From: Microbulbifer variabilis | Lineage (GTDB): Bacteria > Pseudomonadota > Gammaproteobacteria > Pseudomonadales > Cellvibrionaceae | Direction: 5' to 3' | Length of the DNA: 64,000 nt | Assembly (NCBI RefSeq): GCF_023716485.1 | Contig: NZ_CP092418.1 | Location: forward strand, 3,021,001 to 3,085,000 | Part shown: piece by piece, positions 1 to 64,000 of the stretch | Numbering within the stretch: position 1 is the stretch's first letter | Layout of the letters: each line of letters opens with the position of its first letter | The notes under the pieces: model-generated | Databases searched by the model: none | The model's input: the letters and a program-made list of their open reading frames with translations, nothing else | Told to the model about the DNA's origin: nothing | Position numbers and translations under genes: made by a program

Positions 1-2
1 GC

Positions 3-881
3 CTCTTTGATAAAAACGGGTATCAACAATGGATTGGCTTCCTATTAGCTGCCATTCCTCTTGGCGGTATAGGCGCCTATATTGCAACTGGCTTTGGATA
101 TTTATATTACATCTTTGTAGGATATGAAATTCCATCTTCCTTTTGGGAGGTTGTTGTTAGCAATTGGTTCTATCTTACCATTCTTATATTTATTTGGAGT
201 TTCATTTATCTTACTCTGGTAAATCAAGAGCAATTACGCAAAGCCGAACATGATGCAACACAACTTAAATTACAACTGAACGAAGTAAAAATGAGCGCTC
301 TAATGGGGCAGTTAAACCCTCACTTTCTATTCAATGGGCTTAATAATATTCGTGGACTAATCCTTGAAGATACAGATAAATCCAGGGATATGTTGACAAA
401 CTTATCTGACCTTTTACGTTATACGTTAATGGCCCATAAGCATAAAACTGTGTCATTAAGAGATGAATTGGAAATCGTTTGTCAGTATATCGAACTTTTG
501 AAAATACAATATGAAGATCGATTGTCTTTCACATTGGAAGTTAACGAAGATTTAATGGGAGAGCGGATACCTCCACTCCTAATCCAGCTGCTTGCCGAGA
601 ATGCCGTTCGCCATGGAATAGAAAAATGTAAACAAGGCGGTGAACTAGTGGTTAAAATCACCAAAGAAGACAATCATATGGTAATCACTGTGATAAATCC
701 AGGTACTCTCATCAGAGAGTCAACCAAAGAGAGTGGTAATACCGGCCTGGGGTTAATCAATATACAAAAAAGGTTAACCATACAATATGGAGACAAGACA
801 TATTTTGGAATTGAACAGCAGGGCTCCCAGGTAGTTGCTCGGTGCCATATTCCCTCCTCTCCCTTACAATTAGTGGTATAA
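3..881 (+). CDS. LytS/YehU-type sensor histidine kinase, 5' end outside window
   Basis: The reading frame is open from the first complete codon, so the gene starts upstream of the window; an internal ATG at 291 is not the true start. The visible part has two hydrophobic stretches (about residues 11-45 and 53-75 of the fragment), then a charged helix, then the His_kinase box NPHFLFN that carries the phosphorylated histidine. An N-box (LAENAVRHG) and a glycine box (GLGLINIQKRL) of the HATPase domain follow. This is the LytS/YehU/AlgZ class, which pairs with LytTR regulators. The stop codon lies 3 bases before the GTG of the next gene, a LytTR regulator, so the two form one operon. The signal is unknown. 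Confidence 0.9.
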   Translation, partial: LFDKNGYQQWIGFLLAAIPLGGIGAYIATGFGYLYYIFVGYEIPSSFWEVVVSNWFYLTILIFIWSFIYLTLVNQEQLRKAEHDATQLKLQLNEVKMSALMGQLNPHFLFNGLNNIRGLILEDTDKSRDMLTNLSDLLRYTLMAHKHKTVSLRDELEIVCQYIELLKIQYEDRLSFTLEVNEDLMGERIPPLLIQLLAENAVRHGIEKCKQGGELVVKITKEDNHMVITVINPGTLIRESTKESGNTGLGLINIQKRLTIQYGDKTYFGIEQQGSQVVARCHIPSSPLQLVV

Positions 882-884
882 GAA

Positions 885-1601
885 GTGAAAGCCATTATCG
901 TTGAAGATTCTCGACTCGCACGCAATGAATTAAGAGAGTTACTCAAACCTTATAAGAATATAAACTTAATAGCAGAAGCAAAAAACTGTGAAGAAGCTAT
1001 TCTCCTTATATCAGAGGAAAAGCCTGATTTAGTATTCTTGGATATCAATCTTCCTGATGGCAATGGCTTTGACATACTTGAAAAACTGGATTTCACACCT
1101 CAGGTTATTTTTACAACAGCTTATGACGAATACGCCATACAAGCTTTTGAAGTAAATGCACTGGATTATCTACTAAAACCCATAAACCCTGAAAAACTAA
1201 AGAAAGCTCTCGATAAGACGTCAAGTGAAACACCCACCGAGCACACAAATAGCTTAACAAGCTATTTAGACTCCAACAATAAAATATTTATCAAGGATGG
1301 GGAGCGTTGCTGGTTAATCGAAATTGGAAAAATTCGATACTTTGAAAACTGCGGCAACCATGCTCAAGTATTTTTCGATGACAGCAAGCCTTTTATCTAT
1401 AAATCTCTAACCAAAATAGAACAACGATTAAACCCAGAAGTATTCTTTCGTGTAAATCGACAACAAATTATCAATCTAAACTTTATTAAGAATATAGAAT
1501 CGTGGGTTAATAGTGGATTAATAATAACAATGACCGATGGGAAAGAAATAGAGGTTGCCAGACGGCCAGCCACTCGGCTACGTGAAATGTTAAGCCTCTG
1601 A
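885..1601 (+). CDS. LytTR-family response regulator
   Basis: 238 aa with a GTG start 3 bases after the kinase stop. The N-terminal receiver domain (about 1-115) has the acidic pair E7/D8, phospho-acceptor D53 (FLDINLPDGNG), T77 and K98 (LLKPI). The C-terminal LytTR DNA-binding domain (about 135-238) has the typical pattern of a recognition strand ending in RVNRQQIINL. It is the cognate partner of the upstream LytS-type kinase and probably activates a few genes with direct-repeat LytTR sites. Targets cannot be read from the window. Its length is normal for AlgR/YehT-type proteins. Confidence 0.93.
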   Translation: MKAIIVEDSRLARNELRELLKPYKNINLIAEAKNCEEAILLISEEKPDLVFLDINLPDGNGFDILEKLDFTPQVIFTTAYDEYAIQAFEVNALDYLLKPINPEKLKKALDKTSSETPTEHTNSLTSYLDSNNKIFIKDGERCWLIEIGKIRYFENCGNHAQVFFDDSKPFIYKSLTKIEQRLNPEVFFRVNRQQIINLNFIKNIESWVNSGLIITMTDGKEIEVARRPATRLREMLSL

Positions 1602-1646
1602 GAATCAGGCCTAAAAAATAGCAGTGGAGCAAAGCATCAGTTAGAT

Positions 1647-1712
1647 TAGTTTAGACTTGGTAGGATCATTTCCTATTTAAATAAAGTGTACGGCCAAGCC
1701 AAGTCTAAACTA
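1647..1712. repeat. 14-bp perfect inverted repeat downstream of the LytTR gene
   Basis: TAGTTTAGACTTGG at 1647-1660 is exactly reversed at 1699-1712, with a 38-nt spacer. It sits 46 bases past the regulator's stop. There is no T-run, so it is a poor rho-independent terminator; a protein-binding or IS-relic role is equally possible. The rest of the 1602-1954 gap holds no gene. A small hairpin (TCAGTT-AATC-AACTGA, 1911-1926) lies where minus-strand transcripts of the next gene would end. Confidence 0.6.
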
Positions 1713-1954
1713 CTATAGATTCACCCATATTAAAGTTATAGGCTCAAACTCTGCGACTTAGCTACATCTCAGATTTTCTGATATATACCCCATCAACGAA
1801 TCATACTATTAACCATTTAATCAATCAGGCCTGCAGGGCTAAATCATCAAATTATTGTGTTCAATAGATGGCATTGCAATATGACTGATACTTATACTTC
1901 GGAAAATATTTCAGTTAATCAACTGACCAACATTTTGCTAGACGCTATATTAAA

Positions 1955-3250
1955 CTAACATTTAACATTAGAGATCAATCTGTTAATGATACTTATATAT
2001 TCATCAATATACGCAGAGATACTATCTTCGCTAATCAAAGGCTCACAATAACCAAATACAAAAGCCGAGTTGCGATAAGTCGTATAATTTATAATCATTA
2101 AGGGGTTAATTGCAGTTTTCAAACTAATCATCCCTTTTCGAATTTCAAAATATCTCATTTCATTTGCAAGAAGGCGCATATTCCCTACATTTGAAACAAG
2201 AATACCTGCAGGAAAGTATTCTTTCGGCGCAGTGATCTCAGCAGCCATGCGGGTGACCTCCTCCATGCTATAGTCAGATCTTAAGCTTTTTGTCATTGGT
2301 TTTTGTTTGAGGAGCACTAAATTAATCTCATTGTTCAAAAGCTTGGCTACCTCGAAAATATCGGAGCTTGTTGCGTTTGGTGGTAATTTTAGGCTGGCAG
2401 TTTCTGAAAATGAACCAACATGATCACTCGGGATAATGGGGTTGCACAATAGTCGAGCATCCATCGTGAAAATAACTTCTGGCAAATTTCTACACGCCGA
2501 TATAACCCGAGCAGCAACTGATGCAACAGCACAATAAAGCGCCGTTAGCTTAACCTGATTTTTTTTAGCTAAACCAGCTAGCCTCTCAATTTTTTTAGGT
2601 GATATTAAATATGATTTAGCACACGCTCTTCTATCAGCGACGGACGCTTTCTTCTCAACCGCCCAACGGCTACCCCCTTCTATTTGATGCTCAAATTTCT
2701 TCTCACCACAATATCCAGAAGCCTCTAGTTGACTAGCAATACTATTTAGCAAAGGGAGTGATTTAACTTCATGCCTTGGCTTTTCATGAAGGCATAGGAA
2801 CTTGTCAAGATCAGAGAATAGCGTCATGAGGGATCTGCCATCAAGTATGGCATGTATATTTATAAAACAAATCCAATCAACAAAGCCTTGTTTATTTGTA
2901 TATACCCTTAATCTATATACATGCTCCTCTGTTTCAATGAAGGTCTCAGCAAGTTCCTTAAACTCTTTCTCCAAATCAAGCTGATCAACAATTAGAGTTA
3001 CTTCTATTGGCACATCAACAAAATCAACATCACAAACCCACCTTAATCGCTCACCCCTTTTTACACGCGCCCTCAAAAATGGATGACGCTTATGTAAGTA
3101 AGTCAACCCCTCTCGCAAGGACACCATTTGCAAGGGCTCACAGACTTTTATAAAAGAAACAAATTGCAGGCCACCACGAGATAACCTATTCATTTCAATA
3201 AATAATGCTTCTTGGGGGCCAAGCTCTCTCGAAAATGGTTCTGGACTCAT
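1955..3250 (-). CDS. Stand-alone condensation-superfamily acyltransferase
   Basis: 431 aa, ATG start with AAGG about 8 bases upstream. The key motif is IHAILDG (H133...D137-G138), the HxxxDG active site of the chloramphenicol acetyltransferase/condensation fold; the usual first His of HHxxxDG is Ile. An N-terminal segment with RHPFLRARV (about residues 55-63) matches the position where condensation, WES and PapA-type enzymes have HPxLR. The length fits a single CAT-like didomain. No carrier protein, adenylation domain or other NRPS part is nearby, so it more likely esterifies or amidates a free acyl-CoA or alcohol (PapA/AATase-like) than builds a peptide. Substrate unknown. Confidence 0.65.
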   Translation of the reverse strand: MSPEPFSRELGPQEALFIEMNRLSRGGLQFVSFIKVCEPLQMVSLREGLTYLHKRHPFLRARVKRGERLRWVCDVDFVDVPIEVTLIVDQLDLEKEFKELAETFIETEEHVYRLRVYTNKQGFVDWICFINIHAILDGRSLMTLFSDLDKFLCLHEKPRHEVKSLPLLNSIASQLEASGYCGEKKFEHQIEGGSRWAVEKKASVADRRACAKSYLISPKKIERLAGLAKKNQVKLTALYCAVASVAARVISACRNLPEVIFTMDARLLCNPIIPSDHVGSFSETASLKLPPNATSSDIFEVAKLLNNEINLVLLKQKPMTKSLRSDYSMEEVTRMAAEITAPKEYFPAGILVSNVGNMRLLANEMRYFEIRKGMISLKTAINPLMIINYTTYRNSAFVFGYCEPLISEDSISAYIDEYISIINRLISNVKC

Positions 3251-3631
3251 TGAAAATACCTTGTATTCATAACATTGCCTCTAACCTTTATGATGGAGAC
3301 ATGTAAATCAACAACTACTGATCTTTAGCTATCCTTATTTATTCCAAGAGGATCAACAGATCACTGAATGAAACATAGTATGTAATTAGACTTTTCTTAC
3401 TCATTGACATATATACTAACTTCCCCCCCAAAAATTTAGTAATGATCCCGGTGGTAGAGATATTCCAAGATATGTAATCCACAACAGATCTTTTAAATAC
3501 AATCTTTATTTCTTTTTATCATGATTATTGCAATTCTTTAGATAGTAAATTTCTTGAAAAAACAGGCTTTTTTTTTGTAAAGACGCAAATAACTCCTTAT
3601 CATCACTAATGCCGCCAAATGCAGGTCAACA

Positions 3632-3745
3632 CCTTTTGCAAAGGCCAACAAATTGCTCATCATTTATGTCATAGAAAATTAAACTGTAAAATTATTATAT
3701 TACTAGTTTGTCACTTATTTAGTTGGGGATCTCCTTTTGTAAAGG
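3632..3745. promoter_or_regulatory. Two copies of a CCTTTTGYAAAGG palindrome upstream of transketolase
   Basis: CCTTTTGCAAAGG (3632-3644) and CCTTTTGTAAAGG (3733-3745) are 13-bp palindromes with 5-bp arms, 101 bp apart, in front of the transketolase ATG at 3783. The placement suits a pair of operators, but the binding factor is unknown. The rest of the 3251-3782 gap is AT-rich and shows no gene and no TPP-riboswitch core. Confidence 0.35.
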
Positions 3746-3782
3746 TGATGCTTCGGCTTTCAAAACACCAGAGTACATTTAC

Positions 3783-5783
3783 ATGGTCTCCTCTCCTTAT
3801 AGAAGAAGCATGGCCAATGCGATTCGTGCTTTATCCATGGATGCAGTCCAACAAGCCAATAGCGGGCATCCTGGTACACCTATGGGCATGGCAGACATTG
3901 CGGAGGTCTTATGGAACGATTACCTAAAGCACAACCCAGCTAACCCGAATTGGTCTAACCGTGACCGCTTTGTCCTCTCTAATGGACACGGTTCCATATT
4001 GTTGTATGCCCTGTTGCACCTTTGCGGCTACGACTTATCAATCGAAGAACTGATGAATTTCTGCCAATTGCACTCCAAGACCCCGGGCCACCCGGAATAT
4101 GGTTGCACACCTGGTGTTGAGGCCACCACAGGCCCCCTAGGCCAGGGGGTTGCTAATGCCGTAGGTATGGCCCTGGCGGAAAAAGTACTGGCGGCTCAAT
4201 TTAACCGCCCTGGCTATAAGTTGATCAATCACCACACCTATGTATTTATGGGGGATGGATGCCTGATGGAAGGCATATCCCATGAAGTATGCTCTCTGGC
4301 TGGTACTTTAGGCTTGGGCAAGTTGATCGCATTCTATGACGACAACGGCATTTCTGACGATGGGCAGATTGAAGGTTGGTTTACTGACGATACACCCAAG
4401 CGTTTCGAGTCCTACCATTGGCACGTCATCCCTAATGTTGACGGCCATGACGCAATTGCGATTAAAGCAGCAATTGAAAAAGCCCATGCATGTTCTGATA
4501 AGCCCACCATTATTTGCTGTAAAACCGTGATCGGCTTCGGCTCCCCGAATAAGCAAGGCCGAAAGGAATGCCATGGTCAACCACTCGGTGAGGATGAAAT
4601 AGCTCTCGTTCGCAAAACGATTGGTTGGGACCACCCTCCTTTTAAGATCCCAGAAGATATCTATGCATATTGGGATCAAAGGTCTAAAGGTAAAGCATTA
4701 GAGAAGGAGTGGAAGGGTCTCTTCGCTAAATACCGTGAGGAGTATCCTGAGATGGCATTCGAGTTTGTGCGTCGTCAGAGTGGAAAACTTCCACCAGATT
4801 TCCTGGTAAAAGCCGATAGCTACATTAAGCAATGTCAAAAAGATGCACTAAGAATCCCATCTCGTAAAGCGAGCCAGAATACACTGAATGTTTACGGGCC
4901 TCTGTTGCCCGAACTTCTAGGTGGTTCAGCCGATTTAGCCGGCCCTTGTTTTAGCCTATGGTCCGGTTCTAAAAGATTGAATAAGAAAGATGCTTCAGGC
5001 AACTATATACACTACGGAGTTCGTGAATTTGGTATGAGCGCCATAATGAATGGCATTGCCCTGCACGGAGGTTTTATACCTTATGGTGCTACCTTTTTGG
5101 TTTTTATGGAGTATGCTCGAAATGCCGTGCGTATGGCGGCATTAATGAAGCAACAAGTTATATTCGTCTATACCCATGACTCCATCGGAATAGGTGAAAA
5201 CGGCCCAACTCATCAGCCGGTGGAGCAACTCAGCGCCTTGCGTTCTACACCGAATCTACACACTTGGCGCCCCTGTGATACTACGGAATCAGCAGTAAGC
5301 TGGAAGATGGCTATTACACGCAAAGAGGGGCCCACCGCACTAATATTCAGTCGTCAGGATCTAGCTCCACAGGAACGAAATACCACTCAGATAACACAAA
5401 TTGAAAAAGGTGGTTATGTACTGTCCGACTGCGAAGGCGCTCCTGAAGCAATCATCATTGCGACCGGCTCTGAAGTCGAGCAGGCCATAGCTGCTAAAAG
5501 AAAGCTCACTAGCAAGAGAATTCGAGTTGTGTCCATGCCTTGCATAGAAACCTTTTTGGAACAGGAAGAACCGTACCGTGAATCAGTTCTCCCCAGTACT
5601 CTCCGCGTCCGGGTGGTGGAAGAGGCTAGTCATAAAGACTATTGGCACAAGTTCGTAGGCTTTGACGGTGAAATCATCGGAATGGATAACTTTGGCAAAT
5701 CTGCACCCGGCCAGGAAGTCATGCAGTACTTTGAGTTTACAGCTGAGAAAGTTATTGAAAGTATCGAGAGGCTGCTGAAGTAA
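3783..5783 (+). CDS. tkt: Transketolase
   Basis: ThDP-dependent transfer of two-carbon units in the pentose-phosphate pathway. The chosen ATG at 3783 gives 666 aa, matching the roughly 660-670 aa of bacterial TktA. An in-frame TTG at 3723 would add a poorly conserved 20-residue extension. Visible motifs: SGHPG (about 27-31), the ThDP/Mg motif beginning GDG at 157-159 and continuing to DDNGIS, and the pyrimidine-domain segments [11 protein letters not shown] and [16 protein letters not shown]. The C-terminal domain contains the usual ATGSEV. No gapA/pgk operon follows, as is usual for the housekeeping copy in many gammaproteobacteria, so this may be a second, separately regulated copy. Confidence 0.96.
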
Positions 5784-6167
5784 TTTAGTATGGAAGTAAA
5801 CCATTTCTAAAGAAAATACGGTGCCGACCATTAAAAGGGCAAATATTTCATCGAATCATTGACCATCAATACCTCTGTATTTCAAAGTTATTTTTCATAA
5901 CTAAAAAAGTTCAACCATCTTGTTTTAGTCGAATCAATATCTATTCAGATTATCCCATCATCCTTTTGGCACTCGCACAATTTTTCTTGTCTGTATTCGT
6001 GAAATTTTTATAACCTAACTACCTTACAATGAAGTGAAAGTTGCCAAATTACCTGCTCACGCTACAAATCCCCAAGTTTGCCTCCATACTCTAAAGCTAT
6101 TTAGGACCTATCATTTTCACAGCTAACCAGCCTATCAGGTAAAAAACTTTACATTGGGAGAATTTAG
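5784..6167. other. Intergenic stretch without recognisable content
   Basis: AT-rich; no open frame of note, no clear terminator after transketolase. A ribosome-binding site GGGAG (6156-6160) for the next gene is the only element seen. Confidence 0.6.
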
Positions 6168-6677
6168 ATGTCCAAGCACCCTTACTCTTTGGCACTAACT
6201 GTAACTTTCTTGCTGTTAGGTATTGCCTGCAGTGCGATTGCCCAATCAAATAACCTTGAAGAAAATAAAAAAACTGCCATGCAGGCAGCCGACCTATGGC
6301 ACAGTGGGTCAAAGGTCAATCCTGATTCAATTTTGGCACCTAACTATATCAACAATCTAGACTCGGCCACAAATTTGAGTATCGGCTCACAAAAACGTAA
6401 TTTAAAGGAATTCAAAGCCGAAGTCGCCAAATTTCATACGGCCTTCAAAAATGTAAAACTGATTGATTCAATGCAGGTCGCCGAGGGAGATCTTGTCGCA
6501 ACCCATGTAAAAGTTAGCGCCAATCACACAGGATCATTTATGGGAGAAATTCCAACAAATAAAACCATCACCTGGGATGCCGTAGAGTTTGTTAAAATCA
6601 AGGATGGAAAAATACTAGAAACCTGGGTGACCTGGGACAAATATGGTTTCTTGAAACAGATTGGAGTATTGAAATAG
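6168..6677 (+). CDS. Secreted SnoaL-like ester-cyclase family protein
   Basis: 169 aa with a good RBS 7 bases before the ATG. Residues 1-25 form a Sec signal peptide (hydrophobic LTVTFLLLGIACSAIA, likely cleavage after AIA). The mature part has the alpha+beta cone pattern of SnoaL/polyketide-cyclase-like proteins: an N-terminal helix region (ALWHSG-like), a central FHTAFKNVKLIDSMQVAEGDLVA stretch split over strands, and the final GKILETWVTWDKYGFLKQIG typical of the family's C-terminus. Family members range from ester cyclases to proteins of unknown function, and the periplasmic location makes a classical polyketide role unlikely. No operon partner overlaps it. Confidence 0.7.
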   Translation: MSKHPYSLALTVTFLLLGIACSAIAQSNNLEENKKTAMQAADLWHSGSKVNPDSILAPNYINNLDSATNLSIGSQKRNLKEFKAEVAKFHTAFKNVKLIDSMQVAEGDLVATHVKVSANHTGSFMGEIPTNKTITWDAVEFVKIKDGKILETWVTWDKYGFLKQIGVLK

Positions 6678-6905
6678 CTATTAGAAATCCCAATATAACA
6701 GTGTAGATCCAGTCCCTCCAACAAAATCTGGAGATTTACCAATTGGCTTTCACTTGAATGGATTTAGCTTTCAAGTTCAGCTAAATAACTTGCACAGCAG
6801 CCATCGCCGTCTAAATTTAAGTTCAAGCTTAGGCGGCAAAGATTTCAAAATAATTACAACCACTCAATAACAACCACCTTGAGTTGATTCATCTTGAGAC
6901 TCCCA

Positions 6906-7220
6906 ATGAAAACACCTGTTTTAGTCTTTGCTTCCTTTTACCCAAAACCCGACAAGGAACAAGCTGTCAAAAATTTGCTCACAGAGATGGTTTCACCATC
7001 CAGAGCGGAGCCTGGTAATTTATTGTATGAACTTTGCGAACAGATCGACCAGAAAGATCACACAATAATCTATAGTCTCATAGAGAAATATATAGATGAA
7101 ACCGCGCTCAGTGAACACAAATCTTCAGCTCACTACATTAACTACCGAAAGAATATAGAAGATCTATTATCCAGACCTATAAGCGTGGTTGTACTAAAAA
7201 ATATTTACCAATCCGACTGA
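6906..7220 (+). CDS. Antibiotic-biosynthesis-monooxygenase (ABM) domain protein
   Basis: 104 aa from the ATG at 6906 (a TTG at 6894 would add four residues). The sequence follows the dimeric ferredoxin-like ABM/YgiN pattern: an opening strand VLVFASFYPKPDKE, a helix ending in SRAEPGNLLYELCEQ (the conserved EPGxLxYEL segment), IIYSLIEKYIDETALSEH, and a terminal Pro-containing strand. YgiN-like members act as small quinol or anthrone monooxygenases without cofactor, but many have no known substrate. It lies alone between intergenic gaps, near a SnoaL-like gene and an SDR, a set of folds often found in aromatic or polyketide metabolism; that link is only contextual. Confidence 0.75.
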   Translation: MKTPVLVFASFYPKPDKEQAVKNLLTEMVSPSRAEPGNLLYELCEQIDQKDHTIIYSLIEKYIDETALSEHKSSAHYINYRKNIEDLLSRPISVVVLKNIYQSD

Positions 7221-7568
7221 GCTCTTACTCTATGCTCAATAACTCTTGGGTACTTGACCAACTCCCACCTCATAAAGATGACCTACATCTCACGCCTCCT
7301 CAGACAGCCTCAGTTTAAACACCAGCCTGCTATTGACACACACATTAATATTTGCACTCCCTAAAATAGGAAGAACAACAACTTTTAGACCTATAATTAA
7401 GCTGATTTAAAATCTTGAACTTTTACCTTAAGACTTGACACCCAAATCATCTACACTGCCATCTTTAACATGAAAGGTTCTCAGCCAATTAAGAAACTGC
7501 CGGCAGTTAGGTACTAACTGTAAGTTAAAAACCTAACATCTCAACATTTACACTGTTAGCGGAGTTCA
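7221..7568. other. Intergenic stretch without recognisable content
   Basis: AT-rich, no open frame or clear hairpin terminator; ends in the GGAG ribosome-binding site (7561-7564) of the next gene. Confidence 0.6.
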
Positions 7569-8378
7569 ATGTTGAATCTTGGAATTACGAATAAAGTAGC
7601 CATTGTAACTGGCTCTAGCTCAGGAATTGGCTATGCCATTGCCAAAGAGCTTCTTGCCAATGGGGCAAAGGTAGTTCTGGTTGCACGAAACGAAGCACGC
7701 CTGCAAAAAGCAGAAAATAAGCTACATAAAAATTCAAAGTCTGAAGTAACTTCTATCTCAATAGACATAACTCGGGACCATGCTGCACAACAGATAATCA
7801 ATAAAACCCTAAACACCTTTGGAGCACCAGAGATTCTAGTCAACAATGCTGGGCGCGCCCATGCTGGTGGGCTTATGTCCTCAACTGAGGAAGACTGGGA
7901 ACAAATGACTGCAGTAAAACTCACTTCTATGCGGAGAATGTGCAAAGCCACCATCCCTTATATGCAAAAAAAAAGCTGGGGAAGAATAGTTAACATGTCA
8001 TCTATTGGCGGCACCTACCCAAACCCAAAGCTGCTCATATCTCATGTCCTAAGTGCAGCAATCAATAATCTATCAAAATCTCTTGCATTAGAGGTTGCAC
8101 CGTACAATATACTAGTTAACTCGATTGGAGTAGGCGCAATTAAAACGGATAACTGGAAAAATAACATGATCCCATTTATCCGCAGTAATACGCCAGAGTA
8201 TGCAACACTTACAGATGATGAAATTCTTGTTCGAGTATCGAACGAATGTACGCCTGTAAAACATCCAGGGGAACCAGAAGACATTGCTACTCTGGCCGCC
8301 TTCCTTTGTTCTGCGCGTAATAATTTTATCACTGGGGATAGTATTGAGGCATCAGGCGGAGCTGACCGCTTTATGTAG
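7569..8378 (+). CDS. SDR-family protein with the catalytic Tyr and Lys replaced
   Basis: 269 aa Rossmann protein. The cofactor motif TGSSSGIG (14-21) and NNAG (92-95) are intact, and the C-terminal FITGDSIEASGG is as in FabG-like reductases. At the active site, aligning the conserved KSLALEVAP segment places S158 and S162 where classical SDRs have the Tyr and Lys of YxxxK; the upstream Ser (S144/S145) is kept. A subgroup of FabG-like SDRs naturally lacks the tetrad and carries an LS-rich segment at this point, and this protein resembles that group. It should bind NAD(P) but may use a different mechanism or act non-catalytically. RBS GGAG sits 4 bases before the ATG. Confidence 0.85.
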   Translation: MLNLGITNKVAIVTGSSSGIGYAIAKELLANGAKVVLVARNEARLQKAENKLHKNSKSEVTSISIDITRDHAAQQIINKTLNTFGAPEILVNNAGRAHAGGLMSSTEEDWEQMTAVKLTSMRRMCKATIPYMQKKSWGRIVNMSSIGGTYPNPKLLISHVLSAAINNLSKSLALEVAPYNILVNSIGVGAIKTDNWKNNMIPFIRSNTPEYATLTDDEILVRVSNECTPVKHPGEPEDIATLAAFLCSARNNFITGDSIEASGGADRFM

Positions 8379-8796
8379 GATTTAGCTTTATCATTAACTA
8401 ACATATACAGCGGCTAACCAACAATAATAGCGAGGCCTTTTATCCCTCACATTTCAATATGAATAACACTTTTTTCTTCATACAAGATCATAGCTCTGGA
8501 AACTATCATAACCTCTGTCACTATCACAAAGTTTAATCTTACCCTCTACCGGACAAACAATCATTAACACCGAGCGCACATAATAACAACCCTATACTAA
8601 CAAGAACAGATTAGTGATCAAACAAACTGATTTGTCACTGGCATTTATTCACTTACAAATAAATTCGGACGTCCTTTTACTCAAACTAACAGACAATTAA
8701 AATAAACTAAAAACTCATCAAATTATAATTTTCTTCAAGTAACAATAGAGATTTTCTCTTCCAAGAGACCGCCAAATTTTCTCAAGGAGAAATAAA
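8379..8796. other. Intergenic stretch without recognisable content
   Basis: AT-rich, no gene seen. The strong Shine-Dalgarno AAGGAGA (8784-8790) belongs to the GTG-started amidase at 8797. Confidence 0.6.
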
Positions 8797-9822
8797 GTGC
8801 CGGCTATCAACCCTATTCCAGATGCGATGAGTGTAGTGCTTGTCCAATTTTCGCCTTACCCAGCCTCTGATTCAGAAGGCATCAAACAAAACATAAAGAG
8901 AATTGAAGCATATGTTGATCGTGCATCTTTATGCTTCCCGGGCGTGGATTTAATCATTTTTCCTGAATACAGCACTTACGGATTTGGCTTCCATCCATAT
9001 GCTGAGCATTTAAAACTTGCTACAACCATACCGGGACCTGAAACAGAAGCTTTTGGGAAAATAGCTAAGCAATATGGTGTTTGGCTGTGTGTATCAATTG
9101 TCGAGCTTGCACCTGAGCCACATATGAAACCATATAACGCAATGGTCCTGATCAATGGTGATGGTGAGGTCGCTCTTTCCTATCGCAAAATGGTTCCATG
9201 GTGTCCTATGGAGCCCTGGAGTCCCGGGCCTGAAATGTCAGTTTGTAATGGTCCAAAAGGGTCGAAACTGGCCATTGCGATTTGCTCAGATTTTGACTAC
9301 CCAGAAGTGGCACGTGAAGCAGCTTGGAAGGGTGCAAATGTAATTCTAAGACCTGCTAAATATATGTACCCATGGGATCATATTTGGGGGATTACAAATC
9401 AAGTGCGGGCTTATGAAAACCAAGCTTATGTAGTAGCGGTCAATCATACTGGAGAAGATAGTTCCTACTCTTATTTTGGTCGCTCAATGGCCTGCGATTA
9501 TGATGGGAACATCATATGTTCTCTAGATGGCAGTGAAGGTATGACAAAAGTTGACCTTTATCCTCAACTAGCTGAAGAGGCTCGTGATAAGCGGCTATCG
9601 AACAACTATCTTTATCAGATTAAACACCGTGGGTATACAGGAATGCCTCCTAAGGGGGCAACTCATAACCCTTTTAGCATATATAGTGACTGGGATAAGA
9701 TCCCTAAGCGATGGAACCGTGATCCAAGCAAAGAAGCCGAGAAGATCGCGAATAGAGGAAGAAAAATTCTGGCTGAAGCTTCAAAGAAAGAAAACCTTAA
9801 ATCACCAGATTCAGAGGAGTAG
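8797..9822 (+). CDS. Aliphatic amidase / formamidase (nitrilase superfamily)
   Basis: 341 aa, GTG start preceded by AAGGAGA. It hydrolyses a short amide to acid plus ammonia through the nitrilase-superfamily triad, seen here as E57 (FPEYST), K131 (SYRKM) and C163 (AICSD). The collinear segments PGVDLIIFPEYST, PWSPG and PEVAREAAWKGANV are those of AmiE/AmiF enzymes; the overall length and residue positions come close to formamidase AmiF (triad near 60/133/166). In AmiF/AmiE the Cys is followed by HD or YD, here SD, so substrate preference is open. The C-terminal tail (about 300-341) is highly charged. It stands alone, with no urease or amide-transporter genes nearby. Confidence 0.88.
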   Translation: MPAINPIPDAMSVVLVQFSPYPASDSEGIKQNIKRIEAYVDRASLCFPGVDLIIFPEYSTYGFGFHPYAEHLKLATTIPGPETEAFGKIAKQYGVWLCVSIVELAPEPHMKPYNAMVLINGDGEVALSYRKMVPWCPMEPWSPGPEMSVCNGPKGSKLAIAICSDFDYPEVAREAAWKGANVILRPAKYMYPWDHIWGITNQVRAYENQAYVVAVNHTGEDSSYSYFGRSMACDYDGNIICSLDGSEGMTKVDLYPQLAEEARDKRLSNNYLYQIKHRGYTGMPPKGATHNPFSIYSDWDKIPKRWNRDPSKEAEKIANRGRKILAEASKKENLKSPDSEE

Positions 9823-10530
9823 CAGTCTTTGCAGAGTTCTTTCTTAGAACTACCATATTTAATTCTGAAATAATTTGGTTACTTAACTCCCTCTTTAATC
9901 AAAGGGGGATCTTACATCCATAAGATCAGCAACTTACTACTGAAATTTCATTGCGAAAGCGGCATCTGAATGATACTTCAGGCCGAAGCTAAATGATTCA
10001 GCGCTGCATTTAATTATTTTAATTACTACTTATAAACTATCCAGTATCGAGTATTTTATCTCATCATCATTAAAACCCTAAAAAATATCACTATCAAAAG
10101 GCCCACGTTATAAATCAACTCCCTCACAACAATCCTACGACCCATAATGGGCCATTAAATCATAAATCAAATAACATCAATGAACACCCTGTAGAAACAC
10201 CATCCATGTAGATATTACAACGCACTCACTCACACATATTTTTCGCCCCCTATAATTAACCACGCACAACCTCAGATAACAACATCACTAACCCTACCGT
10301 ATTAATAAATTATCATTGAACTCAATCGTGACCCAGCTCACAAACATATTCAAAGCTAAACCACCACCAATGATTACGCCTGCAACCAATTGACATTGCA
10401 AATATGAATTTTGCAGTATGAGCCAACTAATTCATTGGGAGACGCCAGCAACAGAACGATTAATTGGGAATTAACACATAGAACTTACAAAGATTAACCG
10501 CTCACACTTTTCAAGGAATGGAGAGTATCA
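9823..10530. other. Long intergenic stretch with one hairpin
   Basis: No gene recognised in about 700 bp of AT-rich sequence. CCCTCTTT-AATC-AAAGGGGG (9889-9908, one G-T pair) forms an 8-bp hairpin after the amidase and may be its terminator, though it lacks a T-run. A smaller AGTTCT/AGAACT hairpin lies at about 9835-9851. Confidence 0.5.
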
Positions 10531-11130
10531 ATGCTTAATAGAATTCTAGCACTCACACTTTGTTCAATCTTTTCTATCCCCACTTTGGCAAAAACTTTAC
10601 TAATTGATGGTCAACAAATCGAGATTGGAGAAGTTGCCGTTAATGGTACAGGCTGCCCTGTAGGGTCAGTAACGGCTACGGCAACAGATGATAATAAAAA
10701 TATCGCGATACTTTTCAGTAAATATAGCGCCGTAACAAATTCTTCAAATCCAATTGCTAGCTCTGATTGTAACTTGGCAATACCTTTAAGTGTAGAACCT
10801 GGATTTTCAGTAGGAATATTAGATATTGATTGGCGGGGTACAGTATTTTCTGCCGATGGATCCCTTATCAATTTCCATAGAGAATACTTTTTTTCTGGCA
10901 GTCAAGGCCCGAGCCATGACAATAACTGGAATAGCTCTGGCTTTGAGAACTTTGTCCTCAATGATCGCCCACCATTTGCCTACTATTCCGGGTGCGATGG
11001 GGAGGCCCTTATTGCGAGAGCAGATACCGTTGCAACAGTAATCGGCGCCGATAGCCTATTTTCTCTGCGTTCTGCCGATGTTGGAGCACAATTGCTTTTA
11101 AATATCCAAATTATTCCTTGTGATGAATAA
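10531..11130 (+). CDS. Secreted DUF4360 protein
   Basis: 199 aa with a Sec signal peptide (about 1-20, ending TLA). The mature region carries the DUF4360 signature: GTGCPVGSV near residue 41, an internal FSKYSA strand, the CNLAIPLSVEPGFSVGILDIDWRG segment and YFFSG, plus paired cysteines (C42/C79, and later C154 and C197) suited to disulfides. DUF4360 proteins are secreted beta-rich proteins of unknown function, known from fungi and a variety of bacteria. It is monocistronic, with a hairpin terminator 18 bases after the stop. Nothing in the neighbourhood indicates a role. Confidence 0.8.
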   Translation: MLNRILALTLCSIFSIPTLAKTLLIDGQQIEIGEVAVNGTGCPVGSVTATATDDNKNIAILFSKYSAVTNSSNPIASSDCNLAIPLSVEPGFSVGILDIDWRGTVFSADGSLINFHREYFFSGSQGPSHDNNWNSSGFENFVLNDRPPFAYYSGCDGEALIARADTVATVIGADSLFSLRSADVGAQLLLNIQIIPCDE

Positions 11131-11147
11131 TTAGAGCAATTGTATTC

Positions 11148-11173
11148 ACTCCCCCCTTAATAAAGTGGGGAGT
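11148..11173 (+). terminator. Hairpin terminator after the DUF4360 gene
   Basis: ACTCCCC (11148-11154) pairs with GGGGAGT (11167-11173), followed by ATTTATT. The short T-run makes it a moderate rho-independent terminator. Confidence 0.6.
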
Positions 11174-11540
11174 ATTTATTAAAATAAAATTCTTGATTTA
11201 CATGGCAATATCAATATCTACCGTTATTTATCGATTAATTATTCAGACTTATTAAGTTATTTACTGAAGCAAAGTTAAACATAGACAGACTATAACTATC
11301 TACTTCTTGCTTTCAATAATTGAGCAGCCAACCCAGTCAGCAGATCGAAATTCAAACTGATGGCTTTATCTGATATTTCGACCATTTTTCAATTATTGAA
11401 CAACGAGCTACCTGAACGGCACTAGTCATAGCCCCTCCCCCTCCAATCCTCAAGACGCAAAAAACTACCACCTATGCTCACCTGCACCGCAAATGTGAAT
11501 CATTACCATATGAGATGAATTCACTTCTGGGGAATCACCC
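11174..11540. promoter_or_regulatory. Upstream region of the TonB receptor with an interrupted palindrome
   Basis: No gene is seen. GTGAATCAT (11495-11503) is mirrored, with one extra base, by the segment ATGAATTCAC (11515-11524) just before the receptor's ATG at 11541. The position suits an operator for a metal- or substrate-responsive repressor. It does not match a full Fur box. Confidence 0.3.
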
Positions 11541-13649
11541 ATGCTTCGCAAAAGCTTGATTGCCATCGCCCTCTCCTCAGCAATCCCTGCCTCTTTTGCC
11601 AATGACGCGTCTTCCGGACAAAACGCTGTAATGGAGGAGACCCTAGTGATAGGTGTCCGCCAGCGACTATATGAGCGCGGCGCCCTCTTGGACGCCATAC
11701 AGAAGACTGAAGTCGTAGACGAGAGCCTGATCAAGTCCCAGCAAGCGGTAAACCTGACGGATGCCATTGAGAAATCCCCCGGTGTAAGGGTTTCCAATGA
11801 ATGTTCTATGTGTGGGGTTAAACGAGTAATGCTGAATGGTATGCGTGGGGAGCATTCCACCATCCTCACCGACGGTGTTCCCTTACACACGATGATGGCT
11901 GGCTACTACGCGGTAGATGCACTGGCCACCACCGGCATCTCACGTATCGAAGTGGTCCGCGGTGCTGGCGCATCACTGCTGGCACCCGAAGCAATCGGCG
12001 GAACCATCAATGTGATTTCCAAGGAAATAGAAGAAACTGGCGTCAATATAAATGCCTCCATGGAGGACAACGACAGTTATTTTCTTGGCTTGATGGCAGG
12101 CTATCTGAGCGATGATGAACCTACCCGCACATCGCTGGTCATCCAGGATGACAAACATCACCAGATGGACAACGATGGTAACGGCGTCAGCGAAGCGCCG
12201 TTACAGGAAAATACCAGTTACGTGGTGCGTCTCTCGCAAGACCTGGGTGAACGGGACAACCTGATCCTTCGCACGGCCTACACCGACTCCAATATTTTTG
12301 GTGGCCCCCAGGGAGACAGCATTGGCTCAGTCTTGCACGGATACGATGGTGTGGAGTCTGACCACTTATTTGTCGACGACGATGTGCGACAGCAATATAT
12401 CGGTAAACCCTGGGAAACCACCGAATGGATAGCCACCACCCGCAGTGAAATTTCCGGCAGCTGGCTACACGAATTTAACGAGTCCTATAACACTTTGCTG
12501 ACAGTTGCCTGGTCAGAGCATAAACAGGACTCCTTTTACGAGGGGTTCGACTACAGCGCTACTGACACGCTCAATTACTTCGACCTGCGCAACAACCTGA
12601 TCCTGAACGACCAGCATATGCTGACGTTTGGTGTCGACCTTCGCGATGAATCCATGCTCTCCGACTCTGCTGCAGGGGCGGAAAGTGACAACTACATCGA
12701 AGATAGTTTCGACTACCAAACTACCGGCCTTTACCTGCAGGATACCTGGACAGTCTCACCAGATCTTGAGGTGGCACTCGCCATACGCCTGGATAATGCC
12801 AAAGCCGATTTCGTCGCCGAGCAAAAACCCGGTACCGAGATCGATGAAATAGTGGTGGCCCCGCGTATAGACTTGCGCTACCTGCACGACGATCAATGGA
12901 CCTCTCGCGTAGCGATGGGGCGAGGCTACCGAGCCCCTCTATCCTTTTTCGAAACGGATCACGGCATCCTGGATGCGGGAGATGGCTTTGCCATCGATAT
13001 TGAAAGTCTGGAGAAGTCTCTATCTGCAACTTATGCGCTGAGCTTCGAAGGGGAGCGCCTTAACAGTACCCTGTCATTGGCATTTACCAAAGTAGATAAC
13101 CTCGCGGCATTAAGTGAAACCGAGGACGGGGTACCGCTGCTTAGCCAAATGCAGGAAAGTGCCTCTGTAGGCGCTGCCGACATTACTCTCAGTTATGCGC
13201 TGAACGACAATCTATCTATTGGCGGCACTCTGGAGACCTACGATTACGACGATGTTTTCCGGGAATCCTTTGCCATTGCCCCAGTGGAGCAACGTGCGCT
13301 ATTCAATCTGGATTACAAAACCGATTACTGGATGCTATACGCTAGCGCCACCTGGATCGGATCTCGTGACCTGGCTGAATTTGGCTACGAAGGCTTTAAC
13401 CAGCTGGGCGATTCCACACTTAAGAGCACAAACGCAGACGCCTATTGGACACTGGATATGAAATTGACCTTTGATGTGAGTGAAAACCTCAGTCTGTACC
13501 TGGGCGGCAACAATCTCACGGATTACACCCAGGTCGAGGAAGGAGAAACCCCTCTGTTCTGGGATGCCAGTGGTGCCTATGACGTAGCCTATATCTATGG
13601 TCCCCTGCGCGGCCGTGAATTCTACATGGGCTTCGACTGGAACCTGTAA
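11541..13649 (+). CDS. TonB-dependent outer-membrane receptor with a CxxC plug motif
   Basis: 702 aa. Signal peptide 1-20, TonB box ETLVIGV about 33-39, plug domain about 45-170, then a 22-strand barrel ending in an aromatic-rich C-terminus (MGFDWNL). The plug carries C88-S-M-C91 followed by the VMLNG and ILTDGVPL strands and by H116-T-M118-M119. Such Cys/Met/His groupings could bind a soft metal or a thiol, but this is inference. The substrate-binding barrel has no family assignment I can make. The stop overlaps the ATG of a thioredoxin-fold gene (TAATG), so both products are made together. GC content is clearly higher than in the flanking DNA. Confidence 0.92.
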   Translation: MLRKSLIAIALSSAIPASFANDASSGQNAVMEETLVIGVRQRLYERGALLDAIQKTEVVDESLIKSQQAVNLTDAIEKSPGVRVSNECSMCGVKRVMLNGMRGEHSTILTDGVPLHTMMAGYYAVDALATTGISRIEVVRGAGASLLAPEAIGGTINVISKEIEETGVNINASMEDNDSYFLGLMAGYLSDDEPTRTSLVIQDDKHHQMDNDGNGVSEAPLQENTSYVVRLSQDLGERDNLILRTAYTDSNIFGGPQGDSIGSVLHGYDGVESDHLFVDDDVRQQYIGKPWETTEWIATTRSEISGSWLHEFNESYNTLLTVAWSEHKQDSFYEGFDYSATDTLNYFDLRNNLILNDQHMLTFGVDLRDESMLSDSAAGAESDNYIEDSFDYQTTGLYLQDTWTVSPDLEVALAIRLDNAKADFVAEQKPGTEIDEIVVAPRIDLRYLHDDQWTSRVAMGRGYRAPLSFFETDHGILDAGDGFAIDIESLEKSLSATYALSFEGERLNSTLSLAFTKVDNLAALSETEDGVPLLSQMQESASVGAADITLSYALNDNLSIGGTLETYDYDDVFRESFAIAPVEQRALFNLDYKTDYWMLYASATWIGSRDLAEFGYEGFNQLGDSTLKSTNADAYWTLDMKLTFDVSENLSLYLGGNNLTDYTQVEEGETPLFWDASGAYDVAYIYGPLRGREFYMGFDWNL

Positions 13650-14140
13650 TGCGAACCTGGCTCCTACTCTTCACACTTCTGTTCGCGCCAACTGGCGCGA
13701 CTGAAGTTCCCACTTCGCTATTCAATTTTGAATTGCACAGCCTTGCCGGGCCCGAACGTATCAACTTGCAGTACTTCAAAGACAAGCCAAGCCTGATGGT
13801 ACTGGTAGAACCCGACTGCCCCTGGTGCTTTCGCCAGGTTCGAGCACTAAACCGGCTTACACACAAGTGTTCACAACAGTTCCAACCAATTGCCCTGGGT
13901 ATCAATGGGTCGCGCAAAGCCCTACTGGCTGAGTATCGAAAATTGCGCCCGGAATTTCCCATGTTCCAGGCGAATCGAAAACTCCAACAGGTGCTGGGTG
14001 AAACTCCCGGCACCCCCTTCAGTTTTCTAATAGCACCCAATGGTAAGCCGCTGCGTTGGCTCAGGGGATATATTCCTGATGAGCAATTGCAGCCCATTCT
14101 GGAGCAAAGTTTTGGTTTTACCTGTAGTAATACTTCTTGA
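13649..14140 (+). CDS. Periplasmic thioredoxin-like protein with a CPWC centre
   Basis: 163 aa, signal peptide about 1-17. The thioredoxin/redoxin fold shows PSLMVLVEPDCPWCFRQV, with active-site C57-P-W-C60, and a cis-Pro loop in GETPGTPFSF (TPF). The C-terminus (GYIPDEQLQPIL) matches TlpA/redoxin helices. Two more cysteines (C74, C160) are present. A CPWC dithiol plus a Sec signal suggests thiol-disulfide reduction in the periplasm. Its start overlaps the stop of the CxxC TonB receptor by one base, which implies a joint function: reducing the receptor's plug cysteines or handling the incoming metal or thiol ligand. The 3' end overlaps a dead transposase on the other strand. Confidence 0.85.
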   Translation: MRTWLLLFTLLFAPTGATEVPTSLFNFELHSLAGPERINLQYFKDKPSLMVLVEPDCPWCFRQVRALNRLTHKCSQQFQPIALGINGSRKALLAEYRKLRPEFPMFQANRKLQQVLGETPGTPFSFLIAPNGKPLRWLRGYIPDEQLQPILEQSFGFTCSNTS

Positions 14141-14540
14141 TTTCAATTAATAACTGCAATTCCTCATGCTGTAGTAGCTCATCTTGCTGTCCCTTAAATA
14201 ACTCACTCGGTGACCTGTTACCCCGGCTCTCTCTAGGTTTACTACTCAGACGATCCATTTCAAATTGAACCTGCTCACCTGTTACTTTATTTAAGTCGGC
14301 ATCCTTTGGGAAATACTGTCGAATGGGGCCGTTAGTGTTTTCGTTAATCCTCCCCAGGATGAATATAAGTGGGCAAAATAAATATCGACCTCTAAATCTT
14401 CTGCAATCCTTTCATAACCAGAGAATTCAAGACCATTGTCGAATGGTAATTATTTAGCCTCGTCCGCACTAAGAACGTCAATTAAGTTTGCAGCCAAATT
14501 AAAATCAATCTTCATTTGACTTAGGTAGTTAAAAAGCCAG
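14118..14540 (-). pseudogene. Decayed IS30-family transposase, C-terminal part
   Basis: Read on the minus strand, the translation gives FDNGLEFSGYERIAEDLE, then IYFAHLYSSW and, after a frameshift, INENTNGPIRQYFPKDADL and DRLSSKPRESRG. These are the catalytic DNG, the YSSWERGxNENxNGLLRQYFPK block and the LNxRPRKxLG block of IS30 transposases. A TAA interrupts the segment just before FDNG, and a second lesion lies at the SSW/INE junction. The N-terminal half is absent. The remnant ends inside the 3' end of the thioredoxin-like gene. It is evidence of past IS insertion, now non-functional. Confidence 0.8.
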
Positions 14541-14621
14541 ATACTTTACCTCTACTAAGAGATAACTCTCGCAGAAGATTTATTATCTTTGAGCGTCACT
14601 CTAGATTTAATACTATAGAAT

Positions 14622-15470
14622 TTATTTGGGCCTTAGAGTCTCTATATACTGCGCATCTACCCACATTATTTCAAAATTCGGGGGGGTACAACGACGACAG
14701 TAGAAAAGATATTTTCCATCTGGTGTTACATACCCACCACCATCTTCCCCCTCTGTATTGATTTTATCACCAAAGTTAATAGCTTCACCCCATGAGCCAT
14801 TCTGCTGGCGAAAGCTGATATACATGTCGCTATCACCATATCCGCCCTCTCTTTCACTATCCCAGATGATGTAAGACTCATCAGGGGCAATAAAGGGGTG
14901 AGCAGTCCACTTGCCCGAGTTTATCTGTTGGCCAAAAGGCTTTGGCGTTTCACGCTTACCATCTAACAGTCGTGAATAGCGAAGAATTCCATCGCCGTTT
15001 TGACCTACTTCATCAAATACAAAGGTTCCTTTCGCAGAAGCAGTAAGGCGCATAATACGAATGTCTTCAAATTGTGAGCCAAGACTTTTAAGCTCTGACC
15101 AACCATTAGCGATACGCTCTCTATATTGATTTCTAGCATACATCGTTTGACCATCCGGTGAGATGGAACCGCCCCAGGCCACTTTAGACTCATGCCATCG
15201 ATTGTTCTCAAGCTTGAATACAACTTTCGAGGATTTGCCACTTTGGTGATATCTTCTTGTAACGTAGTACTCTTTCATATCGGGCGTGAAGTAACCGCCC
15301 CAGTCACGATACTCTTTCGAAGGCTTAGGGGCGAACAGTTGTGGAGTCAGCCCAGGTGGCTTCTGTCCAAGGTAAGGGCCTTCAAGTACTACAGGGGTAT
15401 CCTTACTATAGCTGGTACCACTTAGAGTTAGCAGGGAAAGTAAAATGACTGCCGTAGAACGATGCCTCAT
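14622..15470 (-). CDS. Secreted WD40-like (PD40) beta-propeller protein
   Basis: 282 aa with signal peptide (about 1-22) and an AAGGA ribosome site 6 bases before the ATG. Repeated blades contain GGYFTPDMKEYYVT, GGSISPDGQTMYA, HPFIAPDESYIIWDS and GGGYVTPDGKYLFYC, the PDG/PDE-centred PD40 pattern found in TolB and its relatives. At most five blades are visible, short of a full six, so it may dimerise or be trimmed. No enzymatic domain follows. Two cysteines close together near the C-terminus (CRRC) may form a disulfide. A periplasmic binding or scaffold role is plausible; no partner is evident. Confidence 0.75.
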   Translation of the reverse strand: MRHRSTAVILLSLLTLSGTSYSKDTPVVLEGPYLGQKPPGLTPQLFAPKPSKEYRDWGGYFTPDMKEYYVTRRYHQSGKSSKVVFKLENNRWHESKVAWGGSISPDGQTMYARNQYRERIANGWSELKSLGSQFEDIRIMRLTASAKGTFVFDEVGQNGDGILRYSRLLDGKRETPKPFGQQINSGKWTAHPFIAPDESYIIWDSEREGGYGDSDMYISFRQQNGSWGEAINFGDKINTEGEDGGGYVTPDGKYLFYCRRCTPPNFEIMWVDAQYIETLRPK

Positions 15471-15948
15471 GACTTATCCTTATTTGATCAGGGGGTAACT
15501 GGCAATCACTGTAATCAACTTGGCTATATAGCGCCTGACGTCCTTGTGAATTTTGCCTGATTCTTATTCTGATGGCGGCAATCAGCTCACTGCATGTATA
15601 AAATATATACAAATACCACCCTCTTAGGCAGGCTTTTAGTTATGGGCGGTGGTAAGCTCAAGAAGCAATAACAATACGGATCAACCTCCATAGACTCCTC
15701 AACTGTTTCCAATCCACCATTCTCCCAGTTTCAGGATTTCTATACTTTTTACTTTGTGGCCAGCCTCTACTTCAGCGATTTCTTCCTCGTAAAATTTACT
15801 CTACTATTTTGTGTCCTTCTGGCAATTGCATCGCCTTATCCAGTAGTCATATCCTCTGAGTGCAATAAAAATCCATACCCCCCACCTAACCGTAAAGCGG
15901 ACTCAATGTGTATAGACTTTCCCACCCTCCTTATGGGCATCTACCCGC
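15471..15948. other. Intergenic stretch, nothing recognised
   Basis: About 480 bp between two minus-strand genes. Short open frames exist on both strands but have no ribosome-binding site, domain or codon bias. Some pieces read like worn coding sequence (for example around 15620-15770 on the minus strand), but no family could be named. Confidence 0.4.
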
Positions 15949-16368
15949 TTAGGGTCGCCAAAATTCAAAGGCCCCATCCGGAAGCTTTAAAAGCAACTCA
16001 TCAAATACCTCTTCATTCACATGTTTCCGTACAGCTTTAGCAACATCTTTAATTGCTGTAACTGTTGAAAAATTGTGCTCTTCTCGTAATAACCGCACCT
16101 CCCTGGTCATTTCCTCTTCACTATCAAAGTCTTTCTTTTCTTCGTTAACATCCCAGTCGGCCACAAACAAAGATCTTAGACAAACAGGTAAGATATTGGA
16201 AAACGCAATAGCATCGGATGTAGAAATTCGACGGCGGAACACATGAAAAACGCCCTGTGTCATTGTATAGGTAACATGCGTACTCCAAAGCCCAGCTATA
16301 TCTCGAGCATCAACTAAATATTCAAAAAAATTTTCAGATGCTTTCTCATATTCCAATGGCACAGTCAT
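15949..16368 (-). CDS. DUF2267-like protein
   Basis: 139 aa, no signal peptide. It follows the two-part helical plan of DUF2267: an N-terminal repeat with FHVFRRRISTSDAIAFSNILPVCLRSLFVADW (quoted here as the diagnostic RRIS..DAIAFSNILP..LRSLFV pattern) and a second repeat with VAKAVRKHV..EVFDELLLKLP, where each repeat ends in the conserved LP followed by a hydrophobic/aromatic residue. The function of DUF2267 proteins is unknown; they are often near stress or cation-homeostasis genes. The ATG lacks a clear ribosome-binding site. It is divergent from the amidase at 16602. Confidence 0.65.
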   Translation of the reverse strand: MTVPLEYEKASENFFEYLVDARDIAGLWSTHVTYTMTQGVFHVFRRRISTSDAIAFSNILPVCLRSLFVADWDVNEEKKDFDSEEEMTREVRLLREEHNFSTVTAIKDVAKAVRKHVNEEVFDELLLKLPDGAFEFWRP

Positions 16369-16601
16369 AATTAGTTTTACTAATCCTGATTAATATTAAT
16401 TACGATTAACACCTTATATCAAACACTACTGAAGTAGCGTGATTGATGTATTCTATACTTATAATGATCTGATGTTTTTTCCTAACGATTAATCATGTAT
16501 GGCAACCAAACACGCTGTCTATCATAATTCATAACCTTAAGTGTGCAGGATTATGACTGACATGTACTAAGATTGATTCAAATTTTCATAAAAACCAAAT
16601 C

Positions 16602-17999
16602 ATGACAACGTCTCTACGCCAGTTCTCTGAAATGGTCCGCAAAAGGAAGATCACAGCGACATCCTTAATTGAAGATGCCTGCGATAATGCGGTGGCCCAC
16701 TCAGATCTGGATGCTTTTATCTGCCTGGATAGGCAAGGCGCATTACAGAAAGCACAGCGTATTGATAACGAGCTGAAAGAAAGCAGCAATAACTGGCCGC
16801 TTGCTGGCATCCCCATCGTTGTCAAAGACAATATCAATGTGAGAGGTTTTCAAACGACTGCGGGCACACCTGGTATGAACTTCCAGGCCAAGACTTCTGC
16901 CCCAATAATTGAGAGTCTAGAGAAGGCCGGAGCTATCGTCATTGGCAAAACCAATTTTCACGAACTCGCCTTCGGCGTAACCTCGAATAACGCCGCCTAT
17001 GGTGCCGTCAGGAATCCTTGGGATAAATCCTGCTTTCCAGGTGGTTCATCCGGGGGAACAGCAGTAGCCATTGCCGCCGGGATCGTATCTGCAGGCCTGG
17101 GCACAGATACCGCCGGTTCAATCAGGCTGCCAGCAGCCCTCACAGGAATTGTGGGCTTTCGACCATCCACTGGCTGCCTGAGTACCGAGGGTATAGTGCC
17201 CTCTGTACCAGCGTTTGATACCCCAGGCCCCATGGCCGCCAATGTAGAGGATACCGCTTATCTGTTTGAGATATTAACCGGGTCTGCCCTACCCCAGGCA
17301 AAGCCACTTAATCAGCTGCGCCTTGGGCTTGCCCACCCGCTATTTGATAATCTCTCACCAGGTGTATACCAAGCTTTTAAAGCTGCATTACATTCCCTTA
17401 GCTCCGCGGGAACCACCCTAATAGAAATCGATTTATCCTCGTTAGTGAGCGCAGTCCTTGATGTTGGGTTTCCTATCGGATTTCATCAAATGAAAACCGC
17501 TATGACCCAATTTTTGGCGAGCTACCAGCCTAATACCCAACTTGCTGAGTTGGTTGCAATGATCAAAAGTAATGATGTAAAGGCTGTCTATCAGGAGTCA
17601 GTACTCGGCCCTAAGGCACCATCAAATGCCGAGTATCAAACCGCTTTAAAGAAGATGCCTGGAGTACGCGACAACTACCTAAAAATCATCCAGCAGCACC
17701 AACTAGATGCGATTGTATTCCCTACAGCACCGAGCGAAGCTCAATCTATTAGTACTTCATCAAACCAACTTGAACTAAACGGAAAAATACTTCCAACTCT
17801 GGACACACTCATACACAACAATGCCACAGCAGCAGTCACCGGTGCTCCCGGAATAAGCATTCCTATTGGGCGAGGCAATAATGGCTTACCGGTAGGTCTG
17901 GAACTGGATGGAGTGCCCGGCGCAGACTCAACACTTCTCGCCATAGCAAAGGAAATTGAACTTCAGATACCAGCACTGGTGTCGAATGGCCTGAAGTGA
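16602..17999 (+). CDS. Amidase-signature hydrolase (indoleacetamide/mandelamide hydrolase-like)
   Basis: 465 aa, cytoplasmic. The amidase-signature triad is complete: K75 (VVKDNI), cis-Ser S149 (GGSSGG) and nucleophile S173 (TAGSIRLPA). The segments HELAFGVTSNN and GAVRNPW are the block found in indole-3-acetamide hydrolase and mandelamide hydrolase, which split aryl-acyl amides. GatA is unlikely because no gatB/gatC is adjacent and the protein is shorter than usual GatA. The substrate cannot be set more finely. It is convergent with the O-methyltransferase; a 7-bp hairpin overlaps its stop codon. Confidence 0.88.
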   Translation: MTTSLRQFSEMVRKRKITATSLIEDACDNAVAHSDLDAFICLDRQGALQKAQRIDNELKESSNNWPLAGIPIVVKDNINVRGFQTTAGTPGMNFQAKTSAPIIESLEKAGAIVIGKTNFHELAFGVTSNNAAYGAVRNPWDKSCFPGGSSGGTAVAIAAGIVSAGLGTDTAGSIRLPAALTGIVGFRPSTGCLSTEGIVPSVPAFDTPGPMAANVEDTAYLFEILTGSALPQAKPLNQLRLGLAHPLFDNLSPGVYQAFKAALHSLSSAGTTLIEIDLSSLVSAVLDVGFPIGFHQMKTAMTQFLASYQPNTQLAELVAMIKSNDVKAVYQESVLGPKAPSNAEYQTALKKMPGVRDNYLKIIQQHQLDAIVFPTAPSEAQSISTSSNQLELNGKILPTLDTLIHNNATAAVTGAPGISIPIGRGNNGLPVGLELDGVPGADSTLLAIAKEIELQIPALVSNGLK

Positions 18000-18007
18000 A
18001 ACTTCAG
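17991..18007 (+). terminator. Weak hairpin spanning the amidase stop
   Basis: CTGAAGT-GAA-ACTTCAG forms a 7-bp stem that includes the TGA. There is no T-run, so termination is uncertain; it lies between convergent genes. Confidence 0.35.
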
Positions 18008-18039
18008 ACCCCAATAGAGATGCCTCAATGACTGGCAGC

Positions 18040-19176
18040 TCACTTTAACCCTTCTCTTTTCTTTAAAACCATCACTTTAGCGAAAGACCGAACACTGACA
18101 GTCTCAACCAAGTAGAAAGGGCTCTGAGCAAACAACTTATTCCATTCACTGACCGTTCGTTCACGCCCTTTTGTTCCCATTAGCATCTGCATATCCATTG
18201 CCGCTAAATTGAGATCTGCCCCTTTCTCTGGCAGTACAGCATCAACAATCGCTAAAGTAGTATTACGTTCACCCATCGCCCGATGAATATTCATTAAAAG
18301 CTCTTTAGCCCTGGTATCATTCAGCAAGTGAAAAATAGCCACACACAAATAGATGTCCTTATCACTTACTGCATCTGGAAGTGGGTCATTTAGGATATCA
18401 GTAGGATAAAAATCCAATCGTTTCCTAACATCATCACCGAGGTGACTCTCCCAATACTCTCGCGCAGTCGATTCTACATTGCTCCTGTCAACAACAACTG
18501 CATTCAGGTGTTTGTACGAAGAAAGGATACTGGCACTTTTACTACCTTTTGCGCCACCCAAATCAATAATTCGATCAAAATTCTTCCAGTTAAAGTCTTG
18601 CAGGTATTGTAAACCGGTAAGATGATCAACAGTGTCCATTGCATCCGAAAATAGGTCACTAACCTTCGGGTGATCATTCATATAATCAAACATCTCCTTT
18701 TCATACACACCTTCAAAAGGCACATTGCCCTCCTTGATATGCCCCTCAAAGTTGGAAAACCATGGCCTACTAAATTCAGGGGAATTATGCATCAGGATCA
18801 TATTTTTTACGCTGTTGTCGGCGTTAGTACGAAGCGCTCTTGAATTCCTATTATGCGAAAAACATTTTGGTTCATCTTCTTTAAAAATCCCCATTGCGCA
18901 TAACATTCTCATCAATCGATAGAGGTACTGTTTATCGGCTTTGCAAGCATCCGCCAACTTATCTATCGAAATGGCTTTATCTTCAATATGATCAGCAACA
19001 TTAAGACAGGCAACAGCATATAAACAGCGAGATTGCCAAAATAAAGATCCTATTTGCATCAAACGAAAGGGAGCCGGGATCAGGCGATTTGGAATATTGC
19101 ATAAACTGTAAACCGCATTGGAAACCCTCTGAAAGATCCAATTAGAGACCCTATTCTTTTGCATAGACCCGGGCAT
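18040..19176 (-). CDS. SAM-dependent O-methyltransferase (COMT/hydroxyneurosporene type)
   Basis: 378 aa with GAGGAG 6 bases before the ATG. An N-terminal winged-helix dimerisation domain (about 45-115, LADACKADKQYLYRLMRMLCAMGIF) precedes a class I methyltransferase domain with the SAM motif DLGGAKG (205-211), the second acidic strand VVVDRSNV (about 227) and the catalytic-base position AIFHLLND (H283), where plant-type and bacterial O-methyltransferases have HxW or HDW. It methylates a small phenol, polyketide or similar hydroxyl compound. A TetR-family gene lies 82 bases upstream on the same strand and may control it. Confidence 0.87.
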   Translation of the reverse strand: MPGSMQKNRVSNWIFQRVSNAVYSLCNIPNRLIPAPFRLMQIGSLFWQSRCLYAVACLNVADHIEDKAISIDKLADACKADKQYLYRLMRMLCAMGIFKEDEPKCFSHNRNSRALRTNADNSVKNMILMHNSPEFSRPWFSNFEGHIKEGNVPFEGVYEKEMFDYMNDHPKVSDLFSDAMDTVDHLTGLQYLQDFNWKNFDRIIDLGGAKGSKSASILSSYKHLNAVVVDRSNVESTAREYWESHLGDDVRKRLDFYPTDILNDPLPDAVSDKDIYLCVAIFHLLNDTRAKELLMNIHRAMGERNTTLAIVDAVLPEKGADLNLAAMDMQMLMGTKGRERTVSEWNKLFAQSPFYLVETVSVRSFAKVMVLKKREGLK

Positions 19177-19258
19177 AAGAACTCCTCAGAAAAAAATGTC
19201 TGATAAAAATATCCAATAAAAGAAGCATCTCTGTAATTACAAACAGAGACTTGAAAGG

Positions 19259-19852
19259 TTACATATTTTGTAAACCGGCCTTTAGGATTCGGCCATTAAA
19301 ATCGGCAAGCTGCTTTAAAAACTCAGGCCCCATTTCCTGGCCCATTTGCTCCTCAAGAACTGGCTTGGCCAGCATGGGCAACATTGCAAGACTGACAAAC
19401 GCAATCCTGAGCAAATCATATTCAGTGCCAGCGTCCGAAGGTTCAGCGCCCTGAATTTCCGCCAATCTCCTGGTCCCCCGTTGGCGCCCCCGCTCTAAGA
19501 GTTGGCGAATAACATTCTTTCCTGGCCCCTCGTTAAGCGCCATAACTTTCAAGATTAGGGCTGGAAACTTGGGATTCTCCTGCATTGTGGCATAGTAGAG
19601 GTCGAAGAAGTCACCAAAATCCCAGTCGCCATCTAGGCTCAGCTGCTCAACAGCATTAATCAGGGGGAGTAAGGTTTGACGAATCATATCTTCGTATAAG
19701 CCATCCTTACTGCCGAAGTAATACCGAATCATTGATACCGCCACCCCCGCCTTGGCAGCAATTTGGCGAGTGGTAACCCGGTGATACTCATCGTTCAAAA
19801 AGCACTCTCGTGCCGCTTCTATCAACCGACTGGCAACATCTGACTCCTGCAT
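19259..19852 (-). CDS. TetR-family transcriptional regulator
   Basis: 197 aa from the ATG at 19852, which has AAGG close upstream; ATG 19864 is an alternative. The N-terminal HTH is clear: LIEAARECFLNDEY, then TTRQIAAKAGVAVSMIRYYFGSKDGLYEDM split over recognition helix and the following turn (about residues 12-55 in this numbering). The remaining all-helical domain should bind a ligand. It is followed on the same strand by the O-methyltransferase, so the two may be an autoregulated pair. No palindromic operator was found with certainty in front of it. Confidence 0.9.
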   Translation of the reverse strand: MQESDVASRLIEAARECFLNDEYHRVTTRQIAAKAGVAVSMIRYYFGSKDGLYEDMIRQTLLPLINAVEQLSLDGDWDFGDFFDLYYATMQENPKFPALILKVMALNEGPGKNVIRQLLERGRQRGTRRLAEIQGAEPSDAGTEYDLLRIAFVSLAMLPMLAKPVLEEQMGQEMGPEFLKQLADFNGRILKAGLQNM

Positions 19853-20412
19853 ATTCCTTACCATCCTCGATTTGTAATGCAATGGAGGCTAACAGGGTAT
19901 AGCGCCACCTTCCATAATGGCTATTGTTCAATATAAGGGGTTTGTACGAACACTGAGCGCTTAACTACCTTAGACCGCTATACAGAGATAACAGGAACAA
20001 TCTGATTCCTCACATTAGCTCTTAAATGAATAACTAGTCACTCTTTAGCGTGCCCATTCATACAGACAAATTCTAAGTCATTCAGGCTGCTCGCAATGAG
20101 GAAATTATTAGCAGCTAGTTAAAACACAAGAATCTATAAAGAATGCGAATTTAGCTTGCGTTTCTTGAGAGAAAAATCAGATATATCTAGAGGAAAAAGA
20201 ACGAAATATAGGCACAAAAATAATCTTATTGGATTTTATTAAGTTTGTTTTAGTGTCAAAGCTGCGTAGAATTGGTAGATATTTATCGGTATTTTTGGCT
20301 GTCACTGTGCGAGTTTAATCGGCACATAGCTCAAGTTTAAAAATCCGAAAAGCTTTCCAAATAATCCATTTACTTATAGGAGAACAGTAGCGTGACATAA
20401 GAGTAAGTAAAA
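19853..20412. other. Intergenic stretch before csrA
   Basis: AT-rich sequence with no credible gene. AGGAG at 20378-20382 is followed by GTG-ACA-TAA, a start-stop minimal frame, just before the structured element at 20413. Confidence 0.4.
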
Positions 20413-20501
20413 GGCGCTGACCCATGGTGCGGGAACACCAGGGGCCAGCTGACCAAATTGATACACAGACTATCAAGATGGCTATATGCATAGTACGCTA
20501 G
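20413..20501 (+). promoter_or_regulatory. Nested GC-rich hairpin and 25-codon mini-ORF upstream of csrA
   Basis: Inner stem TGGTG (20425-20429) / CACCA (20436-20440) with a CGGGAA loop sits inside an outer stem GCTGACCC (20416-20423) / GGGGCCAGC (20441-20449) with one mismatch. It is far more GC-rich and ordered than its AT-rich surroundings. An ATG at 20424 opens a 25-codon frame ending at 20501 (begins MVREHQGPADQ) inside the hairpin, without a Shine-Dalgarno. It could be a small RNA, a leader of csrA or a leader peptide. I do not recognise an Rfam family with certainty. Confidence 0.4.
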
Positions 20502-20705
20502 AAACCCGCTCGTCTTCAATAAAGTGGAGTACATTCAGCAGCTTGGAGCGATTCCCCAAGCTCTGGGAGCGTTGCGCCCGCCTTTTCTTCTTCTATGCCT
20601 ACCGTTCCCGTGCCCCACCTCAAATTTCCTGCAAACACCGCCCTTCAAGCCGCCTTCCCATTACGGAATGCTTAGCCATAACTTGCATATCAGTAGGAAA
20701 AGAAA

Positions 20706-20894
20706 ATGTTGATTTTAAAACGCCGCACTGGCGAAAATCTAAGAATTGGAACAAATGTCTCTATCACAGTATTAGAGGTTAAGGGTAATCAAGTAAAGAT
20801 AGGAATACATGCCCCCAAATTCCTACCTGTGCATCGTGAAGAAATTTATAGACGCATCAAACAAGGAAAGGGAATAAGTAATAGCGGTCAGTGA
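20706..20894 (+). CDS. csrA: Carbon storage regulator CsrA/RsmA
   Basis: 62 aa, ATG with AGGA upstream. It begins with the canonical [10 protein letters not shown](N/S) strand and contains [17 protein letters not shown] and [10 protein letters not shown]; the R44-equivalent RNA-contact residue in HREE is kept. CsrA dimers bind GGA motifs in mRNA leaders and repress or stabilise translation. Differences from the consensus (FLPVHREE rather than the usual V.VHREE) and its isolated position, away from alaS and tRNA-Ser, suggest an accessory RsmA-like paralogue. A 7-bp hairpin CCCAGCA/TGCTGGG (20906-20933) follows and may end the transcript. Confidence 0.95.
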
Positions 20895-21185
20895 AACCCT
20901 ACGCCCCCAGCAAGGAAGCCCCAATCTGCTGGGTATCCCCACATTAACCTAAATAGTTAGATCACTACTAGTACTAGCAGAGAATGAAATAACTTAAAAA
21001 TCAATAGAATTTAGGCAGTAAGGGGAGTTACTGCCATACCGTAGAGTACATTATATCGACAAAGGGACAGCCGTGAATTGGTCAGGTACAGAAATCACTC
21101 TTCATCGAAAGAAACTATTCTAGTCTGCTAAAAAGATATTACAGAATAATTAGGACACACCCTAGAAACCCATCAAAATGATAAT

Positions 21186-23159
21186 TCACTTCATATTTTT
21201 TTCTATGAATTCGATAATTGAGCTAAAAACAGCTACGTGATGCTCACTATCAGCAGGGCCATGAGCCATATCTGGATAAACTTTCCACTCATAGTCTTTA
21301 TTAAATTTACTCAACATCATATGCATACGATGCATATGCTCTATATCGACAACCTCATCCTTCTCGCCATGAATAATAAACACTGGGCGACTAAGTTCTT
21401 GAGCCAAGTATACTGGAGAGATATCCTTCAAGAGATCGTAATTTTTGACAGTGTCACCAACATTCTCTTGTAACCACTTAGTTTGAGCCTCTGATGTGTA
21501 AGGGGAGTTAAGATATAAGTTAACATCTGTAACACCAGCTATACTAACTGCACAGCGAAATAATTGTTGATGTTTAATAGCCATCATCAATGCTGCATAA
21601 CCACCATAACTCACCCCTGCTGCACAAATTTGTGAAGACGCAATATCCTTACGAGCGCCAACCACCTTTGTAGCCTGATAAATATCCTCAAGCATCAAGT
21701 TACCCCACTGCTGAATACCAGCCTCTTCCAGTTCAGCTGAATAGCCACTCGATCCTCGATAATTCACTCTAAGAACAGCATATTTATTCGCCACAAAGAA
21801 CTGCGTGTAATAATCAAAATACTGATGATCAAAAATACCCAATGGGCCACCATGTGGCATCACTATAAGAGGATATGGCCCGTTTCCCTTCGGCATATTC
21901 AAAACATAAGGAATATCTATTCCCTCTACTTGAATCCAGTCATGAAATTGACGACTCTCAAGCCGACCATCTAAATGAGGAAACTTAGAAGCAACAAGCT
22001 GATCAGATTTCTGCCCTTGTTTTCGGATGAAATAGCGTCCAGGCTGATCGTGGGTCTCACTAAAGTAAAGCTTTACAGTATTATCGATACTTGCTCCCAC
22101 CGTTGTTTCCAGCAAACTGGTCATGCCATCGTTTACTTGTATGCTTTCATCTATATATTGATACTCAAGCTTTCCATCCCTGACAACTTTTACACCAATT
22201 AATGCACCCGTTGATTCATCTATAATCAAATCAACAATATCATAGCTATCTGATCGGTAAACTACACTTTCTTCCCCAGTGGAAAAATTACACTGGTAAA
22301 CAGTGCGATCTTTCTCAGCAGTTGTATCCAGACAAAAGTAAGCACCATCCTCAGGGCTAATAGACACCGGAATAAGAACACCATGCTTTTCACCTGCAGA
22401 TGGCTTCTCCTCTAACTCTTCTTTCGTCCAACTCTTTATTGGAGTTGAAGAATTACCATCGGCAATCCTACTTAGGTGAAGCTTCCCTTCATCGAAATAC
22501 AGAGCAGATTCTGGCTGACCTGACAGGTCAAAGAACCACCGTGCGGCAAAACCCTTAACCGAGGCTACTTCATTCTGAGCTGTAAATTGACCGCCATCTT
22601 TTCGTACAAGCTTACTCGCTTTCTGGTTAAGCAAGTTCAGTTTTGATACGTCTATCTTGTATACCTTGGAGTAAATCCCACTCTTGGCGTATAGAAAATA
22701 CCCAGGCTCATCCGGTAAGGCATGAACTAACCAACCTGATGTTTTCACCTCAAATACTTTTGGCGGTAAACTTTTAGAACCTAAAACATCGAGCACCAAT
22801 AAACGATAAGCAGGCTTGGTATCGAGTAAATTTTTAACACCTTTTTTTAACTCCATAAATTGCGCAACAATATATCTAGGACCGATCCAGCGAATGAATC
22901 GGATTGACGCATCCCTAGGTGTTAAGGCTTTCAGATCAATCAATGTTCTCTTAGATCCATCCACACTATTCCAAATAACCAACTTCTGGCTTTCATCACC
23001 CTGAGCTACAGAGGCTACAAACTTCCCATCAGGACTAATCTGAGCCGTCATAGTTTCAACGGGCTTAAAGTAAGTTTCAGCAGGCATCGCAACTGCCGAC
23101 CCAACATTTACTATGAAACTGAACAAAGCTAATTGAATTAGCTGACAAACAATCTTCAC
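21186..23159 (-). CDS. S9-family prolyl-oligopeptidase-like serine peptidase, exported
   Basis: 657 aa from the GTG at 23159, which has GGAGG 8 bases upstream and overlaps the previous stop as GTGA. Signal peptide about 1-24 (LIQLALFSFIVNVGSAVA region). Residues about 30-400 form a beta-propeller with SPDGKFVASVA and SPEDGAYF blades. The C-terminal alpha/beta hydrolase has the catalytic triad S517 (GVSYGGYA), D601 (GEKDEVVD) and H633 (DMAHGP). This is the DPP4/acylaminoacyl-peptidase plan of S9C-type enzymes that trim short peptides in the periplasm. It is translationally coupled to an upstream secreted protein of unknown function. Confidence 0.92.
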   Translation of the reverse strand: MKIVCQLIQLALFSFIVNVGSAVAMPAETYFKPVETMTAQISPDGKFVASVAQGDESQKLVIWNSVDGSKRTLIDLKALTPRDASIRFIRWIGPRYIVAQFMELKKGVKNLLDTKPAYRLLVLDVLGSKSLPPKVFEVKTSGWLVHALPDEPGYFLYAKSGIYSKVYKIDVSKLNLLNQKASKLVRKDGGQFTAQNEVASVKGFAARWFFDLSGQPESALYFDEGKLHLSRIADGNSSTPIKSWTKEELEEKPSAGEKHGVLIPVSISPEDGAYFCLDTTAEKDRTVYQCNFSTGEESVVYRSDSYDIVDLIIDESTGALIGVKVVRDGKLEYQYIDESIQVNDGMTSLLETTVGASIDNTVKLYFSETHDQPGRYFIRKQGQKSDQLVASKFPHLDGRLESRQFHDWIQVEGIDIPYVLNMPKGNGPYPLIVMPHGGPLGIFDHQYFDYYTQFFVANKYAVLRVNYRGSSGYSAELEEAGIQQWGNLMLEDIYQATKVVGARKDIASSQICAAGVSYGGYAALMMAIKHQQLFRCAVSIAGVTDVNLYLNSPYTSEAQTKWLQENVGDTVKNYDLLKDISPVYLAQELSRPVFIIHGEKDEVVDIEHMHRMHMMLSKFNKDYEWKVYPDMAHGPADSEHHVAVFSSIIEFIEKNMK

Positions 23160-23767
23160 TGCTCTACCTCCAGCGGACCCTGCCAACTATTAAAAAACAC
23201 ATCTTGTACTCCCGTGCCAGACACCAGAGGATATAACTCAGTTAACGATCCAAGTGATTCTTGAATTTCATTAAAATCTGTTGCTATACGATTTTTTAAA
23301 TAAACTTCAATCGAATCTGATTTTCTCTGCTTACCTATGAATAAGCTGCCAATGTAATTGGTCTTTTCTGCTTCCACATGAAAACGCCAAGTACGTCGAC
23401 TAGACGTATCTAGCTTGTATGGAAGATTAAAATAAGGTGCATTAATTTGAGTAATTTGGTAAAGGCCTGAGGGGATAGCCATTAAGTAATAGCCTGAGGG
23501 CTTACCCTTTAGGCTGATATGGTAACGGTTATTTTTTCGCAGCCAGGTTTTTTTCCCACTTTCTAAGTAGGTGCTTCCATTCGAATACAATTTAAAAAAT
23601 TCGATCGAAGGCGCCGTTCCACCCACATCAAGCTTCACCAGTACATATCCCTGCCTACTTCCCAAATCAGGTGGATTTTCATAGGATACCAGTGATAGAG
23701 TTCTTGCAATTACTGACTCCGATAAAAAAAGCGCAGTAAAAATGGCACTCTTTAAAAAGAGGGCCAT
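23156..23767 (-). CDS. Secreted protein of unknown function, coupled to the S9 peptidase
   Basis: 203 aa from the ATG at 23767; a TTG at 23818 would add 17 residues before the signal peptide. Signal peptide about 1-22 (KSAIFTALFLSESVIA). The mature part is beta-rich, with GYVLVKLDVGG and then YYLMAIPSGLYQI, a layout reminiscent of carboxypeptidase-regulatory-like or transthyretin folds. The divergent lipoprotein at 23931 has a similar block (GIVVARIINASG ... KPGNYSLSSI), so the two may share a domain. Its stop codon overlaps the GTG start of the peptidase (GTGA), so the peptidase depends on its translation. It may help target or regulate the peptidase. Confidence 0.75.
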   Translation of the reverse strand: MALFLKSAIFTALFLSESVIARTLSLVSYENPPDLGSRQGYVLVKLDVGGTAPSIEFFKLYSNGSTYLESGKKTWLRKNNRYHISLKGKPSGYYLMAIPSGLYQITQINAPYFNLPYKLDTSSRRTWRFHVEAEKTNYIGSLFIGKQRKSDSIEVYLKNRIATDFNEIQESLGSLTELYPLVSGTGVQDVFFNSWQGPLEVEQ

Positions 23768-23930
23768 TCGGCCTGAGTTACACTCTATCAGCCTTTTATT
23801 CTCCAGATTTTGCGTCAAGATACCGCTTCCATAAGTTCAGGTTTGCAAATGAATGATACGGCTGGGAATATTATCTTAGAGCTAGTTGCAATACAATTAG
23901 CAGGCATCGACCAAAATTATGGAGAGTAAT

Positions 23931-25673
23931 ATGCCCGGGATAAAACCCTTCAGATGTATAAAGTTTTACCCACTTATACTTTTGACCTGTATAATAATCA
24001 TACAGGGCTGTGCGGGGCAGGTTAATATACTGCCTGCTCTGGAAGAGAGCACTCCTATTAATGATCAAGAGGGTATCGTAGTCGCTCGGATCATCAATGC
24101 CTCAGGTAACCCCCTACCCTTTAATCAGCTTACAATCAACCCTGAAAACCTGAATGAGTCAAAGTCAATAAAGCCGGAGCGCCTCCTAGCCGCAAAGCCA
24201 AAATTAAATGGCACGACCGTATTTGCCTCCTATGTCAAACCTGGAAACTACTCTCTGAGTAGCATTCGAGCGTTTTACGCCAATGGTAATGGATGGTATA
24301 GCCGCTTCGTCAGTGCAAATGAAAAACTGGGAACCTTCTCCGTAAACCAGGGAGAGGTAACAGACCTCGGCACACTAATCTATTATCCGAAACCTCAAGG
24401 TGATAGGTATCTTGACCTCTTGATTCGAGCCCCAGAATCAGAGAAAGGTGAAGTGCTTACGAAATACTTTCCATTCCTTAAGTACAACCCCGAGGTACTT
24501 AATGGATGGCATGTTGATGAAAATGATGAGGAACGTGAATCAACGTATATATCTATTGCACAGAATCCTGTGACATACAATGAGCAGTATGTTTCGCCGG
24601 CCAATTCTATCTATTTTCTAGGAAAGATTGGTGTATTTATCAAGCGGACCTCTGAAGGAGAGTGGGAGCTTGATGCTGTTGACACTAATCATGAATTAAC
24701 CGCCATTGCTCAAAATAAAAATGGTGACCTGGTGGTAGGGGGTAGTGAAGGAGCTCTTTTCTGGCGTCCAGCTTTTGGGGACTGGCTAGATATATCACTA
24801 GAGCACAACTCTCATGTAGAGCATTTAAGAATGCTTGATACAGGAGAAATCGAGATTTTGGTTGCTCGTGACTTTGAGCTAGATATTCTAAGAGGCGCCG
24901 TATCTGGTTCAGATATACAATGGAGACTAATTAACCGCTATTCCACTAATTCGAGTAAAAGATGGGATTATAGATTAGAAGCTGAAATAAAAAACAAACA
25001 GGCTCACTCAAAAAAAATAGATCGCCACATATACAACACAACACTATTTGAACTCAATGGGCAGAACTATATAAATATCCGTAACCACTCAATCTACGAA
25101 AATACCATATTTGCGACAATCAATAGCGAAATTTTCATTTATAACCCCGACAATTGGATGATCGAAAGATCTGTTAATGACTTTGAATTTTCAGCAATTA
25201 TTGATGCTGGTGCTGTTCAGCTAGGTATTGAAAAAGCTGGCTTTTGGTCATTGAGTGGAAAGCCAACCTATCATAAAATCGACCAAAATGGCGCTCAGAA
25301 TAAAATAACAACCTATATCCAAAGCTGCCCAGATAATAAATCCCCAAAAAACTCATGTCGTAAAAAGAGCTTTACATTCCGATCCGTTCCCTGGTTCTCC
25401 AATGAAAATGATGCTATTGCTATTGTAAGCTTTGCGTTAAATAGCTTTTCTGGTGGAACTCGTGATACTGAAGTCAAAATCCTAACCACCACCGATGGTG
25501 GGGAGAGCTGGGTGGCAACCGAAAATGAACCACCGACAGACTATTGTACCTCTATAGTCCCTCAGATTGCCGACCGCCTGTTGGTATCCTGTGATGGTGC
25601 TAATGGGGACTTCTATGAGTCAACTGACTTTGGAGCCAATTGGCATCAGGTAAGACAACAGGATAATTTCTAG
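23931..25673 (+). CDS. Large lipoprotein with BNR/sialidase-like repeat at the C-terminus
   Basis: 580 aa from the ATG at 23931, chosen for the GGAGAG site 5 bases upstream. The N-terminus has a lipoprotein signal: a hydrophobic run LILLTCIIIIQGC, with the lipid-modified Cys at about 27. A beta-rich domain (about 45-150) resembles part of the divergent gene at 23767. The C-terminal end carries two BNR-like Asp-box motifs, TTDGGESW and STDFGANW, typical of propeller proteins that read as sialidase-like or VPS10-like but need not be enzymes. A perfect hairpin terminator follows directly. Location is the outer or inner membrane leaflet; function unknown. Confidence 0.75.
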   Translation: MPGIKPFRCIKFYPLILLTCIIIIQGCAGQVNILPALEESTPINDQEGIVVARIINASGNPLPFNQLTINPENLNESKSIKPERLLAAKPKLNGTTVFASYVKPGNYSLSSIRAFYANGNGWYSRFVSANEKLGTFSVNQGEVTDLGTLIYYPKPQGDRYLDLLIRAPESEKGEVLTKYFPFLKYNPEVLNGWHVDENDEERESTYISIAQNPVTYNEQYVSPANSIYFLGKIGVFIKRTSEGEWELDAVDTNHELTAIAQNKNGDLVVGGSEGALFWRPAFGDWLDISLEHNSHVEHLRMLDTGEIEILVARDFELDILRGAVSGSDIQWRLINRYSTNSSKRWDYRLEAEIKNKQAHSKKIDRHIYNTTLFELNGQNYINIRNHSIYENTIFATINSEIFIYNPDNWMIERSVNDFEFSAIIDAGAVQLGIEKAGFWSLSGKPTYHKIDQNGAQNKITTYIQSCPDNKSPKNSCRKKSFTFRSVPWFSNENDAIAIVSFALNSFSGGTRDTEVKILTTTDGGESWVATENEPPTDYCTSIVPQIADRLLVSCDGANGDFYESTDFGANWHQVRQQDNF

Positions 25674-25676
25674 CAA

Positions 25677-25717
25677 AATATGGGTGAGCATTGGTATTTT
25701 ATATGCTCACCCATATT
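25677..25717 (+). terminator. Strong 14-bp hairpin after the BNR lipoprotein
   Basis: AATATGGGTGAGCA (25677-25690) pairs perfectly with TGCTCACCCATATT (25704-25717) around a 13-nt loop. It lies 4 bases past the stop. The T-run is weak, but the stem is long. Confidence 0.75.
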
Positions 25718-26173
25718 AAGTTAAAAATAGCCTATATCTTGCATCACCCCTAAATACTATTGAATTAGTAATTTTTCATTTACACACTTCAATGGCTAGC
25801 CTAATTTGCACAAGGTTTCACTTTACCAGATGCCAAACTCCGCCCAAACTCCCACAGCAAATGATATGCTTAGCTCTAGAAAAGGAATACCGGCTGCAGG
25901 CCAATACACTTCTATCCATAGTAATTCTGAATACCCATTGAAATCAGATTGCTTACTATTCCGCCCCTCTATCTCAGGAAATCTAATAGCGTACAGCGCC
26001 TCTTTAATAGTATTTTCCGTTCAGTACTAATGGCTGTATGAATAATTAGACTTTTTCTATCTGCGATAAAAATCCAAGGCACATTTAAGCGCATGTGAAA
26101 TCTAAATATATAAAATATAAGGTACCTTTAAATCTGTACAAGCACATAAGATTGCTACTACACCTTGAACAGA
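25718..26173. other. Intergenic stretch without recognisable content
   Basis: AT-rich. One short open frame (25806-26030) lacks a ribosome-binding site and any family resemblance and is not taken as a gene. Confidence 0.55.
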
Positions 26174-27049
26174 TTAGTACTTTTTAAGCTGGAATAAATT
26201 GCCCATTTCGTATGCTGAGTAAATTTCCTGCATTGCCTCTTCGGTAACTTGATTGATCTTTTCTATCGTGGGGTTCAATCCTGTACCATCAACAGTTGTT
26301 CGAAACGGTCGACTTGAAGGCTCTGTCTTCAGTAAGTTCAGAACCGCATCTGCAACCAATTGTGGGCTGGGGGCATTCTCTGATTCATGACCCTTCTCTG
26401 TACCGGCCCACAGTTGCTCCGGGGCATCTGCATACTCACCATAACTCGCAGCCACTTCTTTGTCACTTGCTCTTAACAGGTTTGAGCCAAAATCAGTTCC
26501 AAATCCGCCTGGTTGAACAATCAAAGACTGAATACCAAATTGCGCCAGCTCTACGCGATAATTCTCTGCCATTCCTTCTACAGCATGTTTGGTGGCATTA
26601 TAAGAACCAAGGAAAGGTAATACGAACTTACCTAAAATGCTTGATATCTGAATAAGAGTTCCACTGCTGCGCTGTTTCATCTGCGGCAACACTGCACGTA
26701 TTAAACGCTGAACGCCAAAAACATTGATATCAAAAACCTTTTTAAAGTCCTCGATGGTAAAGCTTTCCTGCCACCCGAGCGTACCGACTCCCGCGTTATT
26801 AATTAAGATATCAATTGGGCCGACTTCTTTAGTTGCTTGAGCAATACCCTTGGCGACGCTCTCATCATCGGTTACATCAATATCGACGACAACGATACCT
26901 TTAGCAATAAGCTCACTGGCTACAGAAGCATTGCGGCCACTTGGGTCTCGCATGGTGCCGATGACTTTGTAGCCATTATTTGCAAGTGTATTGGCTATTA
27001 GATAACCAAAACCACTATTTGAACCAGTAATAAGCGCTGTTTGAGTCAT
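26174..27049 (-). CDS. Classical short-chain dehydrogenase/reductase
   Basis: 291 aa with a strong AAGGAGA before the ATG. NAD(P)-binding TGSNSGFG (8-15), NNAG (84-87), catalytic S136/S137 (ISS), Y150 and K154 (YNATK) are all present. Long C-terminal part (about 210-291) with APSPQLVADAVLNLL, as in SDRs of the YbbO/retinol-dehydrogenase-like group that reduce aldehydes and ketones of varied structure. It is on the same strand as the next SDR and the DJ-1 protein, but 450 bp away, so it may have its own promoter. Substrate unknown. Confidence 0.9.
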   Translation of the reverse strand: MTQTALITGSNSGFGYLIANTLANNGYKVIGTMRDPSGRNASVASELIAKGIVVVDIDVTDDESVAKGIAQATKEVGPIDILINNAGVGTLGWQESFTIEDFKKVFDINVFGVQRLIRAVLPQMKQRSSGTLIQISSILGKFVLPFLGSYNATKHAVEGMAENYRVELAQFGIQSLIVQPGGFGTDFGSNLLRASDKEVAASYGEYADAPEQLWAGTEKGHESENAPSPQLVADAVLNLLKTEPSSRPFRTTVDGTGLNPTIEKINQVTEEAMQEIYSAYEMGNLFQLKKY

Positions 27050-27502
27050 GATTGTCTCCTTAAATTTTGCATCACATCAACTGGTGTAAAGATTAAGACT
27101 TGCACGTGCATTAATGAAATTGATTTAATGCATATAGCAATGAATAAAAATAATAGCTACAAAACCAGTACGCAAAAGGCTTTATAAGCTACCCTTATTG
27201 ATCAAATGTTCAATCAGGGGGGGGGTTAAAAATTAAGAAAAAGGGCTTCAACACAAAGAGCCGGATTGGTTATCTATCAGATTTTGCATCTAGTTTTTTA
27301 GTAGAAAAATAACTAGAAACAACGTGCAGAATAAAAAATCATAAGATATTTTGAATAAGCAGTCTAAGGAATGAAAACCTTAAAAGCAGTCATCTAGCAC
27401 CATACAAGTATAGGACTTAAACAATTACAAAATTGAATTAAATCCTACCTGCATACCATTTAGATAACTCTAGTTATATTTCCCACTAGGAAAGTTGTAT
27501 TC
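27050..27502. other. Intergenic stretch with a 9-G tract
   Basis: No gene seen. CCCTTATTGA (27192-27201) and TCAATCAGGG (27210-27219) make a 10-bp stem with one mismatch, ending in a run of nine G (27217-27225). The G-run is a possible slippage site and is notable in AT-rich DNA. Confidence 0.45.
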
Positions 27503-28330
27503 TCATTGTTTACTCATCTCCGCCTCAAATGCCTCACGGTAGTCGGGATGCCAACGAGAGAGTGGCGGACGATTGTTAATAATATCCCCTATCGCCCAGC
27601 TCATGCGTTTAACATCAGTTTCACGATCTACGTCATTATCCGGGCAAAGAATGTAAAAATCACCACGCTCGACGCTCTCCAGCATAAAATTGACCACTTG
27701 ATCCGCAGTCCATGCGCCATCTGGTTTACTAGGGCTACCAATCATACCCGTGTAAGTGAAACCAGGAATTAACAAGTGAGATGAGACCTGGCTTCCAGGT
27801 GTATTTCGAATAGAGTGCTGTAACGCCTCCGCAGTAGCTTTTACCGCAGCCTTACTGACGTTGTAAGCCGGATTTCCCGGTGGAGTGGTAATTCCCTGCT
27901 TAGATCCGGTCGTAACGATAACAGATGGGCTATTTTGACTGATCATTTCGGGAGCAAATGCATGAATACAATGAATCACACCCCAAAGGTTTGTGTTGAT
28001 AATCTTATTCCAACCATCTAAATTCTCCCAACTTCCATTTTTAACAGCAGTTCCTGCGTTATTAAAAAGAAAGTCGATACGACCGAATTCTTGTTTAACT
28101 TGATCTTTGAGTGCTAGTACCGAGCTAAAATCACTCACATCGGTTTCTACTATTAAAGTATCATTTGGTAGAGCGCGCTTAGCTTCTTCCAGTTTTTCTT
28201 TGTTAACATCTGCTAAACAAATCTTCATCCCTCTTTTTGATAGGGCCTTTGCTGCCGCAAAACCTATTCCGCTGGCACCACCAGTAATAACTGCAACATT
28301 ATTCGGCTGAAAGATAGTAGATGTGCTCAT
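27503..28330 (-). CDS. Classical short-chain dehydrogenase/reductase
   Basis: 275 aa, AGGA site before the ATG. TGGASGIG (16-23), an acidic D41 after the second strand (CLADVNKEK) that favours NAD(H), NNAG (90-93), S143 and Y156/K160 (YNVSK) form a complete classical SDR centre. The C-terminus (NNRPPLSRWHPDYREAFEAEM) is the one seen in a group of SDRs annotated only as oxidoreductases. It is 160 bases downstream of the DJ-1/PfpI gene, on the same strand, and likely co-regulated by the divergent LysR protein. Substrate unknown. Confidence 0.9.
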   Translation of the reverse strand: MSTSTIFQPNNVAVITGGASGIGFAAAKALSKRGMKICLADVNKEKLEEAKRALPNDTLIVETDVSDFSSVLALKDQVKQEFGRIDFLFNNAGTAVKNGSWENLDGWNKIINTNLWGVIHCIHAFAPEMISQNSPSVIVTTGSKQGITTPPGNPAYNVSKAAVKATAEALQHSIRNTPGSQVSSHLLIPGFTYTGMIGSPSKPDGAWTADQVVNFMLESVERGDFYILCPDNDVDRETDVKRMSWAIGDIINNRPPLSRWHPDYREAFEAEMSKQ

Positions 28331-28490
28331 TGGGATTCCTGGATTATCGTCAAAGACATAAATTAGAGTTTGTGGAATACGGTATTAATACTGCTCCTTC
28401 AGGCATAGGCTTTTTACCGAAATCATTCTTTACAGCCTTGGGACTCTCAATGGAGTTTTGCCTGAAGAAGCCTGCTACTAAGATAGACGA

Positions 28491-29333
28491 CTATTTCATC
28501 AATTTTAGAAGCTCTTGAGCAACAGCAATGGAGGATTTGTTGTTCTGGCCTGTTACCAGTTCACGATCAACAACTACATGCGGCTGCCAATCTTCTTTGC
28601 TACGGGAGTAATTACCACCGGCATTGGTGAGTGCATTTTGAGGCCAGTAGAACAGCTCATCACCACCTAAGTAGTATTGAGTAGCTACAGCTTCTTCTGA
28701 GTTACTAAAAGAGGTCATTTTGTAACCGTCATATACCCAGCCCTTGGCAGCTTTAGCTTTCTTACCGGCTTTCATTTGGGTTTCAAATTCAGAGCTGTTA
28801 GGCAAAGCGGACAACAGCGCAACTGGGCCATGACACACTAAACCGGTAGGCTTGGACTCAGCGTTAAAATGACGTAAGAAGCTGCCCAATTGATCATTGG
28901 ATACCAGGTCACCTAAAGGTGCATGACCTCCAGGTACAAACAGCGCATCAAAATTCTCTATACCGATTTGCTCAATACGAGCAAAGCTAACTACTGGGCT
29001 GTGATCTTTGTCAGTCAGCATTAGCTGGTTGAGTAAAGCTTTATGGGCATTGTAGTTTTCTTGACTAGTATCTAAGAAATGGTCAGCCGTGTCTGAGACC
29101 GGGTCCAATGTCGGCGCCAGCCCCATCGGGGTAGCGAATGTTATTGTGTGGCCAGCTTCCATCATCAACTTGACCGGCTCCATAAGCTCATTCAAATAGA
29201 AGCCCGTTTTGTAGTCACTACCACCCTTCAGCTTCATTTCTGATACATCTGACATCACAACCAGAACGTTATCTGCCACCGCCAGTGGGCTGACTAGCAA
29301 TGCTGCCATCGCAAGCAGTTTCTTCAAGTTCAT
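28491..29333 (-). CDS. Exported DJ-1/PfpI-family protein (Hsp31-like)
   Basis: 280 aa from the ATG at 29333 (GAGGA 7 bases upstream; a GTG two codons earlier is possible). Signal peptide about 1-20 (LLAMAALLVSPLAVA). The class I glutamine-amidotransferase-like fold shows the nucleophile elbow GLVCHGPVALL with C167 and H168, and FVPGGHAPLGDL before it. The layout matches Hsp31/YDR533C-type proteins, which act as glyoxalases or chaperone-like holdases, but these are usually cytosolic; here the protein is exported. It is divergent from a LysR gene 126 bp away, which probably regulates it. Confidence 0.87.
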   Translation of the reverse strand: MNLKKLLAMAALLVSPLAVADNVLVVMSDVSEMKLKGGSDYKTGFYLNELMEPVKLMMEAGHTITFATPMGLAPTLDPVSDTADHFLDTSQENYNAHKALLNQLMLTDKDHSPVVSFARIEQIGIENFDALFVPGGHAPLGDLVSNDQLGSFLRHFNAESKPTGLVCHGPVALLSALPNSSEFETQMKAGKKAKAAKGWVYDGYKMTSFSNSEEAVATQYYLGGDELFYWPQNALTNAGGNYSRSKEDWQPHVVVDRELVTGQNNKSSIAVAQELLKLMK

Positions 29334-29414
29334 AATCACTTCCTCGAAATTAGGGTTGAATCAATTGAAGTGGCGACAGAATAGGACCCCAGGCTTCATT
29401 ACTGAAATTAATTA

Positions 29415-29427
29415 ACCTAATATAGGT
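29415..29427. promoter_or_regulatory. Candidate LysR operator between the divergent genes
   Basis: ACCTA-ATA-TAGGT is a 13-bp interrupted palindrome in the 126-bp gap between the DJ-1 and LysR genes. Its size fits the T-N11-A core idea loosely. Supported only by position and symmetry. Confidence 0.35.
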
Positions 29428-29459
29428 ATGAGCATAACTAATGGCTGAGACTGGTTAGA

Positions 29460-30371
29460 ATGGGCAATATTTCGGACATTGAGCTGAACCAACTAAGGCT
29501 CCTGCAGATTATATTTGAGACCCGAAACCTGACCCGGGCTGGTGAGCGTGCAGGGCTAACGCAGTCTGCGGTAAGCCATACGCTGAAGAAACTCCGCCAC
29601 AGTTTTGATGACTCACTAGTCATCAGGCAAGGCAATCAACTGGTACTGACTCCAAGGGCTGAGTCCCTACAGACACCGTTAAGTCGCTGGCTAAGTGATT
29701 TTGAGCGGAATATTTTAAATCAAGAAGAATTCAATCCTGAAAGTACGCAACGCACTTTTTATATCGCAACGAGCGACCTGGTGGAGCAAAGTATCGCCCC
29801 CCCCCTAATAGCATTACTGCAAAAAGACGCTCCGAGAGTTCAGGTTATTTTTATAAAGTTAGATAAGCACAGGATCGCCAACCAAATTGAGAGTGGTGAG
29901 GCGGATCTTTCTATCAGTGTTATGGAATCAAGTCATCCAAGCCTGATAGTAAAAACCTTGTATAAAGATTCTTTTGTCTCAGCGGTAAGAAATAATCATC
30001 CATTTTTGAAAGACAAGAAAAATGTTCATAGTTTTTGTCAATATCCGCATATTATGGCAGGCACGGGGAGAGATAACCGCGGAACAGTTGACAAGGCACT
30101 AGAAGAAATTGGCTTATCCAGAAATGTTCAATTTAAAGTAGCGAATTTTTCCAGTGCGCCCTACATTGTAGAATGCAGTGACGGAATCCTCACCGCACCA
30201 AGAAAATTTATCCAGTCTATTGCCGGCAAATTCAATATTGTGCATTTTACTCCACCTGTCACCCTCCCCCAATACTCTATGAAAGCCTATTGGAACTTAA
30301 AAAATAAGGATGATCCGGCAAATAAATGGTTGAGGGAAAAGATCGTGGAAGTTGCTCGTATTGAATACTAG
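29460..30371 (+). CDS. LysR-family transcriptional regulator
   Basis: 303 aa. The N-terminal winged HTH is canonical: LNQLRLLQIIFETRNLTRAGERAGLTQSAVSHTLKKLR (given as the RNLTRAGERAGLTQSAVSHTL core, about 22-42). The periplasmic-binding-like effector domain spans about 90-300, with YIATSDLVEQ opening the first subdomain. It belongs with the NodD/LinR/PcpR-like branch by this opening. It is divergent from the exported DJ-1 gene and the two SDR genes beyond it, a typical LysR arrangement, so an aldehyde or other reactive compound is a reasonable effector guess. Confidence 0.92.
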   Translation: MGNISDIELNQLRLLQIIFETRNLTRAGERAGLTQSAVSHTLKKLRHSFDDSLVIRQGNQLVLTPRAESLQTPLSRWLSDFERNILNQEEFNPESTQRTFYIATSDLVEQSIAPPLIALLQKDAPRVQVIFIKLDKHRIANQIESGEADLSISVMESSHPSLIVKTLYKDSFVSAVRNNHPFLKDKKNVHSFCQYPHIMAGTGRDNRGTVDKALEEIGLSRNVQFKVANFSSAPYIVECSDGILTAPRKFIQSIAGKFNIVHFTPPVTLPQYSMKAYWNLKNKDDPANKWLREKIVEVARIEY

Positions 30372-30470
30372 TTTCAAGTGAGTTTAGTTTTAACTATCTT
30401 AATTAGCGCATCAAGTATCGATGCTTTATTATGTGTGGCTACAATCAGTGAAACCTCTCAAATCTTTAGT

Positions 30471-30731
30471 TTATAAATTGATATCGTTATCAAGAGGCCG
30501 CCGAGAACCTTTTGGAGGCCCCCACCTTACACACACATCACCTTCCTCCAGGGTACCTTTCAGAATATCACACCTGATTTTAGGGGTCGTTATTTGCTGT
30601 CTGCAATTCTCTAGTGACCTATCCGGATAGGAATCTCTGCAGTATTCAGCAAGTAACTCACTTGCTTTTTCCGGTCTGGAAAAATAGACAACACCGACTA
30701 TCAATATCATAACTACCACTACAACTTTCAT
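30471..30731 (-). CDS. Small single-pass membrane or secreted protein, unknown
   Basis: 86 aa. The N-terminus (VVVVVMILIVGVVYF) is a strong hydrophobic segment with little positive charge after it, so a membrane anchor or uncleaved signal. The rest has four cysteines (C31, C43, C54, C67) spaced for two disulfides and a basic C-terminus. No family recognised. No clear Shine-Dalgarno precedes the ATG. It ends 100 bases past the LysR gene, convergent with it. Confidence 0.45.
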   Translation of the reverse strand: MKVVVVVMILIVGVVYFSRPEKASELLAEYCRDSYPDRSLENCRQQITTPKIRCDILKGTLEEGDVCVRWGPPKGSRRPLDNDINL

Positions 30732-31303
30732 AAATTAGGTCTTTAGAATATTGAGACTACAAATATTTCCGCTTGTGGATTGATTTTCAAATGCATAAAC
30801 CAGCTGGAATATTTGTGCTAGATATCGATATCTATGCAGTAATGAGTACTCACCAACGTATCGCACTCTATATCGACAACGAGATAGTACTGAATATGTC
30901 AGGCACCCAGCCAAGACACTTTGAGATTCGAATTCCACAGTTACTGGTGATTTCTCTCCCAACTAGATCGCCCCCTGTCAGTACTACCTATTGATTTTCC
31001 CACTTGGAATTGAACATATCCGAGATTGCTCAAAGCTCTGTACACGTCATCTCTAGTTGGAGACCATCCAAACAGAGAGGATTCATATCATAATACTTTT
31101 TTAGACCCCAAGAGTTGCGTGTTCTCTAAATTTTTCAAGATCCTCGCTCAAAAAAGGTTCAGTGGAAAATATATTAAGTACTGCACAGAAAAGTAAATGA
31201 AGGAAACTAGAATGATCCCCCAAATTTACCTTTTCAACACTGTGAAGTGGTCCACAAGTTCCCACATTGCATTCGATTTAAATAATGAATCTTCGAGCAG
31301 ACT
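30732..31303. other. Intergenic stretch without convincing gene
   Basis: Open frames on both strands (for example 30773-30994 plus) overlap each other, lack ribosome sites and match no family. No terminator or repeat stands out. Confidence 0.45.
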
Positions 31304-33481
31304 ATGGATAAGCTATTTAGCAAGAAAGTTTTGGTATTGGCACTTACTATTGTATTGGCCTCATGCAGCGGCGGTGGAGGCTCCTCTTCGGATTCCGACC
31401 CAGCCCCATCCACAGGGGGAGATGGTAGTGGCCAGGGATCTGGAAGTGGTACGGGCGGCAGTGGATCAGGTAGCACTACACCACTTCCAGACAATGAACC
31501 CGGTACAGTGACTGTTGGCGATATTGAAACTGCAGACTTGGGATTTGCCCGAATCACTTCTCGGGATATCACCTTACCGAATGGCCAACCCAATGCCCAA
31601 GAGGTTCACGGGCTCCCACACTATATTGCCAGAACAGACAGCACCCAGGACGACACCCTAAAGTCGGTCCCCATGCGAAGTTACACAGCTGCTTGCGCAA
31701 CTGACACCGACAAACCTCGAATGTTTGTTTCTAAGACCCTAAGCGAGGGTAGTGGAGATGATGAAGTCACTTATGGCACTGTTTATGAACTGCAATATAA
31801 CCCAGAGACTTCAAGCTTCGATCAAACCGGTAACACAACGATACTAAAACAATGCTACGAGTCGCACGGTATTGCGGCCAGCTCAGATTGCTCCCGGGTT
31901 GCGGTCTTGTGCAACACGGAATACCAAGCCAACAAGCGCTATGAGGTGCAGGGTGACTTAGTAGAGCAATACGGTAGCGATTCGATGAAAATGGAAGATA
32001 ACATCAGCCCTATCGATGCCCGTATTGAAAGAGACATCGGCCTGATGATTTCAACCAATCATAGTCAGTACATCGGCTACTTTACTGATCATGCCACCCT
32101 AACATTTGAGGACTTCCTCCCAGGGCTTAAGGCTAAATTCCCAGAGACCGATTTTGGTGATTCTCCATCCTTTAAGACCATTAAAGGAAAAGAGATGCAA
32201 GAGGAGATGGCTTATATCGTCGATCAGCTCTCTGAAGCCGACTATAACGCGATGGTCGAGTACATTCGTGAGAGAGGTTATAAATATAACGACCAGATCT
32301 GGCTCATGGAGTGGGACGATCAACCACTCAGTGAAAAGCCTGCGGCCTATGTTGTAAACAAGATGCACGGTGGTGGCCATGCCGGAGCCCAGGAGCTTAT
32401 CTATGTGGACAATGATAGCCAAGGCCGCACCAGCTATGCCTTCTCCGTAACAGCGCGAGTATTTGATGGCAGCTATGGTGGCTCCCACTACTCTGCAGGA
32501 ATGACGGTTATTGATCGAGATAACTGGTCCCTAAACATGAGTGGAAGTAATAATAGAGGTTGGTATTGGCTTTGTGGCTATGGCCACGTATTAAACATTC
32601 GCGCCTTCTATAATCCAGGTAATGAAAGGTATGGAGCAATTTGTACCAGCGATGGCGGAAAATATAATCAGTCTCGCGGGTTAAACACTATTGCGATCAA
32701 AATGGAGGATACTTCCTCTACCAGTAGATTTGAAGGAAGTTACAATTACCTTGTTCCCTCCGACAATGCATTCTTCTCCAATGGCGGTGGGCACACGGTA
32801 GTGCCGGTTGATAAAGACACAAATCTATCGCTTATCGTCTCCCCCAAGTATATTGATGACGAGGAAATGAATCGCTTCCTACAAAGTGAATACGGCATTG
32901 ATACAAGTAGTGGCGGCCCCTTTGATGAGCAGTGTTCAGATAGTACGAATTGCTTCTTCTCCTATATGTCAAGCAACAGCAACCCAACCATCTCCAGGCA
33001 GGGCCTACGCGGAGGTGATGCCCTGGACGCCTCTTCTTTAACCCGTATTGGTATCGCCAAAGTCGATGGTAACGGCAGTATCGAGGGGCAAGGCTTTAAA
33101 TGGCTGGTAGAAGAGCCCGACTGTCAAATCAGTGATCCTCAACTTATTGATTTGAAAAATGGTCGCTACCTGTTTGGCTACGCACAATTTCAGTGTATCT
33201 CTGATAACCTATCGTACAACCGAAGTTCAGCGAAGAATGGCGCAATGCGTATGCTGGTCCCCAAGGCCTATTATGTTATGGAGATTGACGCAGACCTCAA
33301 TGTATTAGAAGGGCCAGTAAAACTAACCAAGTTTGGTTGGGGTGGCCTGGATGAACCCATTTTCCTTGGCAACGGTAAAGTAGCTTGGTCATACATCAAG
33401 AACCCCACCTATGATAATTACGGTGGCGGCAAGCAGAATATTTGGCAAGCGATGATTTACCATTCAAACAGTGTCAATTAA
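31304..33481 (+). CDS. Large surface lipoprotein with Ser/Gly linker, unknown function
   Basis: 725 aa. Lipoprotein signal with lipobox LASC (modified C21), then a Gly/Ser/Asp/Thr-rich linker about 22-62 of the kind that tethers surface proteins in Cellvibrio- and Saccharophagus-type bacteria. The globular part (about 70-725) repeats short blocks around HGGGHAGAQE, GGGHTVVPVD and GNGKVAWSYI and has several cysteine pairs, suggesting an extracellular beta-propeller-like architecture. No catalytic signature is recognised. It is monocistronic with a perfect terminator. Codon use is like the flanking AT-moderate genes. Confidence 0.75.
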   Translation: MDKLFSKKVLVLALTIVLASCSGGGGSSSDSDPAPSTGGDGSGQGSGSGTGGSGSGSTTPLPDNEPGTVTVGDIETADLGFARITSRDITLPNGQPNAQEVHGLPHYIARTDSTQDDTLKSVPMRSYTAACATDTDKPRMFVSKTLSEGSGDDEVTYGTVYELQYNPETSSFDQTGNTTILKQCYESHGIAASSDCSRVAVLCNTEYQANKRYEVQGDLVEQYGSDSMKMEDNISPIDARIERDIGLMISTNHSQYIGYFTDHATLTFEDFLPGLKAKFPETDFGDSPSFKTIKGKEMQEEMAYIVDQLSEADYNAMVEYIRERGYKYNDQIWLMEWDDQPLSEKPAAYVVNKMHGGGHAGAQELIYVDNDSQGRTSYAFSVTARVFDGSYGGSHYSAGMTVIDRDNWSLNMSGSNNRGWYWLCGYGHVLNIRAFYNPGNERYGAICTSDGGKYNQSRGLNTIAIKMEDTSSTSRFEGSYNYLVPSDNAFFSNGGGHTVVPVDKDTNLSLIVSPKYIDDEEMNRFLQSEYGIDTSSGGPFDEQCSDSTNCFFSYMSSNSNPTISRQGLRGGDALDASSLTRIGIAKVDGNGSIEGQGFKWLVEEPDCQISDPQLIDLKNGRYLFGYAQFQCISDNLSYNRSSAKNGAMRMLVPKAYYVMEIDADLNVLEGPVKLTKFGWGGLDEPIFLGNGKVAWSYIKNPTYDNYGGGKQNIWQAMIYHSNSVN

Positions 33482-33511
33482 TCTAGTTATTGAGCGATCA
33501 TTATCGTGTTA

Positions 33512-33540
33512 AAAAATGGAGAGCCTTGCTCTCCATTTTT
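33512..33540. terminator. Bidirectional rho-independent terminator
   Basis: AAAAATGGAGAGC (33512-33524) pairs with GCTCTCCATTTTT (33528-33540) around a CTT loop. A-run on the left and T-run on the right let it serve both the lipoprotein gene and the convergent SulP gene. Confidence 0.92.
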
Positions 33541-33578
33541 AATGAACAACAACCTAAGTAGTTTCAAAGTAGTTAAGG

Positions 33579-35291
33579 TTAATACTCCGCAACAGAAGAA
33601 AATGCTTGGTACTGACTCAAGAATATACCTCCAGATAATTTCTGCAGAAAACTACTTCTCTCCAGGCAATCCATCACAGGCCCCTTAACTTCCGATAGAT
33701 GCAGTTGAATTTCTCTGTCCAATAGATTGCTATTAATAGACTCAAGTACCTCCAGGGCACTCCAATCTATTTCATTCACTGCGCTGCACATCAGAATGAC
33801 ATGTTTTACCTGTGAGTTATTGGCAAGGCCGGTATAGATACGGTCTTCCAATACGCCGATATTGGAGAAGATTAAGCGACCATCTACGCGGAAGGTGAGA
33901 ATCTCGGGAACGGTTTTTACCTGGTGCCGGTGAATATTACGGAAGTGCTCGGTACCCTCCACCAGGCCCACTTCGGCGATATGGGGTTTGGAAGCACGAT
34001 AGATAAACAATAATAAGGATGCACCAACACCACAAGCTACACCGGGTTCGACGCCCATTAGCAGGGTAACGGCAATTGTTAGGGTAACGGCAATAAAGTC
34101 TGCTTTAGCAAAGTGCCAGGTTTTACGCAGGATGGAGAAATCCACCAGGGAGAGAACCGCAACAATAATGGTGGCGGCTAGTGTGGTTTTCGGTAAGTAA
34201 TATAGAAAAGGAGTTAAAAAGAGTGCAGCCAGGGCGATACCCAATGCGGTAAACAGGCTGGCAAATTGTGTCTGCGCCCCCGCTGCATCATTCACCACCG
34301 AGCGGGAGAAACCACCGCTCACCGGGAAACCGCCAGAAATGCCTGAGCTTATATTGGCCATCCCTAGGGCAACCAATTCCTGGTTGCTATCAATTCTTTG
34401 CCTGCGCTTGGCGGCCAAGGTTTTGGCCACCGATATAGATTCTACATAGCCAATAATGGCAATCATTAGTGCGGGCACAAATAAAGATTGCAGCAGCGGC
34501 AGTGAGGGGTGCGGCAGTGATAGGGGCGGTAACCCAGCAGGAATAGCGCCTACCAAGGCCACTTGATGTGCTTCAAAATTTATGGAGATGGATAAGACGA
34601 TAGTTACCAGTACACCCACTACTGGGGCCGCCTTGGCAAACAGCTCGGCATTGCTGCTAGACAAGCCCATTTTCTCCAGCCATTTTGCAGCAAGGGCCCT
34701 ACTCCAGTAGAGAAAAATCAGCACCCCTACTCCGGTGATCAAAGCAAGGCTATTGATACTGTTCAGGTTCTGCCATAGTGATAGCAGCAGCTCCGGTGCG
34801 GTATCACCCTGGGCGGCCACCCCCAATAAATGCCGCAACTGGCTGAGGGCTATCAGTAATGCCGAAGCCGTAATAAAACCAGAGATCACCGGGTGGGAGA
34901 GAAAGTTCGCCAGCATGCCGAGGCGTAATGTACCCAGCAGAAAAAGTATTCCCCCGGAAAGCAGTGCCAGCGCGGCGGCAGCGCTCAGATAGTCCACCTC
35001 GCCCGTGGCGGTGACCTCTCCCAGGGCGGCGGCGCTCATCAGTGAGATCACCGCGACCGGCCCCACAGACAAAGTACTACTGGAACCAAAAATACCGTAA
35101 ACCACCAGCGGTACCATGCTCGCATAGAGGCCGACTTCCGCCGGCAGGCCCGCCAGCAGGGCATAGGCAAGAGATTGGGGAATCAGTAGCACTGTGACAA
35201 TTGCGGCGGCGAGCAGATCGCGGTTTAAGGTGCGGCGGTTATAGGATTGAAAAGTAGTGAGGATGGGAAACCATCGGGAGAGTTGCTGCAT
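33579..35291 (-). CDS. SulP-family anion permease with STAS domain (copy 1)
   Basis: 570 aa. The N-terminal part opens with the SulP signature (LIPQSLAYALLAGLPAEVGLYAS split as IPQSLAYALLAGLP..GLYAS), followed by about 10-12 hydrophobic segments to residue 430. A cytoplasmic STAS domain (about 450-560) ends with a LSEVKGPV stretch. SulP carriers move sulfate, bicarbonate or other anions with H+ or Na+. It is on the same strand as the DUF442 and persulfide-dioxygenase genes, so export or uptake of the oxidised sulfur product is likely. A paralogue with the same STAS ending lies at 38203 on the other arm of the locus. Confidence 0.93.
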   Translation of the reverse strand: MQQLSRWFPILTTFQSYNRRTLNRDLLAAAIVTVLLIPQSLAYALLAGLPAEVGLYASMVPLVVYGIFGSSSTLSVGPVAVISLMSAAALGEVTATGEVDYLSAAAALALLSGGILFLLGTLRLGMLANFLSHPVISGFITASALLIALSQLRHLLGVAAQGDTAPELLLSLWQNLNSINSLALITGVGVLIFLYWSRALAAKWLEKMGLSSSNAELFAKAAPVVGVLVTIVLSISINFEAHQVALVGAIPAGLPPLSLPHPSLPLLQSLFVPALMIAIIGYVESISVAKTLAAKRRQRIDSNQELVALGMANISSGISGGFPVSGGFSRSVVNDAAGAQTQFASLFTALGIALAALFLTPFLYYLPKTTLAATIIVAVLSLVDFSILRKTWHFAKADFIAVTLTIAVTLLMGVEPGVACGVGASLLLFIYRASKPHIAEVGLVEGTEHFRNIHRHQVKTVPEILTFRVDGRLIFSNIGVLEDRIYTGLANNSQVKHVILMCSAVNEIDWSALEVLESINSNLLDREIQLHLSEVKGPVMDCLERSSFLQKLSGGIFLSQYQAFSSVAEY

Positions 35292-35371
35292 AACCTTGGT
35301 TCACCTTCCACTCTGTTGTTTAACAACGCCGGTATCTCCCGCTTTATCACGGCACATCACGGGCATTTAAC

Positions 35372-35399
35372 TGCGGCACACTTTCACAACTGTGCCGCA
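35372..35399 (-). terminator. 9-bp hairpin between DUF442 and SulP genes
   Basis: TGCGGCACA (35372-35380) and TGTGCCGCA (35391-35399) form a perfect GC-rich stem without a T-run. It could partly end transcripts after the DUF442 gene or shield its 3' end from decay. Confidence 0.5.
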
Positions 35400-35438
35400 A
35401 TTCTGGGTATGACCTAGCCGGCCATTGAAATGTCTTTA

Positions 35439-35852
35439 TTAGGGCTCAATAGCAACCAGCGCGGCACTGACATCGAAGCCGGCCATCTGCGCTTGGCCGA
35501 ACAAATGTTTTTTATCTGCGCCCATTAAAACTTTGGCGCCAGCCCACACCTGGCTGGAACGATTGCCGGTACGACAAAATGCATGGATTTTTTCGCCGCC
35601 CTGCAATACATCACGAAAGGCCTCACAGTGTTCCCGCGTCATTCGCCCACGGGTAAAAGGGATCGCAATAAAACGCAAGCCGGCGTCCTGGGCGGCCCGC
35701 TCCATAGCTTTGTAACTGGGGTGTACTTCACTCTCCCCCTCCGGGCAATTGCAAACCACCACCTGTACACCACTCTGTGCCAACGGTGCCATTGCCTCAC
35801 AGGTAATATGTTCAGAAACACTCACCTGTTCATCTAACTTTTTAATATTCAT
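35439..35852 (-). CDS. DUF442/TIGR01244-type sulfur transferase or phosphatase-like protein
   Basis: 137 aa with the protein-tyrosine-phosphatase-like P-loop HAFCRTGNRSS (C93 to R98, CX4R). This compact family occurs next to, or fused with, persulfide dioxygenases (Blh) in BigR regulons and is thought to move sulfane sulfur or act as a rhodanese-like partner. Two further cysteines in VVVCNCPEGE (C34, C36) could take part. It is 65 bases downstream of the dioxygenase gene, on the same strand, so the two are co-transcribed. Confidence 0.88.
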   Translation of the reverse strand: MNIKKLDEQVSVSEHITCEAMAPLAQSGVQVVVCNCPEGESEVHPSYKAMERAAQDAGLRFIAIPFTRGRMTREHCEAFRDVLQGGEKIHAFCRTGNRSSQVWAGAKVLMGADKKHLFGQAQMAGFDVSAALVAIEP

Positions 35853-35917
35853 AGTCGTCTCGAAATGACAGCAGTCCTCATTAAAATAGAACTACAGCGC
35901 TGGGATTAACTGGTTTT

Positions 35918-36796
35918 TTACAGCTGATTCAGCGGCACTTTTAAATAAACAGTGCCATTGGATTCCGCCGGGGGAAGTTGCCCTGCACGGATGTTGACCT
36001 GCACCGAGGGAATAATCAGCCGCGGCATAGGCAGACTGGCATCGCGCTTTTTACGGATTGCCACAAATTCGCTTTCACTAATGCCGTCGCGCAGGTGGAT
36101 ATTCTCGCGGCGCTGAGCACCCACCGTGGTTTCACACTGATAGTCCCGCTCGTCTTGCGGCGGGTAATCGTGACACATGAACATGCGGGTTTCGTCCGGC
36201 AGAGATAATATTTTTTTCACCGACAAATACAACTGCGCGGCATCGCCACCGGGAAAATCACAGCGGGCACTGCCCACGTCGGGCATAAACAGGGTGTCCC
36301 CCACAAATAGGGCATCGCCGATCAGCCAGGCCATATCCGCCGGCGTGTGGCCGGGACTATAAATCACCCGCGCCTCTAGTGCCCCCACCTGAAAAGTTTC
36401 ACCATCTTTGAATAGGTGATCGAACTGACTGCCATCGGCAAGGAACTCCCGCTCCAAATTAAAGACCTCACGAAAAATCTTCTGTACCTGGCAAATCTGC
36501 TCACCAATGGCGATGCGCCCGCCCAATTGCTCCCGTAGGAAAGGGGCTGCAGAGAGATGGTCGGCATGGGCGTGGGTTTCCAGTATCCATTCCAGGGTGA
36601 GGTTCTTTTCGCGGATAAACGACACTATCGCCTGAGCACCCTTACTGCTGGTGCGCCCAGATGCCGCGTTAAAGTTAAGCACGGCATCCACCACCGCGGC
36701 CGAGCCGCCGTCCCTGTCATACACCACATAACTCCAGGTTTCGGTCTCCTTGTCCAGGAATGGCTGCACCTGGGTGCCTTGCTCTAACTGCGACAT
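35918..36796 (-). CDS. Persulfide dioxygenase-like MBL-fold protein (ETHE1/Blh type)
   Basis: 292 aa from the ATG at 36796, which has GGAGGGC upstream; a longer start at 36835 lacks one. Metallo-beta-lactamase fold with T-H75-A-H77-A-D79-H80, a second metal ligand in YSPGHTPADM and VGDTLFMPDVGSARCDFPGG, the signature of ETHE1/Blh persulfide dioxygenases that oxidise glutathione persulfide to sulfite. The C-terminal VQVNIRAGQLPPAE..GTVYLKVPLN is the Blh ending. First gene of the minus-strand arm, divergent from the BigR-like repressor, with a palindromic operator in the 97-bp gap. Confidence 0.93.
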   Translation of the reverse strand: MSQLEQGTQVQPFLDKETETWSYVVYDRDGGSAAVVDAVLNFNAASGRTSSKGAQAIVSFIREKNLTLEWILETHAHADHLSAAPFLREQLGGRIAIGEQICQVQKIFREVFNLEREFLADGSQFDHLFKDGETFQVGALEARVIYSPGHTPADMAWLIGDALFVGDTLFMPDVGSARCDFPGGDAAQLYLSVKKILSLPDETRMFMCHDYPPQDERDYQCETTVGAQRRENIHLRDGISESEFVAIRKKRDASLPMPRLIIPSVQVNIRAGQLPPAESNGTVYLKVPLNQL

Positions 36797-36839
36797 TTTA
36801 TGCCCTCCAAATTTCACTACCAGAACAATATACATTTTG

Positions 36840-36863
36840 ATAATATATAAAACAATATATTAT
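36840..36863. promoter_or_regulatory. AT-rich palindromic operator of the sulfide/persulfide locus
   Basis: ATAATATAT (36840-36848) and ATATATTAT (36855-36863) are perfect arms around AAAACA. It lies between the divergent dioxygenase and ArsR genes. BigR/SqrR-type repressors bind AT-rich palindromes in this place, so this is the probable shared operator. Confidence 0.65.
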
Positions 36864-36893
36864 TGATCTGTAAATTATTGCCAGGCCAAGTTC

Positions 36894-37208
36894 ATGCCCG
36901 ATACCACAAACCTCGACTTAGACAAGATGCGTGATTCCGCCGGCCAAGCCGCGGCCATGCTGCGCTCCCTGGCCAACCAAGACCGCTTGCTGCTGCTGTG
37001 CCAGCTCAGCCAGGAAGAACTAAATGTAGGCGAACTTGAGGAGCGTCTGGGGCTTCGCCAACCCAGTCTTTCCCAACAGTTGGGGGTCCTGCGCCGCGAG
37101 GGGCTGGTAGATACCCGTCGGGAGGGCAAACACGTCTATTACCGGGTAGCCGATCCACGGGTAATGGCCCTTTTACAAACCCTCTACCAACTCTACTGCG
37201 CGGAGTAA
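36894..37208 (+). CDS. bigR: BigR-type ArsR-family persulfide-responsive repressor
   Basis: 104 aa winged helix. The segments VGELEERLGLRQPSLSQQLGVLRREGLV and a final LYQLYCAE closely follow Xylella/Agrobacterium BigR. The two cysteines that define that group are present: C36 (LLLLCQL, helix 2) and C102 (near the C-terminus), which form a di- or tetrasulfide bridge on exposure to persulfide and release DNA. No arsenic-type CxC metal site exists. It should repress both arms of the locus through the palindrome at 36840-36863. The next gene starts 4 bases after its stop. Confidence 0.9.
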   Translation: MPDTTNLDLDKMRDSAGQAAAMLRSLANQDRLLLLCQLSQEELNVGELEERLGLRQPSLSQQLGVLRREGLVDTRREGKHVYYRVADPRVMALLQTLYQLYCAE

Positions 37209-37212
37209 CCCC

Positions 37213-37644
37213 ATGACCATCGACTGGACTGCTTTCACCCCAGCCACAGCACTCGCCGGCGGCGCTCTTATCGGCCTAGCCAGCATTCTGTTACTGATGT
37301 TTAACGGCCGCATCGCCGGTATCTCTGGCGTTTTGGGCGGCCTGCTGGAGGGCAACCCCGGTATCGGCTGGCGCCTGGCTTTTGTTATCGGATTGTTGGC
37401 TGCGCCGCTGGCCTGGCAATTATTTTTTGTCCTGCCACCCATAGAAATTGAAGCCGGCTACCCCACCCTAATCGCAGCCGGTCTACTGGTGGGCTTTGGC
37501 ACTCGCTTGGGCTCCGGCTGCACCAGCGGCCACGGAGTTTGTGGTCTTTCCCGCCTCTCCCAGCGCTCTCTGGTCGCCACGCTGGTATTTATGGCTGCGG
37601 GTTTTGTCACTGTTTACGTTGTACGCCACCTGCTGGCCGCTTAA
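37213..37644 (+). CDS. YeeE/YedE-type half transporter, PmpA-like
   Basis: 143 aa, four or so membrane spans, with the hallmark GSGCTSGHGVCG (about 96-107), whose cysteines in YeeE act in thiosulfate uptake. Small split forms (PmpA/PmpB) are typical of BigR operons. GGAG 6 bases before the ATG overlaps the end of the repressor gene, so they are one transcript. The role is inferred: passage of a reduced sulfur species across the inner membrane. Confidence 0.9.
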   Translation: MTIDWTAFTPATALAGGALIGLASILLLMFNGRIAGISGVLGGLLEGNPGIGWRLAFVIGLLAAPLAWQLFFVLPPIEIEAGYPTLIAAGLLVGFGTRLGSGCTSGHGVCGLSRLSQRSLVATLVFMAAGFVTVYVVRHLLAA

Positions 37645-37658
37645 GCGAGGATCGAATT

Positions 37659-38090
37659 ATGAAAACCACTTTTCCTGCACTGCTGGCGGGTTTGATCTTT
37701 GGCCTCGGGCTACTGTTATCTGGCATGGCCAACCCGGAAAAAGTCCTCGGATTTTTGGATATTGCCGGCGCTTGGGACCCCTCCCTGGCTTTGGTGATGG
37801 CTGGTGCCATCGCCGTGAGCCTGCCCGCTTTCCAATTATTTAAAGGCCGCAGCCAATCCCTGTTGAAGCAAACCATACAGCTGCCGACAAACAATCATAT
37901 TGATCGCCGTCTGCTGATTGGCGGCCTGATGTTTGGTGCCGGCTGGGGGCTGGCGGGCTTCTGCCCCGGCCCGGCTATTGTGGCGAGTGGTGCCGGGCAG
38001 GAAAAAGCTCTGATATTCACCCTGGCTATGCTGGCCGGTATGGGGATTTTCAGACTCAGTGCCCGCAAGATGGTCCCGGCGCAAGGTTAA
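37659..38090 (+). CDS. YeeE/YedE-type half transporter, PmpB-like (DUF6691)
   Basis: 143 aa from the ATG at 37659 with GAGG upstream (longer upstream frames lie inside pmpA in another phase). Membrane segments at about 5-22, 40-60, 85-105 and 115-135. The GFCPGPAIVA motif (about 108-117) gives the second conserved Cys of the YeeE fold. Together with the preceding gene it rebuilds the two halves of a full-length YeeE. It starts 14 bases after pmpA's stop. Confidence 0.9.
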   Translation: MKTTFPALLAGLIFGLGLLLSGMANPEKVLGFLDIAGAWDPSLALVMAGAIAVSLPAFQLFKGRSQSLLKQTIQLPTNNHIDRRLLIGGLMFGAGWGLAGFCPGPAIVASGAGQEKALIFTLAMLAGMGIFRLSARKMVPAQG

Positions 38091-38202
38091 GGCCAAAGAC
38101 TGTGGGCGGCGACTGCTACGAATAACCCGCGCCGCCGCAGCGGTCTATCTTGTTGTTTCAGGGCGCTCGCACAGCGGGTGCCGATACCCAAAAGATAAAG
38201 GT

Positions 38203-39957
38203 ATGCGTGCGCACCAGCTGATCCCCTCCTGGCTGAAAAACTACCAGCCCAAGTGGCTGATAGGGGATGCCGTGGCCGCAATCCTTGCCAGCATGATGCT
38301 GGTTCCCCAGGCCCTGGCCTATGCGGCTCTGGCCGGCCTACCCCCCTACCTGGGCCTCTACGCAGGCCTGTTACCCCTGGTGGGCTATGCCCTGTTTGGC
38401 TCCAGCTCGGTACTCTCTGTAGGGCCCGTGGCAATACTGGCCCTGATGACCGCATCCGCCCTCACCCCCATCGCCACACCCGGCAGTGCCGAATATATCA
38501 ACGGAGCCATACTGCTGGCCCTGCTCAGCGGGATCATGCTGCTACTGATGGGCTTTCTCGGCCTCGGCAGCCTCTCCAACCTGCTGAGCCTGCCTGTAGT
38601 CAACGGCTTCGTCTCCGGCGCCGCGGTGCTGATCATTGCAGGGCAAATAGCTCCCCTGCTCGGCACCAAGAGTGAGGGCCACACGGCCCTGGAGATACTA
38701 TTGAGCACCATAGACAACAGCCCCATGAGCGACCCGGATGCAGCATTAATGGGGCTGATCGCTCTGTTCAGCCTGGTTATCGCCCGCCTCGGGCTCCCCC
38801 TGTTACTGCGTACACTGGGCGTTGAGCGCACACGGGCAAAGCTTCTATCGCGCCTGGCGCCCATGCTGGTTGTACTGCTCTCCATCGCCCTTACCGCCAT
38901 CTTTCACTGGGAGCAGGATTTACCCGTGGTGGGCGAAATTCCCGCGGGGCTACCGGACTTCACGCTGCCGGTTTTTAACCCCACCATGATTTATCAGCTG
39001 CTGCTGCCGGCCCTGATTATCGCCTTGATCGGCTTTGTCGAAAGCCTCTCGGTAGCCCATACCATCGCCCTGCGGCGGGGGGAGAAGCTCGACGCCAATG
39101 CAGAATTACGCGGCCTCGGCACCGCCAATCTCCTCAGCGCTTTTTCCGGTGGGTTTGCGGTAACTGGCAGCTTTGCCCGCACCGCGGTGAACGACGAGGC
39201 TGGGGCGAGATCACCACTGAGTGGCGTTATCGCCGCAATATTTATTGCCCTGGTACTGCTTTACGCCACCAAGGTATTCACCGAACTGCCGGTGTGCGTT
39301 TTGGCTGCAACGATTATTGTCGCGGCAGCCAATCTGATCGATTTGCGTGCGCTGGCGCACCACTGGCACTACGACCGCACCGATGGTCTGGCCATGGGTG
39401 GCACCCTGTTGGGCGTTATATTGTTTGGTGTTGAGGCCGGTATCGGCCTGGGTGTGGGGCTCTCTTTCGCCACCCTAATCTGGCGCGCTAGCCGCCCCCA
39501 TATCGCCGTGGTGGGGCGCGTTCCCGGCACCGAGCACTTTCGCAATGTGCTGCGTTACACGGTAAAAACCCAACCAGATACCCTCTTCCTGCGCATCGAT
39601 GAAAACTTGTTTTTCAGCAATATCAGCGCGATTGAAGACCGCCTGTTTGCGGAAGTACAGCGGCAGAAAAGCCTGCACGACCTGGTATTGATCCTTTCTT
39701 CGGTCAACCGTATCGACAGCACCGCCATTGAGCGCTTGCAACAAGTCAACCAAGATTTGCTCGAGCGCAATATCCGTCTGCACCTGGCAGAGGTAAAGGG
39801 CCCTGTTCTGGACCGGTTGGGGCGCTCCAAGCTGCTACAGGAATTAACCGGCCGGGTTTTTCTCTCCGCCTATATTGCCGAGCTGGCCCTGCGCCATCAC
39901 AATATCCATGACGACGGCCAAGCCAGCACGCCACCCTCCCCCGCCGACCCCAGCTAA
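38203..39957 (+). CDS. SulP-family anion permease with STAS domain (copy 2)
   Basis: 584 aa from the ATG at 38203; upstream extension would cover the end of pmpB out of phase and is unlikely. SulP opening MMLVPQALAYAALAGLP..LGLYAG, membrane domain to about 440, STAS domain about 465-575 with LILSSVNRIDSTAIE and the same LAEVKGPVLDRL ending as copy 1. It is 112 bases after pmpB on the same strand, so it belongs to this arm. The two SulP copies differ throughout, so they are old duplicates, perhaps for different anions (sulfate, sulfite, bicarbonate). Confidence 0.93.
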   Translation: MRAHQLIPSWLKNYQPKWLIGDAVAAILASMMLVPQALAYAALAGLPPYLGLYAGLLPLVGYALFGSSSVLSVGPVAILALMTASALTPIATPGSAEYINGAILLALLSGIMLLLMGFLGLGSLSNLLSLPVVNGFVSGAAVLIIAGQIAPLLGTKSEGHTALEILLSTIDNSPMSDPDAALMGLIALFSLVIARLGLPLLLRTLGVERTRAKLLSRLAPMLVVLLSIALTAIFHWEQDLPVVGEIPAGLPDFTLPVFNPTMIYQLLLPALIIALIGFVESLSVAHTIALRRGEKLDANAELRGLGTANLLSAFSGGFAVTGSFARTAVNDEAGARSPLSGVIAAIFIALVLLYATKVFTELPVCVLAATIIVAAANLIDLRALAHHWHYDRTDGLAMGGTLLGVILFGVEAGIGLGVGLSFATLIWRASRPHIAVVGRVPGTEHFRNVLRYTVKTQPDTLFLRIDENLFFSNISAIEDRLFAEVQRQKSLHDLVLILSSVNRIDSTAIERLQQVNQDLLERNIRLHLAEVKGPVLDRLGRSKLLQELTGRVFLSAYIAELALRHHNIHDDGQASTPPSPADPS

Positions 39958-40029
39958 CCCACAATTTGGTAAACTTGTCTGCCACCACCAATCACTGGCA
40001 AAATATCCAGTATTTGGGCGAAGGACACC

Positions 40030-42249
40030 ATGGCTGGCGATACACTGACACAGGAACAGCAGGCCATTGCGGATCACTCCGGTGGCCATGCCAAAATTAT
40101 TGCCGTGGCCGGCTCCGGCAAAACCACCGCCCTGCTGCACTATGTAAAAAATCGCCTGGATGCCGGCACTCCTGCCGCCCAGCTGCTGGTATTGATGTAC
40201 AACCGCAGCGCGCGGGAAGATTTCGAACGCCGTATGGGCCAGCTGGCCAGCAACCATACCCCGGCAGTGCACACCTTTCACAGCATCGGCTACCGCCTCT
40301 ACCAGCGCATGATTGCCAGCGGCCATATCGCCGCAGCGAATCTCAGCCCCCTGTCACAATCCAGCGTACAGCTACAAATCTGGAAGGCCATCGAGGAGTG
40401 TGCTCCCACCCACGAGCTGGAAGAAATTCGCGAACGCAAGCAGTCGGAAATCGAGGCCGCAGAATTTTTTATCGACTACAGTAAAACCCTTCTCTGCAGC
40501 GAATACAGCGCGCTCAAGGAACTAAAACTCGGCGACGAATACGGTTATTTTTTACAAGTATTTCGCACCTTTGAAGATTGGCGCCGCAGCCAGGCGGCCG
40601 TGACCTACGCCGACTTAATTTACGACCCGGTAAAATTACTCCATGAAAAGCCGGAGCTGGCACAACAATACGGTGGAAATTTTGAAGATATCCTGGTGGA
40701 CGAGTATCAGGACATCAATGAGATACAGCACTTTCTGTTGCGAGTGCTGCACGGCGGCAATGGCAATGTGATCGCCATTGGCGACCCCGACCAGACCATT
40801 TATGAGTGGCGCGGCTCTAAGCCGGAATTCCTGCTCAAACTCTTCGACCAGGATTTTCCACCGTCTCACATTTACCACTTGAGCCGTACTTTTCGCTACG
40901 GACACCAGCTGTCCCTGGCCGCCAACCACTTTATTGAGAACAACCGCGATCGTGCCGAGATTTTTTGTGTTTCCGCCGATGGCGAGCAGCAAACTCCAAT
41001 TGAACAGATAAACACCGACAAGGAAGGTCACTGGCTGGTAGAACACCTGCGCCGCTGCCAAAAGCAGGGCCAATCTTTAGCGGGTATCGCTGTACTGGTC
41101 CGCCTCTGGTCCATTGCCGCACCACTGGAACTGGCACTGCTGGCCAACAGCATCCCCTACCACTCCGCCAGCCGCAACACGGTGCTGTCGCGCCGTGAAC
41201 TGCGGCCATTGTTCTGGAGCCTGAATATCGCCTCGGGCCGCTTTAGCGAACTCCCGCCCAAGCGGCGCCAGCAAGGATTGTACGAATGGCTCACCGCGCC
41301 GCATGTCCGTATACCACGCAAAGTACTTGAACCCCTCTGTGCCACCCTCGCCACACAAGAGAAAGGCTGGGGCAAACAGCTGCTTGCGCAACTGCCAGAG
41401 ACCCTGAGCAAACCGCAGGCCAAGCGCCTGCGCCAAAGAGCAGAGCTTTTGATACAAATAGAGAGCTGGCGTGGCCACGCCGGCGAGCTACTGCGCCGGC
41501 ATATTGGCGAGCTGGAACTTCTCAGCGGTATTGCCGAAGACGCCTTCACCCGCCAGCAGGGTGAGGAGAGGCAGCAAACTATTCTGGCCTTCTGCCAATA
41601 TCTGGATACCCTCAAGCAACCTCCAGCAGAAGCCTTGGCGCACCTGCAAGAACTACAACGGCAACACCGCGAAGGCGAGCAGACTGCCGCGGAGGCTATC
41701 CAAATTACCACCATGCACCAGGCCAAAGGGCTGGAGTGGGACCAGGTTATTATTCCCACCCTCACCCAGCACAATATGCCCTACCAGTCCCAGCGGGATT
41801 TCAGCACCCCTGCCTCCCTGGAAAGTGAGCGCCGCCTAATGTACGTGGCCATGACGCGGGCAAAGTCCAAACTATTTCTGCTGGCCCCCACCGAGGAGGC
41901 CAAACGCAAAGATCCCGAGGCCGCACAGCCCTCGCTGTTTATCGACGAAATGCAATTGCCCCTCAGCCAGCTGATGGCGCAATGCCTGCACGAGCGCCCC
42001 GAACATATCCATACCGATATCCCGGTCTCCCGCCAAGCCCTGCGCTACCTAGAGGCCTGCGACTACAACCCAACCCTCAGCGCACCCGCCGCCCCCATAC
42101 GCAAGCCCACCCAAGGCGAAGCCCTGCGCCACAACAAGCTCGGCCAAGGGCGGGTTTTAAAATGGGAGGATCAGCGTGTGGAGGTACAGTTCAGCGATGG
42201 CAAAACACGGCGCTTCGACTGGGACACCCTGGCCAGCTATTTGGTGTAG
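40030..42249 (+). CDS. UvrD/Rep-type superfamily 1A DNA helicase
   Basis: 739 aa, AAGGA before the ATG. Q-motif LTQEQQAIAD, Walker A AGSGKTT (about 27-33), motif II VDEYQD (about 223), motif III GDPDQTIYEWRG, motif V TMHQAKGLEWD and motif VI RRLMYVAMTRAKS are all intact, so an active 3'-5' helicase is expected. The C-terminal stretch GQGRVLKWEDQRVEVQFSDG is the Tudor-like tail of PcrA/UvrD. Length matches UvrD (about 720). It is more divergent from UvrD than a housekeeping copy would be, so it may be an accessory SF1 helicase. Nothing links it to the sulfur locus. Confidence 0.9.
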   Translation: MAGDTLTQEQQAIADHSGGHAKIIAVAGSGKTTALLHYVKNRLDAGTPAAQLLVLMYNRSAREDFERRMGQLASNHTPAVHTFHSIGYRLYQRMIASGHIAAANLSPLSQSSVQLQIWKAIEECAPTHELEEIRERKQSEIEAAEFFIDYSKTLLCSEYSALKELKLGDEYGYFLQVFRTFEDWRRSQAAVTYADLIYDPVKLLHEKPELAQQYGGNFEDILVDEYQDINEIQHFLLRVLHGGNGNVIAIGDPDQTIYEWRGSKPEFLLKLFDQDFPPSHIYHLSRTFRYGHQLSLAANHFIENNRDRAEIFCVSADGEQQTPIEQINTDKEGHWLVEHLRRCQKQGQSLAGIAVLVRLWSIAAPLELALLANSIPYHSASRNTVLSRRELRPLFWSLNIASGRFSELPPKRRQQGLYEWLTAPHVRIPRKVLEPLCATLATQEKGWGKQLLAQLPETLSKPQAKRLRQRAELLIQIESWRGHAGELLRRHIGELELLSGIAEDAFTRQQGEERQQTILAFCQYLDTLKQPPAEALAHLQELQRQHREGEQTAAEAIQITTMHQAKGLEWDQVIIPTLTQHNMPYQSQRDFSTPASLESERRLMYVAMTRAKSKLFLLAPTEEAKRKDPEAAQPSLFIDEMQLPLSQLMAQCLHERPEHIHTDIPVSRQALRYLEACDYNPTLSAPAAPIRKPTQGEALRHNKLGQGRVLKWEDQRVEVQFSDGKTRRFDWDTLASYLV

Positions 42250-42314
42250 CGCTTGGCAAGATCAGTATGTATGGGGTAAGACAATGATTTGTAACGATTT
42301 TTTTAAGAAAACAG

Positions 42315-42341
42315 TTGACTTGGGTAAAGCGTCTCTATAAT
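42315..42341 (+). promoter_or_regulatory. sigma70-like promoter of tRNA-Arg copy 1
   Basis: TTGACT (42315-42320) and TATAAT (42336-42341) with a 15-nt spacer, 15 bases before the tRNA. The copy-2 gene has the matching TTGACG/TATATT pair with the same spacing. Confidence 0.7.
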
Positions 42342-42356
42342 ATCCGCACCCGTAAC

Positions 42357-42433
42357 GCGCTCGTAGCTCAGCTGGATAGAGTACCTGGCTACGAACCAGG
42401 CGGTCGGAGGTTCGAATCCTCCCGAGCGCGCCA
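42357..42433 (+). tRNA. tRNA-Arg(ACG), copy 1
   Basis: 77 nt including encoded CCA. Acceptor GCGCTCG/CGAGCGC is paired, the anticodon stem CCTGG/CCAGG carries ACG at 42391-42393, and the T-arm has GGAGG-TTCGAAT-CCTCC. It reads CGU/CGC/CGA codons after A34 modification. The same 77 bases occur at 60193-60269. Confidence 0.97.
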
Positions 42434-42442
42434 CACAAAGCA

Positions 42443-42475
42443 AAGGCTTACGTCTCAGGGCGTAAGCCTTTTTTT
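42443..42475 (+). terminator. Terminator of tRNA-Arg copy 1
   Basis: AAGGCTTACG (42443-42452) pairs with CGTAAGCCTT (42461-42470), followed by five T. Confidence 0.92.
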
Positions 42476-42580
42476 GTTGTGGTGCAAATTAAGTTGGGTA
42501 ATCGCTCATAACCTGTATATTTTGACAGTTCCGTATGTAAGCTAACAATAATGTTTCATACTTTTTATATTGAGAGCTTT

Positions 42581-42635
42581 CTGGCAAGGACCGATACCGT
42601 GCCAACTCCCATGGATCACAGGAGATCCTTGCCAG
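42581..42635. repeat. 10-bp inverted repeat in the first island gap
   Basis: CTGGCAAGGA (42581-42590) and TCCTTGCCAG (42626-42635), 35 nt apart, with a CATGG/ATC core between them. It may be a relic end of a mobile element or a hairpin. No gene is visible in 42476-42776 otherwise. Confidence 0.5.
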
Positions 42636-42776
42636 TTTAATCCATTCTCAACTGCATACTGGGCTGTACTAATAAATTGTGACTACTCCTTTGCCCATTA
42701 ACAAAATGCAGGCTTGATAACCTTGAAGTGTATCTGAGCGCCCTCATGCACCATCATTTGTGGGCCTATGCAAGTC

Positions 42777-43813
42777 ATGCAGGATCAGGACATCATTCAA
42801 ACCTACGGAAAACGACTCCGAGAACTGAGTAAACTGTGGGATTAGCCTCAGAAGAAGCAGGCCAGCAAGCGAGATACCAACTACCCCCACCTCAACAAGT
42901 ACGTGAGCGGAATGAATGAACCGACGCAGGAGGTACTGATCCAGCTGGCGGATATTTGTGTAGGTTTCCCAAGTATTTATTTAACTTTAAAATTGATTTT
43001 CAAGGGAAACTCCATAGAACAGGGCATTCCAGAGCATATCGCTGGTTTAAATTTTGTTTCTCTAAATACAGCAATGGCTAAGTCAGACATGTACTTATTT
43101 GGAGACTCATAAATTGAGATTTTCTCAAGATCACCATCCTCATTGATAAGTGCGACAACATCTAGCACTCCCCGCTTCATCGATATTTCATGCCCCTTGT
43201 ATAGAGGCCAATGTAGTGCCTTGAGCCCCTCTTTAGGGAATGGAGGTTCATCTCCCTCTTGAAAATTCTCATACTCCGAAGTAAATATCCGCTTTTCTTT
43301 TTCAGATAATTCACTATAGGGCCTATCAAAAGGAATTCTTCCAGATACTGCTACACGCTTGATATGGCTACCTGTCGGAGGATCAACTTTAATGACGTTT
43401 TCTTTTGAGAAAGCTAACATTGAAAAAAATAGCGGTATAGCAAAAAAGATAATTCTCATCATAAAAATCACTAAAAATAAGATTTCTTAAAGTTTAATTC
43501 TAAAATTGAGATAATTAAATATCAATACTCGCACAAAGATATTCAGCACCAAAAATTAGAAAAAAACACCTCCAAAACAATTAAAAAATTGACATCATAA
43601 TTTCTGACTTACTCTTCATTACTTACACCAGCCAACCTGCTGGCAGACCCGACGCATTCTCTCAGGGTCAACACGGACGAGCTACTCGGCGTAAAGCCGG
43701 TGAAGAAAATCAAGCAGCCGGACACCGCCACCAAGCGGCAGGTGATTCAGATGATCGATGCGATTATCGCCCAGCGCCAGGTGGAACATGCTATGCGGCC
43801 ATTGGAGCGCTAA
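42777..43813 (+). pseudogene. XRE-family regulator split by an insertion
   Basis: The N-terminal half (42777-42963) reads YGKRLRELSKLWD, then an in-frame TAG (42843-42845), then a continuing frame with LNKYVSGMNEPTQEVLIQLADI, an HTH_3-type core. The C-terminal half resumes in another phase at 43628 as LRVNTDELLGVKPVKKIKQ and runs to a stop at 43811-43813. About 0.66 kb of AT-rich DNA with a complete minus-strand gene (42977-43462) sits between them. The TAG and the split make it a pseudogene. An independent terminator follows at once, as for a former single gene. Confidence 0.8.
42977..43462 (-). CDS. Exported protein with TonB-C-like domain
   Basis: 161 aa, signal peptide about 1-19 (IIFFAIPLFFSMLAFS). 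The C-terminal region (GVLDVVALINEDGDLEKISIYES, then MSDLAIAVFRETKFKPAICSGMPC) follows the TonB C-terminal/energy-transducer pattern with strand-helix-strand and the FKPA turn. Secreted single-domain TonB-C proteins are common beside polymorphic toxins and in accessory DNA, with unknown roles. The gene lies entirely within the insertion that splits the XRE regulator. Confidence 0.65.
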   Translation of the reverse strand: MMRIIFFAIPLFFSMLAFSKENVIKVDPPTGSHIKRVAVSGRIPFDRPYSELSEKEKRIFTSEYENFQEGDEPPFPKEGLKALHWPLYKGHEISMKRGVLDVVALINEDGDLEKISIYESPNKYMSDLAIAVFRETKFKPAICSGMPCSMEFPLKINFKVK

Positions 43814-43832
43814 CTACTGATTGTTAGCGCTC
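43805..43832 (+). terminator. Terminator of the former XRE gene
   Basis: GAGCGCTAAC (43805-43814) pairs with GTTAGCGCTC (43823-43832), then TACTTTTCTT. The stem includes the stop codon. Confidence 0.8.
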
Positions 43833-43940
43833 TACTTTTCTTATTTGGTAGCACTCAAACTAATGTCCGTATTTCTGATTATTAAGTACCAATCACGACT
43901 ATGGGATAGCGGGAGAAAAGCGAACGGCTAAAACAAAAAA

Positions 43941-43958
43941 GCTCAGAGAGTGCTGAGC
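43941..43958 (-). terminator. Terminator of the RHS/immunity operon
   Basis: GCTCAG/CTGAGC stem with flanking A6 on the left and T4 on the right; on the minus strand the stem is followed by six T. It lies about 50 bases past the stop of the lipoprotein gene. Confidence 0.75.
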
Positions 43959-44006
43959 CTTTTCAAGGTAAACTAATTATGAGCATCCTTTAATTTCACT
44001 ATGCAT

Positions 44007-44396
44007 TCACTCATCAGACGCTATTTCCATAAGTAATTCTAAACACTTTTCGTCCTCCACATATCCGAACTCAATAGTTTCTGACTTTTTTCTTAAAAGA
44101 ATACTTAAGAGATAAGATTGAGAACCACTGTCTGGCTTTAGAAATAAATCGACCTCATCCAAAGAAAAACTTCCCTTAAAATTACTTTTTAATATTTTAA
44201 TTGAGCCTACTTCAGAATCTATACTAATTATTCTAGATTTATTTTTTTTCTCGTTTGCAAAAGAGAAAACCATTTTTCCATCTAAAACTTCACACTTTTG
44301 TGAAAAGTATTTCGTCAAAGTATCACCTATATTATCACAAGCTACAAGATGCATCGCTGTAAATAGTGTAGTTAATTTCAATATACGCGAAATCAC
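44007..44396 (-). CDS. Small lipoprotein, candidate immunity protein to the RHS toxin
   Basis: 129 aa. GTG start overlapping the RHS stop (GTGA), with GGAGGTG just upstream inside the RHS gene. Lipoprotein signal with LVAC (C20). The rest has no known domain; it is a beta-rich, charged protein. Position directly after a polymorphic toxin, coupled translation and a periplasm-facing anchor are those of cognate immunity proteins, which must protect the compartment in which the toxin acts. No homology supports this beyond context. Very AT-rich, like many immunity genes. Confidence 0.65.
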   Translation of the reverse strand: MISRILKLTTLFTAMHLVACDNIGDTLTKYFSQKCEVLDGKMVFSFANEKKNKSRIISIDSEVGSIKILKSNFKGSFSLDEVDLFLKPDSGSQSYLLSILLRKKSETIEFGYVEDEKCLELLMEIASDE

Positions 44397-47300
44397 AATT
44401 CACCTCCAAACCTCTGATAAAGAGCTCTAGGACTATTTATACCAGCACCAGTATTCTGACCAGCAATGTTTGCTATATGAGTTGCAAAACTTCCGCAATG
44501 CCTACCTGTAAGGCTGTATGTTTGAGGTCTATTTTGAATCCTTGAGATCTCATTCATCGCCCGACCATACTGAGCTTCTGTAATTTCAAAGGTCTTAGAA
44601 GCATTTAACCCATATTCCTTATTTAAATACTCACTATCGTCAAAGACCACACCATCAACGCCAGTTATAAATTCTTTGTTCTGAGTACCACCATTAGGCC
44701 AATATCCATACGTACTAATTTCCCCGTCTGGATTTTCTAGACTTACAAAAGCATGACCTATTTGGTCTTCTGAATCACTTAAATGAGCACCAACGGTTAG
44801 TTTCCATGCCCCCTTTTGTGCATCACAAGACATACCTTCTCTTTTATAGTCTTCACAGCTGGCTGTTTTGACTACCTCTTCAGGATCTTCCTCATCTTTT
44901 GAATCCGAATCATCACTATCATTGCTCTGAGCAGAGGAAGATACGGATTTACCACCCTCACTCCTGCCTAGTGGTGCTCCACCACCTGTGAATACGGGCC
45001 CACTTAATGCACCCGCAAGCCCCATATCTCCTCCGTTATACTTGTATCCCCAACCTTGTACATGTTCAATCTCGAAACCAGAAGGGTCAACAAAACTCAA
45101 CGGATTGTTAAGTACATAGGAATACCTGTTCCAATTCTGAGAAGTCGATGGAAATTGCACAATGGGATCAGGGCTCAAAAACCTGCCCAGGGTGGGATCA
45201 TAGATCCGGCCATTCATATGAACAAGGCCGGTTCTATCCAGGTGTTCATGTCCGGTAAAACCCCTCTTGGTGCTGAGCCCCTGCGCTGCTATTAGTTCTA
45301 CAATATCAGCCTTGCTTAACCCTCCGCTCCAATCACTCTTCTTGCGGGCACCGAAGGGATCAAAGGCCGTATCCAGGATAACAGCCCCAGATTCATCGGT
45401 TACCTTCTCAATAGAGCCCAGGTAGTCACGGTGCAAAAATTCGAAGACCTGAACCTTGATGCCAAGATGATCGGTAGCTGAGACCTGTAGGATATCTCCA
45501 CCAATTTGCACCTTCTCGATCTGCTGATAATCGGGATCATTGGCCGGAAGGAGATCTTCATAGTCACCCACAATAAACGCTTTTTCGGTCATCAGCTTCT
45601 GTTGGGATTCATCCCACCAGCTGGACTCTCGGTAATAGCGCTGCCCACTGGGGCCGTATTGGAAGCGATCTCTTGCTGTGGGAGTTGCAGTATCTTGTGC
45701 GCTCCCCAAAGTAATCTCTTCCGCCAATTGACGCGCGTTCCAGGTAATCCACCGATCGTTACCCACAGCAGCATCATAGCGAGTTAGAGAGCCATTCTGG
45801 TCATAGCCTAAGTTATTGACCACACCATTGATATTAACTTGGGTTACAGCATTGGGACCGGCATTGTTAACCTGCTCATATTGGTAACCAGTCACCTGAT
45901 TACTCACATTTCCCGTTGCTGATTTGCTAAGAATATTGCCCAGGGAGTCATAGAGTGTACTTAGGCTACGAAGATGGCTGCCATTCAGTAATGTCTCGCT
46001 GCCTTCCAATCGATTGAGTGCATCATAGGAAAAGCGCTCTTCCTTTTTATTGGCTCCGCTTATCGATAAGCGACTTTCCAGTGTACCGTTAGAACGCCAC
46101 TTGTAAATATTATTTTGGATAGAGCCAGCAGCAGTGTTAATGGAAGTAATACGTCCAGTATTCGGATCGTAATTTGTTTTCGTTGTTAGTGAATTACCAA
46201 AGGTAAACTCTAGTATTTTCCCTGAAGCATCCCGATCTTTAAAGGTTTTTAGGGTACTTATCCCATCAGTAATTTCTGACAAGAAACCTTGGTTGTTGTA
46301 ATGATAGCGAGCCTCAGCACCAGAAGGATAAACGAGTTTATCCAGGCGACCTGAATTATCATAACCATAAGTATGCTGATAATTGCGCTGCAAATCACCA
46401 GCTTGTAACGAGGTTTTTAAATCCTGCAATTGACCCGCAGAATTATAGATATAGTCTTCAGAAAATAGAGTCAATCCATTCTGACTATAACTTCGATTTG
46501 CAATGCTACCTATTGCATTTGCTGCATCATAAGTCCAACTGGCTACGCCTAAAGCATCGACCTGCTCACGCATACGCCCAAGCTTGTCATAGAGATAACT
46601 TAAGCTATCGCCCTTGTTATTTATCTGCTCTCTTATCTGGCCTAACCCATTGTAGTGAGTGACCACAGTACCGAAAGCAGGATCAATGGTTTTTGTACTG
46701 TTGCCAGCATTGTCATAAAAGAAACTGGCTTTAGTTGATAAGTCATTGTTAACAAGCACTGATTTCAATAGACCACTGCCATAGTAGTCATATTCTGTAG
46801 TCACTTGTTTATTAGTTCCCACAGCTTCAACTACTTTCACCTGGCTACCAGAAATATTGTAATAGTGATGCCTAGCCTGAGTTTCAACCAAGTTGCCATT
46901 ACTATCCAAGATATCTTCTTCTGCTTCGACCCTGATTAATTTCTGAGCCGTATCTGGATAGTACTTAGTGCGGACTTCACTACCATCTGGACTTGTGATT
47001 TTCTCAATACGGTCCTTTATATCGAAATGATAGATAGTCAGTGGTTTATTTTCCCCTAGATAGAAGGGATCCGTTTCTAGATATAAGCGGCCTTGCAAAT
47101 CATAATTAAATTCACGCCGAGCAATACGTGTTCCATCAAATGCCTTTTGATCCTGCTGCACTATTCTCCCCAGCAAGTCATAGTAGAGTTCAACTTTGGG
47201 AGAAATTGAAGAATCTTTGATTATTTTATAAGCTGCAAGAATATTACCAGCTACTGGACAAGTGCCAGCAAAGCATTCGGAATATGTCGTATTAAACACC

Positions 47301-49279
47301 ACTCCATCGGTATTGGTCTTCTCGATTTCGCGCCCAAAGGCATCATATTGCACACTAGTAGTACGGATATTGCTATCAGTGATCTCAGATACCAAGCCAA
47401 AGCGGTGATCGTAAGTTAGTGAGACCTTCTGGTCGAGAGCATTGGTTAATGTCCCAGGGTAGCGGTTATCTACAAAATCAGTTGCAGACGTTGTTCTTGT
47501 TTCTACATGGGCTCCGCTAGTACTTTCACTGACCAAATTACCCGAGGTGTCATAATCAAAATCAGTGCTTAATTTTAGATCTGCATCATCGGGAAAGCTA
47601 ACCCTAGTTGCGACCTTGTTCGTTGACAAATAAGGAAGAGAGACCACGGTATGAGTACGATCGGGAGCACCACTGGGGCCACCATCATACTCCCTAAGCT
47701 CCAGGCCGGATGCAAAGCCCACTAACCACTGACCATTTCCAACTCGGTTTTCAAAACTAGTGAAAATCTCGCGACTTCTCTCAATGCCACTCAAGGAAAA
47801 GTCAGAAATTTCGCCCCAGGTAACCGGTTTAGTTGGTAAGGTCGGGAGTTTATCGGTTTGCCCAAAGGAAGGGGTAATAATACCGCCCAAGCCATCTTGA
47901 TCAGCGGCCCCAGATAGGGATTTCGCTGTTTTCTCTACTGAAGTTTGATTCTCAAGCAGCTCTCCGAGTGTACCAAAGCTTCTCTTTCCAAAGCTGTTTT
48001 GTAGTGAACGATAACCAAGAACCTGGTTCTTTTCGATCAGGGTTTCAACACTTTTCTCTAAGAAGGGGTAGTAACTCTTATCTAAGCCAGTGGATAGCTC
48101 CATCACGCTATAACGATGACGCTCATCCGCCAATTTCTGCGCATGAGAACCATAACTTCCCTGGAACTGCAGCTTTCTCGCCACCTTACCAAAATGCGGG
48201 AAATCTTGACGGAATTGGCGGTAAGTAACGATATCCGACGCTAAATCATGGATTTTTTGTGCGTAGAAGCCCAGGAATCCCCAGCCCTTGGTACTGACAA
48301 CGCCAACACCTTGATAGGAATACTTGGTTTTATGCCAACCATTTTCCAAATCATCTGCCAAACCATTTGCCAGTCCATTGGATCTGTGCACTTCTCCGAC
48401 TACTGTCCGATAGTCACCATTATCGGCCTCAAGATTTTTCGCATTTTCGGGAAGAACACCATCCCCAAAGGGCCTTTCCAAGAAAGTAGCGTTACCAGAG
48501 GCAGAGGCTTGGCCAGTTACCTCACGTACCGTAGTGTGATAGAACCTAGTAGCTTTGCCTAAACCATCGATAATTTGCCAGATACCGGTATCGAGATCCA
48601 GGTCACTAGAGCTATTAACCTCTTCCCAATTGAATATAAGGGGGTTAAGGCATTGATAGCCAGTACCATGCTTATCATAACCGCAGAGTTGAACTTGCTG
48701 CAGACGGCGGTAATGCTGGGAATACTTGCTAGCAGGTTCTGGCTCAGTAATTAAGCGGTACTCTCTTAATAATTTATTGTCTAGGTAAACATTAATATGG
48801 TGGAGTAGAACCAACTGCTCTTGCTCAATTTCTCCCGAGGCCAGTGGTTGCGGGGGGGCATCGCTGCGGGTGCCATAGGCAAACTCTATACGTGCATCGT
48901 TTCCATTACCGTAGGTGATTTCTAGTGGATAATTAATACCTTCAACGGTATCAAGATGGTATTGATACGTTATGCTATTCCCAAAGGCATCAGTAACCTT
49001 GTTGATGCTCCAAGCAAAGCTCGGGTTCTTCCCTGCGCGGATTCGACTGTTATTTGTGTTACCAAACTCATGAACTTCACCATTAGGTTTATGTACCAGG
49101 AACCAAGGCTGACCACCTGTCTCTTTTAGTTCAATAAGGCTAAAGTCATCTCTAAGCTTTCGGTACTTCGAACCAGAGGCCCAATATTCTCCGGAAACAA
49201 GGACCAATGGCTGACCGTTCAAACACAGCGAATCCGTATCATCCAACTTAATGCGGTCTGTGTTGGGACGATTCTTCAC
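44393..49279 (-). CDS. RHS/YD-repeat polymorphic toxin, main open segment
   Basis: 1628 aa open segment; its first codon here (GTG) is only the first start after an in-frame TAG, and the real gene begins near 51109. It contains the remainder of the SpvB domain (LDDTDSLCLNGQPLVLVSGEYW), a long YD-repeat region, and the RHS core ending in DYLGSIEKVTDESG, GFTGHEHLDRTGLVHMNGR and GRFLSPDPI..PSTSQNWNRYSYV. The C-terminal ~200 residues after the core are the variable toxin tip: a Ser/Asp-rich spacer, then a domain with GHAFVSLENPDG and GRHCGSFATHI (His at 44753-44755, Cys at 44495-44497). That order suggests a permuted papain-like fold such as NlpC/P60 or LRAT-like. The immunity-candidate gene follows at once. 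Confidence 0.85.
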   Translation of the reverse strand: MKNRPNTDRIKLDDTDSLCLNGQPLVLVSGEYWASGSKYRKLRDDFSLIELKETGGQPWFLVHKPNGEVHEFGNTNNSRIRAGKNPSFAWSINKVTDAFGNSITYQYHLDTVEGINYPLEITYGNGNDARIEFAYGTRSDAPPQPLASGEIEQEQLVLLHHINVYLDNKLLREYRLITEPEPASKYSQHYRRLQQVQLCGYDKHGTGYQCLNPLIFNWEEVNSSSDLDLDTGIWQIIDGLGKATRFYHTTVREVTGQASASGNATFLERPFGDGVLPENAKNLEADNGDYRTVVGEVHRSNGLANGLADDLENGWHKTKYSYQGVGVVSTKGWGFLGFYAQKIHDLASDIVTYRQFRQDFPHFGKVARKLQFQGSYGSHAQKLADERHRYSVMELSTGLDKSYYPFLEKSVETLIEKNQVLGYRSLQNSFGKRSFGTLGELLENQTSVEKTAKSLSGAADQDGLGGIITPSFGQTDKLPTLPTKPVTWGEISDFSLSGIERSREIFTSFENRVGNGQWLVGFASGLELREYDGGPSGAPDRTHTVVSLPYLSTNKVATRVSFPDDADLKLSTDFDYDTSGNLVSESTSGAHVETRTTSATDFVDNRYPGTLTNALDQKVSLTYDHRFGLVSEITDSNIRTTSVQYDAFGREIEKTNTDGVVFNTTYSECFAGTCPVAGNILAAYKIIKDSSISPKVELYYDLLGRIVQQDQKAFDGTRIARREFNYDLQGRLYLETDPFYLGENKPLTIYHFDIKDRIEKITSPDGSEVRTKYYPDTAQKLIRVEAEEDILDSNGNLVETQARHHYYNISGSQVKVVEAVGTNKQVTTEYDYYGSGLLKSVLVNNDLSTKASFFYDNAGNSTKTIDPAFGTVVTHYNGLGQIREQINNKGDSLSYLYDKLGRMREQVDALGVASWTYDAANAIGSIANRSYSQNGLTLFSEDYIYNSAGQLQDLKTSLQAGDLQRNYQHTYGYDNSGRLDKLVYPSGAEARYHYNNQGFLSEITDGISTLKTFKDRDASGKILEFTFGNSLTTKTNYDPNTGRITSINTAAGSIQNNIYKWRSNGTLESRLSISGANKKEERFSYDALNRLEGSETLLNGSHLRSLSTLYDSLGNILSKSATGNVSNQVTGYQYEQVNNAGPNAVTQVNINGVVNNLGYDQNGSLTRYDAAVGNDRWITWNARQLAEEITLGSAQDTATPTARDRFQYGPSGQRYYRESSWWDESQQKLMTEKAFIVGDYEDLLPANDPDYQQIEKVQIGGDILQVSATDHLGIKVQVFEFLHRDYLGSIEKVTDESGAVILDTAFDPFGARKKSDWSGGLSKADIVELIAAQGLSTKRGFTGHEHLDRTGLVHMNGRIYDPTLGRFLSPDPIVQFPSTSQNWNRYSYVLNNPLSFVDPSGFEIEHVQGWGYKYNGGDMGLAGALSGPVFTGGGAPLGRSEGGKSVSSSAQSNDSDDSDSKDEEDPEEVVKTASCEDYKREGMSCDAQKGAWKLTVGAHLSDSEDQIGHAFVSLENPDGEISTYGYWPNGGTQNKEFITGVDGVVFDDSEYLNKEYGLNASKTFEITEAQYGRAMNEISRIQNRPQTYSLTGRHCGSFATHIANIAGQNTGAGINSPRALYQRFGGEL

Positions 49280-49294
49280 ACAGCGGCGGATCTC

Positions 49295-49990
49295 CTACAG
49301 ACCACTCAACCTCCATCCATAGCCCAGAATATCTTCTGGCAACATCTCATTATTTCTTTCCCGGTATCGAGCACCTGAATACTGAAGGCCCAAGCTAGGG
49401 ACCAAGTTATTAACCCCCGGCGCTACTTCGACAGGAATCGATATAACCGCGTCCCCTTCATAATTAACGTTTGCACTATAATTTGCAGTTCCTGGTGTAT
49501 CTGCAATTGCAAGACTGACCGCCGGCTCGATCCCCTCGAGATTGTGTACATCAATCCAATCACTTGTAGTCCATCCAGAGCACTCAGGGCCATTACAGGC
49601 ACGGACTCTGTAGCGATATTTATCTTCTATGTCTCCGCGAGCTGAATAAGTCCGCTCCTCTAGATTACCTGAGACCACTTTCCAGCAACTATTTCCACAG
49701 TTTGTGTCTGGGTCATTGCGACGCTCACGCTGTAACTCAAAAGAGGTCCATGTAAGGCTTGGTTCACTCCAACTGAGATCGTAATCACCAAACTCACTGT
49801 CACTAGGGAAAGAAGTAAATTTCGGTGCGTCTGGTGCGGGCAACGGCACATTGACCATCACAACTTTACGGCTATCACTGGGAGTCCAACCACTACAACC
49901 ATGGTCATTACAGGCCCGAGCCATAAAACGATATTCGCCACTGGGATCACTGGAGTTGAGTGTAACCTCCATAGAGGTTGCTGTACCCAA
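49295..49990 (-). pseudogene. RHS toxin N-terminal segment 2 (FN3 plus start of SpvB domain)
   Basis: In frame with both neighbours: the TAA at 50012-50014 precedes it and the TAG at 49295-49297 ends it, with no frameshift. It holds FN3-like blocks ending in YRVRACNGPECSGWT and the SpvB opening (PVEVAPGVNNLVPSLGLQYSGARYRERN with GYGWRLSGL). After GYGWRLSGL the sequence continues across the TAG as EIRRCVKN, just as intact SpvB proteins read S-IRRC. So it is a fragment of the same 2.2-kilocodon gene. Confidence 0.75.
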
Positions 49991-50011
49991 GTTGGAACTA
50001 CCGCACTTAGC

Positions 50012-51109
50012 TTAGGTGTAACTCCCTCCATTGATACTGCACCGAAGCTCATAACGTGTTACCGCATCGAATGAGCCGGTAACTTCAGACCATACTACCT
50101 TAAAACTACTACTCTGGGTCCCGTGGTCAGGTTGCGTAAAGTTCCGCACAGTATCAGGCTGTCGACTCACAGTCACTGAAGAGGAATTTCTCCAGCCACT
50201 GTAAGTGACATAGGAACCGCCCTTTGCATAGGCCCTAACACGGTACTTATAAGTTCCATTAGTTAGCGGAGTACTTCCAGACGCCGGAACAGGCGTCGGC
50301 CCAGTGGCTGTGCTTGCACTAGAGTAAACTTGTGTCCAACCTGAGCAGGAATCTTTACATTGTTGTATCTGATAGCCCGTAACAGCATAACCCGAACCAG
50401 GTGCTGACCAATCGACGCTTATGCGCCCCTCACGGTCGACAGTGCCACTTGTTATATCCTTAAGGACAATGCTAGCCGGCGTATTCGGTGTACGGGCAAC
50501 ATTGACCCGGCGTTCGTTAGAAAAAGCCCCACAGCCGGTACTATTACAGGCTCGGACTTTGAAATCCCATGCTCCTGTAGATAAACCTGAAATCTTGGTG
50601 GAACTTGCCCCAATACCGTTGAGGGGAGACCAAGCCCCGTTGTTAATCTGCCTATAGACCTCATAGCGAGAGACAATACCTGAAGGTACTGGCCAGGATA
50701 AGGTAAAAGAACCGTTCGAACTATTTGTGGGGGCTGTTAGATTGCCTAGCTTAGGGGGCGCTTGTAATTTTACCGTTACTGTAACACTGCCCAATGCTGT
50801 ACCACTACCCGGAACCCATTCACCTATTATTGGATTCCAAATATCCCCTGAAAAAGCGACAACTTGATACCTATAGTCCCCATTTTCAGTGTGGGTAAAA
50901 GATCTAGAAGTACCATTTACATTATAGGTGCCAATAGACTTTGACCCTTTATGGACGCTTACTCCATAGTACTCGGCAGATGAATTTGTACTCCAACGAA
51001 TCGTATGCTTTCCATTTGAATTCGTGGTGCTTGCCCAAACCCCAGCAGTAGCAAATTCAGCAAAAAGTATTAAAAACAAACAACTAAAGAAAGAAATCCG
51101 TTTCATCAT
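50012..51109 (-). pseudogene. RHS toxin N-terminal segment 1 (signal peptide and FN3 repeats)
   Basis: Starts at tandem ATGs (51109/51106); signal peptide about 1-20 (FFSCLFLILFAEFATA). At least three fibronectin type III-like repeats follow, each ending in a phrase like FKVRACNSTGCGAFS, YRVRAYAKGGSYVTYS or the YELRC opening of the next. The segment ends at an in-frame TAA (50012-50014) inside an FN3 repeat, where the next segment takes over in the same phase. A Sec signal makes the full toxin a secreted or surface FN3-SpvB-RHS protein rather than a T6SS-loaded one. Confidence 0.75.
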
Positions 51110-51217
51110 AGCCAGACTACACGTAGAAAAAAGCTTCACACCAAAAGGGACCATCGGAGCCAATGAAGGCAAAAATAAAACAGTACATCCCTGTAAATTA
51201 GGCGCACCTTTTATCAC

Positions 51218-51670
51218 AAGAAGAAAAGTACAATCAACAACATTCTAAATATTCTTTCGCATGGTAAAGGTGGGAAATTAATTTTTAAAATCTAACCACA
51301 ACAATCTGGTCGTTAAAAACACAACAACCTTTACATAGGTACCAACTAATAATTATTTTCTGAGGTCTTAGAAGGTTATAAATTCATCCACTTCAAAATC
51401 GGACACCTAAAGCCAAATACAATCTCGGTAATATCTGGCTTCTGCCTAGCAAGAATTTATGAAAAGGTGGAATTAAGCATTTTTATAAGACTGCACACTT
51501 AAATTAACAGGGTGGTAAGCAGCCTTCCCCAATTAACTCTAAAGAGATATCTATAACCTTCAAACTGCCCAAGTAGACTTTAATCTATGAGCTAGATGTC
51601 ATTTAAATTACAAGACAATAGACATGTTAAATAGTCATAATTTTAATAAAAATTAGGAACTAATGCTCTG
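51218..51670. other. Intergenic stretch upstream of the RHS gene
   Basis: AT-rich, no gene recognised; the RHS promoter should lie here. Nothing more specific is visible. Confidence 0.5.
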
Positions 51671-52003
51671 TTACATACCGATTACTTTCTGAGCCGCTCT
51701 TTCTATCCATGACCCCAACGCACTTTGTTCACTCTTTATTTTATTGTCCGGATGACCCAAGTATTCTCGTACAGAAGTGTTTTCAGCAATATAACTTCGC
51801 TTCCAGCTCATCGCATTTAGACCTTCACCCTTATACGATGTCATCAATTCATCCAGGATATTCAAATAAGTTGATTTTGTATCTCCGGCCTGAAAAAACA
51901 AAGTTGAAAGACTTTCAGATTCTTCTGTACCATCTTTTTTGGTTTTATTCGTTAGCTCAATTTCCAGTACTTGAATAGAAGTTTTTAGATCTCTTACAAT
52001 CAC
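51671..52003 (-). CDS. Hypothetical protein
   Basis: 110 aa, GTG start, no signal peptide or membrane segment. Acidic, mostly helical by sequence (LKTSIQVLEIELTNKTKKD; TSYKGEGLNAMSWKRSYIAEN). No family recognised. It may be a fragment of a larger island gene, as its upstream neighbour is a UmuC relic on the same strand. No Shine-Dalgarno of note. Confidence 0.4.
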   Translation of the reverse strand: MIVRDLKTSIQVLEIELTNKTKKDGTEESESLSTLFFQAGDTKSTYLNILDELMTSYKGEGLNAMSWKRSYIAENTSVREYLGHPDNKIKSEQSALGSWIERAAQKVIGM

Positions 52004-52048
52004 TGCATGACAGTAACGATGAGGGAGATTATTGACTAACTAAATGAG

Positions 52049-52440
52049 TTAGCGCAGTCCGACGATGCACCCTGCCTCTGCTAGGGACATCCCGCACGGT
52101 TCAAAAGGGTTTGTAATCTTTACCAAAGCCTTGGCCACGCGGTTAGCAAGCTTGACCAGCTTACTGGGGCGATACCCTTTCCCACAGGCATGCGGATATT
52201 GCGCCACAGGGTATTGCGGATCTTGCGGCCTTAGCCCTGCCAATCCACTTACATCCCGTGCAGGTCCATAAACACCTCATCAATGCTGTAGACTTCCACA
52301 TTCGGGCCGAACTCGCGCAGGGTGGTCTTCACCCGCTGGAAGGTACCGCCATACAGTGGATAATTGCTGGAGAAAATCACCACCCGGTGGGCATGCAGGT
52401 CCGGCCGGAATATCTGCACACTGCTGGCATAGCAGCTATC
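52049..52440 (-). pseudogene. UmuC (DNA polymerase V subunit) remnant
   Basis: Minus-strand translation reads RVVIFSSNYPLYGGTFQRV and FGPNVEVYSIDEVFMDL, the FSSNYxLYG and EVYSIDExFxD catalytic blocks of Y-family polymerases. After the loss of some sequence come GRKIRNTLWRNIRMPVGKGIAP and, one base out of phase, SKLVKLANRVAK, the next UmuC blocks. Frameshifts and missing ends make it dead. No umuD is nearby. Confidence 0.8.
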
Positions 52441-52715
52441 CTACAGGCCCCAAGCCCGGAGCCTTCAGCGACCGCTTCAAGGTGTACAGATTTCTGGTTT
52501 ACATTCTCGCAGGTTAAGGGGTACAAATGAGGCGAATCAATTTATACCCAATAACGGTGCGCCCCATAACAACCAACAGGGCGACTGATTACCAGGCTCG
52601 AGTTTTCGATAGTACGGAAATAGCAGCCAGATTTATTTGCGGTGAAGACTGAGGAGTAACCACTCAGAAGCTGCTGCATCGTATGACTATTTTTAATAAT
52701 GACTCAGGAGAAACC

Positions 52716-53252
52716 ATGGACGAGCTCGAACTTGGAACAAAGATCATTCGCACTGCCGTTGTCACGATAACCTTTTTCCTAATTAGCGCTTTTATAGTCT
52801 GGCGTGTAACAAAGCCACTAAAAAGCTTAGAAGACAGGATTCCTGAGAAAAAAGCCCTTTATGATGAAAAGATGAAGGCATACGAAAATGCCGTGCTTTT
52901 GATAAGTGGCCTGGAGTCGAAACTAAACCTTCTTCTTACTGAATTCGAAAAAATAGGAAAAGACAATAGTCCAGACTGCAAAGCTACAAAATCCAAAAAA
53001 GCCGTCATCTCGCACCTCAATAAAGCTGATAAAAGGCTGGGAAAACTGGCGCCGCACTTCGAGCCAGAAGTACAAACGCTGATTGAAGATCTGAGGAAAT
53101 CAACTGAGCTTGCCTCGCAGTCGGCTGGAATTTTTGCTCAGGACCAAGAAAATTTTAAGCTGCTACAAAAGCAGTTGAACGCCCTCACAAAAAGCATCTT
53201 TAAAGATGGACATAACCACTTTTCCACTCTGTCGACTAGCGCAACTAACTAA
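52716..53252 (+). CDS. Membrane-anchored coiled-coil protein, unknown
   Basis: 178 aa from the ATG at 52716, chosen for AGGAG 5 bases upstream. One N-terminal membrane segment (AVVTITFFLISAFIVW, about 14-30) followed by a soluble, charged, heptad-like helical domain (about 35-178; KALYDEKMKAYENAVLLISGLESKL). The layout resembles small helper proteins of the divisome or phage-lysis type, but no family is assigned. Gene intact within an island full of decayed genes. A short hairpin CCGA-TTT-TCGG with following T-run lies after the stop. Confidence 0.6.
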   Translation: MDELELGTKIIRTAVVTITFFLISAFIVWRVTKPLKSLEDRIPEKKALYDEKMKAYENAVLLISGLESKLNLLLTEFEKIGKDNSPDCKATKSKKAVISHLNKADKRLGKLAPHFEPEVQTLIEDLRKSTELASQSAGIFAQDQENFKLLQKQLNALTKSIFKDGHNHFSTLSTSATN

Positions 53253-53803
53253 ACACCATGTAGAGTTAAAAGCCCGATTTTCGGTTTTGCCAAAACTCCA
53301 GTATGCGGCGCCTGCTGGACTTCATTAGGATTTCAATAGAGCGCATCCGCATATTGCTATCAATTTCCAACCTCACCACCTTGGACGGCGGGCCGAAGCG
53401 GCGCCAGTCTGTCCTCCTGGGCGCATTGACACACTTGGGAATGCTTGGTGCCCCCCCCCCTCAAGGCGAGAACTTTAGGCACTGCAAGAGTACCAGCAAA
53501 AGGAACAGGATGATCTCGCAGTAGGTCATCCCGGCAATGAGTACCAGTGAAATGCTCTCTAGGTTATTCACGCCCTCTCAACACAGAGTTTGCGAACTAT
53601 TAAATCGGGCTTACATTCGATCCAGATCAAATTATTGCTTGGCATTGTCTGCCTCCTCAATACATGCACGAAACCGAACAGTTGTTGATCAATGATTGTA
53701 TATCTCCCAATTCATTTTCTCGATTAACTGCATTACACCGAGGGAAACTTATCTTAATAGATAATTTGTTGAATTAAAGGGCTAGTAAGTAGTCAATATA
53801 TAA
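53253..53803. other. Worn coding debris with a 10-C tract
   Basis: Open frames on both strands (for example 53303-53524 plus) look like remnants of a larger gene; a minus-strand stretch near 53480-53550 reads as a membrane segment (CEIILFLLLVLLQCL). No family could be named. A run of ten C (53451-53460) is present. Confidence 0.4.
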
Positions 53804-54046
53804 ATGTTGAAACCTCTAAAAAAAAAGAAAATTGAAGTACACACCGAAACCAATGTACTTCAAGAAAGCGACTTCATTCTTAATGAAATCACGAAAGTCG
53901 ATGGCGCAGGCATTGTGACCACTACTTATGAAATCAGAACACCCGTAGGCGTCACCTTCACTCACAGAAGCAAAGCTGCTGCGCTTACAAAACTTGAAAG
54001 CCTTCTGCAAGAGCAACGTTTTTCAAACTCAGGTATGAGCATGTAA
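53804..54046 (+). CDS. Small hypothetical protein
   Basis: 80 aa, starts MLKPLKKKKIEVHTE. One compact domain (SDFILNEITKVDGAG..TYEIRTPVGVTFTHRSKAAALTKLESLL) of alternating strands and a final helix. No family recognised. The ATG lacks a clear ribosome site, but a good terminator directly after the stop supports expression as an independent gene. Confidence 0.5.
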   Translation: MLKPLKKKKIEVHTETNVLQESDFILNEITKVDGAGIVTTTYEIRTPVGVTFTHRSKAAALTKLESLLQEQRFSNSGMSM

Positions 54047-54054
54047 TTAAAAAA

Positions 54055-54076
54055 TAGGCCCTACTTATCGGGCCTA
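54055..54076 (+). terminator. Terminator after the 80-aa gene
   Basis: TAGGCCC (54055-54061) pairs with GGGCCTA (54070-54076), flanked by A-run left and ATTTCTTT right. Confidence 0.75.
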
Positions 54077-54079
54077 ATT

Positions 54080-54581
54080 TCTTTGCGCCACATCAGCCCA
54101 TACTTACTAGCCACTATCCCAAACTGCCGCTTGTAGATGGTTCTGGTAAGGGGACCGTTCATCGGGGCCATTATCGCCCTTGCTCTGGTTATGACCCTCT
54201 TCCACCAGCCACAGGTGGCCGGGTCTTTGCCGAAGACGCGGCGCTGCTCGCAGGCCCAATTGGCACCGCCATACTTATGGACTCAAGCGAGCAGGACTAT
54301 ATGCTCAACATCCAGATCCGAAGCCTTTTGGAAAACTGGCCGCTATAGGGGGCCACTCATAAGCGCGGCATATCGGTACAGGCCTTTTCATTTCTGAGGT
54401 TCACCGGAGTCAAGTAGAGATGAATCAGCAGCTCTTGGCGAGTATTCTGACAGCCACCATCGGCATCGGACCACTGGGGAAGCCACTGCTTGTGATCATA
54501 AGCCTCGAGCTCGGTTTAGTAGAAGCCGTTTAAAGTAGCTGTTACGGCAAGTAAGGGAAATATATAACCGTGCTTTAACAT
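54080..54581 (-). pseudogene. Secreted HNH-family endonuclease, decayed
   Basis: Starts with ATG at 54581 and a signal-like MLKHGYIFPLLAVTATL. Then YDHKQWLPQWSDADGGCQNTRQELLI and, out of phase, ASDLDVEHIVLLA and HKYGGANWACEQRRVF. The GDCxNTRxEVLI and ASDLDVEHxVPLA..HKxGG blocks belong to the DUF1524/HNH-type exported nuclease family. Several stops and at least one frameshift kill it. The end is masked by neighbouring debris. Confidence 0.75.
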
Positions 54582-54638
54582 CGAAAGGCAGTCAGCTTAT
54601 TTTGATAGCTGAGCCATATATGATTAGAACATGAAAGC

Positions 54639-55514
54639 TTAGTCAGCACTTTTTGTGAAATGCAGACTGTCTTTCACCCGAATCCCGGTGCTTGGGTCAG
54701 CGACATACCAAGTTAGCTCGTAATCTCCAGCCTCAAACCACCCTGGTATCGTTAGATAATTTCGAGTGTAGTCCTTTGCCTCAGAATAATTCAACACGAC
54801 ATCACGTGATTTATGAATGGGGTAATTATCCCCATTGGGAAGAGTGAGCACGCTCCATTGCTCAAGAGTAACCAATGATTGTGAAGAATCTAAATTGCGA
54901 ATACTTGCATCATAATTGACTCTTCCTCCATAGGAAGGAACTGAAAATTCGACAGGTTCGTCAAGCACAATCGCTAACTGAGTATCAGAGACATCCCCCT
55001 CTACAACCAGCTCAAAGTCCCAGAAATCTATATAACCACCAGACACAATGAATGTAAATTTACCTTCTCCATCGAAAAAATTTTTTGCTAAGAGACTGTT
55101 TTCTTCCCCACAGATATTGATGCTTTCTTGCAGCTGTGGTACAGGATTAGGGTTTTCCGGTGTTGAAAGCTCTATGCTCCTAAACAACATCAACGCTTGC
55201 GATTCAAAATAAGGAAAAGTGAAAGGTCCTGCAGGTTCACTTTTTGTTTCATAAGATACTCCGCCCGCAGTTCCATTTTTAACTTTCGTATTGATACAAA
55301 CTTTCTTAATGGTATCGAATTGATAGCCAATATCTAAATTCACCTCATGTTTAATTCCATCTTCCATCCTAAAGGGAAATGGCTCACCTAGATCTATTTT
55401 TGTACTGATTGTATCCGCATGAACCAGTGCCGATGCACAGATAAAGGTGATACCACCGATAGAATTTTTCAACACAGCCCTGTGCAGAGCGGATTCTGTA
55501 GCCAGTTTTTTCAA
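54639..55514 (-). CDS. Secreted protein of unknown function
   Basis: 291 aa with a TTG start (55514) and no later good ATG. Signal peptide about 15-33 (VLKNSIGGITFICASALVHA). Mature part beta-rich, with a repeated WFEAGDYELTWYVAD and DFELVVEGDVSD; two cysteines (C73 and C134 approx.). It reads as an immunoglobulin-like secreted protein. The TTG and weak ribosome site leave its start uncertain. No family recognised. It is intact in a decayed region. Confidence 0.6.
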   Translation of the reverse strand: MKKLATESALHRAVLKNSIGGITFICASALVHADTISTKIDLGEPFPFRMEDGIKHEVNLDIGYQFDTIKKVCINTKVKNGTAGGVSYETKSEPAGPFTFPYFESQALMLFRSIELSTPENPNPVPQLQESINICGEENSLLAKNFFDGEGKFTFIVSGGYIDFWDFELVVEGDVSDTQLAIVLDEPVEFSVPSYGGRVNYDASIRNLDSSQSLVTLEQWSVLTLPNGDNYPIHKSRDVVLNYSEAKDYTRNYLTIPGWFEAGDYELTWYVADPSTGIRVKDSLHFTKSAD

Positions 55515-55809
55515 AATTACAACCTATTACATATACTATGAAACAAATAAAACTTCGGACAGTTTTTTAATGCCCAACCCTAATAAGGCCTGCAGCTTGA
55601 TAATCGGCATTAATCGCACTCTTGGACGTCTCCAAATTGTGAAAAAATACCTTTACAGAGCTACAACCCTAAAACAGCTAGGCCAAAACTATCCGAAGTA
55701 TTTTATTTCATTCTTTCCCCATGCCCCAAAATTTTCACCTTATATACGTACCAACTAAGCCAACAGTTAAAAGCAGAGCGATCAACTAACCTGGTTACCC
55801 CAGTAAATA
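55515..55809. other. Intergenic stretch without recognisable content
   Basis: AT-rich; a short plus-strand frame (55447-55758) is antisense to the secreted protein's start and not convincing. Confidence 0.5.
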
Positions 55810-56180
55810 TTATTTAACGCGGATAACATCTGCCCCAGCACCCCAACCAAATCGCTGCTTGCACTCCCAATGATCTTCGGCAGAGCCGCCCTAGCGGTAA
55901 GCGATATGCCAGCCGCTGTTGCCTTTCATATACAGCGGATTGTCCGCTTTATTCGGGGCCACTTTTGCCAGGCAAAATTGTCTGTAGCCTGACATTTCCA
56001 CATAGCGGGCAAGCTGGCCGACTTTGCCGGCCCAGGCGCCGCTGCCTGAAGCCACTAGGTAGCGCTCGCTATTACTGGCAATGCCCGGCGGATCGTTTTG
56101 TATGGCCAGCTCTTCTAGCTGCAGTTGTGCGTCGATAGTGTCCCGGGCTTGACGGCGGGCGCTAGGGTGTCCTCTTGTGC
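55810..56180 (-). pseudogene. Remnant of an unrecognised protein
   Basis: GC-richer than its surroundings. Minus-strand frame with LQLEELAIQNDPPGIASNSE, YLVASGSGAWAGKVGQLARY, GNSGWHIAYR, an in-frame TAG, then GGSAEDHWECKQRFGWGAG and a TAA. The smooth frame across the TAG shows a former gene. Its composition matches the UmuC, XRE-C-terminal and HsdR relics, so the group may come from one lost element. No family named. Confidence 0.5.
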
Positions 56181-56369
56181 GAAGGGTTTGCCGTTATTGG
56201 GTATGCCGCTAAAGATGTTTGATTCCTGCTAACACGCAGATTTGTGCCTCCGGGCCTGGGCTGGTGATGCTGTTTAGCTAGCCGACTGCGATAGTGGCTA
56301 TGCCTAGGATGGTGAGCGTGGCTGGGTTGATGTCTGCGCTCTGGTCATTCACCGATAACCGCTAAAAAA

Positions 56370-56784
56370 CTAGCTTTGATCGTAGACAGCGCGGCCACCC
56401 AAGCGCCCTACTCCGAGCAATTGAAATACTAGCTGGCCAACGTCACCGACCCGGACCTGATTTTTGATTTTCTCGACAGCTGTGGGCATCTTTACCAGGC
56501 CAGAAGTAGAGCAGTTCTACGCAGCCTTTTTTATCAAGAGTAAGAGCAACGCGGCGATTGACAATATCTGTAAGCCGGCGGTTGAGCGCTGGCAGGCCCA
56601 CTGCAAATCTGCCCTAGCCGCCAATAAACAGGCCAAAGAAATGTTTGAGCGCAGCAAGCGAGGGGGTAATGCGGTACTCATCGCCAATATGGAAAATAGC
56701 TTTAAGGCGTGCAAGCAAGAATCAGATAATGCAGCTTTTATCCGATCCAGAAAAGATCAAGCAGTTTTCCCGGCTGGTGTTTGA
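56370..56784 (+). pseudogene. Type I restriction HsdR, C-terminal remnant
   Basis: Plus-strand translation gives LANVTDPDLIFDFLD and, after a shift, GIFTRPEVEQFYAAFFI, ICKPAVERWQAH, KEMFERSKRGGNAVLIANMEN. These match the HsdR C-terminal helical region (xPEVxxFAxxFF, KPAVxRW, KRxxxxxLANxEN). Stops and a frameshift, with the helicase and nuclease domains missing, mark it as dead. No hsdM/hsdS is visible. Confidence 0.6.
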
Positions 56785-57811
56785 TTTATTAAATAGGCCT
56801 GAATGACTTACACGGAAAACGGGTTAATGCCGGTTACACATATATAGAGGATATTACCATAGCATGGCTCTCGGGTCTTGAACTTTCCGCTTCCGCCCGC
56901 TTTAGCAACCCAGGCCATGCCAATCTATAGGTAGGGGATGATCCCCTACCAGCAAAACACATAAACGCCCTCGATTTTTTATGCATCTTGCCAGCTTGTA
57001 ATTTTTTCAAGAAGAAGTACCTCAGTAGATAATTAGTGTTTTCGTTCTGCCCATTGAGTACTTCAATCTAATGTCGTTCTTTCAGGGCGACTGGTGGCAT
57101 CAGCTCCAGTAAGATTCCCAGCTTACCCATGTTGAAAATAACTAGCCTGGAACCAACGGGCCCCACATTACTATTGCCAAGGGCAGTATTTGTTATAACA
57201 ACCCAGGCATAAAATTGTGAGCCTAAATGAGACATGAATACAATATAATTTTCAATCACTCTCTTACAATAGAGCAGCGCAACGTGTATAGGGTTTTTAC
57301 CAGCAGCTATCCTGGCACACTAATCCTGCATTTAAATAGATTTTGACAACAAATGGTTAATAGTGACTACTAGGGACCAAAAGATATTTTCAAGCGCCAA
57401 CAAAGAGCAGCCTGACTCTTTTAAGCAGCCACAATACAGGAAAAAACTCAAGGCTTTATTTTAACTGCACAAGCACAATCAAGAACAGCTTGAAGAACCG
57501 TCCACCTTAGAGCTCTGACATCAAAAAAAGAATTTCCCCTGAAAAGGCAGAATAACGCTTAAGGTCGATCACGGGTATTTTGCACTGCACATAATATTGA
57601 TAAGTTATTAAGTTGTGACAACATCCACTTAGCCCCACACAAAATTCAGATGCTGCCAAATCAACCAGAGGTTAACAAATCAATCTCGATTAATTGCCTA
57701 GAGCCAGATAAAGTTCTAAGCCGGAGATAATTAAACTTAGTCAACTCAAGACCAGAGCATCCTCTTAAAACTTGTTATGCAATCACATAAACCTTGGAGA
57801 ATCATAAGAAA
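56785..57811. other. Long intergenic stretch with one palindrome
   Basis: GGTAGGGGA-TGA-TCCCCTACC (56930-56950) is a perfect 9-bp hairpin without a T-run. A 63-codon minus frame (57068-57259) is not convincing. The rest is AT-rich with nothing recognised. Confidence 0.5.
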
Positions 57812-58933
57812 ATGAACTTAGATAAATATATTCTTCTAACACTCTGCTTTATGTCTAGCGCTTTATGCTCCGCAGACACAATTAAAGTAGAAAATATATC
57901 TTACTCTGCCTCCATAATTAAAGTTGGTGCCGGCCAACCTGCAATTGCAGTAACTGACCTTAATTCAGACGGAAATCAAGATGTAATTATTGCAAACAAT
58001 TCGGACAACAACATAGTAACCTATCTTTCCAATGGCAATGGGACTTTGACACTAGCGGGAGATTTCCCCGCCGGTGACAGCCCTTCAGGTCTATCGACCT
58101 CTGACATCAATGGCGATGGGAACGTTGATGTTGTTATAGCCAACCACGAAACCTCATACGTCACCATGCTATTAGGAAATGGCAAAGGAGGTTTTAACCC
58201 CGCACCGAATTCACCATTAAACGTGTACGTAACACCTCACCCACATGCCGTCCGATTAAATGACCTTGATGGTGATAACAAAGTTGATCTGATTGTAGAC
58301 AACCGTAATCACGAAGGTTTACTCGTTCTCAAAGAACACGGGAATGGTGATTTTAAACTGCCAGGGAAGACTATCAAAGTGGGAGGAGACCCCTACCGGG
58401 GGTTTGCCATCAAAGACTTAAATAAAGACGGACACTCCGATTTGGTGACTCCAAATCAGAATGACATAGGCATATTAATAAATAAATCCGGCAAGGGTTC
58501 TTTCAGCTTAAGTAGTCTTGCGCAATCCGAAGTGCCATTTAGCGTTGAGGCGGCAGACATGAACGGAGACGGAAACATGGATTTACTTGTAGCGAACAAT
58601 CGCAATATCATTACTATAATCCCAGGAGATGGTAGCGGTAGTTTTCTTAAAAAGAAACAAATCGAAATCCAGGCATCTAATGGCGCCAAACAGATTGCAA
58701 CGGGAGATCTCAATGGCGATGATGTTGACGACGCTTTAGTCAGCAGTTGGTCAGGTGAAGTGCTTATTTTGATTGGAGGCCCGACGATCAAGTCAATCAA
58801 ATTTAAGAATTTTAACATTCCCAACCCATGGGGGGGCACACTTTTAGATTTAAACAAAGACGGTAAAAGTGACTTTATTGTTGCGGATGGCAACAGCAAT
58901 TTAGCAGCTGTGTATATAAGCCGGATAGAGTAA
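57812..58933 (+). CDS. Secreted FG-GAP/VCBS-type beta-propeller protein
   Basis: 373 aa from the ATG at 57812 (GGAGA upstream; an in-frame TTG at 57794 is possible). Signal peptide about 1-20 (LLTLCFMSSALCSA). Seven or so repeats with the calcium-binding signature D-x-N-x-D-G-x-x-D: TDLNSDGNQDVIIAN, SDINGDGNVDVVIAN, NDLDGDNKVDLIVDN, KDLNKDGHSDLVTPN, ADMNGDGNMDLLVAN, GDLNGDDVDDALVSS, LDLNKDGKSDFIVAD. This is the integrin-like FG-GAP propeller. Such proteins bind sugars, surfaces or partner proteins; no enzyme domain is attached. Calcium binding is inferred. Confidence 0.88.
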   Translation: MNLDKYILLTLCFMSSALCSADTIKVENISYSASIIKVGAGQPAIAVTDLNSDGNQDVIIANNSDNNIVTYLSNGNGTLTLAGDFPAGDSPSGLSTSDINGDGNVDVVIANHETSYVTMLLGNGKGGFNPAPNSPLNVYVTPHPHAVRLNDLDGDNKVDLIVDNRNHEGLLVLKEHGNGDFKLPGKTIKVGGDPYRGFAIKDLNKDGHSDLVTPNQNDIGILINKSGKGSFSLSSLAQSEVPFSVEAADMNGDGNMDLLVANNRNIITIIPGDGSGSFLKKKQIEIQASNGAKQIATGDLNGDDVDDALVSSWSGEVLILIGGPTIKSIKFKNFNIPNPWGGTLLDLNKDGKSDFIVADGNSNLAAVYISRIE

Positions 58934-59058
58934 CAGATACCCTATTGGATGTAATCTAAAGTTACTCCTGCAGCGTACCGGAATTAATTACCAGAGCAAC
59001 ATACCCACATAAATACAACCAACCTCTCAACCACAAAAAACCGCAGAAGGTTATCACC

Positions 59059-59916
59059 GTGAAAATAAAATCTCTTTTTGTTTTAGCTGCAACGACAACT
59101 ATAGCCGTCAACGCTTCTACGCAAGAAAGTAATGACGCGGTATCCGATGAGACCATCGCAAATCAACGAGCGAATTTAGAGAAAAGCACCACAGGGAAAA
59201 GCTTTGGCCCACAATCTCCACGAGATATTGAATCAATTTCCGGAAACCATACGATTTTCTTCGCTGCCGCACCAGCTCATACAGTTATGAATTTGTGCAA
59301 CATCCATTTTCATAAAAATGCTGAGCATAAAGGTGGAGAATTTACCCAGTATGCGGGCAATGGTGATGGACGTGGCTTTCTGTCAGGCTATAAATATTCC
59401 GGCACTCTTACCGCGGCCGAGTTAGCCCCACTTAATCAAGAAGTGTGCCCAAGCGATCATGGGAGTCTTTATCCGGGAGATACCATTGAAGTCCATTACG
59501 TCCACTCATCCGCCAAAATCAAGCCGGGCCCAACCTTGGGTTCCTGCTTTAATGAAGAGATTAAGAATCCACAATTGCGTGTAGAAACGCAAGTTTATGT
59601 CTTGGTGAATGATTCCACTGCTTTAGACTTTGTAAAGCTAACTGCCCATGATGAAAAAAGTGGTTTTCAACAAGCCTTGGGCATTCCCAGCAATACTGGA
59701 AAGCCAATTCAGTATTCAGGTTCCACCACCGGTCCAGATTACAATGAACAAGGCTCCCCTTATCAAGTCACCTGGAGTGTCCGCCCCAACGTTGCCAAGG
59801 TCAACATTACTTCTGTGGGCAACTGGTGCAAGGACAATATCTTTAATGAAGATCATGCTCACGGTGTAAGGAATCTGATCCAGAACCCCAAGCTTCTCTC
59901 CGAGATTAAACACTAA
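59059..59916 (+). CDS. Delta-class carbonic anhydrase, exported
   Basis: 285 aa, GTG start with AGAAGG 8 bases upstream. Signal peptide about 1-19. The catalytic region shows MNLCNIHFHKNAEHKGGEF with H83, H85, H90 and E94, and a second metal-side block TIEVHYVHSSAKIKPG with H146/H149; C80, C130 and C163 may form disulfides. These features match the delta class first found in diatoms (TWCA1) and later in bacteria, which hydrates CO2 using zinc. Export points to CO2/bicarbonate handling in the periplasm. Monocistronic. Confidence 0.85.
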   Translation: MKIKSLFVLAATTTIAVNASTQESNDAVSDETIANQRANLEKSTTGKSFGPQSPRDIESISGNHTIFFAAAPAHTVMNLCNIHFHKNAEHKGGEFTQYAGNGDGRGFLSGYKYSGTLTAAELAPLNQEVCPSDHGSLYPGDTIEVHYVHSSAKIKPGPTLGSCFNEEIKNPQLRVETQVYVLVNDSTALDFVKLTAHDEKSGFQQALGIPSNTGKPIQYSGSTTGPDYNEQGSPYQVTWSVRPNVAKVNITSVGNWCKDNIFNEDHAHGVRNLIQNPKLLSEIKH

Positions 59917-60147
59917 ACACCCATGGCAAGAATAAAACTACCAGCGTGATCCTATCCAACAACAACGGACACGCCACTAAGCGGCTAACGACCCCTCAAA
60001 CAGCTCAAGGCTACTAATGTATGGATGCCAACTAATGCCATAGCTAAACCACCCTGCTTCTTGGTTAACCGGAGTAGGAGCTGACCACTACTCTCCTTTG
60101 CATGATGGTCAATATTTAACCTCAAGTACTCTTTTTCATAAAAGTAC

Positions 60148-60174
60148 TTGACGCTCCATGGAGAAGTCTATATT
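60148..60174 (+). promoter_or_regulatory. sigma70-like promoter of tRNA-Arg copy 2
   Basis: TTGACG (60148-60153) and TATATT (60169-60174), 15-nt spacer, 18 bases before the tRNA. Confidence 0.7.
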
Positions 60175-60192
60175 GTGCGCACCCTCAACGAC

Positions 60193-60269
60193 GCGCTCGT
60201 AGCTCAGCTGGATAGAGTACCTGGCTACGAACCAGGCGGTCGGAGGTTCGAATCCTCCCGAGCGCGCCA
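60193..60269 (+). tRNA. tRNA-Arg(ACG), copy 2
   Basis: 77 nt including CCA, identical to 42357-42433. It has its own promoter and terminator of unlike sequence, so it is an ordinary second gene copy rather than a fragment restored by an integration event. Confidence 0.97.
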
Positions 60270-60273
60270 TTTC

Positions 60274-60307
60274 AAAAGGGCTTGCATCTCCGGATGCAAG
60301 CCCTTTT
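60274..60307 (+). terminator. Terminator of tRNA-Arg copy 2
   Basis: A 15-bp stem at 60274-60288 / 60293-60307 around TCCG, with a T-run on the 3' side. Confidence 0.93.
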
Positions 60308-60443
60308 TTTATTTCTTCAGTAGATAGATTCACAAGTAGCGATTGCAGGCATACGACCATACACTTCTCATTAGCCTAAGGTAATCTCGGCTTCGGCCCG
60401 GCAGCATTCACTAACTCTTTAAGTAAGAGTGGCCTGCAGTCTT

Positions 60444-61613
60444 ATGCTTAAGCGTGCGATTTTAGCCCTACTCTGTATCCTTGTAATTTATATTGTTGCC
60501 GCTTACGTCTACAACAAGCACTTTACTCAGTCTGCCACCTTCAAAAGCTCCCCCTCCGAGCCCGAACGATCTGAAAGCCTGGATTACCTCAAAGAAAAAG
60601 ACACCATCAAAATCTTGATTGTAGATGGCGGCGGTGTCCGTGGGCTCATCCCCTTATATGTGCTCAACTATATCGAGAACAAACTAAACAAACCTATTAG
60701 CGAAGTTTTTGATGTTTATAGTGGTGTATCCAGCGGTGCTATTGTAGCCAGCGGCATCAACATCCCTGAAAAATTTATTCCCAAAAACTACACCGGGCAT
60801 GATTCAGCCACAGAGTACTTAATACAACTCTATAAAGAAGAAAGTGACTATTTGTTTTCCTCACCCTGGTATCACGATCTATTGACAGGCTGGGGGCTTT
60901 TTTCCCCCTCCTTCATGGGAGAACGGCTCCACCGTGTACTGGAAAACCACTATACAAAGTCGCTTTCTTTTACAGACTTAAATAACTTTGTCCTTATTCC
61001 TGCACTGGACATTCACAGTGGTGAAATACACCTTTTCAAAAATCGTGGGGATGCAATCAAACAATTACCTACCGACAGCTTATACCAACTTATCACGGCA
61101 GCAGTCAGTGCCGAGACCGCCTTTCCCCCGGTAGTCTTCAAAACACCAGAGCAAACCAGAGTGCACCGTTACTTTGCCGATGCAGGTCTAGCCATGAATA
61201 ACCCCACCAGTCTGGTGCTACTTGATATCCTTAAAGAGTTCCCAAATAAAAACTACTACGTTCTAATATTGGGGGCAGGTTCACCACCATTGGCCAGTAG
61301 CGAGGTAGATTATAGTGAGCTAAAAAACTGGGGGCGCATTCGCTGGATACGAGATGCTTTTTCTAATATCCAGAGATATATGGACCTTCAACAATTATAC
61401 GCTCTTGATCTCGCCCAACATTTCTCCGATAGCGACCGCCTAGAATACGATTATCTCAATATCGAAATTGCTGATCCATTCGTCGATATCTTTGACTACG
61501 ACTCCCTACACCATTTAAAAATTTATGCCGACCGCTTGATTGAAGAAAATCAACAGGACATACAAAGAATTATCGAGCGGCTCAGCCAGCCAGATGGAAC
61601 ATCTTCTCAATAG
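60444..61613 (+). CDS. Membrane-anchored patatin-like phospholipase
   Basis: 389 aa from the ATG at 60444 (a GTG at 60429 is an alternative). One N-terminal membrane segment (ILALLCILVIYIVAAYVY, about 5-23) anchors a patatin domain (about 45-345): oxyanion loop GGGVRG (about 61-66), nucleophile S96 in GVSSG and D246 in DAG. The Ser-Asp dyad is complete, so acyl-ester hydrolysis of phospholipids or lipids is expected, with the catalytic domain outside the cytoplasm. A decayed second copy of its C-terminus lies downstream. Confidence 0.92.
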   Translation: MLKRAILALLCILVIYIVAAYVYNKHFTQSATFKSSPSEPERSESLDYLKEKDTIKILIVDGGGVRGLIPLYVLNYIENKLNKPISEVFDVYSGVSSGAIVASGINIPEKFIPKNYTGHDSATEYLIQLYKEESDYLFSSPWYHDLLTGWGLFSPSFMGERLHRVLENHYTKSLSFTDLNNFVLIPALDIHSGEIHLFKNRGDAIKQLPTDSLYQLITAAVSAETAFPPVVFKTPEQTRVHRYFADAGLAMNNPTSLVLLDILKEFPNKNYYVLILGAGSPPLASSEVDYSELKNWGRIRWIRDAFSNIQRYMDLQQLYALDLAQHFSDSDRLEYDYLNIEIADPFVDIFDYDSLHHLKIYADRLIEENQQDIQRIIERLSQPDGTSSQ

Positions 61614-61752
61614 AAGCTCATTATAAGTTCGAATATTTGAGCATCTATATTTTCGCTGATTACTAAATATTTTCCCCTGCCCTTAACTTTCGATAGTTCA
61701 CCTGCAGTTTTTATGCCCTGAAGATCACCTAGTTACTCAGAAAAACTGTACA

Positions 61753-61830
61753 GAATACGATTATCTCGATGATGATATTACCTGTCCTTTTGTTGACCTC
61801 CTCGACCATCAACGCCATTGCCCCTTGAAA
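61753..61830 (+). pseudogene. Relic of a second patatin C-terminus
   Basis: EYDYLDDDITCPFVDLLDH, then CPLK and a stop, mirrors the intact gene's EYDYLNIEIADPFVDIFDY segment near 61445-61505. It shows that a tandem copy once existed and was deleted. Only about 26 codons remain in the 61614-61974 gap; the rest is unrecognised. Confidence 0.65.
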
Positions 61831-61974
61831 TGTCTCACTGTTAGACTTATCGGGCAGATAAAGATAATCCTAGGTTGTATTGTTAAGTTTTTAGACAAGG
61901 CACCCCGACAAATCCAACTCTCCCGGCTCCACAAGATCAATACTATTTGATTGACTATTTAATTTCACTTTACC

Positions 61975-62439
61975 ATGCAGGAGCAGTTTCCCAGGCAATT
62001 CCTACTAGATATGAAACGTATCCAGGGCGTCAATCTGCTGCACTTTATGATCTGGGTATGCCTGGTACCTCCCATACCACTTTTTGTTTTCTCCTATTTC
62101 CTGGAGAGCCAAGAGCCGTTAACTCTAATCATTAGTGCCAATCAGAAAACCTGGCTATCCCTTGCCTTTGCCAGCTACATCTCCACCCTAATTGCTTTCG
62201 CATTTTCGGGCAGGCTCCTTAGATCACATCCCGCTGCAGCGGTTACCCCTTTTGCTCTATTGATTCCAGTAGTAGGTATTATCACTTCTTGTATTATCCT
62301 GGACGAAAAGTTACAGACCATAGAAATTATAGGCTTTGCGTTGATTATGGCTGGGCTTATATGCAACTCCTTATATGGTAGATTATTAGGGCTAAAAAAG
62401 CCCCTGGGTAAACCGTTCAGGCTCCCAAAGATTGAGTAG
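61975..62439 (+). pseudogene. EamA-family transporter, C-terminal half only
   Basis: 154 codons. Four membrane segments: MIWVCLVPPIPLFVFSYFL, LAFASYISTLIAFAFSG, AVTPFALLIPVVGIITSCIIL and IIGFALIMAGLICNSL. The sequence PPIPLF ... SRLLRSHPAAAVTPFALLIPVVG is the second half of O-acetylserine/amino-acid exporters of the EamA (YdeD-like) group. The first five helices are missing and the upstream DNA is patatin debris. A non-functional, truncated copy is most likely, although the remaining half is open. Confidence 0.7.
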
Positions 62440-62482
62440 ACATAATCTCGATGCTCTCAAAGAGAGCACCCTCAGAGAAAGA

Positions 62483-64000
62483 TTAAACAATTTCATATTT
62501 AAAGGTGTAGGGCGCAAGCTGTTCCGTAAGGGCGCCCTCCAAGCTAGAGTTCCCTCCTGTGGTAACCCTAGCAATAGTGCCAAGTACCTTATCCTGCTCC
62601 ACCTTTACCTGGTTGCTGGCAGTGGCCATGTCTGTTCCCCTCACCAACTGATCAATAATCCCCTGAATACACAAACGAATCTCTTCCATTTCCAAAGCGG
62701 GCTTGAAAATCTTGCCAACCGCTGTAGCAGGGAGTTCGGCACGGAGCACAATTCTTCTGGGAATGGCCGCTCGCTCAGTAATATTTTCTTTGGCATAGGT
62801 AGTAATTGCTTCAAGCAGGGCTTTGGCCAAATCATCCATTACAACCTCATGCCCTTTGACTATCAGGGGACTAATCGCTTCCTCTGATAACTTGACGTAG
62901 GCGACAGGAACCTCTCCCGCGTGGGCATCTGGTGTACCTACCGCTGCAGCCATAGCAACGGAAGGATGCTGGCAAAGCACCTCTTCTATCAATTTGGGCT
63001 CAATATTATGCCCTCCACGTACTATCAACTCTTTTTTTCGGCCTGTGAGCCAAAAATAGCCATCTTCATCCTGCCTGCCCAAATCCCCGGTGTTAAACCA
63101 GCGCTGTCCTTGAGCATCTTCTACCCATATCCCCTGATTATGCTCAGGATTAAGGTAACCATTAAATACATTATTCCCATGAATCAGCAGATTACCGATT
63201 TCATTGGCCTGGCTATACCGAATGAAGTTGCCTTGCTCATCCAGCTGGGCACTTCTCATCTCTTGCAGCGGTAAACGCAGCCCGATAGAACCCACCTTCT
63301 TCACGCCATGTGGTGGGGTGAGACTGCTAGCGCAAGTACCTTCCGTTAAACCATATCCCTCTACGATTTGCACACCGGTTATACGCTCAAAAGCATTAAA
63401 AACCTCAACCGGCATAGGCGCCGCGCCGCACAAAGCCATTTGTAGGGAGGAGATATCGCACTGATTTACTGGCTGCTGCAGCAAAGTGGAATAAACTGTG
63501 GGCACAGCGCTGAAGCTGTTCACGCGGTAGAACTCAATAATTTTCCAAAAATTACTGAAGACATCCTCACCTCGGTAACCTTGAGGGGTCATTAATACCA
63601 CTTCGCAACCATTAATAAAGGCTGCTAGCCCCGTCACAATTGCCGCATTCACATGAAAAAGTGGCAGGCCACACAAGATAACTTTTCCTGGCCCCATAAT
63701 GTCGCCAGCTACCAGACCTATACTTTTTGCATTGGCCAGTTCATTCCCGTGTGTATGGGTAGCAATTTTTGGTAGGCCTGTTGTGCCCCCGGTACAAAAT
63801 AGAGAGGCGGTATCATCACTGTGGATACTGCGTTTGAAATTCAAGTGGCTAGATGGTTGCTGCTTAAGTGCCGACTGGTAGGCTATCCGCTTTTTACCTT
63901 GCAGCGGGGGTAGCCGTCTGCGGTATTGATACTGTATCGCACTAGCCGCAATGCCTTTAAACCCCCCTGCATGATAAGCTGGGTCCACATGGAAGATATT
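62483..64000 (-). CDS. Acyl-CoA synthetase (AMP-binding), N-terminus outside window
   Basis: 506 codons visible; the frame is open to the window edge, so the start lies upstream. Motif I LFCTGGTTGLPKIATHTHGN, A5 EGYGLTEGT, A7 FNTGDLG, A8 DGYFWLTGRKKELIVRGGHNIEP and the C-terminal A10-like lysine in TAVGKIFKP (K binding the adenylate) are present. It activates a carboxylic acid to acyl-AMP and acyl-CoA. The long C-terminus and FadD/DitJ-like segments suggest fatty or terpenoid acids. An adjacent gene for the next step is not in the window. Confidence 0.92.
   Translation of the reverse strand, partial: NIFHVDPAYHAGGFKGIAASAIQYQYRRRLPPLQGKKRIAYQSALKQQPSSHLNFKRSIHSDDTASLFCTGGTTGLPKIATHTHGNELANAKSIGLVAGDIMGPGKVILCGLPLFHVNAAIVTGLAAFINGCEVVLMTPQGYRGEDVFSNFWKIIEFYRVNSFSAVPTVYSTLLQQPVNQCDISSLQMALCGAAPMPVEVFNAFERITGVQIVEGYGLTEGTCASSLTPPHGVKKVGSIGLRLPLQEMRSAQLDEQGNFIRYSQANEIGNLLIHGNNVFNGYLNPEHNQGIWVEDAQGQRWFNTGDLGRQDEDGYFWLTGRKKELIVRGGHNIEPKLIEEVLCQHPSVAMAAAVGTPDAHAGEVPVAYVKLSEEAISPLIVKGHEVVMDDLAKALLEAITTYAKENITERAAIPRRIVLRAELPATAVGKIFKPALEMEEIRLCIQGIIDQLVRGTDMATASNQVKVEQDKVLGTIARVTTGGNSSLEGALTEQLAPYTFKYEIV

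What the first reader, a model, noticed from the sequence alone, without database searches (positions are those of the whole stretch)
44393..44980. RHS tip domain with a His-then-Cys papain-like signature
After the RHS core and a Ser/Asp-rich spacer the last ~160 residues contain GHAFVSLENPDG and GRHCGSFATHI. A conserved His ahead of a Cys suggests a circularly permuted NlpC/P60 or LRAT-like thiol hydrolase, for example a peptidoglycan amidase/peptidase or lipid acyl hydrolase. I cannot name a toxin family for it.
Basis: partly seen in the sequence, partly recalled or inferred. Interest (0 to 1): 0.7.

Follow-up and report, generated by a model that had tools for sequence, protein, structure and literature searches.

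The report
RHS toxin tip, permuted papain-like
The end of this large bacterial repeat protein looks like a small cysteine enzyme of the permuted papain kind, probably an antibacterial toxin that attacks a neighbour's envelope, with a likely protective gene beside it; here the gene is interrupted upstream.

Summary
The last 156 residues of the RHS ORF (44393-44863, minus strand) carry GHAFVSL and RHCGSF. Pfam and NCBIfam give nothing above cut-off; PADLOC and PHROGs nothing at E<=1. Profile searches found a scattered family: in 25 aligned members His37 and Cys123 are invariant, and a profile built without the window tip recovers it at 7e-20, next best 0.6. AlphaFold2 (pLDDT 80.6, pTM 0.75) starts a strand at His37 and a helix at Cys123, the order expected of a permuted NlpC/P60 thiol enzyme. 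No fold comparison was obtained, so the fold is inferred. Relatives occur on RTX-type proteins, in a VgrG-DUF4123-PAAR operon and on another RHS protein, often beside a small exported-looking ORF. The window has one too: 44007-44396, lipoprotein-like, overlapping the RHS stop by 4 bases. I read it as an envelope-acting acyl-hydrolase toxin with its immunity gene, lipid more likely than peptidoglycan; substrate and toxicity are untested. Two in-frame stops (49295, 50012) interrupt the RHS gene upstream, so this copy may be silent.

The parts
44393..44863 (-). C-terminal tip domain (P0003, 156 aa), permuted papain-like thiol hydrolase candidate
44753..44755 (-). codon of the invariant His (His37 of P0003)
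   Evidence: sequence; 25 of 25
44495..44497 (-). codon of the invariant Cys (Cys123 of P0003), predicted nucleophile at a helix start
   Evidence: sequence; 25 of 25; model
44864..45076 (-). linker with Ser/Asp/Glu-rich spacer between RHS core and tip (boundaries approximate)
   Evidence: by eye
45077..45298 (-). RHS-associated core domain TIGR03696
   Evidence: residues 1328-1401 of the ORF, converted
44393..49279 (-). ORF with RHS repeats, RHS core and tip; its start holds part of SpvB (26.3 bits, cut-off 22)
49295..49297 (-). in-frame stop (TAG) in the SpvB-like region
49295..49990 (-). middle piece: Fn3-like and start of SpvB-like region (both Pfam scores below cut-off)
50012..50014 (-). 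in-frame stop (TAA) in the Fn3 region
50012..51217 (-). N-terminal piece: signal-peptide-like segment (by eye) and Fn3 domains
44007..44396 (-). 129-aa lipoprotein-like ORF (LVAC lipobox by eye), candidate immunity gene, overlaps the RHS stop by 4 bases
   Evidence: only sub-threshold matches and none

Best explanation
The tip is a permuted NlpC/P60-type (papain-like) thiol enzyme of a family not modelled in the libraries searched. It is the toxin end of a polymorphic RHS protein. In an intact chassis it would be exported, reach the envelope of a neighbouring bacterium and use Cys123 activated by His37 to attack an acyl bond, most likely in phospholipid or acylated lipoprotein, less likely in peptidoglycan. 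The overlapping lipoprotein-like ORF 44007-44396 would protect the producer in the periplasm. Shown: sequence family, invariant His and Cys, predicted order of structural elements, neighbour ORF. Inferred: fold identity, catalysis, substrate, delivery, immunity. In this genome the chassis gene carries two in-frame stops, so the copy may be inactive or decaying.
For: His37, Gly53 and Cys123 invariant in 25 of 25; leave-out profile E 7.1e-20, next best 0.6. AlphaFold2 of the window tip: mean pLDDT 80.6, pTM 0.75, strand 37-43 starting at His37, helix 123-133 starting at Cys123. A second member, L025: His27, strands 30-36 and 39-50, helix 82-97, helix 114-124 starting at Cys114 (pLDDT 78.3, pTM 0.70). 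Profile A4 against PDB sequences: 7 of 8 listed chains match over the Cys segment and belong, partly by recall, to papain-like thiol enzymes; all at E 0.23 or worse, so only a trend. PPPDE (PF05903) touches 7 of 25 members, best 5.3e-5, below its cut-off. Context: L025 lies with VgrG-type, DUF4123 and PAAR genes; RTX relative L011 lies with HlyD and C39-ABC transporter genes (L040); L033 is another RHS tip with a 118-aa signal-peptide-like ORF overlapping by 4 bases, as in the window. Upstream small ORFs of three relatives are homologous (L041/L040 1e-19; L041/L043 6e-17). The own genome has other RHS proteins with different ends, one an ART tip followed by an ADP-ribosylglycohydrolase gene. 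Tip and small ORF are AT-richer than the core (GC 0.401 and 0.305 against 0.447).
Against: No family model reaches its cut-off for the window tip. No fold comparison was obtained, the His-Cys distance was not measured, and residues 61-69 of the model are below pLDDT 50. hhalign against DUF2459 gave 21.7% probability and covered only the Cys half. No polar residue between His and Cys is invariant (best Q98, 18 of 25; D76, 16 of 25). Two stops break the gene upstream, and the tip-bearing ORF begins without a signal peptide (by eye). Ten of 25 members are short stand-alone proteins not shown to be toxins. The small neighbour ORFs are not shown to be one family, and P0002 has no recognised relative. 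In the published assays Tox-Act1 and TseH were each active in only one of two phospholipase formats (PMC12994826, passages seen), so even there the substrate is not simple.
Confidence: 0.62

Rival explanations
1. Same permuted thiol enzyme and toxin, but the target is peptidoglycan (amidase or endopeptidase).
For: Exported-looking neighbour ORFs point to an envelope target without saying which. Weak PDB-sequence matches include the amidase Tse1 over its Cys segment. Another RHS tip of this genome (L076) looks by eye like an L,D-transpeptidase-type domain, without a Pfam hit at E<=0.01.
Against: The permuted members compared in PMC3142127 have hydrophobic S1 pockets, and Tox-Act1 left a sacculus-like remnant and cleaved PG and PE (PMC12994826); passages of both seen.
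Confidence: 0.2
2. The domain is a processing peptidase that cuts the RHS protein or a partner to release a toxin, not the toxin itself.
For: Papain-like domains are proposed as releasing peptidases in some polymorphic toxins (PMC3482391, passages seen).
Against: It is the extreme C-terminus, with nothing beyond it to release. In L004, L005, L010 and L011 the same domain is the extreme N-terminus, and in L025 it belongs to a 296-aa protein in a VgrG-PAAR operon.
Confidence: 0.08
3. The domain is a lipid or lipoprotein acyl transferase rather than a hydrolase, the toxin acting by misplacing acyl chains.
For: LRAT and DUF4105/Lnb are permuted-fold acyltransferases (PMC12994826, passages seen); Lnb_N (PF13387) touches 2 of 25 members, best 0.047.
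Against: Those matches are below cut-off and do not include the window tip; no test of activity.
Confidence: 0.1
4. A relic (not exclusive of the readings above): the RHS gene is a pseudogene and the tip and neighbour ORF have no present function.
For: Two in-frame stops upstream; no signal peptide by eye on the tip-bearing ORF.
Against: 1628 codons stay open, the tip keeps the invariant residues and the neighbour ORF is intact, so decay, if real, looks recent. Sequencing or assembly error is not excluded.
Confidence: 0.35

Closest known systems
Tox-Act1, T6SS effector of Salmonella (PMC12994826, passages seen)
   Same: permuted His-then-Cys toxin, small adjacent immunity gene, toxic in the periplasm (from the paper)
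   Different: T6SS effector rather than a tip on a Sec-type RHS protein; its immunity protein has two TM helices; no sequence comparison with it was made here
TseH-like, PF25218
   Same: permuted T6SS effector family (PMC12994826); one member of our family (L017) touches the model at E 0.16
   Different: window tip not hit; best member 12.3 bits against a cut-off of 27
PPPDE / Peptidase_C97 (PF05903)
   Same: a permuted papain-like family (PMC3142127); aligns over the Cys segment of the window tip (13.4 bits) and over more of L024
   Different: the matches whose scores were shown are below the cut-off of 29.2 bits (13.4, 23.5, 21.6)
Lnb_N / DUF4105 (PF13387), YiiX and LRAT
   Same: permuted NlpC/P60 acyl enzymes (PMC3142127, PMC12994826)
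   Different: Lnb_N in 2 of 25 members, best 0.047; YiiX and LRAT families not in the list at E<=1
Polymorphic RHS toxins (PMC3482391)
   Same: RHS core, variable tip, small gene right after it
   Different: in the passages seen (12 of 21 places) NlpC/P60 and most Tox-PL tips are listed as Cys, His, Asp; no permuted tip was seen there. One search counts one 'circularly permuted' in that paper, outside what searched, which I did not see

Membership tests
permuted NlpC/P60 (PPNE) | catalytic His before Cys in sequence, both conserved | tested here: met
   25 of 25 rows of A4; L032, a hit without the pattern, was dropped beforehand, so the count leans to the motif
permuted NlpC/P60 (PPNE) | N-terminal beta subdomain with His, C-terminal helical part with Cys at a helix start | tested here: inconclusive
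   element order fits in two AlphaFold2 models; no fold comparison, no coordinates
permuted NlpC/P60 (PPNE) | polar third catalytic residue | tested here: inconclusive
   no invariant polar residue between His and Cys (best 18 of 25); PPPDE1 has Phe at that place (PMC3142127, passage)
permuted NlpC/P60 (PPNE) | hydrophobic S1 pocket, lipid or acyl substrate | not testable with these tools
   no coordinates, no assay
TseH-like PF25218 | Pfam gathering score | tested here: not met
   window tip no hit at E<=1; best member 12.3 of 27 bits
PPPDE PF05903 | Pfam gathering score | tested here: not met
   window tip 13.4 of 29.2 bits; best member by E-value 23.5
Lnb_N PF13387 | Pfam gathering score | tested here: not met
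   window tip no hit at E<=1; best member 13.7 of 22.2 bits
DUF2459 PF09601 | profile-profile match over the domain | tested here: not met
   21.7% probability, 52 aligned columns, against 5 members
Tox-Act1 | sequence match to the family | not tested
   no model of that name came up in the scans; the effector was not fetched
canonical NlpC/P60 | Cys before a conserved His | tested here: not met
   in columns occupied in the window tip no His after Cys123 reaches 13 of 25
polymorphic RHS toxin | RHS core followed by a variable C-terminal tip | tested here: met
   TIGR03696 73.3 bits; the core but not the tip matches other RHS loci of the genome at E<=1e-3 (7 fetched stretches)
polymorphic RHS toxin | immunity gene next to the tip | tested here: inconclusive
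   overlapping lipoprotein-like ORF; protection untested

The most novel reading that the evidence does not exclude
A separate, unnamed branch of permuted papain-like toxins that moves between unlike delivery proteins (Sec-type RHS, RTX/type I, VgrG-PAAR/type VI) and has secreted stand-alone cousins, attacking acylated lipids or lipoproteins in the periplasm and countered by several unrelated periplasmic or membrane immunity families.
Probability: 0.25. Interest if true: 0.65.

Novelty: new member of a known kind. Interest (0 to 1): 0.45.

Why it matters
[quoted passage not shown] A further family, unclaimed by the libraries searched and found on RHS, RTX and VgrG-linked chassis, would widen that group beyond type VI secretion and give directly testable toxin-immunity pairs. 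The broken chassis in this genome may be a case of tip decay.

Tried and rejected
Searches with the tip alone found nothing in plasmids, phages, viral contigs or PDB sequences, only itself in 293 genomes of the order and 398 of the phylum, and itself plus two relatives in 369 genomes of the class. In its own genome two further weak places (E 0.105 and 0.208, L002 and L003) were not taken further; L003 was looked at and set aside by eye. Relatives L004, L005 and L011 found nothing in plasmids. Profile A1 found nothing in PDB sequences or viral contigs. Profile A1 gave 6 of 369 genomes in the class, A2 gave 19 of 398 in the phylum at E<=0.01 (window genome and G102 included, and G102's only match, L032, was dropped). 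In one search only 9 candidates were scored in some genomes, so these are lower bounds. Family-level searches around G522, G599, G313 and G327 found only the known places. DUF2459 was followed and not confirmed. A tree did not place the window tip: long branch, RHS pair 34/52. The match between the small ORFs of L044 and L045 is weak (0.002); I claim nothing on it.

Rows dropped before A4: of 23 places, the window's own copy (already present as P0003), L032 (55 positions, no His/Cys pattern), L035 and L036 (near-copies of L023). So 19 of 23, plus L004, L005, L009, L010, L011 and P0003, make 25.

Full report
What is there. On the minus strand the ORF 44393..49279 (1628 aa) holds RHS repeats, part of SpvB and an RHS-associated core, and ends in a 156-residue tip, P0003, after a linker with a Ser/Asp/Glu-rich spacer. 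Upstream the gene is in three pieces in one reading frame: 50012-51217 with a signal-peptide-like segment (by eye) and Fn3 domains; 49295-49990 with Fn3-like and early SpvB-like sequence, both below Pfam cut-off; and the 1628-aa ORF. A TAA at 50012 and a TAG at 49295 separate them. I describe this and mend nothing.

Neighbour. ORF 44007-44396 (129 aa) overlaps the RHS stop by 4 bases and by eye has a hydrophobic start and an LVAC lipobox. Only sub-threshold matches came up (none), one of them an NCBIfam model for putative T6SS immunity lipoproteins (E 0.05, 13.7 of 43 bits).

Family. The tip alone matched two relatives in 369 genomes of the class, both N-terminal domains of long proteins with RTX-like repeats by eye. 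Profiles gave 6 of 369 genomes in the class and 19 of 398 in the phylum at E<=0.01, window genome included. In 25 aligned sequences His37, Gly53 and Cys123 are invariant and Pro145 is in 24. L032, which lacks the pattern, was left out beforehand. As a check, a profile rebuilt without the window tip scores it at 7.1e-20 (next 0.6); one without both RHS tips still finds the window tip at 2.7e-19 (next 0.71) and the tip in L047, the same place as L033, at 1.1e-5 (next 0.11). These E-values are for small sets.

Structure. AlphaFold2 gave pLDDT 80.6 and pTM 0.75 for the window tip, with residues 61-69 below 50, and 78.3 and 0.70 for L025. Both have the His at or just before a strand pair, then a long helix, then a helix starting at the Cys. 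In permuted papain-like enzymes the first, beta subdomain carries the His and the second, helical one the Cys (PMC3142127, passages seen). By sequence, 8 PDB chains are listed at E up to 10 and 7 of them match over the Cys segment: a cysteine hydrolase (6v98, 0.23), a PPPDE protein (7whm), three chains whose listed names include Tse1 or type VI secretion exported 1, and two named uncharacterized that I take for Tse1 structures by recall. The eighth is an APEX nuclease. Alignments were shown for the first four only. That 6v98 is TseH is recalled. PPPDE touches 7 of 25 members (best 5.3e-5, below cut-off), Lnb_N 2, DUF2459 2, TseH 1, and nine further Pfam families with no evident link 1 or 2 each. 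NCBIfam added nothing.

Setting of the relatives. RTX repeats, HlyD and a C39-ABC transporter are confirmed by Pfam for L011 (as L040). L004 and L005 show RTX-like repeats by eye. L009, L010, L016, L019 and L034 are grouped with them by eye only, from a shared PRRDPLVLDLDGDG-like stretch (a looser form in L016's neighbour ORF) or a neighbouring ABC transporter; L016 itself is a 147-aa ORF. In all eight a small ORF with a hydrophobic stretch near its start lies just upstream (by eye), and three of these ORFs are homologous. L025 is a 296-aa protein between a PAAR gene and DUF4123 and VgrG-type genes, with a 123-aa membrane-like ORF. L033 is a second RHS tip with a signal-peptide-like ORF overlapping by 4 bases. 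G918 has three places within 6 kb; one, L035, is followed by a lipoprotein-like ORF overlapping it by 4 bases (by eye), and the neighbours of the other two were hidden by my overlap filter and not examined. Ten members (L017, L020, L021, L024, L026-L031) are short proteins from outside the class; their neighbourhoods were not examined, so a toxin role is neither shown nor excluded.

Own genome. PF05593 matches fall in nine long ORFs including the window's. Three that look near-identical by eye at their N-termini and cores (2008, 2033 and 2045 aa) have three different ends and three different small ORFs after them. Another ends in an ART domain followed by an ADP-ribosylglycohydrolase gene. In the seven stretches fetched, the window's tip has no match at E<=1e-3 while its core and Fn3 parts do. 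This is the pattern of polymorphic toxins with exchangeable ends.

How it probably works. An exported RHS protein presents the tip to a neighbour's envelope; His37 activates Cys123, which attacks an acyl bond; the lipoprotein-like neighbour keeps the producer safe. Tox-Act1, a permuted NlpC/P60 toxin, is toxic in the periplasm, cleaves PG and PE, loses toxicity when its His or Cys is replaced and is neutralised by a protein with two TM helices (PMC12994826, passages seen). The same passages report that it was inactive in a second assay format, and that TseH was active only in that second one and only at pH 8.9. I lean on this for the lipid reading; nothing here tests it.

Novelty. No library searched names the domain. 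A paper search for 'permuted nlpc' with toxin, immunity and LRAT returned only PMC12994826. Other searches (3 papers, 10 of 15 listed) showed no title or abstract start naming such a tip; apart from PMC12994826 and PMC3482391, of which passages were seen, these were listings only. Subscription journals and preprints are not held, so this is not proof of absence from print. I rate it a new member of a known kind.

Noticed in passing
42355-42433 and 60191-60269: Two identical 79-nt stretches holding tRNA-Arg(acg) lie 17.8 kb apart and flank the RHS region; GC is 0.56-0.59 at 36-42 kb and 0.42-0.48 from 42 kb on. No integrase was noticed by eye among the listed ORFs; no search was made for one.
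   Followed up: partly
60429-61613 +: Patatin-like ORF by eye (GGGVRG, GVSSG) right after the second tRNA-Arg.
   Followed up: no
L076, L077, L078: Own-genome RHS proteins with different ends and small neighbour ORFs, including an ART tip with an ADP-ribosylglycohydrolase gene.
   Followed up: partly
L009, L010 (also L041): Repeated PRRDPLVLDLDGDGLET-type modules near the relatives look like displaced toxin cassettes (by eye).
   Followed up: no
L042 5919-6449 and 6754-7284 -: Two 176-aa signal-peptide-like ORFs, similar by eye, upstream of relative L019 look like a duplicated immunity gene.
   Followed up: no
42977-43471 -: 164-aa ORF with a TonB_C domain downstream of the candidate immunity gene.
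   Followed up: no
57794-58933 +: 379-aa exported-looking repeat protein with DLNGDG-type motifs, FG-GAP/VCBS-like by eye.
   Followed up: no
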